Part shown: in pieces, positions 1 to 49,432 of the stretch
Layout of the letters: each line of letters begins with the position of its first letter
Numbering within the stretch: position 1 is the stretch's first letter
NCBI GenBank assembly: GCA_012520295.1
Contig: JAAYOP010000078.1
Location: 1 to 49,432 of the forward strand
Length of the DNA: 49,432 nt
Direction: 5' to 3'
From: Clostridiales bacterium
GTDB taxonomy: Bacteria > Bacillota > Clostridia > Oscillospirales > Oscillospiraceae
Program-made: the position numbers and the translations under genes
Notes under the pieces: generated by a model
What the model saw: only the letters and a program-made list of their open reading frames with translations
Database searches by the model: none
What the model was told of the DNA's origin: nothing

Positions 1-2
1 AC

Positions 3-44
3 AATGAAGCCGATAGAAAACTGAGAACAGGGGTGATTCCGTAA
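3..44 (+). CDS. C-terminal end of an upstream gene (partial)
   Basis: One frame is open from the window edge and ends in a TAA that overlaps the next ATG (TAATG at 42-46). That is the usual layout of translationally coupled genes. Only about 13 residues are visible (NEADRKLRTGVIP), so no family can be named. A second frame is also open from the edge to a TGA at 22-24, so the choice of frame rests only on the overlap. Confidence 0.35.
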   Translation, partial: NEADRKLRTGVIP

Positions 45-640
45 TGGATAGAAAACCCAAAAAAGGATTTTTGTATTGGTTTGAAAATGTTTTTAAATAT
101 CATTACGGAAAGCTTTCCATTATTGTCTTGCTCATATTGGTTGTTGTTATATTCAATATGATAGACATGTTCAGACCGAAAACTGAATACGATTTTAGCA
201 TGGTTATTGCCGTAGCGGGGAGTATAGCCCCCTCGTCCACAGACGAGCTTAAGAAAATAGCCGAGACTGCAGCAGGTGATATAAACGGCGACGGTGAAAT
301 AAATATAGACATACAGATAATTGATATGAGCACACCAGGTGAAAACAGCCCTTACCATCTGATGCTCTTAATGTCTCAGCCGGAATATGTTGTCTTTATA
401 ATGGATGACCATACTTCAAAGGTTAATGCCAAGGATTTCAACATGCTCAGCGATTACGGCATTGAAGGGGATGAAGAATACGGGCAAAGAGTCTATATTG
501 GCGACTCACCGATAATGAACAGGATCAACCCCGGTATCGAATTCTATGCTTGCCTTGCCGACTGGACTACGGACGGAAAAGGTAAACCTGAGTGGACGCA
601 GGCAGGGGTCAGCGTAATAAAAGAATTAATCGGCAGTTAG
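44..640 (+). CDS. Unknown single-pass membrane protein with an EF-hand/dockerin-like loop
   Basis: I do not recognise this 198-residue family. The ATG has a good site (AGGGGTGA at 29-36). Residues 1-23 are basic and aromatic, residues about 24-40 form one hydrophobic helix, and the rest is soluble and acidic. This suggests a protein anchored by its N terminus with the bulk outside the cell. Residues 79-89 (DINGDGEINID) match a calcium-binding loop of the kind seen in dockerins and EF hands. Only one copy is present, so it is not a full dockerin. It is probably the last gene of an operon that begins outside the window, since a hairpin with a T-run follows. A lipid- or wall-associated accessory protein is possible but unsupported. 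Confidence 0.7.
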   Translation: MDRKPKKGFLYWFENVFKYHYGKLSIIVLLILVVVIFNMIDMFRPKTEYDFSMVIAVAGSIAPSSTDELKKIAETAAGDINGDGEINIDIQIIDMSTPGENSPYHLMLLMSQPEYVVFIMDDHTSKVNAKDFNMLSDYGIEGDEEYGQRVYIGDSPIMNRINPGIEFYACLADWTTDGKGKPEWTQAGVSVIKELIGS

Positions 641-649
641 ACCTTACAG

Positions 650-684
650 TGGCTGGCCCGGAACCCATCCGGGGCAGCCATTTT
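650..684 (+). terminator. Intrinsic terminator after the first operon
   Basis: TGGCTGGCCCGG pairs with CCGGGGCAGCCA (one mismatch) across a short loop and is followed by TTTT. It starts 10 bases after the stop codon of the unknown membrane protein. Confidence 0.65.
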
Positions 685-735
685 GCACAATTCCCTTATC
701 TGAACCGGAGCCGTAAATGAAGGTGTGACAAGTAG

Positions 736-861
736 CCTGGCGTGAAAACGCTTTCACAAGTGCAAAAACTTTTTGCGCCAGGAAATAATCGATTTGACCG
801 CCAAGTAGGATGGGCGGACCTTTGCTTCTCAGTGGAAAACAGGTTTCCACAATCGATTTTT
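736..861 (+). ncRNA. Structured intergenic region, three-way-junction-like
   Basis: Four stems can be drawn by eye. CCTGGCG (736-742) pairs with CGCCAGG (776-782). AATCGATT (787-794) pairs with AATCGATT (851-858) and encloses two hairpins: CCGCC/GGCGG (798-802/813-817) and GTGGAAA/TTTCCAC (832-838/844-850). A T-run (857-861) closes the structure, 45 bases before the methyltransferase start. It matches no riboswitch consensus that I can recall. The class and even its transcription are inferred; an open frame on the opposite strand here looks spurious. Confidence 0.4.
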
Positions 862-905
862 CCTGACTATTAGTGTCGCCGCTTCTAGACAGATTGGAGA
901 TTTAT

Positions 906-1658
906 ATGGATATAATAAGCAGCAGGAAAAATCCTCTTATTGCCCATCTGAGAAAATTGGGCAATGACAGGGCCTACAGAAGGCAGTGCCGTGAGTTTAT
1001 ATGCGACGGCGCAAAGCTTTTGGAGGACGCGCTGGCTTCCAGACTGGAGATAATCATGGTTCTCAGCAGCGGACAACCCCCTGAGCTTCCGCAAAATATC
1101 AGGAGCATTAAGGTCAGCGATGATATAATCAAGTATCTTTCATCTTTTAAAAGCCCCCAGGATCTTGTATTTGTATGCAAAGTCCCGAATAATACCCATT
1201 CCCTTGAACCGGGAAGGCATTTAATTCTCGAGAATATGCAGGACCCGGGAAATGTGGGAACAATAATTAGAACGGCCAACGCCTTCGGCGTGGACAGTAT
1301 AATACTCACGGGCGATTGCGCCGACCCGTATAACCCAAAAGCGGTAAGGGCGTCCATGGGAGCGGTTTTTCGGCAAAGAATTATTGAAAAAGACCAGGAA
1401 AAGCTTTTGAATATGCTCTCGGAAAAGGGCATACCTCTTTATTCCTCCGCGCTGGACGAGGATACGGTGGATTTGCGCGATGTTCAATTGCCTTCCAGCC
1501 TTGCGTTGGCGGTAGGAAATGAGGGTCAGGGGCTAAGTGAAAGGCTTTTGCAGGCTAGCGCGCAAAAGCTGCTAATTCCGATGGAAAGAGAAACCCAATC
1601 CCTGAATGCCGCAGCGGCAGCCGCCATATTAATGTGGGAGCTGTATAAGCGGATGTGA
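906..1658 (+). CDS. TrmH/SpoU-family RNA 2'-O-methyltransferase
   Basis: A SAM-dependent enzyme of the SPOUT class that methylates ribose 2'-OH groups in rRNA or tRNA. The ATG at 906 follows GGAGA (896-900) and gives 250 residues; an in-frame GTG at 873 has no such site. Residues 1-95 form the substrate-binding domain. The knotted SPOUT domain carries motif 1 (DPGNVGTIIRTA, about 113-124, with Arg122), motif 2 (SMGAVFRQ, 150-157) and motif 3 (VGNEGQGL, 203-210, then ERETQSLNAAAAAAI, with Asn234). Relatives include RlmB and Bacillus YsgA, but the target nucleotide cannot be read from the sequence. It stands alone, preceded by a structured region, with dprA 73 bases downstream. Confidence 0.92.
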   Translation: MDIISSRKNPLIAHLRKLGNDRAYRRQCREFICDGAKLLEDALASRLEIIMVLSSGQPPELPQNIRSIKVSDDIIKYLSSFKSPQDLVFVCKVPNNTHSLEPGRHLILENMQDPGNVGTIIRTANAFGVDSIILTGDCADPYNPKAVRASMGAVFRQRIIEKDQEKLLNMLSEKGIPLYSSALDEDTVDLRDVQLPSSLALAVGNEGQGLSERLLQASAQKLLIPMERETQSLNAAAAAAILMWELYKRM

Positions 1659-1731
1659 AAAAGCTATGCTTTCAGGTGTATTTATTTTCACGGCATATAT
1701 TTAGAAGGCAGCCCGGGGAGGATTGACGACA

Positions 1732-2943
1732 ATGTCGGAGCTTTTATATTGGCTATGGCTATCAGAGCTAAAAAACGTGGGCTCGGTTACGGCGATGAAG
1801 TATATCGATTATTTTGGCTCGGTAAAAAGAGTTTTTGAGGCCGGCTTTGATGAGATTATTCTAGTACCGGGTTCAAGGCGCTCCGAGGCAGAGCAGCTTA
1901 ATAACAAGGAGCTGAGCCGGGCAAAGAACATATTGAAAAACTGCAGAAAAACGGGAACCGGAATTATAACGCTTTATGACAGCCTATATCCGAAGAGGCT
2001 GGCTAATATTTATGACCCGCCCCTTGTTTTATACTACAGGGGCACCCTGCCAGATATGGACTATGAAGCAGTTATAGGAGTGGTGGGGACCAGGAAGGCT
2101 TCCGTATACGGACTGAAGACTGCACAGAGGATTGCCTCCGAAATAGCCTGCGGCGGCGGTATCGTCTCCACCGGACTTGCCGAGGGAATCGACTCGGCGG
2201 CAGCAAAGGGAGCTCTGAAAGAAGCTGGCTTCGTAATAGGTGTACTGGGCACCGGAACAGATATTACATATCCATCCTGGAACAGAAAACTCCAGAGCAG
2301 GATCGCGTCTGAGGGTTTGCTGCTCAGCGAATATCCTCCCGGACAAAAGGCGACCAGAGGCAGCTTCCCGGCAAGAAACCGCATAATAAGCGGTATAAGT
2401 CTCGGAGTGGCGGTTATTGAAGCGCCTGCTAAAAGCGGCTCTCTTATAACCGCGGCCAGGGCAATCGAACAGGGCAGAGACGTATTCGCAGTACCGGGAA
2501 ATATCGACCTGCGTGGCTTTGAAGGCTCAAATGCGCTGATCAGGGACGGTGCGTATCTCATAACATCCGGTTGGGATATCCTCAGTCAATACGAATGGAG
2601 GTTTCCAGATAAAATATCGGCAGCACCCGTAAAAAGCAAGACAGTCAGCATAGATTTAAAGGAAAATGACAGAAAGGATGCATCGGTCCGGGGAAAAATA
2701 GAGGTTGACAACAATTCAAGCATGGAATATATTGACCTGGAAGAACAAGTTGGCAATTTAACAGATGATGAAATAAAGATTTTACGAGTCATGTCCAGCA
2801 AAGTAATGCATATTGATGAAATAATAATAAACTCAGCCCTGCAGGCAGACAGAGCTCTGGCGGCATTAACTCAGCTGGAGCTGAAGGGCTTTGCCACAGA
2901 TGCCGGGGGAAAGCACTTTCAGCTTAATGTGAAAACTAAATAG
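1732..2943 (+). CDS. dprA: DNA-processing protein DprA
   Basis: DprA loads RecA on incoming single-stranded DNA during natural transformation and is conserved even in bacteria with no known competence. The start is the ATG at 1732, 9 bases after GGGGAGGA (1715-1722); an upstream in-frame TTG at 1723 abuts the site. The 403-residue protein has an N-terminal helix-hairpin-helix/SAM-like part and a Rossmann-like core with VGVVGTRKASVYG, STGLAEGIDSAA, GVLGTGTD and PARNRIISG motifs. A C-terminal winged-helix domain covers about residues 340-400. The order dprA-topA-trmFO is widespread in Bacillota. Confidence 0.95.
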   Translation: MSELLYWLWLSELKNVGSVTAMKYIDYFGSVKRVFEAGFDEIILVPGSRRSEAEQLNNKELSRAKNILKNCRKTGTGIITLYDSLYPKRLANIYDPPLVLYYRGTLPDMDYEAVIGVVGTRKASVYGLKTAQRIASEIACGGGIVSTGLAEGIDSAAAKGALKEAGFVIGVLGTGTDITYPSWNRKLQSRIASEGLLLSEYPPGQKATRGSFPARNRIISGISLGVAVIEAPAKSGSLITAARAIEQGRDVFAVPGNIDLRGFEGSNALIRDGAYLITSGWDILSQYEWRFPDKISAAPVKSKTVSIDLKENDRKDASVRGKIEVDNNSSMEYIDLEEQVGNLTDDEIKILRVMSSKVMHIDEIIINSALQADRALAALTQLELKGFATDAGGKHFQLNVKTK

Positions 2944-3025
2944 CATCTTTGATATGCGGAGCTTTGCGGTAAACGGACAATTAATATAGTATATATAATG
3001 ATTAAACTTTAAGTGAGGAAAACTA

Positions 3026-5245
3026 ATGGCAAAAGAAGGGAAAAATCTTGTTATCATAGAATCACCATATAAAGCCAAAACCATCGGCAAAATATTGGGT
3101 AAGGATTATATCGTTGCCGCCTCGGGTGGACACTTGAGGGACCTTCCTAAAAATAAAATGAGTGTTGATTTGGAAAACGGCTTCATTCCGGACTATCAGC
3201 CGATTAAAGGGAAGGAACAGACGATAAATGAACTGAGGGAAAGCGCAAACAAAAGCGAAAAAGTATATCTTGCAACGGACCCCGACCGGGAGGGTGAGGC
3301 AATATCCTGGCACCTTAAGGAGCTTTTGGAATTGTCCGATGAAAAAGCTTTTCGTGTAACATTCAATGAGCTGACCAAAAAGGTGGTAATTGAAGGCATA
3401 CAATCTCCCAGGCCCATAGATATGAATTTGGTTGACGCCCAGCAGGCAAGAAGGATTTTGGACCGAATAGTTGGATATAAGCTCAGTCCGCTCCTCTGGA
3501 GCAAAATAAAGCGGGGATTATCGGCCGGCAGGGTCCAATCAGTAGTTACCAGAATGGTAGTGGACAGGGAGGAAGAGATAAAGGCATTTGTTCCGGAGGA
3601 ATACTGGCTTCTGGATGTGGTGCTCGAATGTATAGGGAAACCCGGCTCCTTCACCGCCCGCTTCCACGGGGCTGCAAAAAAACAGGAGCTTAAGAGCAAA
3701 GAAGAACTTGACAAAGTGGTGGAAGCCATAAAAACAGCGCCTTTTACTATAAAAAGCGTAAAGAGAAGGGACAGGCAAAGGGCGCCTTCCGCTCCGTTTA
3801 TAACCTCAACCCTTCAGCAGGAGGCCTCAAGAAGGCTTAATATGACTCCAAAACGCACGATGATGATTGCACAGCAGCTCTATGAAGGCATTGATATAAG
3901 CGGCCAGGGAACCATAGGCATCATAACATATATGAGAACGGATTCCCTGAGAGTTTCACAGGAGGCTCAGGAGGCGGCAAAGAGCTTCATTCTGAATCGA
4001 TACGGAAGTGAATACTATCCCAAGAGTCCCCGTGTTTTTAAAACAAAAAAAGGTGCACAGGATGCCCATGAGGCTATCAGGCCCACGGAGATTACCCTCG
4101 AGCCGGAGAGCATAAGAAAAGACCTGACAAATGACCAGTACAGGCTTTATAAGCTGATTTGGAACAGATTTATGGCAAGTCAGATGGCAAATGCCGTTTA
4201 TGACACTGTAACCATTGAAGCTCAGTCAGCGGGATATGTTTTTAAGGCTAATCATTCCTCCCTGAAGTTTCCGGGCTTTACGGCTCTCTATGATGACAAC
4301 GGGAAGGACGAGGAGGATAAAAACGACAAAAAGCCCCTGCCAGAGCTTCAGGAGGGCGAAGAGGTTAACCTGTCGGACATTGTCAGCGAACAGAAGTTTA
4401 CCCAGCCGCCTCCCAGATACACGGAGGATTCCCTTATAAGAGCAATGGAGGAAAAGGGAATAGGCAGACCGAGCACATATGCTCCCACCATGTCTACGAT
4501 TATGGACAGGGAATATGTGGTGAAGGAGGGGAAGCATCTAAAACCCACCGCTCTCGGCCAGGTTGTCACTCAGCTTATGAAGGATAGGTTTGAGGACATT
4601 GTAGATGTGGAGTTCACGGCAAGACTGGAAGAGCGTCTTGACAGCATTGAAGAGGGAGAGCGCGAGTGGAAAAGCGTCCTTGCCGAGTTTTATGATGATT
4701 TTGCCCAGGCGTTAAAAGAAGCCGAAGCCGCTCTGGAAGGCGTGAGGATAAAGATACCTGATGAGGTGACTGAGGAGATATGCGATGAATGCGGGCGAAA
4801 TATGGTCATAAAATCTGGGCGTTTCGGAAGGTTTCTGGCCTGTCCCGGATATCCTGAGTGCAACTTTACAAAGCCACTGGTTATTGAAATGCCCGGGAAA
4901 TGCCCGAAATGCGGAAACAGGATACTTAAGCGCAGCTCCAAAAAGGGCTATACCTATTACGCATGTGAGAAGGGAGCCCAATGTGGCTTCATGACATGGG
5001 ATGTTCCCGTAAAGGATTCCTGTCCCGAGTGCGGGCAGACTATGTTTAAAAAATCGGGAAGAGGATACAGGAAACCCTTTTGCATAAACGAAGCCTGCTC
5101 TAACTTTGTGCCTGAGGAAAAGAGAGGCTATAAAAAGAAAGCGAAAACCGATGCCACGGAGCCTGAAAAACAGGAGAACAATACAGAAAAAGAAAAAGGA
5201 ACGCAAGGAAAAAACAAAAAAGCCCAAAAAGGGACTGATAAATGA
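3026..5245 (+). CDS. topA: DNA topoisomerase I (type IA)
   Basis: Relaxes negatively supercoiled DNA by cutting one strand. The TOPRIM domain holds Glu12 (IIESPYKAK) and the acidic triad D85-P-D87-R-E89. Tyr302 in ITYMRTDS is the catalytic tyrosine that links to the 5' phosphate. Three C-terminal zinc ribbons of the four-cysteine type follow (CDECG..CPGYPEC, CPKCG..CEKGAQC, CPECG..CINEAC), then a lysine-rich tail of about 35 residues. The length of 739 residues is normal for the family. The site GAGGAAA lies before the ATG. The stop overlaps the trmFO start (ATGA). Confidence 0.97.
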   Translation: MAKEGKNLVIIESPYKAKTIGKILGKDYIVAASGGHLRDLPKNKMSVDLENGFIPDYQPIKGKEQTINELRESANKSEKVYLATDPDREGEAISWHLKELLELSDEKAFRVTFNELTKKVVIEGIQSPRPIDMNLVDAQQARRILDRIVGYKLSPLLWSKIKRGLSAGRVQSVVTRMVVDREEEIKAFVPEEYWLLDVVLECIGKPGSFTARFHGAAKKQELKSKEELDKVVEAIKTAPFTIKSVKRRDRQRAPSAPFITSTLQQEASRRLNMTPKRTMMIAQQLYEGIDISGQGTIGIITYMRTDSLRVSQEAQEAAKSFILNRYGSEYYPKSPRVFKTKKGAQDAHEAIRPTEITLEPESIRKDLTNDQYRLYKLIWNRFMASQMANAVYDTVTIEAQSAGYVFKANHSSLKFPGFTALYDDNGKDEEDKNDKKPLPELQEGEEVNLSDIVSEQKFTQPPPRYTEDSLIRAMEEKGIGRPSTYAPTMSTIMDREYVVKEGKHLKPTALGQVVTQLMKDRFEDIVDVEFTARLEERLDSIEEGEREWKSVLAEFYDDFAQALKEAEAALEGVRIKIPDEVTEEICDECGRNMVIKSGRFGRFLACPGYPECNFTKPLVIEMPGKCPKCGNRILKRSSKKGYTYYACEKGAQCGFMTWDVPVKDSCPECGQTMFKKSGRGYRKPFCINEACSNFVPEEKRGYKKKAKTDATEPEKQENNTEKEKGTQGKNKKAQKGTDK

Positions 5246-6555
5246 GTATAGAAGTAACCGTAGTTGGAGCTGGTCTGGCCGGATGCGAGGCTGCCTGGCA
5301 GCTTGCCAGGGCAGGCATTCGGGTAAAGCTCATGGAAATGAAGCCCAGCAGGAAATCACCTGCCCACATATCGGACGACTATGCCGAGCTGGTTTGCTCA
5401 AATTCCCTGAGGAGCAACGAGCTTACAAATGCCGTAGGCCTGCTTAAGGAGGAAATGCGGCTTTTAGCTTCCCTCATTATGAAATGTGCGGACAAAAACA
5501 GAATTGAGGCGGGGGGCGCACTGGCTGTGGACAGAGACGAATTTTCTGCCTGTGTTACCCAGCATATAAAAAGTAACCCGCTGATTGACATATATGAAAA
5601 GGAAGTCACCAAGATACCGGAGGGCTATGTGATTATTGCCACAGGCCCCCTGACTTCAGATGCCTTTGCGGCAGAAATAGCCCGGCTTTTTCCCGAAAGG
5701 GATTTTTTAAGGTTTTATGATGCGGCCGCGCCTATAGTGACCTTCGAGAGCGTGAATTTGGAAAGGGCTTTTTTTGCATCCCGCTATGGCAAGGGAACAG
5801 CGGACTATATAAACTGTCCCATGGACAAGGATGAATATATTTCTTTCTGGAACGAGCTTATTGCTGCCGAGCAGGCTGAAAAACACGCCTTTGAGGACGA
5901 GAAGGTATTCGAGGGCTGTATGCCTGTGGAGGTTATGGCAAGGCGGGGACAGGATACTCTCAGATACGGACCCTTAAAGCCTGTTGGCCTTATTGATCCG
6001 AGAACAGGCAAGGAGCCCTATGGGGTTGTGCAATTACGGCGTGACAACAAAGAGGGTTCGCTGTATAATATTGTAGGCTTTCAAACCAATTTGAAATTTG
6101 GTGAGCAGCGTAGAGTGTTTTCCATGATACCGGGGCTTGAAAATGCCGAGTTCGTCAGATACGGGGTCATGCATGTAAACACATTTATCGATTCTCCACG
6201 GGTGCTTGACGAGCGCTTCAGGCTCAGAGCCGATACCAGAATAAGATTTGCCGGGCAGATAACAGGAGTGGAGGGCTATGTAGAATCGGCAGCCTCCGGC
6301 CTGCTGTGTGGTCTGGAAACCTCAAGAGAGCTGTTGGGTATGCCCCCCTTGGAGTTTTCATCGAAAAATGCGATAGGTGCTCTGGCCCATTATATTAGCA
6401 ACCCGACTATCGCGGATTTTCAGCCTATGAATATAAATTTTGGTATAATGGAGCCCTTAGGCTACAGGGTTAAGGGTAAGAGAAATAAAAATGCCGAAAT
6501 TTCAAAGCGTTCCCTTAAACTCATAAAAGAGAAACTTGCCCAATTACAGGGCTGA
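5242..6555 (+). CDS. trmFO: Methylenetetrahydrofolate-tRNA-(uracil-5-)-methyltransferase TrmFO
   Basis: Makes 5-methyluridine at position 54 of tRNA, using methylenetetrahydrofolate as carbon donor and FADH2 as reductant, unlike the SAM-dependent TrmA. The N terminus has the dinucleotide-binding motif VVGAGLAGCEAAWQLA for FAD. Family landmarks such as SNSLRSNELTNAVGLLKEEM and VEGYVESAASGLL are present. The length of 437 residues is typical. It overlaps topA by 4 bases, so the two are probably translated together. The next gene, plsX, starts 121 bases later behind a dispersed repeat. Confidence 0.96.
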   Translation: MSIEVTVVGAGLAGCEAAWQLARAGIRVKLMEMKPSRKSPAHISDDYAELVCSNSLRSNELTNAVGLLKEEMRLLASLIMKCADKNRIEAGGALAVDRDEFSACVTQHIKSNPLIDIYEKEVTKIPEGYVIIATGPLTSDAFAAEIARLFPERDFLRFYDAAAPIVTFESVNLERAFFASRYGKGTADYINCPMDKDEYISFWNELIAAEQAEKHAFEDEKVFEGCMPVEVMARRGQDTLRYGPLKPVGLIDPRTGKEPYGVVQLRRDNKEGSLYNIVGFQTNLKFGEQRRVFSMIPGLENAEFVRYGVMHVNTFIDSPRVLDERFRLRADTRIRFAGQITGVEGYVESAASGLLCGLETSRELLGMPPLEFSSKNAIGALAHYISNPTIADFQPMNINFGIMEPLGYRVKGKRNKNAEISKRSLKLIKEKLAQLQG

Positions 6556-6570
6556 CAGAGAACGAGAAAT

Positions 6571-6616
6571 CGGCCTGTCGCTTGCCGAAAAAGCGGCAAC
6601 CGCAAATCAGCGGCAA
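6571..6616 (+). repeat. Dispersed hairpin element, copy A (before plsX)
   Basis: Begins CGGCCTGTCGCTTGCCG. The stem TGTCGCTT/AAGCGGCA encloses the loop GCCGAAA. It shares about 30 of 35 bases with the copy at 26099 and its first half with the copy at 45270. The stem bases change in pairs between copies (CGCTT/AAGCG here, CGTTT/AAACG in copy B). It lies 60 bases before the plsX start. Confidence 0.6.
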
Positions 6617-6676
6617 CCCCGGTCGACAAACAGGTTTGGTATATTTTGCGCCGGCCGTGGAATATGGAGCAGGAAG

Positions 6677-7717
6677 ATGAAGATTATCGTAGATGCAATG
6701 AGCGGAGATAATGCGCCTTTTGAAATAGTCAAGGGTGCCGTAATGGCCGTTACGGACTCAGGGGCGGATATTATACTGGTTGGAAAAGGCGAAGAGATAC
6801 TCCGCTGTATTGAAAAGCTGGGCATGAAGAATATCCCCAAGGGTATAGAAATAGCCCACACATCAGAAATCATTACGATGGAGGACGACCCTTCCGCCGT
6901 TATAAAAGAAAAAAAGGACTCGTCAATGACTGTGGCTTTAAATATGCTGAGCGACGGCAGGGGCGAGGCCCTTGTATCGGCTGGAAATACAGGCGCCCTT
7001 TTAACAGGCTCCACTTTGATTGTTAAAAGAATCAGAGGAATCAGAAGAGCCGCCCTGTCTCCCGTGCTGCCTGAGGACTTTGGTAACAGTATAATCATAG
7101 ATGTGGGCGCCAATACTGAATGTACCTCCGAATATCTTGTCCAGTTCGCCTATATGGGCGCAAGCTATGCAAGAAACGTTCTGGACAAGGGAAATCCTAA
7201 AATTGCCCTTTTGAACATCGGCACCGAGGAGACAAAAGGCCAGCCCCTTCACAGGGAGACTTTCAAGCTTCTGAAAGAGGCGTCTTCAGGGGGAATGTTT
7301 GACTTTATAGGAAATATGGAAGGAAGGGATATTTTATATAATAAAGCGGATGTAATTGTGTGTGACGGTTTTTCTGGCAATATCCTTTTAAAAACCATAG
7401 AAGGCACGGCTTTGTATATGGCAGAGGAGCTCAAGGGTATTTTTACGAAAAACATATGGTCAAAGCTGGCTGCAGGCATTGTTAAAAAGGATATTTTGAA
7501 ACTGAAAAAAAGACTGGACTATACCGAGGTGGGTGGAAGTGTTCTTATCGGAATATCGAAGCCGGTGATAAAAGCCCACGGCTCATCGGATGCCAATGCA
7601 ATAAAAAACGCCATTGGACAGGCGATAAAAATTGCCCGCTCCAGATTTGTTGAAGAAATTGTTGAAAGCATTGACAATATAAAGGCGATGGTTGAAAACA
7701 GTGAAAAAAACAGTTGA
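6677..7717 (+). CDS. plsX: Phosphate acyltransferase PlsX
   Basis: Converts acyl-ACP and phosphate to acyl-phosphate, which PlsY uses to acylate glycerol-3-phosphate in phospholipid synthesis. The ATG at 6677 gives 346 residues, starting MKIIVDAMSGDNAPFEIV as is typical for the family. GGAGCAGGA precedes it. The open frame extends upstream to 6536, but those residues lie in a repeat and have no PlsX counterpart. Conserved stretches include SAGNTGALL and VCDGFSGNILLKT. acpP follows directly without the fabD/fabG genes found between them in Bacillus. Confidence 0.96.
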   Translation: MKIIVDAMSGDNAPFEIVKGAVMAVTDSGADIILVGKGEEILRCIEKLGMKNIPKGIEIAHTSEIITMEDDPSAVIKEKKDSSMTVALNMLSDGRGEALVSAGNTGALLTGSTLIVKRIRGIRRAALSPVLPEDFGNSIIIDVGANTECTSEYLVQFAYMGASYARNVLDKGNPKIALLNIGTEETKGQPLHRETFKLLKEASSGGMFDFIGNMEGRDILYNKADVIVCDGFSGNILLKTIEGTALYMAEELKGIFTKNIWSKLAAGIVKKDILKLKKRLDYTEVGGSVLIGISKPVIKAHGSSDANAIKNAIGQAIKIARSRFVEEIVESIDNIKAMVENSEKNS

Positions 7718-7742
7718 CAAAAGCGGTTATTATGCATACCAT
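7714..7742 (+). promoter_or_regulatory. Candidate sigma-A promoter for acpP
   Basis: TTGACA, 17 bases, TACCAT (4 of 6 in the -10). It overlaps the plsX stop codon and lies about 40 bases before the acpP start, so acpP may be transcribed more strongly than plsX. Confidence 0.4.
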
Positions 7743-7784
7743 AATTGCAGGTAATTTCAAGCATGTATATATGAGGTGGTAATC

Positions 7785-8018
7785 ATGGTATTTGAAAGGT
7801 TGAAAAAGCTCCTTGCAGAACAGTTTGTTATTGATGAAGATACAATAACAATGGAAACATCGTTTCAGGAAGATTTGGGGGCCGATTCCCTTGACATAGT
7901 TGAACTGGCCATGGCGGTTGAAGAAGAGTTTGACATTCCTGAACTCAATGAAGAAGACCTGCCTTCTCTTGTGACGGTCGGTGACCTTACTCGTTATATC
8001 TCAAACATTATAGATTGA
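7785..8018 (+). CDS. acpP: Acyl carrier protein
   Basis: Small acidic carrier that holds fatty acyl chains on a phosphopantetheine arm attached to Ser35 of the GADSLDIVE motif. The ATG at 7785 follows GAGGTGG (7773-7779) and gives 77 residues, the normal size; an upstream GTG overlaps the ribosome site. The four-helix pattern and high content of Glu and Asp are typical. It sits between plsX, whose substrate is acyl-ACP, and rnc. Confidence 0.97.
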   Translation: MVFERLKKLLAEQFVIDEDTITMETSFQEDLGADSLDIVELAMAVEEEFDIPELNEEDLPSLVTVGDLTRYISNIID

Positions 8019-8026
8019 TAAAACAA

Positions 8027-8205
8027 GGCTGTCGCAAAGTCAGAGAAGGGTACCAAACCTTTTGCGACAGCCAAACTTATTAAACAAATGCTTTCGCATT
8101 TGTTTGACTGCCTGAATTGATTTGCGGGTATACGCCGCAAATCAATTGCGCTGCACCCGATATAATTTAAAAACGCTGTCATAGTATTGCTGTTGTCGCG
8201 TTTTT
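8027..8205. repeat. Cluster of four stem-loops between acpP and rnc
   Basis: Three perfect hairpins and one terminator-like hairpin follow each other. GGCTGTCGCAAA pairs with TTTGCGACAGCC (8027-8038/8061-8072). AAACAAATGC pairs with GCATTTGTTT (8082-8105). AATTGATTTGCGG pairs with CCGCAAATCAATT (8115-8127/8135-8147). AAAAACGC pairs with GCGTTTTT (8169-8176/8198-8205). Only the last has a T-run. Such clusters are usual in miniature inverted-repeat elements or processed intergenic RNA. An 81-codon open frame on the minus strand here is probably chance. Confidence 0.6.
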
Positions 8206-8259
8206 GATTTGTATTAAATAAGCACCTGCTCAAGCTCAACTATGAAAGGGTTTATCCGT

Positions 8260-8925
8260 ATGCTTGAAGACAGATTACAGTACACATTTAAGAATAAGGG
8301 GCTTCTGATCAAGGCTCTGACCCACAGCTCTTATTCAAACGAAAAGGGAGAAGGGCGCCTGGGGTGCAACGAGAGGCTTGAGTTTTTGGGAGATTCTCTC
8401 CTTGGCTTTATTGTGGCCGAGTATTTATATATGTCTTACAGGGAAAAACCTGAAGGTGAAATGACAAAGCTCAGATCAGAGCTGGTTTGCGAGCCTAGCC
8501 TGGTCAGGGTGGCCAAAAGGCTGCAGCTTGGAGAGCACCTGCTCCTGGGAAAGGGAGAGGAGCAGGGCGGTGGCAGAAATAGAGCGTCGATACTGGCAGA
8601 TGCCCTTGAGGCTGTTATTGCCGCCATATATCTTGACGGAGGCAAAAAGGCGGCGGAGAGATTTGTTAAAAAACATATTCTGGACGGTATGGGGAAAGAC
8701 GAGAAGATTCAGGACTATAAGACCACACTTCAGGAAATAGTTCAGAAAAATGGCGGTGAATCTCCTACATACAGGCTTGTGGGAGAAGCCGGACCGGATC
8801 ATGACAAGGTGTTTTATGCCGAGGTCCTGATAAAGGGCGAGCTCAGGGGAAGGGGCAGCGGAAAAAGCAAAAAGGAAGCTGAACAGGCGGCGGCCGAAGC
8901 GGCATTGGAGAGCATCATAAAATGA
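8260..8925 (+). CDS. rnc: Ribonuclease III
   Basis: Cuts double-stranded RNA, maturing rRNA precursors and turning over structured mRNA. The signature ERLEFLGDSLLG carries the metal-binding acidic residues, with a second acidic cluster near DALEAVIAAIYLDGG. A double-stranded RNA-binding domain fills the last 70 residues. Two starts are possible: ATG 8242 has no clear ribosome site, whereas ATG 8260 follows AAAGGG (8245-8250) by 9 bases and begins MLEDRLQYTF, so I prefer it (221 residues). Its stop overlaps the next gene. The hairpin cluster just upstream could be a substrate for this enzyme, but that is speculation. Confidence 0.94.
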   Translation: MLEDRLQYTFKNKGLLIKALTHSSYSNEKGEGRLGCNERLEFLGDSLLGFIVAEYLYMSYREKPEGEMTKLRSELVCEPSLVRVAKRLQLGEHLLLGKGEEQGGGRNRASILADALEAVIAAIYLDGGKKAAERFVKKHILDGMGKDEKIQDYKTTLQEIVQKNGGESPTYRLVGEAGPDHDKVFYAEVLIKGELRGRGSGKSKKEAEQAAAEAALESIIK

Positions 8926-9941
8926 AGGCGAGAAGATCCGTTATACCTGTATTTGTGCCACATCTTGGCTGTCCGAATGCCTGTGTTTTTTGCAATCAAA
9001 AGAGAATTTCGGGAAATGAAAAACCCTCAGAGGCATCGGATGTACACAGCTGTATAATAAAAGCAAAGGAAAAACTTTCACCGGGCACGAAGGCGGAGCT
9101 TGCGTTTTATGGGGGAAGCTTCACGGCGATACCCATGGAGCAGCAAACAGCTCTTTTGGAGGCTGCCCGGACTTATGTGGATGAGGGATTTATTTCGGAA
9201 ATAAGAGTATCCACCCGGCCTGATGGGATAGATGATCAAGGACTTCGGCTACTTAAAAATTATTCTGTTAAGACCATAGAACTGGGGGCCCAGTCGATGG
9301 ATGCCCAGGTGCTGAAACTCTCAGGGAGAGGTCATAGTCCGGAGGATACCCGGCAGGCTTCCAAGCTGATAAGAAAACACGGCTTCAGGTTGATTTTACA
9401 GATGATGACCGGCCTGCCCGGAGACAGCTGGGAGAAATCCATATATACCGCGAAAAAGCTTGCAGAGCTAAAGCCTGACGGGATCCGCATTTACCCAACT
9501 GTTATCCTAAAAGATACGGCTCTGTATGAAATGTGGCGGTGCGGCGTCTACAAGGAGCATAGCGTGGAGGACGCGATAAAGCTCTGCGCCGAGCTTTTTT
9601 TAATTTTTGAGTCGGAAAGAATACCCGTAATAAGGCTTGGACTAAATCCCACCGATGAGCTTTCAGGCGGTGACGCGGTTGCGGGAGCATACCATCCCGC
9701 TCTGGGAGAGCTGGTATATTCGGAAATCATGCTGCGCAGAGCCAGAGAACTGCTGAGAGAGACCGGCACAGGAAAGAGAGTACTCCTTGGGGTTCATAGC
9801 TCAAGGGTATCGGCAATGGCAGGCCATAAAAGGCGAAATATTAAAATACTCACCGAAGAATTCGCGCTTGAATCCATAAGGATTAAAAGTATTGATACCG
9901 AGCCTGGAAATATTGAACTGCTCAGCCCGAATAACATATGA
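8922..9941 (+). CDS. Elp3-like radical SAM protein
   Basis: The cysteines C17-x3-C21-x2-C24 (GCPNACVFC) bind the [4Fe-4S] cluster of the radical SAM superfamily. AFYGGSFTAIP, ELGAQSMDAQVL and MMTGLPGDSWEKS mark the Elp3-like branch. There is no acetyltransferase domain (339 residues), so it is not a full Elp3. The substrate is unknown. Members of this branch are often found between rnc and smc in Clostridia. It overlaps rnc by 4 bases (ATGA), and smc starts 15 bases after it, so all three are probably one transcript. Confidence 0.85.
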   Translation: MKARRSVIPVFVPHLGCPNACVFCNQKRISGNEKPSEASDVHSCIIKAKEKLSPGTKAELAFYGGSFTAIPMEQQTALLEAARTYVDEGFISEIRVSTRPDGIDDQGLRLLKNYSVKTIELGAQSMDAQVLKLSGRGHSPEDTRQASKLIRKHGFRLILQMMTGLPGDSWEKSIYTAKKLAELKPDGIRIYPTVILKDTALYEMWRCGVYKEHSVEDAIKLCAELFLIFESERIPVIRLGLNPTDELSGGDAVAGAYHPALGELVYSEIMLRRARELLRETGTGKRVLLGVHSSRVSAMAGHKRRNIKILTEEFALESIRIKSIDTEPGNIELLSPNNI

Positions 9942-9956
9942 TAAACGGAGAAGATT

Positions 9957-12900
9957 ATGTATCTGAAAGCACTGGAGATACAGGGCTTTAAATCGTTCCC
10001 TGAAAAAATCAGACTTTCCTTCGAAAAGGACATTACAGCTATTGTAGGTCCCAACGGAAGTGGAAAATCGAATATATCCGATGCTCTGTCCTGGGTCATG
10101 GGTGAACAGCGCACAAAGGCGCTCAGGGGCTCCAAAATGGAGGACGTTATCTTCGGCGGAGCTGAGCAGCGCAGTCAGCTGGGGTTCGCGCAGGTTTCCC
10201 TTGTTATTGACAACTCGGAGGGAAGATTTAATGTGGATTCCTCCGAGCTTATGATAACCCGCAGATACTACAGAAGCGGTGAAAGCGAGTATTTTATAAA
10301 CAAAAACGCCGTACGCCTTAAGGATATAAGAGAAATATTGATGGATACCGGTCTTGGCAAGGACGGGTATGCGATAATAGGTCAGGGAAAGGTTGACGAG
10401 ATACTTTCCGCCAAGAGCGAGGACAGGCGTGAGATTTTTGAAGAGGCGGCAGGTATATCCAGATACAGGTACAGGAAAGAAGAAGCTGAGAGAAAACTGG
10501 CTAAGACCGAAGAAAACCTTGTTCGTGTCAATGATAAAATTTCCGAGTTGGAGCTTCAGGTAGAGCCCCTGAGAGCCCAGTCGGAGACCGCTAAGAAATA
10601 TCTGGTCTTGCGTGACCAGCTCAGGGAGTTGGAGATATCCCTGTGGATGGAGAATCTGGACAAGCTTGAAAGCCGGAATTCAAAGCTGAAGGAGGATTTT
10701 GAACAGGCGGGAGCTCAACTTGAAGAGCAAAAGCAGAAGCTGGAGCAGCATTATGAGGATGCCGCTCTCTTTTCCGAGCAAATTCGGAATGCCGATGTGG
10801 CATCTGAGAGCCTGCGCTCTGAAATCTCCGAACTTGAGACCCGAATTGCCGAATTCGAAAGTGAAAACGCCTCATTGAAGGCCGATTTACGCAACAACGA
10901 GGAAAGTATCAATAGAATGACGCAGGAACTTGAAGAGCGCCAGAGCAGGGATAAGGGTCTTGCAGAGCAGATTGACAGGAGAAAAGAGCGAATAAGGGAG
11001 ATAGAAGACCGGATTTTACAGCTCAATGAGAAGTATTCCGGTCTGCGTATTGAAAATGAGAAAGCAAACGATTACGCAGGGGAGAAGGAAAGGGAAATAA
11101 ACAGACTCCTTGCCGAAGCTTCTGAATTTGACAGTCTTTGTGCGGCAACTTTGGCAAGAAGTGAGGCATTAAGGAAGAGTATAACTGAGCTTGAAGAGAG
11201 AAACGATAATAACGAGTTTGAATTAAAAAAGATCCTCGGTAGAATCACAGAGGAAAAGAACATATATACGGAAAAGGAAAGTGGGCTCACCAGGCTCCGG
11301 GACGAGGAGCAATCGGTGGGGAATATGCTCAAGGGCTATGAAATAAGGGTTAAGAGCCGGGAAAAAAGAGCGGCTGATTGTGCCGAGAAAATCCGAAAGG
11401 CGCAGATGGAGCACAATGCGCTGAAATCCAGGATTTCACTGCTATCAGCCATGGAAAAGGATTATGAGGGTTTCTCAAAAGCGGTAAAGCTTGTAATGAG
11501 AGAGAGCAAAAAAGGAAATCTGAAGAACATTCGGGGAACGGTAGCGGACCTGATTAAAACAGATGACAAATATACGGTGTCTATTGAAACCGCTCTGGGT
11601 GGGTCCATGCAAAGCATAGTGGTAGACAGGGAAGAGGATGGAAAATCCGCCATTATGATGCTCAAACAGAGGGACGCAGGCCGGGCTACGTTTTTACCGG
11701 TTTCGGCGATAAAGGGCAGGGAGCTCAGCCATCAGGACATTCTGAACGAGGAGGGAGTGGAGGGCATTGCCGTAAGGCTCGTTAAATATGACGCAGAATA
11801 CAGCGGCATATTCATGAGTCTCCTTGGCCGGACCCTGATAGTCGACAATTTGGACTGCGCAATAAGGCTGTCAAGGAAATATTCATCACGTTTCAGAATG
11901 GTTACTCTTGACGGTCAGGTTATCAATGCAGGCGGCTCAATGACAGGTGGAAGCGCAGCCGGAAATGTGGGTATACTATCACGTGCAAATGAAATAATAC
12001 GCCTGCGGCAGAGGGAAAAGGCTCTTGAAAAGGAAATTGAAGAGCTTGTCAAAAAGCACAGAGAGGCTGAAAGAGAGCTCAATTCCGCGATTTACGAGAT
12101 GGAAACAGCCCAAGGAGAATACCGCAGGCTTCAAGATGAGGTATTAAAACTCGAAGCGGAGATTTCACAAAGGAAAATTCTCATTGAATCACTGGAGAAC
12201 AGCTACAGAACATATGAGCAGATAAAAATCCAGCTGGCTGGGAAGCTGAGAAATGTTGAAGGGGAGATATCTGAGGCAGAAGCGGTTATTAAAGAAAACC
12301 GGGAAAAGTCAAAAGCCCGGAGAGCCCAGGCCGAACGGATATCCCAAGGTCAGGAAGAGCTTCACAAAAAGCTGGAGGCGCTCAATGCACTGCTATCTCA
12401 GCTTAAGCAGGAAGAGGCATCTTTGAATGCCGAGAAGGAGGCAATCCTTCGGGCTATATCAGAGTGGGAGCAGTTGTTGGAGGAGTTTTCACAGGAAAGC
12501 GAGCAAAAAACAGTTGCCATTGCGGCATTAAACGAAAAGAATCAGATTATCCGCTCCCGGATTGAGGAAAATCATTCAAAAGCCATAGAGCTGAGAAATA
12601 GGACTGAAGAAAAAAAGAAAATTCTGTCTGATAAAATAAATGAGAAGCTTCAAATAGAAGCAAAGCGCTCGGCATCGGATAAGAAAGCCCAGGAGCTCAG
12701 CAGGGAAATAATGGAACTGGAGCGCGAACACTCCAGACTTGAGCAAAAAATACTGACAGCTGAGCTGGAGGAAAAACAGATTATCGACAAGCTGTGGGAC
12801 ACCTATGAGCTGAGTCGCTCGGCGGCACAGAGGATAAGGCTGGAGCTTGACAGCGTATCAAAGGCTCAGAAACAAGCGGCAGAGCTTAAAAGGGAGATAT

Positions 12901-13517
12901 CCAAACTGGGCACACCAAATCTGGGCGCGATTGAAGAGTTTGAGCGTGTAAACGGAAGATATACATATCTGACCGAACAAAGGGACGATATACAGAAGGC
13001 AAAAACGGAGATTGAGAAGATAATCAGAGACGTGACCGATGAGATGAAGACTATTTTTGCCCGGGAGTTCAGTGTCATAAACGAGAGCTTCAAGGAGACC
13101 TTCACGGAGCTGTTCGGGGGCGGAAAAGCGGACCTTATTCTGGAGGATGAAAACGATATTTTAAACTGCGGAATAGAGATTATGGCTCAGCCTCCGGGAA
13201 AGACACAGAGAGCGCTTTCTCTTTTATCGGGCGGAGAGAAGGCCATTGTGGCAATAGCCATTCATTTTGCGATTTTAAAGGTACGTCCCACTCCGTTTTG
13301 CGTATTCGATGAGATAGAAACGGCTCTGGACGAAAAGAATGTGGAGCGGTTTGCGAAATATCTGAGAAAGATGTCTGAAAAAACACAATTTCTTATAATT
13401 ACTCACAGGCGCGGTACAATGGAAGAGGCGGATGTACTGTATGGTGTTACCATGCAGCGCGGTGTGTCAAAGGTACTGTCAATAGACCTGGAAAAGGCTC
13501 TGGAAGAAGCAAAATAA
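9957..13517 (+). CDS. smc: Chromosome segregation protein SMC
   Basis: Condensin ATPase that organises and separates chromosomes with ScpA and ScpB. The N-terminal head has the Walker A motif GPNGSGKSN (31-39). Long coiled coils follow on each side of a hinge at about residues 510-660, which includes AGGSMTGGSAAGN. The C-terminal head has the signature LSGGEKAIVAIAI and Walker B (FCVFDEIETALDE). The length of 1186 residues is typical. ftsY follows 61 bases downstream, as in Bacillus subtilis, where the order is rnc-smc-ftsY. Confidence 0.97.
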   Translation: MYLKALEIQGFKSFPEKIRLSFEKDITAIVGPNGSGKSNISDALSWVMGEQRTKALRGSKMEDVIFGGAEQRSQLGFAQVSLVIDNSEGRFNVDSSELMITRRYYRSGESEYFINKNAVRLKDIREILMDTGLGKDGYAIIGQGKVDEILSAKSEDRREIFEEAAGISRYRYRKEEAERKLAKTEENLVRVNDKISELELQVEPLRAQSETAKKYLVLRDQLRELEISLWMENLDKLESRNSKLKEDFEQAGAQLEEQKQKLEQHYEDAALFSEQIRNADVASESLRSEISELETRIAEFESENASLKADLRNNEESINRMTQELEERQSRDKGLAEQIDRRKERIREIEDRILQLNEKYSGLRIENEKANDYAGEKEREINRLLAEASEFDSLCAATLARSEALRKSITELEERNDNNEFELKKILGRITEEKNIYTEKESGLTRLRDEEQSVGNMLKGYEIRVKSREKRAADCAEKIRKAQMEHNALKSRISLLSAMEKDYEGFSKAVKLVMRESKKGNLKNIRGTVADLIKTDDKYTVSIETALGGSMQSIVVDREEDGKSAIMMLKQRDAGRATFLPVSAIKGRELSHQDILNEEGVEGIAVRLVKYDAEYSGIFMSLLGRTLIVDNLDCAIRLSRKYSSRFRMVTLDGQVINAGGSMTGGSAAGNVGILSRANEIIRLRQREKALEKEIEELVKKHREAERELNSAIYEMETAQGEYRRLQDEVLKLEAEISQRKILIESLENSYRTYEQIKIQLAGKLRNVEGEISEAEAVIKENREKSKARRAQAERISQGQEELHKKLEALNALLSQLKQEEASLNAEKEAILRAISEWEQLLEEFSQESEQKTVAIAALNEKNQIIRSRIEENHSKAIELRNRTEEKKKILSDKINEKLQIEAKRSASDKKAQELSREIMELEREHSRLEQKILTAELEEKQIIDKLWDTYELSRSAAQRIRLELDSVSKAQKQAAELKREISKLGTPNLGAIEEFERVNGRYTYLTEQRDDIQKAKTEIEKIIRDVTDEMKTIFAREFSVINESFKETFTELFGGGKADLILEDENDILNCGIEIMAQPPGKTQRALSLLSGGEKAIVAIAIHFAILKVRPTPFCVFDEIETALDEKNVERFAKYLRKMSEKTQFLIITHRRGTMEEADVLYGVTMQRGVSKVLSIDLEKALEEAK

Positions 13518-13578
13518 ACTATAAAAAAACTGCCGGCCCCAGACGGCCCGGTGGGGGAGAACGAAACGGAAGATAAAT

Positions 13579-14487
13579 ATGGGTGTATTTGAAAGAATAA
13601 AGCAGGGACTGGCAAAGACCAGGAAGAATTTAACAACACAGCTGAACGGAATCTTTGATTCCTTTACAGGTGCAAACGATGAGTTTTTTGACGAGCTTGA
13701 GGAAACACTTATAATGGCCGATGTGGGTGTGGAAATAGCATCCGAATCTGTGGACAGGCTCAGGGAAACAGTAAGACAAAGGGGACTCAGAGGGCCCGCA
13801 GAGCTTAAAGAAGCACTTTATGAAATTCTGATGAATATTTTCCCGGAGGAGAACAGTTCCCTGAAGCTGGACACAAAACCCTCCGTTATCCTTGTTGTGG
13901 GTGTAAACGGCGTGGGCAAGACCACCACAATCGGTAAGCTGGCTTATAAGTTTACCAAAGAGGGGAAACGGGTTTTACTGTGCGCCGGTGACACCTTCAG
14001 GGCCGCCGCCGCCGAGCAGCTGTCAATCTGGGCGGATAGAGCAAAGGCCGATATTGTAAAGCATGGCGAGGGCTCCGACCCGGGTGCCGTCATATACGAT
14101 GGAATTGCAGCAGCGAAAGCCAGGGGGGCAGACATAATAATCTGCGATACGGCGGGCAGGCTTCACAACAAACAAAACCTGATGCGGGAGCTCTCAAAAA
14201 TAAGCAGAATAATAGACAGGGAGCTGCCAAATACCTCCAGGGAAACACTTTTAGTAATTGACTCCACAACAGGTCAGAACGGTTTAATTCAGGCAAGGCA
14301 GTTTAATGAAATAGCGAAAATTACGGGAATTGTGCTCTCCAAGCTTGACGGGACGGCCAAAGGGGGAATCGCCTTTGCGGTGGCCAGGGAATTGAAAATA
14401 CCAGTAAAGCTTGTTACCGTAGGCGAAAAAATTGAGGATCTGCTGGAGTTTGACGGGGATGCGTTTGTGAAGGCATTACTCGATTAA
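13579..14487 (+). CDS. ftsY: Signal recognition particle receptor FtsY
   Basis: GTPase that docks SRP-ribosome complexes at the membrane for insertion of membrane proteins. The 302 residues form a compact NG unit with only a short N-terminal region. The G1 motif GVNGVGKTTT is at 108-117, followed by DTFRAAAAEQL, DTAGRLHNKQ (G3), and SKLDGTAKGG (G4). The long acidic A domain of proteobacterial FtsY is absent, as usual in Bacillota. GGAAGAT lies before the ATG. A GC-rich hairpin-like stretch lies in the gap after smc. Confidence 0.96.
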   Translation: MGVFERIKQGLAKTRKNLTTQLNGIFDSFTGANDEFFDELEETLIMADVGVEIASESVDRLRETVRQRGLRGPAELKEALYEILMNIFPEENSSLKLDTKPSVILVVGVNGVGKTTTIGKLAYKFTKEGKRVLLCAGDTFRAAAAEQLSIWADRAKADIVKHGEGSDPGAVIYDGIAAAKARGADIIICDTAGRLHNKQNLMRELSKISRIIDRELPNTSRETLLVIDSTTGQNGLIQARQFNEIAKITGIVLSKLDGTAKGGIAFAVARELKIPVKLVTVGEKIEDLLEFDGDAFVKALLD

Positions 14488-14504
14488 AGAAAAAAATATA
14501 CAAA

Positions 14505-14519
14505 TGCCGCTGCGCGGCA
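14505..14519 (+). promoter_or_regulatory. Short hairpin next to the rdgB ribosome site
   Basis: TGCCGC, loop TGC, GCGGCA: a perfect 6-base stem ending 2 bases before GAGG (14522-14525), the likely Shine-Dalgarno sequence of rdgB. It resembles the TGCCG..CGGCA core of the hairpins before plsX and leuS. It may affect translation or RNA stability. Confidence 0.4.
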
Positions 14520-14531
14520 ATGAGGTTCTAT

Positions 14532-15140
14532 ATGAGATTTGTGTTGGCCGGTAATAATGAAAAAAAGCTGAAGGAAATGAGGCAGATACTTTCAAAGGTC
14601 AATATTGACGTAATCTCCATGAAGGAAGCAGGGGTATCCACAGATCCGGAAGAGACGGGAAGCACCTTTGAAGACAATGCCCTTATAAAGGCCCAAGGGG
14701 TGATGAAGCTCTGCGGACTTCCTGCAATTGCCGATGATTCTGGTCTTGTGGTTGAGGCGCTGGGAGGCGAGCCGGGTATATATTCGGCTCGGTACGGCGC
14801 TCCGGACTGTAAAAGCGATGAGGACAGGATCAGACTTCTTTTATCCAAAATGTCAAACTTGGAACAACGAAACGCGAAATTCGTCTCAAGTATAGTATGT
14901 GTTTTCCCAAATGGAGATAAGCTGACGGCATATGGTGAATGCAAGGGTAAAATCAGCTATAGTCCGTCAGGGTCAGGGGGCTTTGGATATGACCCCGTAT
15001 TCTACCTGCCCGAATACGGCAAGACCATGGCCCAGCTTGACCCGCAGCTTAAAAACCGGATATCCCACAGAGCCAAAGCTATAGAGGCTTTAAAAGACAA
15101 GCTGATTTATTATCTGCAGGACCGTGCAAAACTAGATTAG
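14532..15140 (+). CDS. rdgB: XTP/dITP diphosphatase (RdgB/HAM1 family)
   Basis: Hydrolyses non-canonical purine nucleotides such as dITP and XTP, keeping them out of DNA and RNA. The ATG at 14532 follows GAGG (14522-14525) by 6 bases and gives MRFVLAGNNEKKLKEM, the normal family start; the ATG at 14520 overlaps that site. Landmarks in order are AGNNEKK (base recognition), TGSTFEDNALIKA, ADDSGL and GSGGFGYDPVF. The length of 202 residues is usual. yhbY follows in the same direction. Confidence 0.95.
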   Translation: MRFVLAGNNEKKLKEMRQILSKVNIDVISMKEAGVSTDPEETGSTFEDNALIKAQGVMKLCGLPAIADDSGLVVEALGGEPGIYSARYGAPDCKSDEDRIRLLLSKMSNLEQRNAKFVSSIVCVFPNGDKLTAYGECKGKISYSPSGSGGFGYDPVFYLPEYGKTMAQLDPQLKNRISHRAKAIEALKDKLIYYLQDRAKLD

Positions 15141-15169
15141 AAGCACAAGCTATGGAAGGAATGGTTTTT

Positions 15170-15460
15170 ATGCTAACCAGCAAACAAAGAGCCCGGCTGA
15201 GGGCCCTTGCCAACAGAGAAGATACAATAGTTCATATAGGTAAAGGCGGTATAACCGAAAATATCATCAAGCAGGCTGAAGATGCTTTGAGGGCCCGGGA
15301 GCTGATAAAGTGCAGGGTGTTGGAGAACTCAATGCTGACCTCCAGGGAAGCTTGCGACAGGATGGCGGAGCTTACACATTCTGAGGCTGTCCAGGTCATC
15401 GGAACCAGGTTCGTCCTGTATAAGAAAAACCCTGAAATCAACGGAATTGTTCTGGATTAA
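15170..15460 (+). CDS. yhbY: CRM-domain RNA-binding protein YhbY (YqeI)
   Basis: A 96-residue CRM-domain protein associated with the large ribosomal subunit precursor. It begins MLTSKQRARLRALANRED and has the conserved VHIGKGG loop (GxxG-like). The ATG at 15170 follows GGAAGGA (15154-15160) by 9 bases; the frame is open from 15152 but that ATG overlaps the site. The stop codon overlaps the next ATG (TAATG), and the order yhbY-nadD-yqeK-rsfS matches Bacillus yqeI-nadD-yqeK-yqeL. Confidence 0.93.
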   Translation: MLTSKQRARLRALANREDTIVHIGKGGITENIIKQAEDALRARELIKCRVLENSMLTSREACDRMAELTHSEAVQVIGTRFVLYKKNPEINGIVLD

Positions 15461-16629
15461 TGATGAAAATCGGAATTTTTGGTGGCACCTTTAACCCGCC
15501 CCACAGAGGACATATTAATTCTGCAAAACAGACGCAGTGCCAATTAGGTCTTGATAAGCTCCTGGTGATACCCACCGCCATGCCGCCACATAAGGAGCTC
15601 CCCGAGCATTCCCCCACACCTGAAATGAGGCTGGAGATGGCCCGGCTGGCATTCGAAGGTATCAAAAACGCCGCTGTCAGCGATATGGAAATAAAGCGGG
15701 GCGGGAAAAGCTATACAAAGGACACACTTTTGGAGCTCAAAGCCTTGTATAAAGATGCGGAGATATGGCTGATTATGGGCGAGGACATGTTTCTGAGCAT
15801 TGAAAGCTGGTATGGAGCCGAATGGATATTGGCAAATACCGGTCTTGCGGTTTTTGCCCGTGATGTGAAATCCGTTCCGGTATCCCATTCGGAGAAGCTG
15901 AAGAGCTTATACGGGACAACTGTTGAGTTGATTTCCACAGAGCCTGTTAATATTTCCTCAACCTCCCTCAGATCTTTTCTTAAAAAAAGAAAAGGCAGAG
16001 AATACCTGAGTGAAGAGGTGTACACCTATATAATAAAAAACAGGCTATACGGAGCCGCCCCCGACTTTGACTGGCTGCGGGAAAAGTCCAGGAGAATGTA
16101 TAGGCAGGCTGTGGATAGAAGGCCCCATTTGGAGGGCATTGAGCAGGAGGCCGTAAGACTGGCAAGGAGATGGGGCTGCAACCAAGAGGAAGCAAGAACG
16201 GCCGCAATTTTGCATGACATAACAAAGAGTCTGGACACAAATGAGCAGTTGAAAATATGTGAAAAATATGGTACTATAATCGATGTTGCCGAAAAAAGGA
16301 TGCCAAAGCTTCTTCATGCCATATCCGGAGCTCTCGTTGCTTACCATGAGTTCGGCGTATCCGATGAAGTTTATAATGCAATTCGCTGGCATACCACAGG
16401 CAGAGAGAACATGTCTCTGCTTGAAAAAATAATATACCTGGCCGACTACATAGAGCCGAGCAGGGAATTTGACGGGCTTGAAAGGCTCAGAAGCCTGGCC
16501 TATACGGATATTGACGGAGCATTGAAACTGGGGCTCGAAATGAGCCTGAGGGATATGAAGAGACGGGGCGTAACCGCGCATCAAAGAACACGGAATGCGC
16601 TGGATTATCTCGTTTCAAAAGAGGGATAG
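15460..16629 (+). CDS. nadD: Fused nicotinate-nucleotide adenylyltransferase (NadD) and YqeK HD hydrolase
   Basis: One 389-residue frame joins two genes that are separate neighbours in Bacillus. Residues 1-198 are NadD, which adenylates nicotinate mononucleotide in NAD synthesis. It has GGTFNPPHRGH (8-18) and ISSTSLR (165-171). Residues about 205-389 are a YqeK-type HD domain with metal ligands likely at H224, H252-D253, H286, H311 and D329; YqeK proteins hydrolyse diadenosine tetraphosphate. No stop or frame change lies between them. The start overlaps the yhbY stop (TAATG). Fusion would place NAD synthesis and Ap4A hydrolysis on one chain; any functional coupling is inference. Confidence 0.93.
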   Translation: MMKIGIFGGTFNPPHRGHINSAKQTQCQLGLDKLLVIPTAMPPHKELPEHSPTPEMRLEMARLAFEGIKNAAVSDMEIKRGGKSYTKDTLLELKALYKDAEIWLIMGEDMFLSIESWYGAEWILANTGLAVFARDVKSVPVSHSEKLKSLYGTTVELISTEPVNISSTSLRSFLKKRKGREYLSEEVYTYIIKNRLYGAAPDFDWLREKSRRMYRQAVDRRPHLEGIEQEAVRLARRWGCNQEEARTAAILHDITKSLDTNEQLKICEKYGTIIDVAEKRMPKLLHAISGALVAYHEFGVSDEVYNAIRWHTTGRENMSLLEKIIYLADYIEPSREFDGLERLRSLAYTDIDGALKLGLEMSLRDMKRRGVTAHQRTRNALDYLVSKEG

Positions 16630-16633
16630 ACTT

Positions 16634-18091
16634 ATGAAACTATTTGGTAATTCAGGTAAAAACAGAAGGAAGAAAGCCAGGAATAAAGCAGAAAAGGCTC
16701 ACAGTCCGGTAACCTCTGAGCAGGCAGAGCCTGTTGAGCCCGGAGAGATAAAGAGGACTCCGGAAGAAAAAAAGAAAATCGAAGAGATGATTCAGCAATA
16801 CCAAAAGAAGAAAATGAAAAGACGCATAATAATTCTCGGTGTTTTCATTGTTATTATGCTGTCTTTTGTAATATTTCTAAGCTCTATGTTTGAAGCTCCC
16901 GAGCAAAAACAGCAGGACTTTGTTCCCAATACCCCTCAGGGCACCGAAGATATAGACCCGTCTCCCCAGGTTACGGATTCATATAGAAAAGAGGGATTTT
17001 ATACATTTGCTGTAGTGGGCAAGGACCAGGGAAACGGCAATACGGACACTATGATTGTGGGTGCATATGACGCTGAAAACAAAAAGCTCAATATCCTCAA
17101 CATACCTCGTGATACCATGGTCAATGTCCCGTGGAGCGTAAAAAAGGTAAACACCATTATGGCCTTCAGCTCCGAGCCAATAGAGGGACTCAAGTCCGGA
17201 CTGAAGGACTTGCTGGGCTATACCGTGGACAACTATATAGTTGTTGATCTGGATGCGTTTGTGACCCTGGTTGACACAATAGGCGGAGTATGGTTTGACG
17301 TTCCGGTTGATATGGACTACGAAGATCCCAAGCAGGACTTATATATACACATCCCAAAGGGCTACAAGCATCTCAACGGCGAGGAAGCGATGAAGGTGAT
17401 TCGCTACAGGGGATATCCCGGTGCCGACATAGAGCGTATATCAACCCAGCAGAGCTTTATGAAGGCAGTGGCAAGTCAGATGCTGCAGATTGAAAACATC
17501 ACTAAAATAGACGATTTTGCAGCCATCTTCTCCGAATATGTAGATACGGATCTGGCTTTAAAGAACATTGCCTGGTATGGTCGGGAATTATGGGGCTTAA
17601 AGGAGGAGGACATAACCTTCTATACCATGCCCGAATTCTATAATGATTCCGTAAAAGGGCTTTCCTATTGCACGATTATGGTTGACGAGTGGCTAAAGCT
17701 GCTCAATGAATGCTTCAATCCTTTCAATGAGAGGATTACGGCAAACCATCTTAATATACTGACCAGAGATGAAAACGGAAACCTCTATGCCACAACGGGC
17801 ACCATAGAGGGAGGGATTGACTCATTTTATGACAATACAAAGAACTCCAAAAATGATCCGGAGCCTGATATAACACCGTCCACCAACTCAGAAGCTCCGG
17901 TGCAATCTGAACCACCTGTTGAGGAAACGCCCCCCACTGTGGAGACGCCCTCCATTGAGGATACACCTCCCATCGAGGAGACACCTCCCAATGACGAGAC
18001 ACCTCCCAATGACGAGACACCTCCTATCGAGGAGACGCCTCCCGTCGAGACAGAATTCGATTATACAGAGCAGTTCGCCGAAACCGGCTGA
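16634..18091 (+). CDS. LCP (LytR-CpsA-Psr) family cell-wall ligase, with repeat tail
   Basis: LCP enzymes transfer anionic glycopolymers from lipid carriers to peptidoglycan. The ATG at 16634 follows GAGGGA and gives 485 residues. A basic cytoplasmic segment of about 63 residues precedes one membrane helix (about 64-84). The outer LCP domain begins at FYTFAVVGKDQGNGNTDTM and has NIPRDTMVNVPW, with the conserved Asp and Arg residues. The C-terminal tail is seven hexapeptides of the form (I/V/N)(E/D)ETPP, probably extended and wall-embedded. The next gene is a paralogue, so this is a tandem duplication. LCP genes are common at this place in Clostridia. Confidence 0.93.
   Translation: MKLFGNSGKNRRKKARNKAEKAHSPVTSEQAEPVEPGEIKRTPEEKKKIEEMIQQYQKKKMKRRIIILGVFIVIMLSFVIFLSSMFEAPEQKQQDFVPNTPQGTEDIDPSPQVTDSYRKEGFYTFAVVGKDQGNGNTDTMIVGAYDAENKKLNILNIPRDTMVNVPWSVKKVNTIMAFSSEPIEGLKSGLKDLLGYTVDNYIVVDLDAFVTLVDTIGGVWFDVPVDMDYEDPKQDLYIHIPKGYKHLNGEEAMKVIRYRGYPGADIERISTQQSFMKAVASQMLQIENITKIDDFAAIFSEYVDTDLALKNIAWYGRELWGLKEEDITFYTMPEFYNDSVKGLSYCTIMVDEWLKLLNECFNPFNERITANHLNILTRDENGNLYATTGTIEGGIDSFYDNTKNSKNDPEPDITPSTNSEAPVQSEPPVEETPPTVETPSIEDTPPIEETPPNDETPPNDETPPIEETPPVETEFDYTEQFAETG
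17918..18043 (+). repeat. Seven 18-base tandem repeats inside the first LCP gene
   Basis: Seven successive 18-base units encode VEETPP, TVETPS, IEDTPP, IEETPP, NDETPP, NDETPP and IEETPP. The two NDETPP units are nearly identical in DNA (CCCAATGACGAGACACCT), which suggests recent slippage. The array also opens a long false frame in another phase. Confidence 0.85.
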
Positions 18092-18119
18092 TCAAATATA
18101 TTACATCAGGGAAAAAGTA

Positions 18120-19226
18120 ATGAGGCATATAATACAGGAAGATGAGCCTGGGCGTTCAATCGAGGAGCAGAGGCGAATTAACAGGATGATTGAACGCTAC
18201 CAAAGAAGAAAAAGAAAAAGGCGAATAGCAGCAGGAGTTTTGTTTCTTTTGATAATTACGCCGATTATATTATACAAATCCTGTGTAAGGCCTCCCAGGA
18301 TAGACAGGGACATGCCGGCAGGGCCTTATGTGCCCGGAGATAACGGAGTGGCGGAAAACACCCCTCCTGTCCCGCAGACAGTGGCGCGAAAAGATGAGTT
18401 TTATACCTTCGCGATTGTAGGTAAGGATAACGGGAACGGGAACACCGATACAATGCTTATCGGAGCCTTTGATAATTCAAATAAAAAGTTAAATATAATC
18501 AGCATACCGAGAGATACCCTTGTCAACGTACCCTGGAGCACAAAAAAAGCCAATACCTTCATGTCCGGCAATGATGAGATTAAGGGCCTGAAAGAGGGGC
18601 TGAGGGATTTAACCGGCTTTACTGTAGACAGCTACTTTGTGGTGGATATGGAGGCTTTTGTTGCCATAGTGGATGCCCTGGACGGTGTGGATTTTGAAGT
18701 TCCCATTGATATGAATTATGAGGACCCCGTACAGGATTTGTATATCCACATACCCGCAGGATATCAGCATCTGGACGGAGAGCATGCTCTCCAGGTTGTG
18801 AGATTTCGGTCGGGTTACCCACTGCAGGATATAGACAGAATTAAAACACAGCAGTCATTTATTAAAGCCATAATAAAAAAATGCCTGAATACAGGCAATC
18901 TATTTAAGCTCACAGAATTTGTTGATATTTTTACCAGGTATGTAAAGACAGACTTGGATGCGGGAACTATAATATGGTATATCCGGCAGTGCATGAATCT
19001 GGAGGAAGAGAATATCTCCTTTTTGACGCTGCCGACCAAATATGATGAATATATTAACGGCACCTCCTATTGCGTTATAAAGCTGGAGGAATGGCTGGAC
19101 AGTATAAATTCATATCTAAATCCGTATATGGAAGAGATAACTGCCGATAATGTAAATATTATAACAAGAGATTCGGATGGCAACCTATATTCCACATCGG
19201 GAGAAATTCTTGGAGATATCGCATAA
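18120..19226 (+). CDS. Second LCP family cell-wall ligase
   Basis: Paralogue of the preceding gene: FYTFAIVGKDNGNGNTDTM and SIPRDTLVNVPW align closely, as do the stretches around DLYIHIP and TQQSF. The ATG at 18120 follows AGGGA by about 8 bases and gives 368 residues. The frame is open further upstream, but that part reads the repeat tail of the previous gene out of phase. A membrane helix lies at about 36-53, then the LCP domain. Unlike its neighbour it lacks the ETPP tail. Two copies may attach different polymers or act redundantly; the sequence cannot decide. Confidence 0.92.
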   Translation: MRHIIQEDEPGRSIEEQRRINRMIERYQRRKRKRRIAAGVLFLLIITPIILYKSCVRPPRIDRDMPAGPYVPGDNGVAENTPPVPQTVARKDEFYTFAIVGKDNGNGNTDTMLIGAFDNSNKKLNIISIPRDTLVNVPWSTKKANTFMSGNDEIKGLKEGLRDLTGFTVDSYFVVDMEAFVAIVDALDGVDFEVPIDMNYEDPVQDLYIHIPAGYQHLDGEHALQVVRFRSGYPLQDIDRIKTQQSFIKAIIKKCLNTGNLFKLTEFVDIFTRYVKTDLDAGTIIWYIRQCMNLEEENISFLTLPTKYDEYINGTSYCVIKLEEWLDSINSYLNPYMEEITADNVNIITRDSDGNLYSTSGEILGDIA

Positions 19227-19296
19227 ACCTCATTGCCGATAAATTTATTCTCCTAAATGTATGCGGTGTAAAATTAATTCAGGAAAGGAAACCCAT

Positions 19297-19674
19297 ATGC
19301 TGACGCCAAAACAAATAATGGAGGTACTTGTAAAAGTCCTCGACAGTAAAAAGGCCAGGGACATCTGCGTTCTTAAAACCGATGAAATAACGATACTGGC
19401 CGATTATTTCATAATATGTACCGCAAACTCCACCACCCATATAAAAACACTCGCCGATGAAGCGTCAAAGTCTATGGCTGAAAAGGATGAGCCGCCTCTG
19501 AGAACAGAGGGGGTTCGCAGTGGTGGATGGGTTCTGATAGATTTCGCTTCCGTTGTTCTTCATATATTTCTCGATGAAACGCGGAAGTTTTATGACTTGG
19601 AAAGGTTGTGGAGCGATGCTGCCAGAGTTGATATTTCTGAGCTTATTCAATCTGAGCCCGATACAAAGGCATGA
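19297..19674 (+). CDS. rsfS: Ribosomal silencing factor RsfS
   Basis: Binds ribosomal protein L14 on the large subunit and blocks subunit joining under poor nutrition. The ATG at 19297 follows AGGAAAGGAA and gives 125 residues. Iojap-family landmarks are DITILADYFIICT-like (here DEITILADYFIICTA), GGWVLIDFASVVLHIF and FYDLERLW. It belongs to the yhbY-nadD-yqeK cluster; two LCP genes have been placed between it and the fused nadD-yqeK. Confidence 0.95.
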   Translation: MLTPKQIMEVLVKVLDSKKARDICVLKTDEITILADYFIICTANSTTHIKTLADEASKSMAEKDEPPLRTEGVRSGGWVLIDFASVVLHIFLDETRKFYDLERLWSDAARVDISELIQSEPDTKA

Positions 19675-19702
19675 CGGACAGTGTTTGACGGACAAGTAAA
19701 TT

Positions 19703-19732
19703 GCGGCGCGGGCCCCGGCCGCGTCGCTTTTT
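19703..19732 (+). terminator. Intrinsic terminator after rsfS
   Basis: A very GC-rich stem (GCGGCGCGGGCC with GGCCGCGTCGC, imperfect) is followed by TTTTT. It separates the rsfS operon from leuS, so leuS probably has its own promoter in the 75 bases that follow, though I see no clear one. Confidence 0.65.
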
Positions 19733-19779
19733 CAGACAAATGTGACCTGACTGTGAGCTTACTCATGTTTCTATAGGTG

Positions 19780-19796
19780 CTGCCGTATTACGGCAG
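19780..19796 (+). promoter_or_regulatory. Hairpin next to the leuS ribosome site
   Basis: CTGCCGT, loop ATT, ACGGCAG: a perfect 7-base stem ending 3 bases before GGAGG (19800-19804). No T-box features are visible in the leuS leader, which is too short for one. The core TGCCG..CGGCA resembles the hairpins before plsX, rdgB and the zinc-ribbon gene. Confidence 0.4.
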
Positions 19797-19809
19797 AATG
19801 GAGGATCAT

Positions 19810-22233
19810 ATGAAATACGATTTTAACAGGATAGAAAAGAAATGGCAGGATATATGGCGTGAAAAAAAGTGTTTTCGTGCACTTGAAGGAAGCGATAAAC
19901 CTAAGCTCTATACCCTCATAGAGTTTCCATATCCTTCGGGAAACGGGCTGCATGTGGGACACGCCCGCCCCTATACCGCAATGGACATTGTGTCGAGAAA
20001 AAAGAGGATGCAGGGCTATAATGTCCTGTTTCCCATGGGCTGGGACGCTTTCGGACTGCCCACCGAAAACTATGCCATTGCCAACAAAGTCCATCCCGCC
20101 AAGGTTACTTCCGCAAACATCGAAAACTTTCGCCGTCAGATACAATCCCTGGGATACAGCTTTGACTGGGACAGGGAAGTTTGTACTACGGACCCCAAAT
20201 ACTACAAATGGACCCAGTGGATATTCCTGCAGCTTTTCAAAAAAGGGCTGGCCTATAAAGCCACAATGCCGGTAAACTGGTGCACATCCTGCAAATGTGT
20301 TCTGGCCAATGAAGAGGTTATTGACAATTCCTGCGAGCGCTGTGGGAGTTCCGTTGTGCGCAAGGAAAAAAGCCAATGGATGCTCAGGATTACCCAGTAT
20401 GCGGAAAGGCTGATAAATGACCTGGACGAGGTTGATTATCTGGAGAGGATAAAAACACAGCAAATAAACTGGATTGGCCGCTCCACAGGAGCAGAGGTGG
20501 ACTTTAACACCACATTGGACGATAAAATTAAAGTATTCACCACAAGACCGGATACCCTTTTCGGAGCCACATATATGGTAATGTCCCCGGAGCATGAGCT
20601 GATAACAAAATGGTCGGCCCATATTGAAAATATGGATGAGGTCAATGCTTACCGGAGGCAGGCTGCCGGGAAATCAGAGCTGGAAAGAACAGAGCTGAAT
20701 AAGGAAAAAACCGGAGTGGAGATCCGGGGAATAAAAGCAATAAATCCCGTTAATAACAACCTCATACCTATCTTCATATCAGACTACGTTTTGGCTACCT
20801 ATGGAACGGGAGCCATTATGGCCGTGCCCGGCCATGACCAGAGAGACTGGGAATTCGCCAAGAAATTCGGCCTTCCCATTGTGGAGGTAGTCGAGGGCGG
20901 AAATGTACAGGAGGCTGCCTACACCGATGTGGAAACCGGTATTATGGTCAATTCCGAGTTTTTAAACGGGCTTGAAGTGGATGAGGCAAAGGAAAAAATA
21001 ATTAAATGGCTGGAGGAAAAAAGCCTGGGCGCACGGAAGATAAACTATAAGCTCCGTGACTGGGTGTTTTCCCGACAGCGTTATTGGGGAGAGCCTATTC
21101 CTATAATTATCTGCGATAAATGCGGCTATGTGCCCGTAGACGAGAGGGAGCTTCCTCTGATATTGCCCGAGGTGGAATCCTATGAAACAACCGATACCGG
21201 GGAATCGCCCCTCTCCAAGATAACCGACTGGGTGAAAACGACCTGTCCCAAATGCGGCGGCCCGGCTGAAAGGGAAACCGACACAATGCCCCAATGGGCT
21301 GGCTCGTGCTGGTATTATCTCAGATATATGGATCCCCATAACGACAAGGAGCTTGCCTCCAGGGAGGCCATAGATTACTGGCATCAGGTGGACTGGTACA
21401 ACGGCGGGATGGAGCATACAACCCTGCACCTCCTCTACTCCAGATTTTGGCACAAATTCCTCTATGACATTGGGATAGTCCCCACCAAAGAGCCCTATGC
21501 GAAAAGAACAAGCCAAGGAATGATACTGGGCGAGGACGGACAAAAAATGTCCAAGTCAAGGGGGAATGTAGTCAACCCTACGGATGTGGTCAATAGCTAC
21601 GGCGCTGACACAATGCGTCTTTACATCATGTTCATAGGCGACTTTGAAAAAGCCGCTCCCTGGTCCTCAAATGCGGTAAAAGGCTGCAAGCGGTTTCTTG
21701 ACAGAGTGTGGAATCTTGCCGTAAAAAACAAGGATAATAATGAAGGCTACTCGCCGAAAAATGAAGCCTCCATACACAGGACAATAAAAAAAGTCGGCGA
21801 AGACATTGACGAGATGAAGTTCAATACGGCAATTGCCGCAATGATGGCCCTTGTCAATGAATACTATGAAAACGGAGCCAGCAGAGGAGATTTAAAGGCC
21901 CTGCTTCTGATGCTCTCGCCCTTTGCACCCCACATAGCGGACGAGATATGGGAAAGGCTCGGTTTTCAGGGAATGGCTTCAATGCAACCCTGGCCGAAGT
22001 ATGACGAGGAAAAACTAGTGGATGCGGAAAAAACCATTGCTGTGCAGGTAAACGGGAAACTGAAAACGACGATTGTTGTGCCTGTTGACAGTGAGGATTC
22101 TGCTGTAGTGCAGGCCGCTGTGGAGGATGAAAAGATAAAAAGAATTTTGCAGGGAATGGATTTGGTAAAGTCAATTGTGGTCAGGAATAAGCTTGTAAAC
22201 CTGGTGCTGAAGCCAAAAAAACTTGACAAGTAA
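19810..22233 (+). CDS. leuS: Leucyl-tRNA synthetase
   Basis: Class I synthetase that charges tRNA-Leu. The ATG at 19810 follows GGAGG (19800-19804) and gives 807 residues. The HIGH-type motif is in [16 protein letters not shown], and KMSKS is in [14 protein letters not shown]. The CP1 editing domain lies between them, with the threonine-rich [12 protein letters not shown] and [15 protein letters not shown] motifs that remove mischarged amino acids. Paired cysteines ([13 protein letters not shown] and CEKCG-type sites) suggest zinc binding. The anticodon-binding and C-terminal domains are complete. Its stop codon lies within the rpsU promoter. Confidence 0.97.
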
Positions 22234-22251
22234 AGGTCCCATAGGTATAAT
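22223..22251 (+). promoter_or_regulatory. Consensus sigma-A promoter for rpsU
   Basis: TTGACA, exactly 17 bases, TATAAT: a perfect consensus. The -35 encodes the last residues of LeuS and the stop codon (22231-22233) lies in the spacer. Transcription should start near 22258. Confidence 0.85.
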
Positions 22252-22318
22252 ACGAGTGTTAAAGTCGGTAACAGGCCCTTAAACACTCCTTGGAGTGGAT
22301 TGGAGGGAGGGAAAGCAG

Positions 22319-22504
22319 ATGGCAGAAATTAGAGTTAAGGAAAATGAGTCTCTGGATAGCGCTTTAAAGCGTTTCAAGCGTAGCTGCGCAAAGGCCGGAG
22401 TTCTTTCTGACCTCAGAAAGAGAGAGTATTATCAGAGTCCTAGCGTAAAGCGCCGTAAAAAATCGGAAGCTGCGCGAAAAAATAAGAATAAGAGACATCG
22501 ATAA
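22319..22504 (+). CDS. rpsU: Small ribosomal subunit protein bS21
   Basis: A 61-residue basic protein that contacts the 3' end of 16S rRNA near the anti-Shine-Dalgarno region. [21 protein letters not shown] and the Arg/Lys-rich tail are typical. The ATG at 22319 follows the very strong site GGAGGGAGGG (22302-22311). Just upstream CACTCC-TT-GGAGTG (22284-22297) is a perfect hairpin whose CTCC could instead pair with the ribosome site. The gene is monocistronic, with its own promoter and terminator. Confidence 0.96.
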
Positions 22505-22511
22505 GAGTTTT

Positions 22512-22541
22512 AAATCCGGATTGTTCCAATCCGGATTTTTT
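22512..22541 (+). terminator. Intrinsic terminator of rpsU
   Basis: AAATCCGGATT, loop GTTCC, AATCCGGATTT, followed by a T-run to 22541. Only 7 bases after the rpsU stop. Confidence 0.85.
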
Positions 22542-22601
22542 ACATAATATTTAATAGGATGTATGATGCCCCAGCTTTATTCAGATGAGTAAAAACCATT
22601 A

Positions 22602-23381
22602 TTATAATGCTGAACAAAAGCTCAGCGCCGTTTCGATTATCGTGCTGTTTACTTCTGGATAAAATAAGATTGCTTTTTCTATCCCGAGCTTTTGAGCCAG
22701 CTCGATTTTTTTGTATACACTGTAACTGTCGTCATACAGAACGAAGTGCAGACCCTGACGACTTTTATATGTAAAGTAGTGGCAGCACAGCTCTTCTGAA
22801 AACTGGGGCTTTGCCCCGGTGTATTCAATAAGCTCATTAATCCTTTTATGAGTTATTCTCTGGCCGTGCCCTGTATGGGCCGGAAGCAGGAAGTCATGAC
22901 TCAATATCTCCAAATCAAGGATAATATTTCCGCGGCTGTATTTTTGGGCACAGTCCTTCAGCCTTTGGAGCAATGTGCCACCGGTAACGGCGGTGGTCAA
23001 TATCACCTTACACTCATTTACGAAGCCTGCTGCCCATTCAGACACATAAAAGGCAAGTCTATGGCGCTTCAGCTCCGTATTCAGGGCGGACAGCAAGTTG
23101 CCTGCAAAGGGACAGGGAGGCTCAAAATCAGCTATAACACCGGAATAGGAACGGTTTGCGCATTCCGACAGAATATGCCGTTTAAGTCTTTCCGTGTCCC
23201 TGGTTTCTGAGGCCTTCATATTCGTTATCAGCATCAGCCCGCGTCGTAGAGCGTCCGGGAGCTTTGCCCGGTAGAGATATGCTCCGCAGGTCTTATAGGC
23301 CATATGGGCAAGGGGAATGCCCCATAGAAGCGCATTCTTGCAGTTCTCGGGTGGGGTGGCCAATATGAGCTCAAAGGACAT
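22602..23381 (-). CDS. Unknown protein, possibly a degenerate GH18-like TIM barrel
   Basis: I do not recognise this 259-residue protein by name. The start is supported by AAGGAGG just upstream on the minus strand. SYSGVIADFEPP resembles the beta-4 strand of GH18 proteins (DxxDxE), of which only Asp and Glu remain. YDDSYSVYKKIELAQKLGIEKAILFYPEV resembles the last repeat of spore-cortex GH18 hydrolases of the YaaH type. No signal peptide or membrane helix is clear. It stands alone, convergent with rpsU. A catalytically altered cell-wall or spore protein is possible, but this is inference from motif shape. Confidence 0.6.
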   Translation of the reverse strand: MSFELILATPPENCKNALLWGIPLAHMAYKTCGAYLYRAKLPDALRRGLMLITNMKASETRDTERLKRHILSECANRSYSGVIADFEPPCPFAGNLLSALNTELKRHRLAFYVSEWAAGFVNECKVILTTAVTGGTLLQRLKDCAQKYSRGNIILDLEILSHDFLLPAHTGHGQRITHKRINELIEYTGAKPQFSEELCCHYFTYKSRQGLHFVLYDDSYSVYKKIELAQKLGIEKAILFYPEVNSTIIETALSFCSAL

Positions 23382-23752
23382 GGGGGGAACCTCCTTAAAG
23401 GTTGACGCTGCACCGCGGATCTGCCTGCAGGGGACAGCTCCCTCTTTGATTACCGATGATTTTTATTATTACAGCATTAAGCTTTGAAGCCTTCCTCTGC
23501 AGACTACTGTCTGCTTAAAACAGCCAACTCCACTGCAGCTGGCGGCTATCAGCATAAGATAATAGACAGAAAACAGGAAAAATTAAATTGAAAGAAGAAC
23601 AATGGACAATGATGGGCAATAGTGCTATACTTTCATCAATAGCCTCAGGATATAATTTCTTGCTGTCGGCATATACATCTGACACAGACTATGCATCAGA
23701 CGGAATATAATATTTGCGTCTTACTTATTCATAAATCGAGTGGAGATGAGTG
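23382..23752. other. Intergenic gap between two divergent genes
   Basis: This 371-base gap must hold the promoters of the minus-strand gene on its left and of yqeG on its right. I see no strong sigma-A pair. The sequence is AT-rich near the right end, with a TATAAT-like stretch at about 23705. No open frame of note and no long hairpin is present. Confidence 0.5.
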
Positions 23753-24256
23753 ATGGGATTTTCTTTAGTACCTGATATACGCGTAGATTCTATTTTTGAA
23801 ATCACACCTGAAATGCTGGCTTCAAGAGGCATCAGTCTGCTTCTCCTAGATCTGGACAATACCCTGGCACCCTATTCCAAAAATCCTCCGTCAAAGGAAC
23901 TTTTTTTGTGGAGGGAGAGAATGGAATCGGCGGGGATTACCCTGTTTATAGTATCCAATACAAAAACACAGCGAGCTGAAATCTTTGCCCGAAGCTTTGG
24001 TGTCCCTTATATAGACGGGGCGAAAAAGCCATCGCCAAGGGGCATAATAAAAGCGATTGAAGGCTGCGGAAAGAAAGCTTCTGAGACCGCGTTGGCAGGG
24101 GATCAGATTTTTACGGATGTCCTTGGAGCAAATATCAGCGGCATCACATCGATTATAGTAAAACCTATAAAGTTTATAAATCCTTTGATTGCTCTGAGAT
24201 ATTATATAGAAATACCCTTCAGGCTTATGAGGAAAAAGGAGCTGACCAATGAGTAA
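23753..24256 (+). CDS. YqeG family HAD phosphatase
   Basis: A HAD IIIA-type phosphatase of 167 residues. Motif I is DLDNTLAP (nucleophile Asp33 and acid Asp35), motif II is SNTKT, motif III has the lysine in AKKPSP, and motif IV is GDQIFTDVLGAN. The family substrate is not settled, although some relatives dephosphorylate phosphatidylglycerol phosphate in eukaryotes. The ATG at 23753 is preceded by GGAG at 23742. A GTG directly before it is also in frame. It overlaps pepP by 8 bases, so the two are co-translated. Confidence 0.92.
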   Translation: MGFSLVPDIRVDSIFEITPEMLASRGISLLLLDLDNTLAPYSKNPPSKELFLWRERMESAGITLFIVSNTKTQRAEIFARSFGVPYIDGAKKPSPRGIIKAIEGCGKKASETALAGDQIFTDVLGANISGITSIIVKPIKFINPLIALRYYIEIPFRLMRKKELTNE

Positions 24257-25316
24257 TATTGAAAAAATAAAAAATGCCATTGCCGCCAGGGATATTGACG
24301 CAATGCTCATTACCGGCGGAGTTAACAGGCGCTATGCAACCGGTTTTCCGTCTTCGGCCGGAGTTGCCCTAGTTGCCCGGGACGCCTCATATTTTTTTAC
24401 GGATTCCAGGTATATTGAAGCCGCGAAAAAAGCAATAAAAGGCATGCAGGTTGAGATTGCCGATTTGAAAACTAAATATACTGACAGAATAAACAGTGTT
24501 ATAGAAAAGCATGGTATAAAAACGCTGGGAGTCGAGGAGGAGGTGCTGAGCCACCGGGATTTTATAAAATATGAAGACAAGCTCAATGCCTCACTGGTTC
24601 CCGCTCAAAGCGTTTTAAATGACCTTAGGGTTGCTAAGGATGAAGCTGAAATAGATAAGCTCATAAAGGCCCAAAGGCTTGCTGAAAAGGCCTTTGAGAG
24701 TGTGCTCAAGCTCATAAAGCCGGGTATAACTGAAAAAGAAATTGCCGCAGAGCTCATCTACAGCATGCTAAGGCTTGGCGCGGATAATGTCTCCTTTGAT
24801 CCTATAGTTGTCGCAGGTGAAAAAACAAGCCTTCCCCACGGAGTGCCCGGAAACGAGAAAATTCGTGAAGGGAGCTTTATTACCATAGATTTTGGCTGCA
24901 GGCTGGACGGGTATTGCTCAGATATGACGAGAACCGTGGCTGTGGGCAAAATAACAGATGAGATGAAAAAGGTATATGATATTGTTCTTCAGGCGCAGAT
25001 GCGCGGGATTGAAGCGGCCAGGGCAGGGGTTACAGGAGCCGATGTGGACGCTGCGGCCAGAGATGTTATCCACAAGGCCGGTTACGGTGAGTTTTTTGGC
25101 CACGGTTTTGGCCACGGCCTCGGATTGGAAATACATGAGGCACCCACGGCTTCGCCGTCTGGGAAAACCGAGCTACCCGAGGGCTCTGTTATTTCCGCCG
25201 AACCGGGAATATACATCCCCGGGAAGTTCGGAGTCCGGATTGAGGATGTGATAGTTATAAGGAAAAACGGAAGCGAAAACATAACAAAAACTACGAAGGA
25301 ATTGATAATCCTTTAA
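24249..25316 (+). CDS. pepP: Xaa-Pro aminopeptidase (M24B)
   Basis: Metallopeptidase that releases an N-terminal residue linked to proline. Residues 1-125 form the creatinase-like N-terminal domain, and residues 130-350 the pita-bread fold. The five metal ligands are Asp214 (TIDFG), Asp225 (CSDMTRT), His289 (GHGLGLEIHE), Glu318 (SAEPGIY) and Glu332 (RIEDV). The length of 355 residues is typical of the short Bacillota form. The gene order pepP-efp is widespread in Bacillota. Confidence 0.95.
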   Translation: MSNIEKIKNAIAARDIDAMLITGGVNRRYATGFPSSAGVALVARDASYFFTDSRYIEAAKKAIKGMQVEIADLKTKYTDRINSVIEKHGIKTLGVEEEVLSHRDFIKYEDKLNASLVPAQSVLNDLRVAKDEAEIDKLIKAQRLAEKAFESVLKLIKPGITEKEIAAELIYSMLRLGADNVSFDPIVVAGEKTSLPHGVPGNEKIREGSFITIDFGCRLDGYCSDMTRTVAVGKITDEMKKVYDIVLQAQMRGIEAARAGVTGADVDAAARDVIHKAGYGEFFGHGFGHGLGLEIHEAPTASPSGKTELPEGSVISAEPGIYIPGKFGVRIEDVIVIRKNGSENITKTTKELIIL

Positions 25317-25343
25317 ATATATATCAATCTTTATTGATTCTTC

Positions 25344-25372
25344 TTGCAATGAACAGGAAAATATTATAAAAT
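25344..25372 (+). promoter_or_regulatory. Candidate promoter for efp
   Basis: TTGCAA, 17 bases, TAAAAT, about 80 bases before the efp start. The AT-rich context allows other registers, so the exact -10 is uncertain. Confidence 0.4.
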
Positions 25373-25450
25373 TTTTGCGCAGACTATATGCTGCAACATC
25401 TGATTATATATTTAGTTTAAATACAAATAATAGTACGAGGGGGACTCTTT

Positions 25451-26014
25451 ATGATATCAGCCGGAGATTTTAGAAACGGTATAACCTTTGAAATGGACGG
25501 AAATGTTATGCAGGTCCTGGAATTTCAGCATGTGAAGCCGGGAAAGGGAGCCGCATTCGTCCGCGCCAAGATAAAAAATATCATTACCGGAGTAGTCACG
25601 GAAACAACCTTTAGCCCTACGGACAAATTCGAAAGCGCTTATGTTGAAAGAAAAGACATGGAGTACAGCTACAATGACGGCAACCTATACTACTTTATGG
25701 ATATGGAAACATATGATTTAATACCCATTGACGGCAGTATGCTGGGCGATAGCTTTAAATTTGTCAAGGAAAATACAGCGTGCAAGGTTATGTCTTATAA
25801 AGGCAATGTATTTGGCGTGGAGCCGCCGAATTTTGTGGAGCTTGAAGTTACGGAGACTGAACCGGGATTTAAAGGAGATACGGCAACAAACGTCATGAAG
25901 CCGGCTACTCTTGAAACGGGCGCGGAAGTAAAGGTCCCTCTATTTATAAGTATTGGCGACCGTATAAAAATAGACACCAGATCCGGTGAATATCTGGAGC
26001 GGGTAAAAGACTGA
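25451..26014 (+). CDS. efp: Translation elongation factor P
   Basis: Rescues ribosomes stalled at runs of proline. The 187-residue protein has the KOW-like domain I with the loop PGKGAA; Lys32 is the residue modified in many bacteria. OB domains II and III follow, ending with the signature around [21 protein letters not shown] lies 8 to 13 bases before the ATG. No EpmA/EpmB or EarP modification genes are in the window. Confidence 0.97.
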
Positions 26015-26098
26015 GTCATTTTAACTCAGCCCCTACAGGATTTTCTGTTTATGAAACACAGCTGTGGGCAATATTATTTAATATAATGCAATAAATAC

Positions 26099-26157
26099 GG
26101 CCTGCCGTTTGCCGGATAAACGGCAACCGCATTTGTCGCCAATTTAGCGGCAGCGGT
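26099..26157 (+). repeat. Dispersed hairpin element, copy B (before the zinc-ribbon gene)
   Basis: Begins GGCCTGCCGTTTGCCG. The stem TGCCGTTT/AAACGGCA encloses the loop GCCGGAT. AACCGC and GCGGTT (about 26125-26158) form an outer pair. Compared with copy A the stem bases differ on both sides together. It lies directly before the ribosome site of the next gene. Confidence 0.6.
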
Positions 26158-26170
26158 TTATGGAGCTAAA

Positions 26171-26620
26171 ATGACAATATCTGAAAAAGTTGCATATCTA
26201 AAAGGCCTGTGCGAGGGAATGAAGCTTGATACGGAAAATAATGAAGGCAAGCTCATATCGGCTGTAATTGATATTCTCAGTGACATGGCTGAGGAGATTG
26301 ACGAGCTCAATGAAGTTACAATTGATTTGACTGAGGAGCTGGAGGACATCTATGACGCCCAGGCCCTGCTGGAGGACGTAGTTTTCCAGGAAAACGACTA
26401 TGATGATGACGATGAGGAAGAGGATTGTTGCTGCTGCTATGACGATGATGATGAGGAGCCCCTGTTCTTTGAAGTCAGATGCCCGTCATGTTCAAACGAG
26501 ATAACCATTGATGAGGATGTTTTGGAGCTGGGCAGCATTTCCTGTCCGAATTGCGGAGAAAAGCTGGAATTCGATCTGGACTTTGATGATGACGAGGACG
26601 AGGAAGAGGACGAGGTTTAA
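26171..26620 (+). CDS. Acidic CD1247-type protein with a C-terminal zinc ribbon
   Basis: 149 residues. The first 70 (MTISEKVAYLKGLCEGM) match the CD1247 N-terminal domain seen in Clostridia next to efp; its function is unknown. Residues 75-97 are an acidic run holding four adjacent cysteines (C86-C89). A zinc ribbon follows with C104-x2-C107 and C125-x2-C128, and the C terminus is again strongly acidic. GGAG precedes the ATG at a short distance. The acidic runs suggest a protein that contacts basic partners such as ribosomal proteins, but this is inference. Confidence 0.8.
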   Translation: MTISEKVAYLKGLCEGMKLDTENNEGKLISAVIDILSDMAEEIDELNEVTIDLTEELEDIYDAQALLEDVVFQENDYDDDDEEEDCCCCYDDDDEEPLFFEVRCPSCSNEITIDEDVLELGSISCPNCGEKLEFDLDFDDDEDEEEDEV

Positions 26621-26638
26621 TTAATTTCATAGACGCAT

Positions 26639-26669
26639 AAGGGCTTGCAGTCAAGCTGCAAGCCCTTTA
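26639..26669. terminator. Bidirectional terminator between convergent genes
   Basis: AAGGGCTTGCAG, loop TCAAG, CTGCAAGCCCTT: a perfect 12-base stem lying between the zinc-ribbon gene and the convergent EFR1 gene. Confidence 0.8.
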
Positions 26670-26681
26670 TCGTAAGATCTT

Positions 26682-27455
26682 TTAATACTTGTTTTCAAGT
26701 CTCAGGGTGACCTTTGGATTTATGTATCTTTCTTTACCCTTGGTGTCCTGTCCGTGCTCGATTGCCCGACTGGGGCAGTTGTGAAGGCAGGCAAGGCACA
26801 TTGTGCACCGGCCCTCCCAAACCGGATGTCCCTCGTTATCTCCGGTTATGCAGGACATGGGGCACAATTTTTGGCACAGGCCGCAGGATGTACAGGCCTC
26901 GGTATAATAGAGCTTACTGGTACCCTTTGAAGTGCTGATTTCGGCAATGGGCATAAAAAGGTCTCTGGGTTGGTTGGTGTCGATTTTGCCTTGAGACTTG
27001 CTTTTGATGGCTTCGATAATCTCCTCGAGCCTGCTGTCGGCGGCAGACAGTATTTTGTCCAGGGTCTGTTTGGGAGGGAGACTCGACCAGATAATGAAGT
27101 TATCAGGCATTACCAGGTCGAAACTGCCGTTGAAGCCTATTGACTTTCCTTGCAGCATGGCGGCCAGGGCAGCACATTCACCCCCGGAGCTCTCCCCGCA
27201 GGTAAACACTCCATAGACTTTTTGATTGCCATAACCTTTCAAAACCATGCTTTCAATAAATTCTCCCACAGCTCCGGGCAGAGTCCAGGCAAAGGTGGGA
27301 ACTACGAAAACCAAATACTCGTCCCCCGAAATGTCATACTCAAAACGCCTGTCCCTCAGTGCTGCTCCAATGGATATTGTTCTGTCTTTCAATTCTCCGG
27401 CAATCCTGTCGGCTGCATACTGGGAATTGCCTGTAGCGGAAAAATAGAATACCAT
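26682..27455 (-). CDS. EFR1 family flavodoxin-ferredoxin protein
   Basis: 257 residues combining a flavodoxin-like FMN domain (FYFSATGNSQYAA at the N terminus, VVPTFAWTLPGAV in the middle) with two C-terminal [4Fe-4S] clusters (CTSCGLCQKLCP and CTMCLACLHNCP). This is the EFR1 layout common in strict anaerobes. It is probably a low-potential electron carrier; its partners are unknown. GCAGGAGG lies just before the start. It follows the chromate transporter genes in the same direction at 76 bases, so co-transcription is possible. Confidence 0.92.
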   Translation of the reverse strand: MVFYFSATGNSQYAADRIAGELKDRTISIGAALRDRRFEYDISGDEYLVFVVPTFAWTLPGAVGEFIESMVLKGYGNQKVYGVFTCGESSGGECAALAAMLQGKSIGFNGSFDLVMPDNFIIWSSLPPKQTLDKILSAADSRLEEIIEAIKSKSQGKIDTNQPRDLFMPIAEISTSKGTSKLYYTEACTSCGLCQKLCPMSCITGDNEGHPVWEGRCTMCLACLHNCPSRAIEHGQDTKGKERYINPKVTLRLENKY

Positions 27456-27531
27456 TTTTAGCCTCCTGCATATTTAAGATTTTCAAGTGTCTGCCAAGCT
27501 CTTAACAGTATTTTATTCTATTCATTGAGTA

Positions 27532-28077
27532 TTACCTTAAAAAAATAGTACCAAAAACTCCTGACAGCAGAACCAAAATAACCGGGCTTGCCTTTTTATA
27601 TATCAGTAAAAAGGAGACAACTGCGGCAATGGCCAGAACAGGTATATCAATCGAAGCCGGTACAGCGCCGGGAAACAGGGAGGCAGAGCCGATGGAAACA
27701 AGACCGGATAAAACAAGGGCTAATACTATGGGCTTAATTCCCGCTAAGATTGAGAGGATAATAGGGCTGCTGCGGTAAGCAAAAAACCATTTTGAGACAA
27801 GCAGGCAGATAACGAAAGAGGGCAGTACAACTCCCAGAGTCGCTATCAGGGCACCGGGAATCCCGAAAAGCTGCATACCTGAAAAGGTGGCGCAATTAAC
27901 TGCAAAGGGGCCTGGTGTCATTTGGGAGATAGCCACCATATCAATTGCCTGCTCAAGAGACATGAGCCCTCTTGATACCAGCTCTTGCTGTATAAGCGGA
28001 ATCATTGCCATTCCGCCGCCGATTGTAAAAAAGCCGATTTTTGCAAATATAAAAAATAGTTGGATAAGCTCAGTCAT
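27532..28077 (-). CDS. Chromate transporter, second half-size subunit
   Basis: 181 residues with about five or six hydrophobic helices and the ChrA signature FFTIGGGMAMIPLIQQEL near the start and QMTPGPFAVNCATF after it. It is one of two half-size CHR proteins that together equal a full ChrA. The family exports chromate, although many anaerobe members have no tested substrate. The start overlaps the stop of the preceding gene, so the two halves are co-translated. Confidence 0.93.
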   Translation of the reverse strand: MTELIQLFFIFAKIGFFTIGGGMAMIPLIQQELVSRGLMSLEQAIDMVAISQMTPGPFAVNCATFSGMQLFGIPGALIATLGVVLPSFVICLLVSKWFFAYRSSPIILSILAGIKPIVLALVLSGLVSIGSASLFPGAVPASIDIPVLAIAAVVSFLLIYKKASPVILVLLSGVFGTIFLR

Positions 28078-28666
28078 TTATACTATTCCATTTCTTTAGT
28101 ACCAGATAATAGAGTACAAAACCTGCTGCCGCGCCGCCTATAATCAGAAAAACCACATTCAGGGAAGGGAATATGAAGATGAGTGCAGCCGCAATAATAA
28201 AAAAAATGACTGCGTATTTATCGGCAAGGTTCTTTCTATAGAGTTTATGAAGAGTCGAAATAAAAAGCGCGATAACCGCGCCGCTGACTCCGCGCAAAAA
28301 CCCACGTACATACGGACTGTCTACAAAGAAATTGTAAAAGACTGTTACCAGGCACAGTACAATCACAGATGGCAGGATTGCACCGATACCGGCCAGGATT
28401 GCCGCCGAATTTCCTCCAATGCGGTAAGCCACCATAACTGATGAATTGACTGCGATAACTCCTGGCAGCGACTGAGCTACAGCGGTAATATCGCTGATCT
28501 CCTCAGAGGAAACAAGTTCATTTTTCTCGGAAAACTCAGAATGAATGACAGATATCATCGCCAGTCCGCCGCCAAAGGTTACAAGACCCATTTTAAAAGT
28601 AGACCAGAATATTTTTAGCAAAAGCTTTATTCCGGCACTATTTATATTTTTCATTTTTTTGTCCAT
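28070..28666 (-). CDS. Chromate transporter, first half-size subunit
   Basis: 198 residues. LVTFGGGLAMISVIHSEF and QSLPGVIAVNSSVMVAYR are the CHR-domain motifs, followed by several membrane helices. It pairs with the downstream half by an 8-base overlap. No good ribosome site is visible before its ATG; an internal ATG at codon 5 is another option. A well-formed promoter lies about 80 bases upstream. Confidence 0.92.
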   Translation of the reverse strand: MDKKMKNINSAGIKLLLKIFWSTFKMGLVTFGGGLAMISVIHSEFSEKNELVSSEEISDITAVAQSLPGVIAVNSSVMVAYRIGGNSAAILAGIGAILPSVIVLCLVTVFYNFFVDSPYVRGFLRGVSGAVIALFISTLHKLYRKNLADKYAVIFFIIAAALIFIFPSLNVVFLIIGGAAAGFVLYYLVLKKWNSIND

Positions 28667-28743
28667 AAAACACCGCTTTGCTGGCTTATTTTCTGTACGG
28701 ATATTGCCAGTTTAATCGTTAAAAATGCTTTAATATTAGAAAA

Positions 28744-28772
28744 ATTATAACATAGGAAGTATATGTTTGCAA
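28744..28772 (-). promoter_or_regulatory. Promoter of the chromate transporter genes
   Basis: Read on the minus strand: TTGCAA (28767-28772), 17 bases, TATAAT (28744-28749). The spacer holds a near-palindrome, CATATACTTCCTATG, a possible operator. Confidence 0.6.
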
Positions 28773-28798
28773 TAAATCATAAAACATAAACCTTGGCG

Positions 28799-28827
28799 TT
28801 GACAAACACTCAAAGCTGTGCTAATAT
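28799..28827 (+). promoter_or_regulatory. Promoter of tRNA-Ser
   Basis: TTGACA, 17 bases, TAATAT. The -10 ends 21 bases before the first base of the tRNA. It is divergent from the chromate transporter promoter. Confidence 0.65.
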
Positions 28828-28848
28828 GAATTTCGCCTGAAAAAATAC

Positions 28849-28937
28849 GGAGAGATGTCCGAGTGGTTTAAGGAGCTGGTCTTGAAAACCAGTGACCGGG
28901 CAACCGGCCGGGGGTTCGAATCCCTCTCTCTCCGCCA
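28849..28937 (+). tRNA. tRNA-Ser (UGA anticodon)
   Basis: The acceptor stem GGAGAGA pairs with TCTCTCC. The anticodon stem is CTGGT/ACCAG with loop CTTGAAA, giving anticodon TGA at 28883-28885. A long variable arm (GACCGGGCAACCGGCC region) is typical of serine tRNAs. GGGGGTTCGAATCCC forms the T arm. The CCA end is encoded (28935-28937). It is a single gene with its own promoter and terminator. Confidence 0.97.
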
Positions 28938-28941
28938 GAAC

Positions 28942-28979
28942 AATAATCCTGTCGAATTTCGTCGGCAGGGTTATTTTTT
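28942..28979 (+). terminator. Intrinsic terminator of tRNA-Ser
   Basis: A 13-base stem (AATAATCCTGTCG with CGGCAGGGTTATT, two wobble pairs) followed by a T-run. Confidence 0.85.
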
Positions 28980-29242
28980 ATTTCTTTTTATTTCTTATTT
29001 AATATCCCAATTAATGCCTGTTCTCAGTTAAAGGAAATTGGGGCGTATGACCGAAAAATACATTCAGGCAGTCAATCAATATATCTAAAACAGGGAAAAA
29101 ATGTTTTGGATTGTTGAAATCAGAAAGCTATACTCCGTGGTTAAAATTACCCTGTTAAATTAGAATGTATAATTAATGGGTTTAGTAAAAACCTTACACA
29201 TAATATCATACAAATATTGTTAAAAAAGCATGCTCTTCACGG
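28980..29242. other. AT-rich gap after tRNA-Ser
   Basis: No open frame, no RNA gene and no strong promoter can be made out here. The whole gap between the tRNA and the PadR gene is about 520 bases; its right part holds the nested inverted repeat described separately. Confidence 0.5.
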
Positions 29243-29371
29243 TTTTTTGTTACTTGTTTTTGCTATTTCGGACATTGCTCGGAATACTAATATATGTTAC
29301 TATTAACGGGGTTTAATAGTAACATATATTAAAATAATAGCAGGTTGTATGCAAAACATGTAACAAAAAAC
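29243..29371. repeat. 129-base nested inverted repeat upstream of a PadR gene
   Basis: The inner part is a perfect 18-base inverted repeat (TAATATATGTTACTATTA at 29288-29305 and its complement at 29314-29331) around an 8-base loop. The outer arms, GTTTTTTGTTAC (29243-29254) and GTAACAAAAAAC (29360-29371), are also perfect and extend inward with one mismatch and one gap. TGCTATT/AATAGCA (29262-29268/29336-29342) forms a third pair. The whole could fold into one long hairpin. It may be a miniature inverted-repeat element or a double operator; ATGT..ACAT dyads are typical PadR targets. Confidence 0.6.
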
Positions 29372-29457
29372 TTAAAAAGTTGCAGATTCATATAAAAAAA
29401 GATATAAACTATTCTTAATATGAAACGATATTAATAGTATGAAAGAGGGTGAATAGG

Positions 29458-30036
29458 GTGTCTATCAAGCATGCAATTATGAGCTGCCTTTATAAAAAGC
29501 CTTTTTCAGGATATGACCTGTCTAAAATGTTTGACGGAACAGGTAATTTTTACTGGGCTGCAACACATACACAGATATACAGAACACTATCGGAGCTAGA
29601 CAGCAACGGTATGATTAAGAGCCAAACGATTGAACAGGAACAAAGCCCTAATAAAAAGATTTATTTCCTTACGAAAGAGGGCCAAACAGAGCTGTTCAAG
29701 TGGCTTAATACTGAAATGGAGGTCGAGCCGATCCGGGATAAATTCCAGCTGCAATTTTCCTTTCAGTATTATCTGAGCGATCAGGAAATAATCAATAATA
29801 TGGAAACCAGAATAAAAAAACTGGAGGACAGGTTAAGCAGCCTGAGAAGCAGTGGATATTATAAGGATTTGAAAAACGTCAGCAGCGAAAAGGAACGCCT
29901 TCTTAAGTATCTGTCCCTGGAATACGGTGTCGGTATATATGAATATGAGCTTCAGTGGCTGAAAAAGGGTCTGAGCAGATTTAAGGAATTGGTTGAAAAC
30001 AGCGCGCCAAAGGAAGTCGAAAAACCAATATTCTGA
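29458..30036 (+). CDS. PadR family transcriptional regulator (long form)
   Basis: A winged-helix regulator of about 193 residues. SIKHAIMSCLYKKPFSGYDLSKMF and THTQIYRTLSELDSNGMI match the PadR N-terminal domain. The C-terminal half is helical, like the Vir_act_alpha_C dimer domain. Two GTG codons compete for the start: 29449, which overlaps the ribosome site, and 29458, which follows GAGGG by a normal distance; I prefer 29458. No target gene follows, so autoregulation through the upstream inverted repeat is plausible. Phenolic acids or drugs are typical inducers of the family. Confidence 0.88.
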   Translation: MSIKHAIMSCLYKKPFSGYDLSKMFDGTGNFYWAATHTQIYRTLSELDSNGMIKSQTIEQEQSPNKKIYFLTKEGQTELFKWLNTEMEVEPIRDKFQLQFSFQYYLSDQEIINNMETRIKKLEDRLSSLRSSGYYKDLKNVSSEKERLLKYLSLEYGVGIYEYELQWLKKGLSRFKELVENSAPKEVEKPIF

Positions 30037-30047
30037 TAATATCCAAA

Positions 30048-30083
30048 GAAGCATACTATGATCGTTGTTTCATAGTGTGCTTC
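30048..30083. terminator. Hairpin between convergent genes
   Basis: GAAGCATACTATGA pairs with TCATAGTGTGCTTC (one wobble pair). No clear T-run follows on either strand, so termination would be inefficient. Confidence 0.45.
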
Positions 30084-30114
30084 CTTGGAGTTGTTAAATC
30101 ATAATATGTATGAA

Positions 30115-30672
30115 TTATAAGCCTTCCACGGTACGCATGGCCTTTATTGTCATATCGATAAGATAATCCAGCTCCCAGCCAAGCATATCTGCGCCCTTTT
30201 GAATAATCTCACGGGAGCAGCCCGCTGCGAAGCTGGGGGTTTTAAACTTTTTCTTAACGGACTTTATTTCAATATCAGAAACGCTTTTCGAAGGGCGTAC
30301 AAGAGCAGCAGCTCCTATAAGACCTGTGAGCTCGTCTGTGGCATACAGCACCTTTTCCATTGTATGTTCAGGTTTGATATCTGTGGTGAACCCATATCCG
30401 TGGCTACAGACTGCGCGAATAAATCTCTCATCAAAGCCGTTTTCACGTAGAATCTCCTGCTGCTTTATACAGTGCTCATCGGGGAACATTTCATAATCAA
30501 GATCATGCAGCAGACCCGCCAGCCCCCAAAAATCTCTCTCATCACCGAAACCAAGTTCATCGGCAAAATATATCATAACCTTTTCCAAAATGTAAGCATG
30601 CCTGAGGTGAAAATCCTCTTTATTATACTTGTGTAATAAATCAAGAGCATACTGTCGGGATATATTAGACAT
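30115..30672 (-). CDS. HD domain phosphohydrolase
   Basis: About 185 residues. The HD pattern is seen in HAYILEKVMIYFADELG, LLHDLDYEMFPDEH and CSHGYG, with LYATDELTGLI as the last metal-ligand segment. This is the small HDIG-like type that acts on nucleotides or other phosphate esters; the substrate is unknown. The ATG at 30672 is preceded by AAAGGA at a normal distance; an in-frame ATG at 30681 abuts that site. It lies 40 bases after the DUF1700 gene in the same direction and may be the last gene of that operon. Confidence 0.85.
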   Translation of the reverse strand: MSNISRQYALDLLHKYNKEDFHLRHAYILEKVMIYFADELGFGDERDFWGLAGLLHDLDYEMFPDEHCIKQQEILRENGFDERFIRAVCSHGYGFTTDIKPEHTMEKVLYATDELTGLIGAAALVRPSKSVSDIEIKSVKKKFKTPSFAAGCSREIIQKGADMLGWELDYLIDMTIKAMRTVEGL

Positions 30673-30711
30673 ATAAACCATCCTTTTTACAAAAGTTTTA
30701 TATATAAATGA

Positions 30712-31425
30712 CTAACTTACGCCACCAAACCAGTTCCAGACATGCCAGAAAGGCTTGAAACCGGCAACCATAAACATCAGAAACAAGGCGAGAATAAAGG
30801 ATCCTGTAAACAAACCGAAGGTCGCCAGAGCTACGCGACTGCAGCCCCGCTTTAGTCTGTCGCTGATAGCAGGTTTCCTGGGCAAGGAAATTGTGGCGGG
30901 TTTAAAAACACTCCTATGCCATTGCCGGTACATTCTGATAAAATGAACAGTGTAGCAATAGAAGCATATCACTCCCACCGAGGATAAAACAGCCAGAGCC
31001 AAAAAGGATACTCCCAGTACGGAATTGCAGGGGAAGGGAATATATAAAAAGGATATTTTAATCTCAAAAATCAGGGTAAACCCGAGAGCAAGGCACGCAA
31101 GGGAGAACGCTGCTATACAGGCCAGCCAGGCAAAGAGGAGTATAATGAACATAAAAACAAAAACATCGGCAAAGAACACACCAATTCCAAAAAGGAATTT
31201 TGACATACCGCGGGGCGCGTCTCCGCCTGTATGTGCAGGAGCTTTAAACTGGGCGGCGATAGCCTCCGGACTTCCGAGCCTGGCAGATATCTCCTCTTCG
31301 GAGCAACCTTCGGCAAGCTTTTGTCGGAAATGCTCTTCATAATCGGCAATTATATCCTCGTAATCGGGAATGGAGTTTGCCTTCAGATGAATTTTGAGCT
31401 GATGAAGGTACGTTTCTTTATTCAT
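30712..31425 (-). CDS. DUF1700 family membrane protein
   Basis: The ATG at 31425 follows GAGGAGG and gives 237 residues. The first 75 residues (MNKETYLHQLKIHLKANSIP, then YEEHFRQKLAEGCSEEEISARLGSPEAIA) are the DUF1700 helical domain. Four or more hydrophobic helices follow. The family nearly always follows a PadR gene, as here, where the two overlap by 8 bases. Its role is unknown, though such pairs are linked to envelope stress. Confidence 0.88.
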   Translation of the reverse strand: MNKETYLHQLKIHLKANSIPDYEDIIADYEEHFRQKLAEGCSEEEISARLGSPEAIAAQFKAPAHTGGDAPRGMSKFLFGIGVFFADVFVFMFIILLFAWLACIAAFSLACLALGFTLIFEIKISFLYIPFPCNSVLGVSFLALAVLSSVGVICFYCYTVHFIRMYRQWHRSVFKPATISLPRKPAISDRLKRGCSRVALATFGLFTGSFILALFLMFMVAGFKPFWHVWNWFGGVS

Positions 31426-31741
31426 TGAAATCCTCCTCGGCCAATATATCATTTACAGCCGCCACAAAGGTTTGCCATTCAGCTTTTGCTTTTTGATATT
31501 CATCTCTGCCCAGAGAAGTCATGGTGTAATATTTTCTGGGCGGACCGCCGCTTTCCTCAGACAGATATGTGGTGACCAGCCCCTCACTTTTCAGCTTCCG
31601 TAAAATCGGATAGACGGTACCGTCTGCTATATCTATCCTTTTTGACAGAAACTCGGAAACATCGTAGCCGTATCTGTCGCCCCTGTTTAGCAGGGACAGG
31701 ACACAAAGCTCCAGAACACCTTTTTTATATTGAGTATTCAT
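31418..31741 (-). CDS. PadR family transcriptional regulator (short form)
   Basis: 107 residues: a single winged-helix domain with KKGVLELCVLSLLNRGDRYGYDV and IADGTVYPILRKLKSEGLV. The ATG at 31741 follows GGAGG by 5 bases; upstream in-frame ATGs lack a site. It overlaps the DUF1700 gene and is probably its repressor. A near-perfect promoter lies upstream (31811-31839). Confidence 0.92.
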   Translation of the reverse strand: MNTQYKKGVLELCVLSLLNRGDRYGYDVSEFLSKRIDIADGTVYPILRKLKSEGLVTTYLSEESGGPPRKYYTMTSLGRDEYQKAKAEWQTFVAAVNDILAEEDFNE

Positions 31742-31810
31742 CTTGCCTCCGTTCATAAACTGCACAGACCCAAATGTTAAAAAGAAAATATGTCCCCAGC
31801 ATCACTATTG

Positions 31811-31839
31811 ATAATAATACAGTAGTTTCTCTGTGTCAA
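31811..31839 (-). promoter_or_regulatory. Promoter of the padR-DUF1700 operon
   Basis: Read on the minus strand: TTGACA (31834-31839), 17 bases, TATTAT (31811-31816). CTATTGA/TCAATAG repeats flank it on both sides and may be a regulator site. Confidence 0.7.
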
Positions 31840-32066
31840 TAGTTCGGCCTGCGGATGGACCATAATGTTTCGGATATTATGGAATGTATTCAGCAACAAT
31901 GGCATAATCTTTTAATACAGTTCAATGAAAAATTAAAAAGCACAAAAAAGAGTTGCCTTTCAGTGCTGAGAATGATATTATAATTTTGATTAAAAAATCA
32001 GAAAGAGGGACACAGTTGGACGAACCTCCCTTACCTAATACTAGAATTATAAATTTTCAATTTATA

Positions 32067-32124
32067 AACAGCAAAGCGCAGCAGAGCCAGGAAGGCTTAT
32101 GCTGATGTTTTGCTGTTATTTTTT
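32067..32124 (+). terminator. Terminator-like hairpin in the leader of the CNNM gene
   Basis: AACAGCAAA (32067-32075) pairs with TTTGCTGTT (32109-32117), and CAGCAGAGCC (32079-32088) pairs with GGCTTATGCTG inside it. Six T follow (32119-32124). It ends 27 bases before the ATG. No plus-strand gene lies upstream within 2 kb, so it most likely acts as an attenuator of this gene rather than the end of another. Confidence 0.6.
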
Positions 32125-32150
32125 CTGACAATTGGAGGAGATAAGCGCAG

Positions 32151-33428
32151 ATGGAAAGCGACAGTATAGGTAAAATATTTTTGCTGGCATTGTTTATACT
32201 ATTCTCAGCATTTTTCTCAGCAACGGAAACGGCTTTTTCAGCCCTCAACAGGATCAGGATAAAAAGCCAGGCAAGTGACGGAAATAAAAGATCCCGGCTT
32301 ATTATGAAGCTTTCGGATAACTACGACAAACTGATATCCACAATCCTGATAGGCAACAATATTTGCAACATATCGGCAACCTCCCTGGCAACCGATCTGC
32401 TCATAAGAAATTTTGGTAACATGGGGGTTACGATTTCAACCGTATCCATGACGGTTATAATTCTCATCTTCGGTGAAATATCCCCAAAGAGCATGGCAAA
32501 GGATTCACCGGAGGGATTTGCCCACTTTTCCGCACCGATAATAAACCTGTTTTACTATATTTTATACCCCATAAATTTCCTTTTTTCGATGTGGAAAAAG
32601 CTGCTGATTAAAATATTCAAGCCAACAAGTGTTATCGGAGTGACGGAAGAGGAGCTTTTGACAATGGTGGATGAAGCTGAAAACGATGGCGGAATCGACA
32701 GTGCTGAGGGCGAACTTATAAGAAATGCCATTGAATTTGGCGATATACAGGCAAAGGACATATTTACTCCCAGGGTCGATGTGGTGGCCGTCAGCTCGGA
32801 TATGGACAGGGCAGAGGTAGAGGCGGTATTCTGGGAGAGTGGCTATTCAAGACTGCCGGTTTATTCCGAGACCATCGACAATATAGTAGGTGTTTTAAAT
32901 CAAAAGGATTTCGGGCGACCGGAAAACAGGGAGCGCTCAATTGCAGAAATGATGAAACCGCCTGTTTTTGTAATACCTACCATCGGAATTGACGAGCTGT
33001 TGAGGACTTTACAGCGCACAAAATCCCATATGGCTGTAATTGCCGATGAATTCGGGGGCACAATGGGTATTGTAACCCTTGAGGATGTTCTGGAAGAGCT
33101 TGTAGGCGAGATCTGGGATGAGCAGGATGAGGTCATCGAAGAGTTCGTTATGCTGTCGGAAAATGAATACAGGGTACTTTGTTCGGCCGACCTTAATGAT
33201 ATGTTTGAATTCTTCAATATAGATGAGGAAAGCGAGATATCAAAAGTCAGCGGCTGGGTTATTCAGGAGCTGGGAAGAATCCCTCGTGTCGGAGATACAT
33301 TTACATACGGGAAGCTGAAGGTAACCGTTACAAAGTGTAATCCGAGACGTGCGCTGGAGATTGTGGTAAGAATTGAAGAGCCTGAAAACGAAAAGGAGAA
33401 CAACGGAAAATACAAAGAAAAAACATGA
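32151..33428 (+). CDS. CNNM/HlyC-CorC family transporter (hemolysin-like)
   Basis: 425 residues. Residues 1-185 are a DUF21/CNNM membrane domain with about three or four helices (FILFSAFFSATETAFSALNR at the start). Two CBS domains cover about 200-335 (IFTPRVDVVAVSSD, LPVYSETIDNIVGVLNQKD, HMAVIADEFGGTMGIVTLEDVLEELVGEIWDE). A CorC_HlyC domain ends the protein. Homologues are implicated in magnesium efflux or homeostasis; the hemolysin name is historical. GGAGGAG lies before the ATG, and a terminator-like hairpin in the leader suggests control by attenuation. Confidence 0.92.
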   Translation: MESDSIGKIFLLALFILFSAFFSATETAFSALNRIRIKSQASDGNKRSRLIMKLSDNYDKLISTILIGNNICNISATSLATDLLIRNFGNMGVTISTVSMTVIILIFGEISPKSMAKDSPEGFAHFSAPIINLFYYILYPINFLFSMWKKLLIKIFKPTSVIGVTEEELLTMVDEAENDGGIDSAEGELIRNAIEFGDIQAKDIFTPRVDVVAVSSDMDRAEVEAVFWESGYSRLPVYSETIDNIVGVLNQKDFGRPENRERSIAEMMKPPVFVIPTIGIDELLRTLQRTKSHMAVIADEFGGTMGIVTLEDVLEELVGEIWDEQDEVIEEFVMLSENEYRVLCSADLNDMFEFFNIDEESEISKVSGWVIQELGRIPRVGDTFTYGKLKVTVTKCNPRRALEIVVRIEEPENEKENNGKYKEKT

Positions 33429-33497
33429 AAGCATAATGTAATTAAAACGTAACGGCACTATGTGCTGTCACGTATAAAAAAACGGGGGTAATAAGGA

Positions 33498-34520
33498 ATG
33501 TTTGATTTGACAGGAAAGATTTCACCAAGAGAAAACTATCTGAGACTGATGAAAAACGACGAGCCCCAGTATATTTGCCACGTGGATGTATACACGGGAG
33601 GTATTTTTGGAGATCCCATATTGGGGCATATCCGAGAGAGGATCCCGGGAAAAATAACAAAAGATGCCTTCGGTGTATCCTGGAAGTGGATAGAAGGGCA
33701 TATTGCGCCAAATCCTTATATCACCGAGGAAACGAAGGTAATAAAGGATATCAGGCACTGGGACAAATACTTAAAAGTGCCTTGGGTACGGGATATGCAG
33801 ATTGACTGGAGTGAGGCGGAAAAGAGAGCCAATGAGTTTGACCGTGAAAACAAGCTGCTCATGGTGGCGTGTTTCTCCGGCATCTTCGAGCTGTCCCATT
33901 ACCTGATGGGCTTTGAGGACGCGTTGACAAATTACATAGAGGAGCCGGAAGCCATGACGGAGCTCCTCACTGTTCTCAGCGATTTTAAGATTGACTATAT
34001 GAAGGCCCTTATTGATCATATTAAGCCTGACATGGTGCATTTTCATGATGACTGGGGCAATAAGAGAAGTCTTTTCATGTCGCCGGACACCTGGCGCAAA
34101 ATGATTAAGCCCCATTACGAAAGAATATATGGTTATATAAAATCCAGAGGTGTAATTATCCAGCACCATGCAGACTGTGTATGCGCTCCCATTGCAGAGG
34201 ATATGGCAGAGCTGGGAATAGATATATGGCAGGGGATAATACCACAAAATAACATTCCTGAGGTTCAAAAGAGGCTGAATGGCTCCATGGCTCTTCAGGG
34301 AGGTATCGACTGTACGTTGTTTGACAGGCCCGGATGGAGTGAACAAGAGGTTAGAAGTGAGGTAAGAAGATGTGTGGACGAGTATGTTCCTGCAGGTTAT
34401 TTCATTCCTGATGTGCCCAACGGAGCGCCCCTGACTCCCGGTATCAACGAAGTTATTATTGATGAGCTCAATTCATACGGCGAGCATTTCTTTGACAGGC
34501 TGAGGAAAGCAGCTAAATGA
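33498..34520 (+). CDS. Uroporphyrinogen decarboxylase-like protein (possible corrinoid methyltransferase)
   Basis: 340 residues with the UroD-type TIM-barrel pattern. IIQHHADCVC (His223/224, Cys227, Cys229) resembles the zinc site of MtaA/CmuA-type methyltransferases rather than true HemE. No other heme gene is near, so a methyl-transfer role is more likely, but the substrate is unknown. AAGGA abuts the ATG and GGGGG lies 10 bases upstream. It overlaps the ApbE gene by 4 bases (ATGA), an unusual pairing. Confidence 0.82.
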   Translation: MFDLTGKISPRENYLRLMKNDEPQYICHVDVYTGGIFGDPILGHIRERIPGKITKDAFGVSWKWIEGHIAPNPYITEETKVIKDIRHWDKYLKVPWVRDMQIDWSEAEKRANEFDRENKLLMVACFSGIFELSHYLMGFEDALTNYIEEPEAMTELLTVLSDFKIDYMKALIDHIKPDMVHFHDDWGNKRSLFMSPDTWRKMIKPHYERIYGYIKSRGVIIQHHADCVCAPIAEDMAELGIDIWQGIIPQNNIPEVQKRLNGSMALQGGIDCTLFDRPGWSEQEVRSEVRRCVDEYVPAGYFIPDVPNGAPLTPGINEVIIDELNSYGEHFFDRLRKAAK

Positions 34521-35530
34521 AAAAAAGGCTGTATATCAATGGGGCTGCCATTTTGCTTTTTGCGGCAATAATGGCAGCCTGTTGCAGCCATGAAAAAAAG
34601 CCCGTTTCGGTTCAGACATATATGATGGGCACAATAGTCGAAATAAGCCTATATGAATATGAGGGCGACGGTAGAAAACTCCTTGATGGCTGTATTGAGC
34701 TGTGCGCAGAATATGAAAAAGTTTTCAGCCGTACCATGGAAGGCAGTGAGCTATATAATCTGAATGCTGAGATGGCAAAGTACGGGGAAGGGGAAGTATC
34801 AGATGAGCTACGCGCCCTTATTGAGTCATCCCTATACTACAGCCGCATATCGGAAGGCGCCTTTGATATAACAATAGGCTCGGTCACTGACCTTTGGGAC
34901 TTCTCATCGGCTTCAGGACATATACCTGAAGAAGCTGAGATTGCAGAGGCTATTAAACTAGTTTCATATGAAAGGGTTATTGTCGATGGCAGCAAGGTAA
35001 AAGCTCCCGTAGGTACAGTGTTTGATCTGGGAGCAGTAGCAAAGGGGTACATTGGGGACAGGCTAAAGGAATATCTTGTTGAAAAAGGTGTAGCCGGCGC
35101 TATTATAAACCTGGGAGGAAATGTTCTCTGCATAGGCGGAGCAGGGAAGGGGAAGCCCTTCACAATAGGAATAAAAAAGCCCTTTGAAAAAAACGGCGAA
35201 ATCAGCGCCTTTTTAAAAATAAAAGACCTGTCCGCCGTTACATCGGGACCTTATGAAAGGTATTTTGTCAAAAATGACAGGCTGTATCATCATATATTGG
35301 ATACGAAAACAGGCTATCCTGTTGAAACGGAGCTCCAATCGGTAACAATCATATCCGATAAATCGGAGCTTTGCGATGCCTTGAGCACAGCATGTTTTGC
35401 AATGGGGCTGGAAAAAGCAAAAAAGCTCATTGAGAGCTTTGAAGACGTGTATGCTGTTTTTATAGATGATGAAGGAATGATCACACTTTCAGAAGGCTTT
35501 TCTGAAGCGATAGAGATTAATGTTTCATGA
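34517..35530 (+). CDS. apbE: FAD:protein FMN transferase (ApbE)
   Basis: Attaches FMN to a threonine of exported or membrane flavoproteins such as RnfG/RnfD and NqrC. The 337-residue protein has a lipoprotein-like signal (hydrophobic segment ending IMAAC). YMMGTIVEISLYEY starts the catalytic domain; GAVAKGYIGDRL and IINLGGNVLCIG bind FAD and magnesium, and HHILDTKTGYP is conserved. Its usual partners (rnf, nqr) are not in the window; here it is coupled to a UroD-like gene. Confidence 0.93.
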   Translation: MKKRLYINGAAILLFAAIMAACCSHEKKPVSVQTYMMGTIVEISLYEYEGDGRKLLDGCIELCAEYEKVFSRTMEGSELYNLNAEMAKYGEGEVSDELRALIESSLYYSRISEGAFDITIGSVTDLWDFSSASGHIPEEAEIAEAIKLVSYERVIVDGSKVKAPVGTVFDLGAVAKGYIGDRLKEYLVEKGVAGAIINLGGNVLCIGGAGKGKPFTIGIKKPFEKNGEISAFLKIKDLSAVTSGPYERYFVKNDRLYHHILDTKTGYPVETELQSVTIISDKSELCDALSTACFAMGLEKAKKLIESFEDVYAVFIDDEGMITLSEGFSEAIEINVS

Positions 35531-35550
35531 AGCTTTGAAAACCGCAGTTA

Positions 35551-35594
35551 ATATAATGCCAAATACGTTTTGCATCGCGCATTTGGCATTATAT
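35551..35594. terminator. Bidirectional terminator between apbE and marR
   Basis: ATATAATGCCAAAT and ATTTGGCATTATAT form a perfect 14-base stem around a 16-base loop, between two convergent genes. Confidence 0.75.
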
Positions 35595-35604
35595 TATTTA
35601 TGGA

Positions 35605-36063
35605 TTATGGATTTTCGGTCACGTGCTCTACCAATCGCTCAAAAAGCCCTATAAGGGTGTCCTGCTCCTGCTCGGTCAAGACTCCCGTAAATCGTGCACT
35701 CCAATCGTTCTGACACTGTCTTATATAGGAAAGAAGCTGGCGTCCCTTGTCCGTTAAATAAAGGTCATACTGACGGCGGTCGGCTTCGTTTACTTCACGC
35801 CTTATATATCCCAGGGTTTCAAGTCGTTTTGCGCTTCGCGCAACCGTACACTTATCAAGCACGTAGTGGTTGGCTATGGCATCCTGAGAGGAGCCGGGAT
35901 GCTTGTCAAGATAGATGATATATGTGGGCATACGTCCATTTAGCTTATATGGTCTCATGCATTCATCCATATAGGCCCTGTGCTTACGCTCCATTCTGTT
36001 AATGAGAGAACCGAAATTGCGGGAAAACCTGTTGTCCTTATTGTTTTGTTCCGTACCTGGCAT
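35605..36063 (-). CDS. MarR family transcriptional regulator
   Basis: About 152 residues. Winged-helix pattern: PTYIIYLDKHPGSSQDAIANHYVLDKCTVARSAKRLETLGYIRREVNEADRRQYDLYLTDKG region with the typical D-R-R wing. The ATG at 36063 follows GGAGATAATA on the minus strand. The frame is open further upstream to 36147, but the likely transcription start falls there. No divergent or downstream target is evident; the neighbours are a DUF1294 gene and the convergent apbE. Confidence 0.88.
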   Translation of the reverse strand: MPGTEQNNKDNRFSRNFGSLINRMERKHRAYMDECMRPYKLNGRMPTYIIYLDKHPGSSQDAIANHYVLDKCTVARSAKRLETLGYIRREVNEADRRQYDLYLTDKGRQLLSYIRQCQNDWSARFTGVLTEQEQDTLIGLFERLVEHVTENP

Positions 36064-36155
36064 TATTATCTCCATAAATCTATAGTTGACTTGCCACAAC
36101 AAAGGAGGCTGCGGCTTACCGTAAATGATACTAAAACTTGGTTGCATCTGTAATA

Positions 36156-36184
36156 ATTATATATATATTAAAAGCGTCGGTCAA
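36156..36184 (-). promoter_or_regulatory. Promoter of marR
   Basis: Read on the minus strand: TTGACC (36179-36184), 17 bases, TATAAT (36156-36161). Transcription would start near 36149, which rules out the longest marR frame. An alternating AT stretch covers the -10. Confidence 0.7.
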
Positions 36185-36191
36185 GTTTCTT

Positions 36192-36470
36192 TTATTGAGT
36201 ATATGCCATGAAAACCACCGCCACCAGCTGAATTATCAGGATCAGAGGCATTCCGAGGCGGAAGGACAGATGCCTGGTTTTATGTCGAAAAATATGCATG
36301 CCCATAATGGAGCCTAAGGAGCCACCTATAAAGGCGAGCAGGAAAAGATGTGCTTCGGGTATGCGGCGCCGTCCGGCCATGGCTCTTTTTTTATCCGAAT
36401 AAAAGAATGTCAATGCCAACAGGTTAATTATTAATATATAGCCTGAAGCTATGTAAAAATATGCTTTCAA
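36192..36470 (-). CDS. DUF1294 family small membrane protein
   Basis: 92 residues with helices at the N terminus, the middle (HLFLLAFIGGSLGSIMGMHIFRHKT) and the C terminus. YSDKKRAMAGRRRIPE and GSLGS..FRHKT are the family marks. Function is unknown. It lies between marR and hppA on the same strand. Confidence 0.88.
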   Translation of the reverse strand: MKAYFYIASGYILIINLLALTFFYSDKKRAMAGRRRIPEAHLFLLAFIGGSLGSIMGMHIFRHKTRHLSFRLGMPLILIIQLVAVVFMAYTQ

Positions 36471-36518
36471 TTATAGTTCTCCTGTGAAAAATATATCCGA
36501 CTGTTTAAGAGTACTGCT

Positions 36519-36551
36519 AAAACGGGGTGCTGAAAATATGTGCAGCACCCC
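36519..36551 (-). terminator. Intrinsic terminator of hppA
   Basis: On the minus strand GGGGTGCTG pairs with CAGCACCCC, followed by GTTTT. It lies 31 bases after the hppA stop. Confidence 0.8.
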
Positions 36552-36581
36552 TGTTTTACATGGGATAGATTTTATAAGAGT

Positions 36582-38666
36582 TTAGAATATGGAAATAGCT
36601 TTTACAAGACCGACAAACACTATGGAAACTGTTGAGCAAAGCTTAATGAGGATGTTGAGAGAAGGACCGGAAGTGTCCTTGAAGGGGTCTCCAATAGTGT
36701 CGCCTGTAACGGCAGCTTTATGGCATTCTGAACCCTTGCCGCCATGATGGCCGGCCTCTATATATTTTTTCGCGTTATCCCAGGCTCCGCCTGCATTGGA
36801 CATAAATACGGCCATAGCAAAGCCCACAACGGTAACACCGCCAAGGAGGCCTACAACGCCTTCAACGCCGAAAACCAGTCCGGTAAGAATCGGTACAACA
36901 ACTGCTATCAGAGTGGGAATAACCATCTCATGGAGAGCGCCCTTTGTGCAAAGGTCAACACAGGCTTCATAATCCGCTTCGGCTGTTCCCTCCATCAGTC
37001 CCTTAATCTCTTTGAACTGACGGCGGACTTCCACCACAACACATTGAGCGGCACGCTGCACGGCCGACATACTCAGAGCGGAAAACAGGAAGACTATCAT
37101 CGCGCCTATGAAAAGACCGGACAAAACAGAGGGATTTGTTAAGCTGAGAGCTGAATAATCAACCTCGGCAATATCCACATAAGAAACGAGAAGCGCCAGC
37201 GCTGTCAGGGCAGCGGAGCCAATGGCAAATCCCTTTCCTGTTGCAGCGGTTGTGTTGCCAAGGGAGTCCAGAGCATCTGTGCGCTCCCGGACATGCTCAC
37301 CCAGTTCGGCCATTTCTGCGATGCCGCCTGCATTGTCGGCAACGGGGCCGTAGGCATCGGTTGCCAGGGTAATTCCCAGGGTTGAAAGCATACCAACGGC
37401 AGCGATACCGATACCATAAAGTCCCTTTGTGAACTCAACTGTCGCTTCACCGGTGAAGTTCAGAGAGCCGCCGGCGGAAAGGAAGCTGACTATTACGGCT
37501 ACGGTAACAATAATTATAGGTGCGACCGTGGAGCGGAGTCCAAGAGAAATGCCGCCTATGACAATTGTAGCAGCTCCGGTTTCAGAAGCCTCGGCAAGCT
37601 TTTTGGTCGGCTTATAGCTGTCAGAGGTAAAGTACTCGGTAAAGTAACCGATAAGGCTGCCGGCAACAAGTCCCGCTAAGATTGCCACATAGATGCCCCA
37701 GTTACCGTCCATTACAAAATAAGTAATCGGGGCGGCAGCAACGGCAGCTATTGCCGCGGCGATATATGTGCCGGTGCGCAGGGTTCCCAGAAGCTGTTTT
37801 TGAGATGCCTCTTCCTTTGTTCTTATAAAGAATGTCCCTATGACCGAGGCTATTACTCCGGTGACAGCCAGCGCGATGGGGAGGAAGAGGGAGTTCCAGC
37901 CGTACCCTGCTGCATAGCCAAGGGCAAAGGTAGCAAGAATTGAGCCTATATAGCTCTCATAAAGGTCGGCACCCATACCGGCCACATCACCCACATTGTC
38001 GCCCACATTGTCAGCGATGACAGCAGGATTTCTATGATCGTCTTCGGGGATGCCCGCTTCTACTTTACCAACAAGGTCAGCACCCACGTCGGCAGCCTTT
38101 GTGAATATACCGCCTCCCACGCGGGCAAACAACGCCATAGCGGAGGCACCCATTCCGAACATAACCATTGTCTGAGCAATTTCGGCCATATCTCTATGGA
38201 ACACATATTTCAAAACATGGAACCATACGGAGATATCAAGAAGACCGAGTCCTACAACGGTAAAGCCCATAACGGCTCCTGATGAAAAGGCAACCTGAAG
38301 TCCTTTGTTGAGACTCTCGTTTGCCGCGTTTGCCGTGCGGGCGTTGGAGTTGGTGGCTATCTTCATTCCAATAAGACCAGCCAACCCGGAGTATATACCG
38401 CCTGTTAGGAAGGCAAAAGGAACGAATGGCGCTACATAATCAATTAAGGCCAAAACACCTAGAATAATGGCCATAACAATGAAAAATATCGCAACCGTGC
38501 GATACTGACGCTTAAGGTATGCATTTGCGCCCTTTCTTATCGCAGCTGCGATTTTTTGCATTGCGGGAGTACCCTCGGAGAACTTCATAACCTTGCGGCT
38601 CTGAATGAGAGCAAAGCACAAGGCAATCAATGCTCCAACGATACCGATCCAGAAAAGGTTTTCCAA
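36582..38666 (-). CDS. hppA: Membrane-bound ion-pumping pyrophosphatase
   Basis: Couples pyrophosphate hydrolysis to export of protons or sodium. The 694-residue protein has about 16 helices. The pyrophosphate-binding motif is [11 protein letters not shown] (193-203), followed by the acidic DNVGDNVGD (219-227). Ala474 in [10 protein letters not shown] marks the potassium-dependent class, which includes the sodium pumps. The start is a TTG, fixed by AGGAGA 9 bases upstream. It has its own promoter and terminator. Confidence 0.97.
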
Positions 38667-38767
38667 TTTTCTTCATCTCCTATGTGCTATTGTTGCATTT
38701 ATTTAGCTGCCATAGCATATTCTTGTATTTTGGCAACTATTATATACTCGATTTAGGCAACACTCGA

Positions 38768-38796
38768 ATTATAGCATAATATAAAATTAAGTACAA
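38768..38796 (-). promoter_or_regulatory. Promoter of hppA with palindrome
   Basis: Read on the minus strand: TTGTAC (38791-38796), 17 bases, TATAAT (38768-38773). The palindrome GTACAATAATTGTAC (38791-38805) overlaps the -35 and is a candidate operator. The leader is about 100 bases long. Confidence 0.65.
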
Positions 38797-38821
38797 TAAT
38801 TGTACACAATTTATCTTGATT

Positions 38822-38849
38822 TTGACTAACTTAACAAGTAAAATAATCT
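38822..38849 (+). promoter_or_regulatory. Promoter of the small unknown gene
   Basis: TTGACT, 16 bases, TAATCT, about 45 bases before the start. Divergent from the hppA promoter. Confidence 0.45.
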
Positions 38850-38894
38850 TGAGTCACCGAAAAGTAAGCATAATGTTAAAGGAGATGAGCAAAA

Positions 38895-39230
38895 GTGGCA
38901 AAGGAGCATCTGCTTTTTGACAAAACCGAAATTGTTGCTATGGTTATGGTCAAAAATGAAAGAGCGCAAAAGAGGGCACAGATGGTCAATCTCAAATACG
39001 ACAAGATTGTGAGCATTTCAATCAAGCCCCATGAAGAAAAAACGCTTTTTGGTAAAAAACCGTCTGAGCTCATCGAAATCGTTGTCAGCGGTCGCAGTGA
39101 ACCAATCGTTTATACAAAGCTGAAAGAAAAAAAGTTCTGGGAAGGCTATAAGCAAGGGCTCGAAATATTTGCCAGGGAAAACAGAATATCATTTACTGAT
39201 GAAACAGCAACCGAGGCTGCAGCTACATAA
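38895..39230 (+). CDS. Small unknown protein, PH-like in pattern
   Basis: 111 residues with a GTG start after AAGGAGATG. I do not recognise the family. The pattern of short beta strands (KTEIVAMVMVKN, KYDKIVSISIKP, SELIEIVVSG, EPIVYTKL) followed by a C-terminal helix (EKKFWEGYKQGLEIFARENR) resembles a bacterial PH-like domain. No membrane helix or signal peptide is present. It is monocistronic, between a promoter and a terminator, next to divergent hppA. Confidence 0.75.
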   Translation: MAKEHLLFDKTEIVAMVMVKNERAQKRAQMVNLKYDKIVSISIKPHEEKTLFGKKPSELIEIVVSGRSEPIVYTKLKEKKFWEGYKQGLEIFARENRISFTDETATEAAAT

Positions 39231-39281
39231 ACCGGTTTAATATTAAAATATTAAGAATTTAAGTATAGAGATAAAGATTTA

Positions 39282-39317
39282 ACGGGCAAACCCGGAGGAT
39301 GGGTCGGCCCGTGTTTT
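39282..39317 (+). terminator. Intrinsic terminator of the small unknown gene
   Basis: ACGGGC pairs with GCCCGT, with CCC/GGG inside the loop, followed by GTTTT. It separates this gene from the convergent dapB. Confidence 0.65.
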
Positions 39318-39344
39318 ATATATAAAAATCAAATACATTTGTAC

Positions 39345-40124
39345 TTACTGCAGTGCGTCGCTCATCGAGTACATTCCCGGCTCCGTACAGGCAGACAAAA
39401 ACTTTGCCGCACGAACAGCGCCCTTCGCGAAAACATCTCTGGAGAATACCGTGTGCTTGAATTCAATAACCTCATCAGTCCCGGCAAATATTACCGAATG
39501 CTCCCCGGGAATCGTCCCACCCCTGACAGCTGAAATCCCTATTTCATTTTTGCCCCTGGGACGCCTGACTTCGCTCCTGTCGTATATTAAATCAGGTGAA
39601 TAGTTCATGCCCTTCTTGGCTGCGTCAGCCAGCATGAGAGCTGTTCCGCTGGGAGCGTCAATCTTTCTGTTGTGATGCTTTTCAACAATTTCAATATCAA
39701 AATCGTCCCCCAGCAGGAAAGCCGCCCGTCGGGTAAGCTCCAGCAGCATATTTATTCCGATGGACATATTTGCCGACTTGAATATGGGAATCCTGTTGGC
39801 TGCGGATTTGATATGCTCCAGATGAGTATCCGTATAGCCTGTTGTGCACAAGACAACAGGTATACCGCGCTTAACGCAGTAATCCAGCAGGGGAACAAGG
39901 GCGTCGGGATGGGAAAAATCGATGAGGACATCGGCCTCTCCGATATATTCCTCCGGGCTTTGGTAAACAGGATAGTCAAACAGACGCTGCAAGTTAATGT
40001 CAAAGCCTGCAACCACTTTAATTCCCTCGTCCTCAGAGCACAGGGAAGAGACCGCTCTTCCCATATAGCCGTTACAGCCTGAAATGATTATCCTGCAGAT
40101 ATGCTCTTTATAAGCTTTGGCCAT
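39345..40124 (-). CDS. dapB: 4-hydroxy-tetrahydrodipicolinate reductase
   Basis: Third of the three lysine/diaminopimelate enzymes here; reduces the DapA product with NAD(P)H. The nucleotide-binding motif is SGCNGYMGRAV (15-25). The catalytic block EKHHNRKIDAPSGTA has His150/His151 and Lys154. 259 residues, typical length. It lies 23 bases after dapA in the same operon. Diaminopimelate feeds peptidoglycan and dipicolinate feeds spores. Confidence 0.96.
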   Translation of the reverse strand: MAKAYKEHICRIIISGCNGYMGRAVSSLCSEDEGIKVVAGFDINLQRLFDYPVYQSPEEYIGEADVLIDFSHPDALVPLLDYCVKRGIPVVLCTTGYTDTHLEHIKSAANRIPIFKSANMSIGINMLLELTRRAAFLLGDDFDIEIVEKHHNRKIDAPSGTALMLADAAKKGMNYSPDLIYDRSEVRRPRGKNEIGISAVRGGTIPGEHSVIFAGTDEVIEFKHTVFSRDVFAKGAVRAAKFLSACTEPGMYSMSDALQ

Positions 40125-40147
40125 ATTTATACTTCCTTTATTGGTGA

Positions 40148-41047
40148 CTATTTCAGTGTAAGATCTGCTGCCAGCATAGCTTTTTTCAGTCTTTGCAGAT
40201 TAGCCGGCTCCATGTCCACAAGGGGCATTCTCAACTCACCCACATCCATGCCGAGAAGATTCATGGCTGTTTTTACAGGGATTGGGTTCACCTCGTAGGT
40301 CATGGCATTGAACAGCTCTATATATTTCATATGAAGTTTACGCCCGTTTTCAAAGTCACCTTTCAGACAATAATCGCAGATATCGGCAAGAACCCGGGGA
40401 AGGAAATTGGCAGCAACGGAGATTATGCCCTTTCCGCCCAGGGCCATACATGGAACACCGAAGGAATCGTCACCGCTCCAAAAATATAGCTCATCTCCGC
40501 ACAAGGCCATGGTTCTGCTGATAAGATTGGCATCCCCTGAGGCTTCCTTTACACCGTTTATATTGGGATGCTTGGATAGCTCAAAATAGGTTTCAGCAGT
40601 AAAGCTCAAACCAGTGCGTGGGGGAACATTATATAAAATAATCGGGATGTTAACCCTGTCTGCCAGGTATGTATAGTGTTTGATAAGTCCCTTTTGAGTG
40701 GTCTTGTTATAGTAGGGGGTGACAACCAGAAGCCCGTCGGCTCCGGATTCCTCGGCTTCGCGGCTCAAAAACAGGGCGGCTTCGGTATCATTGCTTCCGG
40801 TTCCCGCTATAACGGGAATGCGGCCGCCTGTGTGCTTTACGCAGAAATCCACGGTTTCAACATGTTCTTCCAGACTTTGGGTGGCGCTCTCTCCGGTTGT
40901 TCCACATACGACTATGGAAGCAGTGCCGTTTTCAATATGAAAATCAATAAGTTCGGCCAACTTGTCAAAGTTGACCCTGCCGTCTTTAAAAGGAGTTACA
41001 ATAGCTACCGATGATCCTTCAAATAATGGCTTTTTCATTTTCTTCAT
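40148..41047 (-). CDS. dapA: 4-hydroxy-tetrahydrodipicolinate synthase
   Basis: Condenses pyruvate with aspartate semialdehyde. From the ATG at 41047, which follows GGAG by 5 bases, the protein has 299 residues. GTTGES (49-54), Tyr139 (YNVPPRTG) and Lys167 (GVKEASGD, Schiff base) are the key sites. An upstream in-frame ATG at 41071 has no good ribosome site, and one at 41038 is also possible. It lies between asd and dapB. Confidence 0.95.
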   Translation of the reverse strand: MKKMKKPLFEGSSVAIVTPFKDGRVNFDKLAELIDFHIENGTASIVVCGTTGESATQSLEEHVETVDFCVKHTGGRIPVIAGTGSNDTEAALFLSREAEESGADGLLVVTPYYNKTTQKGLIKHYTYLADRVNIPIILYNVPPRTGLSFTAETYFELSKHPNINGVKEASGDANLISRTMALCGDELYFWSGDDSFGVPCMALGGKGIISVAANFLPRVLADICDYCLKGDFENGRKLHMKYIELFNAMTYEVNPIPVKTAMNLLGMDVGELRMPLVDMEPANLQRLKKAMLAADLTLK

Positions 41048-41122
41048 CCATTCTCCGACACTATAATTCAAGATGTCTCCCTTTGTTTCTGCCGGTGAAA
41101 TTAAGGGAGGGTTTAATTATAA

Positions 41123-42208
41123 TCATTCAATATACCCCTTGGCACAGAGCAGCTCTGCCAGCAGAACACCTCCGCCGGCGGCTCCCCTCAGGGTATTGTG
41201 GGACAGGCTTACGAATTTATAGTCGTACTGACTGTCCGGGCGAAGCCGGCCTATAGATATTGCCATGCCATTTTCGAGATTTCTGTCCAGACGTGTTTGG
41301 GGCCGGCTCTCATCCTCAAAATAATAGAGGAGCTTTTTGGGGGAGGAGGGGAGCCCCAGTTCTTCAATACCGCTTCTGAAGCCCGACCAGCAATCAAGGA
41401 TTTGATGGCGGCTGGGCTTGTTTTTAAATGAGACAAAGACCGCGGCCATATGACCGTCACTGACGGGCACTCTTATACACTGGGCGGTAATGGCAGGGGA
41501 TTTGGTTTCGGATATAACGCCGTTTTTTATGCTTCCCCATATCTTCAGCGGCTCGCGTTCCGATTTTTCCTCTTCGCCGCCGATATAAGGTATTACATTG
41601 TCTATCATTTCCGGCCACGTCTCAAAGCTTTTTCCAGCGCCCGAGATGGCCTGATAGGTGCATACAAGCACCTTGTCCGGCTCAAAGCTCATCAGGGGAT
41701 GAAGCGCGGGGACATAGCTTTGCAGGGAGCAGTTGGACTTAACCGCTATGAACCCTCGCTTTATCCCCAATCGTTTTCGCTGATGCTCAATAATGTTTAT
41801 ATGCTCGTGATTTACCTCCGGAATAACCATCGGAACATCCGACGTCCACCTGTGGGCGCTGTTGTTTGAAATGACCGGGCACTCAAAGAGGGCGTATTTT
41901 TCCTCAAGGGCTTTGATCTCTTCCTTTTTCATATCAACTGCAGAAAAGACAAAGTCCACCTGACCGGCTATTTCTTCAATATCGCTCACAGCATCTTTGA
42001 CAACAATTTTCTTTGCCTGTTCCGGTATGGGGGTGGGCATGAGCCACCTGCCCGAAACGGCCTGTTGATATGTTTTGCCACTGGAACGGGGGCTTGCGCC
42101 TATTGCCGCAAGCTCAAACCAGGGATGGTTTTCCATCAGGGAAACAAATCTCTGACCCACCATTCCTGTTCCGCCTATTATTCCTACCTTGTATTTTTTT
42201 TTGCTCAT
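41123..42208 (-). CDS. asd: Aspartate-semialdehyde dehydrogenase (archaeal/fungal type)
   Basis: Reduces aspartyl phosphate to the semialdehyde used by DapA and by threonine/methionine synthesis. The ATG at 42208 follows GGAAG and gives 361 residues. GIIGGTGMVGQRF binds NADP; Cys160 (VKSNCSLQ) is the catalytic cysteine, and VSDGHMAAVFV holds the histidine. The pattern SNCSLQSYVPAL and the length match the archaeal/fungal branch rather than the shorter branch of Bacillus. First gene of asd-dapA-dapB. Confidence 0.94.
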   Translation of the reverse strand: MSKKKYKVGIIGGTGMVGQRFVSLMENHPWFELAAIGASPRSSGKTYQQAVSGRWLMPTPIPEQAKKIVVKDAVSDIEEIAGQVDFVFSAVDMKKEEIKALEEKYALFECPVISNNSAHRWTSDVPMVIPEVNHEHINIIEHQRKRLGIKRGFIAVKSNCSLQSYVPALHPLMSFEPDKVLVCTYQAISGAGKSFETWPEMIDNVIPYIGGEEEKSEREPLKIWGSIKNGVISETKSPAITAQCIRVPVSDGHMAAVFVSFKNKPSRHQILDCWSGFRSGIEELGLPSSPKKLLYYFEDESRPQTRLDRNLENGMAISIGRLRPDSQYDYKFVSLSHNTLRGAAGGGVLLAELLCAKGYIE

Positions 42209-42291
42209 AACATGTCTTCCATTCTGTATCGGGTTTTTCATAGGTTATAACTAAGCCGCCCGTTTTGCAGTTAAAAAATAATGCTATTTGC

Positions 42292-42320
42292 TTGAACGGC
42301 CGGCGTTTTTGTAATATAAT
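42292..42320 (+). promoter_or_regulatory. Promoter of the SpoIID/LytB gene
   Basis: TTGAAC, 17 bases, TATAAT. It gives a leader of about 145 bases that runs through the promoter region of asd on the other strand. A sporulation sigma factor site cannot be excluded. Confidence 0.55.
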
Positions 42321-42384
42321 GTGAAACAACCTCGAAAAACTGAGGGGATTTATAAGGGCATTTTTTCTTTTAGGATTACTGAAT

Positions 42385-42413
42385 ATATTATCATAGCGAA
42401 AAAATGCTGTCAA
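42385..42413 (-). promoter_or_regulatory. Promoter of asd-dapA-dapB
   Basis: Read on the minus strand: TTGACA (42408-42413), 17 bases, TAATAT (42385-42390). The leader is about 170 bases. I see no lysine-riboswitch architecture in it. Confidence 0.6.
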
Positions 42414-42472
42414 CAATTGTAACGAAAGTTAATATACCGTCAAATGCAAAATTTGTCGGTGGGTGAAAATCT

Positions 42473-44164
42473 ATGAAGCATAAAAAATTTATTACCATAT
42501 TCATACTTACCGCATTATTGGCAGTTTTATTCTCCGGTTTTTTCTCCACCGGCGCCCAAGGGTCGGAGGGAGTGGTGCAAACGGTTAAAATCGGACTGTT
42601 CTTCGGGGATAATACTCTCCCGTCGGCAAATCTTCAAAACAAAATAGGTTCCGGATTTATGTTCGGGTTTTATGACTCAGGCAGGAATTTTAACTATCTG
42701 GGTGAAACCGAGGAAACAAAAATCACAATGATGAAAGACTGGAATATGTACATAAGCGGCGGAGCATATTATGACAAGAAACCGGATTCATATTCGGGAG
42801 TGGTAGGCTGCTACCATGTAAAGCTGCCCGGTGTTTACGGAAGTTTTCAGGAGGCGAGCCAGGCGGCAGCTGCCTATGAAAACGCTTTTCCGGCCTATTA
42901 TAACGGGGTATGGAATGTATGCGCAGGCAATTACACTTCGTATGACGAGGCGCTGTCTGCCAATGACAGCTACGGTTTGGGCGGCGAGCCTATGACTGCC
43001 AGCGAATACTGTATTACCGTCACCGTGACCGGAACAAATAAGATTCTTTTTGAGTATGACTGCGGCAGCGGAACCGGACTGGCCGTAGTGCCAAAGCCTG
43101 AGAATGAAGAAAAACCGGAGACATGGTTCAAGGGCTTCAGGTATAATGGAGGATTTCAATATCTCAGGCTCACAGGCAAGGATTTAACCGTTATAAATTA
43201 CGTAGACATAGAGGACTATGTAAAGGGTATAGTGCCCTATGAGATGGACCCTTCCTGGCCCATTGAAGCTTTGAAGGCACAGGCTCTTTGTGCAAGAACT
43301 TATGGGGCTTCACATATAGGCCTGCATAAAAGCTATGGATTTGACCTGTGTAATACCGTCTGCTGCCAGGTATATCAGGGGCAAAATCGGGCAACTGAGA
43401 TTTCCAATGGTGCAGTGGACGCCACGGCCGGTCAGTATATACTGTATGACGGCCAGTTTTGCAAGACCTTTTTTCATTCCTCCGACGGGGGAGCCACCGA
43501 AGACAGTGAAAACGTTTTTCACGAGGCTCTTCCATATATAAGGGGAGTTCGGGATGACTATGAAAAGACTGTCAATACAGGATATTCAAACTGGTCGTTT
43601 ACGTACACTGCCGATGAAATAACCTGGATTTTGCAGGCAAAGGGCTACAACTGCGGAAACATTGTCAGCATTACCCCCACATACACCGCAATGGGCAATA
43701 TCTACTCATTGAAATTTACCGATGACAACGGAAGAAACTGGACATTCTCAAAGTATGATGCCAGCTGCATTCTCTACAGCTCTACGCTAAAAAAATATAC
43801 CTACAGCATGCGCTTCAGGATAGAGACGCCTGGGGGCAGCGGAACCGTCTTATGTATAAACAACGCGAATAATACCGTTGAGGATCCGGGAACCCTTTAT
43901 GCGATAGGCAGCGGTGAATATATAGCGAGCCTGGGTGGCACCGGAGAGGTAACAGTACTGACAGGCGCGGGACTTGAGGACATCAAAATATCCGGTGGCA
44001 GCGCCACTCTGAGTGCAGATTCCTATATAGTAAGCGGCTCCGGATGGGGGCATAATGTAGGTATGAGCCAATATGGCGCGAAGGCCATGGCAAACCTGGG
44101 CTATACCTACGAGGATATAATAAAGTTTTACTATACGGGAGTTACAATAGGCGGGGTTATTTGA
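42473..44164 (+). CDS. SpoIID/LytB domain protein
   Basis: 563 residues with a signal peptide (hydrophobic residues 6-25, cut near GAQGSEG). The SpoIID domain spans about 230-420: INYVDIEDYVKGIVPYEMDPSWPIEALKAQALCARTY is the family core, and SSDGGATEDSENVF holds the conserved acidic residues. The C terminus (GSGWGHNVGMSQYGAKAMA) is the second family mark. SpoIID proteins are lytic transglycosylases or amidase activators that remodel peptidoglycan. The N-terminal 220 residues, with a SPOR-like segment (YHVKLPGVYGSFQEA), are unusual. GGTGGGTGA precedes the ATG. queA follows. Confidence 0.92.
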   Translation: MKHKKFITIFILTALLAVLFSGFFSTGAQGSEGVVQTVKIGLFFGDNTLPSANLQNKIGSGFMFGFYDSGRNFNYLGETEETKITMMKDWNMYISGGAYYDKKPDSYSGVVGCYHVKLPGVYGSFQEASQAAAAYENAFPAYYNGVWNVCAGNYTSYDEALSANDSYGLGGEPMTASEYCITVTVTGTNKILFEYDCGSGTGLAVVPKPENEEKPETWFKGFRYNGGFQYLRLTGKDLTVINYVDIEDYVKGIVPYEMDPSWPIEALKAQALCARTYGASHIGLHKSYGFDLCNTVCCQVYQGQNRATEISNGAVDATAGQYILYDGQFCKTFFHSSDGGATEDSENVFHEALPYIRGVRDDYEKTVNTGYSNWSFTYTADEITWILQAKGYNCGNIVSITPTYTAMGNIYSLKFTDDNGRNWTFSKYDASCILYSSTLKKYTYSMRFRIETPGGSGTVLCINNANNTVEDPGTLYAIGSGEYIASLGGTGEVTVLTGAGLEDIKISGGSATLSADSYIVSGSGWGHNVGMSQYGAKAMANLGYTYEDIIKFYYTGVTIGGVI

Positions 44165-44224
44165 TAAATTCATTTGAAACCGCTTTTAATACTGAAGGAT
44201 TAAGTGGATGGGAACAAAATTTTA

Positions 44225-45247
44225 ATGAAAACCAGCGATTTTAACTATTACCTGCCCCCTGAGCTCATTGCTCAGACACCTCTTGAAAAGAGAGATCAAT
44301 CCAGGCTGATGATTTTGGACCGGTCTGCCGGAAAAATTAAACACAGTGAGTTTTTTAAGATTCCCCTGGTTTTAAAGCCGGGGGACTGCCTTGTTTTAAA
44401 TGATTCACAGGTACTTCCCGCCCGGCTCATAGGGCATAGGGAAACGGGGGGCGCTGTTGAAGTCCTGCTGCTTTCCGGCAAGGGCGAAGGGGTCTGGGAG
44501 TGCATGACAAGGCCGGGCAGAAAGATGAAGCCCGGAACATATGTTGTTTTCGGAAACGGGGAGCTCTCCGCTCGGGTACTGGAAAGCCTTCCCAGCGGGA
44601 ACAGGTTAATGGAGTTTTTTTACGAGGGTATATTTCTTGAGATACTTGAAAAGCTCGGTAGAATGCCCCTGCCGCCGTATATAAAAAAAGAGCTGAAGGA
44701 TAAAAGCCGCTACCAGACCGTATACTCAAAGCATCCGGGCTCAGCCGCGGCCCCCACCGCAGGCCTGCATTTTACAAAGGAGCTTATGGACGAGCTTGTC
44801 GGTATGGGAGTTGAGATATGCTATCTGACACTGCATGTGGGACTGGGAACCTTCAGGCCCGTCAAGGAAGAAGAAGTGGAAAACCACGTTATGCACGCGG
44901 AATACTGTGTGGTTTCTGAAGAAACTGCAAAATCGGTTACCGCAGCAAAGAGAAGCGGACGCAGGGTGATTGCGTGCGGAACCACATCCTGCAGAACACT
45001 GGAGGCATTGTCCGAGCCCGATGGTACCCTCAGAGAGCATTCTGACTGGATAGATATTTTCATTTACCCGGGATACAGGTTCAAATGTGTAGACGGACTG
45101 ATAACGAATTTCCATTTGCCGGAGAGCACTCTTATTATGCTGGTCTCTGCCTTTGCGGGAACGGAGAATATCATGAGGGCCTATCAGGAGGCCGTCAGAG
45201 AAAAATATAGGTTTTTCAGCTTTGGGGACGCGATGTTTATTTTTTGA
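44225..45247 (+). CDS. queA: S-adenosylmethionine:tRNA ribosyltransferase-isomerase
   Basis: Transfers the ribosyl part of SAM to preQ1 in tRNA, giving epoxyqueuosine. The protein has 340 residues from the ATG at 44225 ([19 protein letters not shown]), a normal family start. A GTG at 44204 with AAGGA 4 bases upstream is an alternative. [37 protein letters not shown] and NFHLPEST are conserved. It is followed by tgt, the enzyme of the previous step. Confidence 0.95.
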
Positions 45248-45269
45248 TTCTATCGGATAAAAACTATAT

Positions 45270-45300
45270 GGCCTGTCGTTTTGCCGGCGGAAAACGATGA
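45270..45300 (+). repeat. Dispersed hairpin element, copy C (before tgt)
   Basis: GGCCTGTCGTTTTGCCG opens like copies A and B. The stem TCGTTTT/AAAACGA encloses the loop GCCGGCGG. It lacks the second half seen in the other two copies. It lies 39 bases before the tgt start. Confidence 0.5.
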
Positions 45301-45338
45301 GCTTAAAACACACGGCGCCGGAGAAACGGATGTAGTCA

Positions 45339-46487
45339 ATGTCATTCAAACTGCTTAGGAAAGAGGGAAGGGCCAGACGCGGGACGTTTAAGACTCCCCA
45401 CGGAACAATTAATACGCCTGTTTTTATGAACGTTGGAACCCAGGCGGCTATCAAGGGAGGGCTCTCTTCCGAGGATTTGGAGACAATAGGGTGTCAGGTT
45501 GAGCTTTCAAATACCTATCATCTTCATTTGAGGCCGGGTCAGGAGCTTATTAAGGAGGCGGGCGGCCTGCACAGCTTCATGGACTGGAAGGGGCCCATTC
45601 TGACCGACAGCGGCGGTTTTCAGATATTTTCACTGGCAAAGCTTCGGAAAATAACCGAAGAAGGGGTTTCTTTCAATTCACATATAGACGGAGCCAAAAT
45701 CTTCATGTCCCCTGAAGACAGTATAAGGATACAGTCATCTCTCGGCTCGGATATAGCCATGGCTTTTGATGAATGTGTGGAGATACCTTCTCCCCGGAAA
45801 TATGTGGAAGCCTCCTGCCAGCGTACCCTCAGGTGGCTGTACAGGTGCAAGGAGGAGATGCTCAGGCAAAAAGATAAACCTGATACGGTAAATCCCGGAC
45901 AGGTACTCTTCGGGATAAACCAGGGAGCGAACTATAAGGATTTGCGTATCCGCCATATGGAGCAGATAGCCGAGCTTGACCTGGACGGTTATGCGGTGGG
46001 AGGCCTTTCGGTGGGTGAAACTGCTGAAGAAATGTATGAAATCCTGGACGCGGTTGTGCCAGTAATGCCTGAAGACAAGCCCCGCTACCTGATGGGTGTG
46101 GGAACTCCGGAAAACATTGTGGAAGGGATATACAGGGGTATCGATTTTTTTGACTGCGTACTGCCTGCCAGGAACGGGCGGCATGGTAAGCTCTATACCT
46201 CGTTTGGAGTGCTGAACATAAAAAACGAAAAATATAAAAATGATTTCCGGCCCATTGACCCTGACTGCGGTTGTCCGGTCTGTAAAAGATACTCCAGAGC
46301 ATACCTTCGGCACCTGTTTAAAGCGGGCGAAATACTTGCTCTCAGGCACGGTGTCATACACAACCTTTACTACTATAACAGCCTGCTTGAGCAGATAAGA
46401 AATGCCCTTGACAAAGGGGAATATGAAGCCTTCAGGAAAAGCTTTTATAAGGACAGGCAGGAAAACAAAACGGACTCAAATATCTAA
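45339..46487 (+). CDS. tgt: Queuine/preQ1 tRNA-guanine transglycosylase
   Basis: Exchanges guanine 34 for preQ1 in tRNAs with GUN anticodons. The 382-residue protein has LTDSGGFQIFS (catalytic Asp), GGLSVGE, and FDCVLPARNGRHG (nucleophile Asp). The zinc site is DCGCPVCKRY with a histidine further on (LRHGVIHN). The ribosome site is weak (GGAG about 17 bases before, GGAT nearer). Copy C of the hairpin family lies in its leader, after queA. Confidence 0.96.
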   Translation: MSFKLLRKEGRARRGTFKTPHGTINTPVFMNVGTQAAIKGGLSSEDLETIGCQVELSNTYHLHLRPGQELIKEAGGLHSFMDWKGPILTDSGGFQIFSLAKLRKITEEGVSFNSHIDGAKIFMSPEDSIRIQSSLGSDIAMAFDECVEIPSPRKYVEASCQRTLRWLYRCKEEMLRQKDKPDTVNPGQVLFGINQGANYKDLRIRHMEQIAELDLDGYAVGGLSVGETAEEMYEILDAVVPVMPEDKPRYLMGVGTPENIVEGIYRGIDFFDCVLPARNGRHGKLYTSFGVLNIKNEKYKNDFRPIDPDCGCPVCKRYSRAYLRHLFKAGEILALRHGVIHNLYYYNSLLEQIRNALDKGEYEAFRKSFYKDRQENKTDSNI

Positions 46488-46492
46488 AAAGC

Positions 46493-46521
46493 TTGATATT
46501 TGAAGTAATGCAATATATAAT
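46493..46521 (+). promoter_or_regulatory. Promoter of yajC
   Basis: TTGATA, 17 bases, TATAAT, just after the tgt stop codon and about 45 bases before yajC. Confidence 0.65.
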
Positions 46522-46565
46522 AACTCAACTTGTTGAAGCAAAAAAATCCACTTTGGAGGTAGACT

Positions 46566-46844
46566 ATGGAACAAATAATACAATTTGCCCCCTTTATTAT
46601 TCTGATCGTAGCTTTTTATTTTATTTTGATCAGACCGGAAAGCAAAAAGAAGAAAAAGGTTGCCCAGATGAGAAGCGAGCTGGCTGTTGGCGATGAAATC
46701 ACCACCATCGGAGGAATGGTTGGAAAAATCTGTGCTATTAAAGACGATTTGATAACCTTCGAAACCGGCGAGGACAGAGTGCGTATCCAGGTGGCCAGAT
46801 GGGCAATTCACACCACCGGATTCGATGTTCAGGCCAAAAGCTGA
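46566..46844 (+). CDS. yajC: Preprotein translocase subunit YajC
   Basis: Small accessory subunit of the Sec machinery. 92 residues, with one N-terminal helix (FAPFIILIVAFYFILIRPESKKKKK) and the conserved block GDEITTIGGMVGKI. The ATG follows GGAGGT. The secD/secF genes often found after it are not in the window; a TIGR04086-like gene follows instead, as is common in Clostridia. Confidence 0.95.
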   Translation: MEQIIQFAPFIILIVAFYFILIRPESKKKKKVAQMRSELAVGDEITTIGGMVGKICAIKDDLITFETGEDRVRIQVARWAIHTTGFDVQAKS

Positions 46845-46880
46845 AGGACAATAGAATTAAAGGCAATCAGTTATTTTTAC

Positions 46881-46930
46881 CCCCCTCATCGAATAAGAAT
46901 TATGTACAACCATTCTTATATTTGAGGGGG
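46881..46930 (+). promoter_or_regulatory. Stem-loop that encloses the next ribosome site
   Basis: CCCCCTCA (46881-46888) pairs perfectly with TGAGGGGG (46923-46930), and ATAAGAAT pairs with ATTCTTAT inside. GAGGGGG (46924-46930) is also the ribosome site of the ATG at 46938. In the folded form that site is hidden. There is no T-run, so translational control is more likely than termination. Confidence 0.6.
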
Positions 46931-46937
46931 CTTTGTC

Positions 46938-47348
46938 ATGGGAAAAAGCAAGAGCAAAATAACCAGTCAGAGGCCTGTTGCGGTTAATATCGCAATAGGA
47001 TCGGGCATTTCACTTGTTTTAAACATTGTGTTGCTTATGATATTCGCAATATTTACATCATCCGGGAAAATACCTGAAAACCTGATGGGAGCCGTTGTTG
47101 CCATATGCTGTTTTGTAGCCGCTGCAGTCGGTTCCCGTCTGGTTATCAGAAGAGTACAGGAAAAAAAGATGATTGTGGGAGCCGCACAGGGAGCATTCAT
47201 GTTCGTGCTTGTTTTTGCCATAGGCAGAGCGGCTTCCGCAGATGCTGCAATTGGAACAATAACCCTTGCAACCCTTGCCGCGTCAGTAGCCGGCGGATTG
47301 CTTGGAGGCTGCGGCGGTAGAAAGAGAAAACGAAGAATTCGGCGCTGA
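46938..47348 (+). CDS. TIGR04086-like small membrane protein
   Basis: 136 residues with four hydrophobic helices (about 17-40, 48-67, 78-97, 104-124) and a strongly basic C terminus (GGRKRKRRIRR). This layout and the place after yajC match the TIGR04086 family of Clostridia, whose role is unknown. Translation may be limited by the hairpin over its ribosome site. Confidence 0.85.
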   Translation: MGKSKSKITSQRPVAVNIAIGSGISLVLNIVLLMIFAIFTSSGKIPENLMGAVVAICCFVAAAVGSRLVIRRVQEKKMIVGAAQGAFMFVLVFAIGRAASADAAIGTITLATLAASVAGGLLGGCGGRKRKRRIRR

Positions 47349-47477
47349 TTACCAGCTGTAATCGCTCTGCCTGAAAATCAGGGAATACCAGGCGGACAAT
47401 ATATAAGTTGACATAAAACGCAGAACAGCATCCACATATAGTGTGTCGCGTAAGAAGCAGATACGAAATATTGAGAA

Positions 47478-47507
47478 AAAGCACCATGTACCAAGATGTG
47501 GTGCTTT
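47478..47507 (+). terminator. Hairpin in the gap before spoIIM
   Basis: AAAGCACCA pairs with TGGTGCTTT around a 12-base loop. It probably ends the yajC transcript, although it lies 130 bases after the last stop codon. Confidence 0.6.
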
Positions 47508-47590
47508 CCCTCAGTTTTGCAAGTTTACATAATAAGTAGACATAATACTTCGGCATAATACACAAAAATCAAATAGTTCGCTAAATATTC

Positions 47591-47619
47591 TTGATTATCC
47601 TTTGGGTTTGTACTATATT
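47591..47619 (+). promoter_or_regulatory. Candidate promoter for spoIIM-xerD
   Basis: TTGATT, 17 bases, TATATT. spoIIM is under sigma-E in Bacillus; I see no clear sigma-E site, but AT-rich sequence makes this hard to judge by eye. Confidence 0.45.
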
Positions 47620-47699
47620 TATAATCACCATGTTATGGCATTTATAATATGCATGTCCCATAAAATAATAGTAGATATCATTGAGGGGAGTGCCATAAC

Positions 47700-48338
47700 A
47701 TGATCAGGAGCTTAATAAAGAGCTTTAAAAACTATCCGGAAACATATGATATATCATATATAAGATGTTTTATAGCAGTATCCGCTTTCTTTATCTGCGG
47801 AGGAATAGTCGGGACTGCGGCAGGCGGATATTTATCAGAGGAAGCAGCCGACGAGCTGTGTGGCTTTATACGCGGATATCTCTTAAGCGCAAGGGGCAAA
47901 GGACCGGCAGCAGTCAATCTTAGCGGGATAATGATTAACATATATGTTTTCCCTTTGCTGACTATACTCCTGGGATCTTCCGTAATCGGTTTTTTATTAA
48001 TTCCACCCCTTATGGGATGCAGAGGCTTTTTACTGGGATATTCCGCCGCATCTGTGATTAGGGTCTTCGGAAACGAAGGAAAGCTGCTTATTTTTGCCGC
48101 ATACGGAATAAATGCGCTTTTTTCCATTCCATGTGTATTCCTGATAGCTGTCCAGGCTATGAAAATATCCGGAAAACTATTTGCCTCTGGCATTACCGGG
48201 CTGAAGAATACGGGGCCGTATGGAAGGCAGTTGATAATAAAGCTGGCTATGTGCTGCTTTATTATATTTTTAACTGCAATTCTGGATAGCTGCCTGACGC
48301 CATATTTTATAAGATTGGCTGCATCAATCGTAGTTTAG
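47700..48338 (+). CDS. spoIIM: Stage II sporulation protein M
   Basis: Membrane protein of the DMP complex (SpoIID, SpoIIM, SpoIIP) that drives engulfment of the forespore. 212 residues with about five helices; VFPLLTILLGSSVIGFLLIPPLMGCRGFLLGYSAA is the conserved core of the family. GGGGAG lies 9 bases before the ATG. xerD follows 13 bases later, the same order as in Bacillus. It implies an endospore former. Confidence 0.92.
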   Translation: MIRSLIKSFKNYPETYDISYIRCFIAVSAFFICGGIVGTAAGGYLSEEAADELCGFIRGYLLSARGKGPAAVNLSGIMINIYVFPLLTILLGSSVIGFLLIPPLMGCRGFLLGYSAASVIRVFGNEGKLLIFAAYGINALFSIPCVFLIAVQAMKISGKLFASGITGLKNTGPYGRQLIIKLAMCCFIIFLTAILDSCLTPYFIRLAASIVV

Positions 48339-48351
48339 GAGTGAAGAGACT

Positions 48352-49245
48352 GTGTCAACGGACGAGCTGCTCATAAGCGAATTTGAAACATATTTAAAAG
48401 ACGAGAAACAGGTTTCTTCCAATACACTAGTTTCATATCTGAGCGATGTGAACCAGTTTAGTCGTTACATAAATAAAAAAGGTAATAAAAGCATTACGGA
48501 TGTAAAAAAGGAAGATGTGTCGGAATATGTTCAATGGATAAAAAAGAGCGGTAAGTCGGTTGCCACAATGTCAAGATGTGTAGCCTCACTGAAATGCTTT
48601 TTCGGTTTTCTTAAATCAAGAGGAGAGATCTCGTCAAACCCATGTGAGCAAATTGCTCTTGATAAGCAAAAACGCAAGCTGCCCCAGATCCTGACCAGCA
48701 AAGAAGTAGAACTCTTTCTGGAGCAACCCGATTCAAGCGATATAAAGGGAATTAGAGATAAGGCGATGCTGGAGCTTCTCTATGCAACAGGAATTAGAGT
48801 AAGTGAGCTTATTGCGCTGGACATGTCTGATTTAAACCTCTCCGCTGGTATTATCAGATGCAGAAACAAGGATAAGGTTAGATTTATCCCTCTTTACAGC
48901 GTTGCAATTAAAGCAATCGCGGAATATACCGAGAATGTCAGGTCCAATATGATTGCCGATAAAAACGAAGAAGCTTTATTTGTGAATATGAACGGCAGCA
49001 GGATGTCCCGGCAGGGCTTTTGGAAAATTGTAAAGTCGTATCAGCAAAAGGCCGGAATTGAAAAGGAAATAACCCCTCATACCCTCAGGCATTCCTTTGC
49101 CGCTCATCTGCTGGAGAATGGAGCTGATCTTCAGTCGATACAGGAAATGCTTGGACATGCCGACATTTCCTCCACACAGGTCTATGCTAAAATAATCAAA
49201 AAACAGCTTAAGGACATATATAACAAGGCTCACCCCAGAGCTTAG
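48352..49245 (+). CDS. xerD: Site-specific tyrosine recombinase XerD
   Basis: Resolves chromosome dimers at dif with its partner XerC. The 297-residue protein has a SAM-like N-terminal domain (1-90) and a catalytic domain with Arg149 (GIRVSEL), Lys173 or Lys175, His243-x2-Arg246 (HTLRHSF), His269 (LGHADISS) and the nucleophile Tyr278. GGAG lies 11 bases before the GTG start. It is chromosomal and not near integrase-type features, so XerD rather than a phage integrase is likely. A terminator follows. Confidence 0.93.
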   Translation: MSTDELLISEFETYLKDEKQVSSNTLVSYLSDVNQFSRYINKKGNKSITDVKKEDVSEYVQWIKKSGKSVATMSRCVASLKCFFGFLKSRGEISSNPCEQIALDKQKRKLPQILTSKEVELFLEQPDSSDIKGIRDKAMLELLYATGIRVSELIALDMSDLNLSAGIIRCRNKDKVRFIPLYSVAIKAIAEYTENVRSNMIADKNEEALFVNMNGSRMSRQGFWKIVKSYQQKAGIEKEITPHTLRHSFAAHLLENGADLQSIQEMLGHADISSTQVYAKIIKKQLKDIYNKAHPRA

Positions 49246-49251
49246 ACGTTT

Positions 49252-49298
49252 AAATTGAAGGCATAAGCGTGTGTCACATGCTTGTGCCTTCAATTTTT
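49252..49298 (+). terminator. Intrinsic terminator of spoIIM-xerD
   Basis: AAATTGAAGGCA (49252-49263) pairs perfectly with TGCCTTCAATTT (49285-49296), with AAGC/GCTT inside, followed by a T-run. Confidence 0.85.
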
Positions 49299-49371
49299 AT
49301 GCCGATATCTGCGGTTGTCAAACATATGGTCCATTTTTTTAGGAAGTCTGTCAATGGTAAGTAGTAGTAGC

Positions 49372-49423
49372 GCTGTGGGAAGCGTTGAAAAGTCTAACGC
49401 ACCTTTTCAATGCTTTCCATAGC
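49372..49423. repeat. Long hairpin at the window end
   Basis: A 21-base stem with four wobble pairs (49372-49392 with 49403-49423) and a 10-base loop (TCTAACGCAC). There is no open frame or T-run in the 9 bases that remain. The nature is unknown; it could be a small RNA, a regulatory leader or one end of a mobile element. Confidence 0.5.
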
Positions 49424-49432
49424 TGTTGGACA

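Follow-up and report, generated by a model that had tools for sequence, protein, structure and literature searches.

The window analysed here is a stretch of DNA of 49,432 nucleotides. The nested palindrome under study is located in the 520-bp intergenic region between a tRNA-Ser gene and the gene of a PadR-family regulator (padR). The following features are relevant to its interpretation.

27532..28666, minus strand: split chromate-transporter pair (28070–28666 and 27532–28077), a conserved neighbour and possible PadR target
28849..28937, plus strand: tRNA-Ser(TGA), between chrA and padR
28942–28975: terminator-like hairpin after the tRNA-Ser(TGA) gene
29242..29260: left outer arm of the palindrome, with TGTTAC at 29248
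29288..29331: inner palindrome with 19-bp perfect arms and the loop CGGGGT, candidate distal PadR operator
29303..29330, plus strand: promoter-like TTAACG-16-TATATT within the palindrome (9/12 in the promoter scan)
29353..29371: right outer arm, with GTAACA at 29360
29380..29408, plus strand: weak alternative promoter-like TTGCAG-17-TATAAA before the proximal motif, seen on reading the sequence and uncalled by the scan
29418..29440: padR-proximal motif ATATGAAACNNNNTTAATANTAT at -40 (congener counterpart at -50), candidate proximal operator
29458..30036, plus strand: PadR-family regulator gene, with PadR and Vir_act_alpha_C domains

The preliminary description of the locus placed a PadR gene downstream of the palindrome, and the domain assignments agree with this. 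The product of the gene reaches 46.1 bits with PF03551 (cut-off 27) and 30.0 bits with Vir_act_alpha_C (PF10400, cut-off 22.4), a domain tied to PadR subfamily 1. The start codon was assigned to the GTG at 29458, since the ATG of the orthologue in the congener G001, the only other genome of the genus compared, aligns with it; the open frame would also allow a start at the GTG at 29449. Twelve solved chains are related to the protein by sequence, including the PadR-family chains 5x11 and 6jyi and the activator AphA (1yg2). Relatives on plasmids were found in 140 records, every one of them below 60% identity. A second, short PadR gene (31418–31765, minus strand), followed by a HAAS-domain gene (30712–31452, minus strand), lies about 2 kb away.

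Chromate-transporter genes are located beside the tRNA-Ser and PadR genes in both genomes of the genus (27532–28666 in the window and 2907–3506 in the congener locus L006), and the gene order chrA, tRNA-Ser, padR is kept in the congener. Among 112 loci with PadR relatives, inspected with flanks of up to 1.5–3 kb, chrA is a neighbour in these two only. The earlier statement that the PadR gene has no targets is therefore doubtful: the chromate-transporter pair across the tRNA gene is its conserved neighbour, and PadR-type regulators encoded beside chrA have been described in print. Regulation of the chromate-transporter genes resembling that by ChrI (see below) is possible. In the chrA promoter region (28660–28850), the search for an operator yielded only imperfect repeats, and nothing in common with the congener was seen by eye.

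Geometry of the nested palindrome

The arms of the inner palindrome (29288–29306 and 29313–29331) are 19 nt long, show 100% complementarity and enclose a loop of 6 nt. The perfect inner repeat reported in the preliminary description is thus real, with an arm length of 19 rather than 18 bases. The outer repeat, given there as about 21 bases, is also present; its arms (29242–29260 and 29353–29371) are 19 nt long, complementary at 18/19 positions (95%) and separated by 92 nt, and their outermost 12 bases form an unbroken run (29242–29253 and 29360–29371). The centres of the inner and outer pairs, 29309.5 and 29306.5, are 3 bases apart, which makes the two pairs nearly concentric. A third pair had been noted between them and does exist (TGCTATT at 29261–29267 and AATAGCA at 29336–29342). 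It was given no weight, because it is only 7 bp long and the two segments flanked by an inner and an outer arm show no likeness beyond that of shuffled letters, 1420 of 2000 shuffles scoring equally well.

The inner and outer arms are not due to chance, as the very small odds estimated earlier had implied. The longest perfect arm in the 520-bp region is 19, whereas 300 dinucleotide shuffles gave arms of 14 at most, and the 18/19 match of the outer concentric arm was reached in none of 1000 shuffles (maximum 15). Of all perfect hairpins in the 49-kb window with loops of up to 150, the inner pair has the longest arms. The predicted folds are very stable, with -46.3 kcal/mol for the RNA of the plus strand (z -7.0), -44.2 kcal/mol for that of the minus strand (z -9.9) and -30.4 kcal/mol for the DNA (z -7.9); in each case 0 of 200 shuffles were as good. 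Of the ATGT..ACAT dyads pointed out in the preliminary description, a symmetric pair is found in the inner arms (29294–29297 and 29322–29325). It is 24 nt apart, and the form ATGT-N8-10-ACAT was not found on reading the sequence of 29242–29371.

Nearly concentric arms of this kind may be left behind as a neutral, functionless quasi-palindrome by a template switch during replication, and the single occurrence of the structure and its lack in the congener would fit such an origin. The heart of the palindrome, however, resembles the padR-proximal motif, and the middle segments carry no trace of a common origin. We regard a template switch as an unlikely explanation.

Copy number and possible transcription of the palindrome

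The symmetry was said to suit a miniature transposable element equally well, and a count of the copies was proposed as a check, many copies favouring a mobile element and a single copy an operator. This count gave one place only in the own genome, with no second copy of the palindrome. The outer-arm pattern occurs there at 41 places with up to 3 mismatches, compared with 66 for the backward control, and matches with fewer than 2 mismatches are found solely at the two arms themselves. Of sixty relatives, the own genome included, two gave a match; the one in the other genome is 27 bases long (E 2.6e-4) and lies outside the palindrome. Twelve of 400 family genomes showed a match at E<=0.01. One of them is the own genome; each of the other 11, inspected one by one, has a single short stretch of apparently chance similarity. 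In one of these 11 (L037), 12 bases are repeated in inverted orientation about 110 bp away at an apparent coding-frame start, which was also taken as chance. The arm-pair pattern gave 0 hits in genome contigs and 0 in viral contigs, in collections which may lack records close to the own genome, and the inner-arm pattern gave 0 in viral contigs. No match to the palindrome was found in the plasmid collection; the phage collection contained one weak match (E 0.007) covering part of the region. An exact target-site duplication of 4–9 bp was not found with the boundaries shifted by up to about 6 bases.

These results bear on the possibility that a miniature inverted-repeat element entered the region between tRNA-Ser and padR and is still present, intact or as a relic, with the outer arms as its terminal repeats and the inner arms as an internal symmetry. 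Its size of about 130 bp, the AT-rich sequence, the nearly concentric nesting, the nearby tRNA gene and its lack in the congener would agree with an insertion. A MITE would be expected to occur in several copies, or alongside an autonomous relative, and to have a target-site duplication; none of these was found here. Since no other copy was detected in the collections searched and no target-site duplication is present, a mobile element is unlikely. The single copy, together with the lack of a convincing homologue and of a target-site duplication, places the palindrome on the operator side of the proposed check.

The strong folds on both strands and the promoter-like site inside the palindrome would also be compatible with a transcribed hairpin, either as a small RNA or within the leader of the padR transcript or of a read-through transcript. 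The promoter-like site is at chance level, as 5 such sites occur in the region compared with 4.1 expected. In addition, only tRNA reached the gathering score in the Rfam search of 28700–29700, the scan called no terminator-like site at the hairpin, and there is no homologue with which covariation could be assessed. A transcribed hairpin appears unlikely. No plus-strand call was made by the promoter scan before the proximal motif of the window; in the congener, a good promoter (TTGACA-17-TATTTT) directly precedes the corresponding motif.

Dyads and shared motifs before padR genes

Relatives of the regulator were collected with a two-row PadR alignment scan (114 relatives, the best 80 kept) and with a family search, in which 24 of 400 genomes, counting the own genome and the congener, contained a PadR relative. 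In the tree of 103 rows, the window protein and its congener are paired (100/100) and remote from the remaining rows. Perfect arms of at least 10 bp are present within 100 bp before 22 of 101 padR genes (L067, L147 and L148 left out) and before 17 of 357 other open frames, compared in GC bins. The excess is seen in the bin below 40% GC, with such arms in 20 of 53 PadR upstreams and 5 of 48 controls (one-sided p=0.0013); in the 40–50% and >50% bins there is no excess. The p values are optimistic, since the control frames (at least 150 aa) were called mechanically and are not annotated genes, and the rows are related to each other. This comparison supersedes an earlier one of 101 PadR upstreams (with L067, and without L109, which was too short) against 511 controls, which was not GC-matched. 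Dyads are frequent upstream of the padR genes of AT-rich relatives. The longest-armed examples include L166 (22-bp arms), L079 (20) and L102 (19). The dyads of L079, L080, L102 and L106 are long and directly precede a homologous padR gene, as in the window, but at a shorter distance from it (up to about 75 bp). The window palindrome is located at -170 to -127, beyond the range counted in the relatives, and the last 100 bp before the window padR contain a 7-bp arm at most.

Two further observations were made in this survey. The Anaerolineales PadR gene of L080 is preceded by a 54-bp perfect palindrome without a loop, 69 to 15 bases upstream. In a different PadR group from this family (L163, L154, L157, L159 and L167), ACATGT-type dyads are found about 75–125 bases upstream, for example 119 to 83 bases before padR in L163, and one of them has 18-bp perfect arms.

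One clade of relatives (L102, L105, L106, L109, L135 and L151) shares ATGTTANNNNTAACAT-like sites at -40 to -43, which match 11–12 of the 12 positions. Eight loci were scanned, and the remaining two, L103 and L089, match 11/12 at -67 and -54. The site of L106 is identical by eye to 29290–29307 of the window at 17 of 18 bases, and the best single 16-mer of the window, ATGTTACTATTAACGG, matches 10 of the 12 positions of ATGTTANNNNTAACAT. A matrix was built from five of the six clade loci; L109 was omitted as a near copy of L106. Its top score in the window intergenic region is at the two arms of the palindrome (11.8, reached by 11 of 500 shuffles), far below the 24.8–29.6 of its own clade sites. 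The best score in the congener is 4.9 (166 of 500 shuffles), and the top over the whole window is 14.2 at 31771, directly before the second PadR gene. The window PadR stands outside this clade and differs from it in the presumed recognition-helix region. The likeness of the palindrome to the clade sites is suggestive only.

The PadR orthologue of the congener is 55–58% identical to the window protein, and its 434-bp intergenic region contains no such palindrome. Compared in 23-nt stretches, the two intergenic regions agree best at ATATGAAACNNNNTTAATANTAT (18/23). Its letters are weak by themselves, since 15 of 200 shuffles reach the same match; the matching position before padR adds to them. 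A consensus was built only from the two padR-proximal sites, one in each genome, the likeness of the palindrome heart having been noticed before the test. In the window, the second-best match of this consensus is the heart (29297–29319; 15/18; 13 of 1000 shuffles); in the congener, it is a distal site (14/18; 25 of 1000 shuffles). The distance from the distal to the proximal site is 121 bp in the window and 126 bp in the congener. A candidate two-site layout is seen in both genomes, the palindrome only in the window. The 16-mer ATGTTACTATTAACGG at -164 and the congener sequence ATGTTGCCTTTAACGG at -198 agree at 13 of 16 positions and belong to the group of top matches, but this is only what shuffles give on average as their best match (12.9). 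Looping with a matched helical phase was considered but is not supported, as 121 and 126 bp correspond to about 11.5 and 12.0 turns, an unequal phase. The congener distal motif is contained in a divergent promoter-like sequence, TTGACA-16-CATATT, which faces the tRNA and chrA genes (L006 2172–2199).

Two motifs were used in regulon searches. The first one gave 34 places (17+17), compared with 24 (17+7) for its backward control, which is no clear genome-wide enrichment; 3 of the 34 are in the palindrome's own intergenic region. The second motif showed no clear enrichment either (84+83 = 167 places and 92+76 = 168 for the control).

The proposed operator and known PadR systems

We propose that the inner palindrome (29288–29331) is an autoregulatory operator of the PadR-family repressor encoded downstream, a reading to which we assign a probability of about 0.55. 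An inverted repeat is located upstream of padR, as expected of an autoregulatory operator. A PadR dimer would read two inverted half-sites. One such site would be the palindrome heart, TACTATTAA-N6-TTAATAGTA, and a looser copy of it at 29418–29440, immediately before padR, would be the other. The occupied sites would hold down padR transcription, and this repression would be lifted when a ligand loosens PadR. The statistical support for the operator, which comes from sequence comparison, is moderate. The operator suggested in the preliminary description gains from the single copy, the dyads of the relatives and the likeness between heart and proximal motif, and it loses from the lack of the palindrome in the congener and from an ATGT..ACAT spacing other than 8–10 nt. 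We infer PadR binding, repression and the effect of any ligand, and the chromate-transporter genes may also be controlled; the computed basis consists of the palindrome, its position, the failure to detect a further copy, the two-site likeness, the two-site layout of the congener and the dyad frequency among the AT-rich relatives.

The operator reading leaves the outer arms unaccounted for. They may provide further weak half-sites, each with TGTTAC, or aid the formation of a cruciform. In an extended version, several PadR dimers would hold a composite, cruciform-capable operator made of four TGTTAC half-sites (29248, 29295, 29319 and 29360) and the proximal site, and would repress padR and possibly the chromate-transporter genes through DNA shape as well as sequence; we consider this version very improbable.

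If the proposed operator is correct, a pair of operators can be predicted for a small group of PadR regulators encoded next to chromate-transporter genes, a group for which no study was found in the literature searched. The long perfect palindromes which often precede the padR genes of AT-rich relatives offer a simple rule by which PadR operators may be predicted from the sequence.

The arrangement can be compared with three described systems. LmrR is autoregulated, and several dimers bind its own promoter at ATGT/ACAT inverted repeats; LmrR and PadR-s1 operators have the ATGT/ACAT elements with a spacer of 8–10 nt (PMC3506622, PMC4534193). Inverted ATGT/ACAT elements are likewise present in the promoter DNA of the window, whereas the spacer of its symmetric pair is 24 nt. 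The cdPadR1 regulator of Clostridioides difficile has two sets of inverted repeats in its own promoter, TACT..AGTA with an AT-rich core, and its operators are described as tolerant of spacing (PMC5050560). The window heart, TACTATTAACGGGGTTTAATAGTA, is alike, although its spacer is 16 compared with 11–12 in the cdPadR1 operators, and cdPadR1 is a PadR-s2 protein, whereas the window protein contains a Vir_act_alpha_C domain. ChrI of Bacillus cereus SJ1 is a chromate-induced PadR-type regulator encoded beside chrA (PMC2936356). In gene context, to which this comparison is confined, the window also has a PadR-type gene near chromate-transporter genes, with the difference that a tRNA-Ser gene is located between them and the genes are divergent. 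Inverted repeats are an established means of autoregulation among PadR proteins, and these sources also describe regulators of the PadR type encoded next to chrA; the candidate operator would therefore belong to a known kind.
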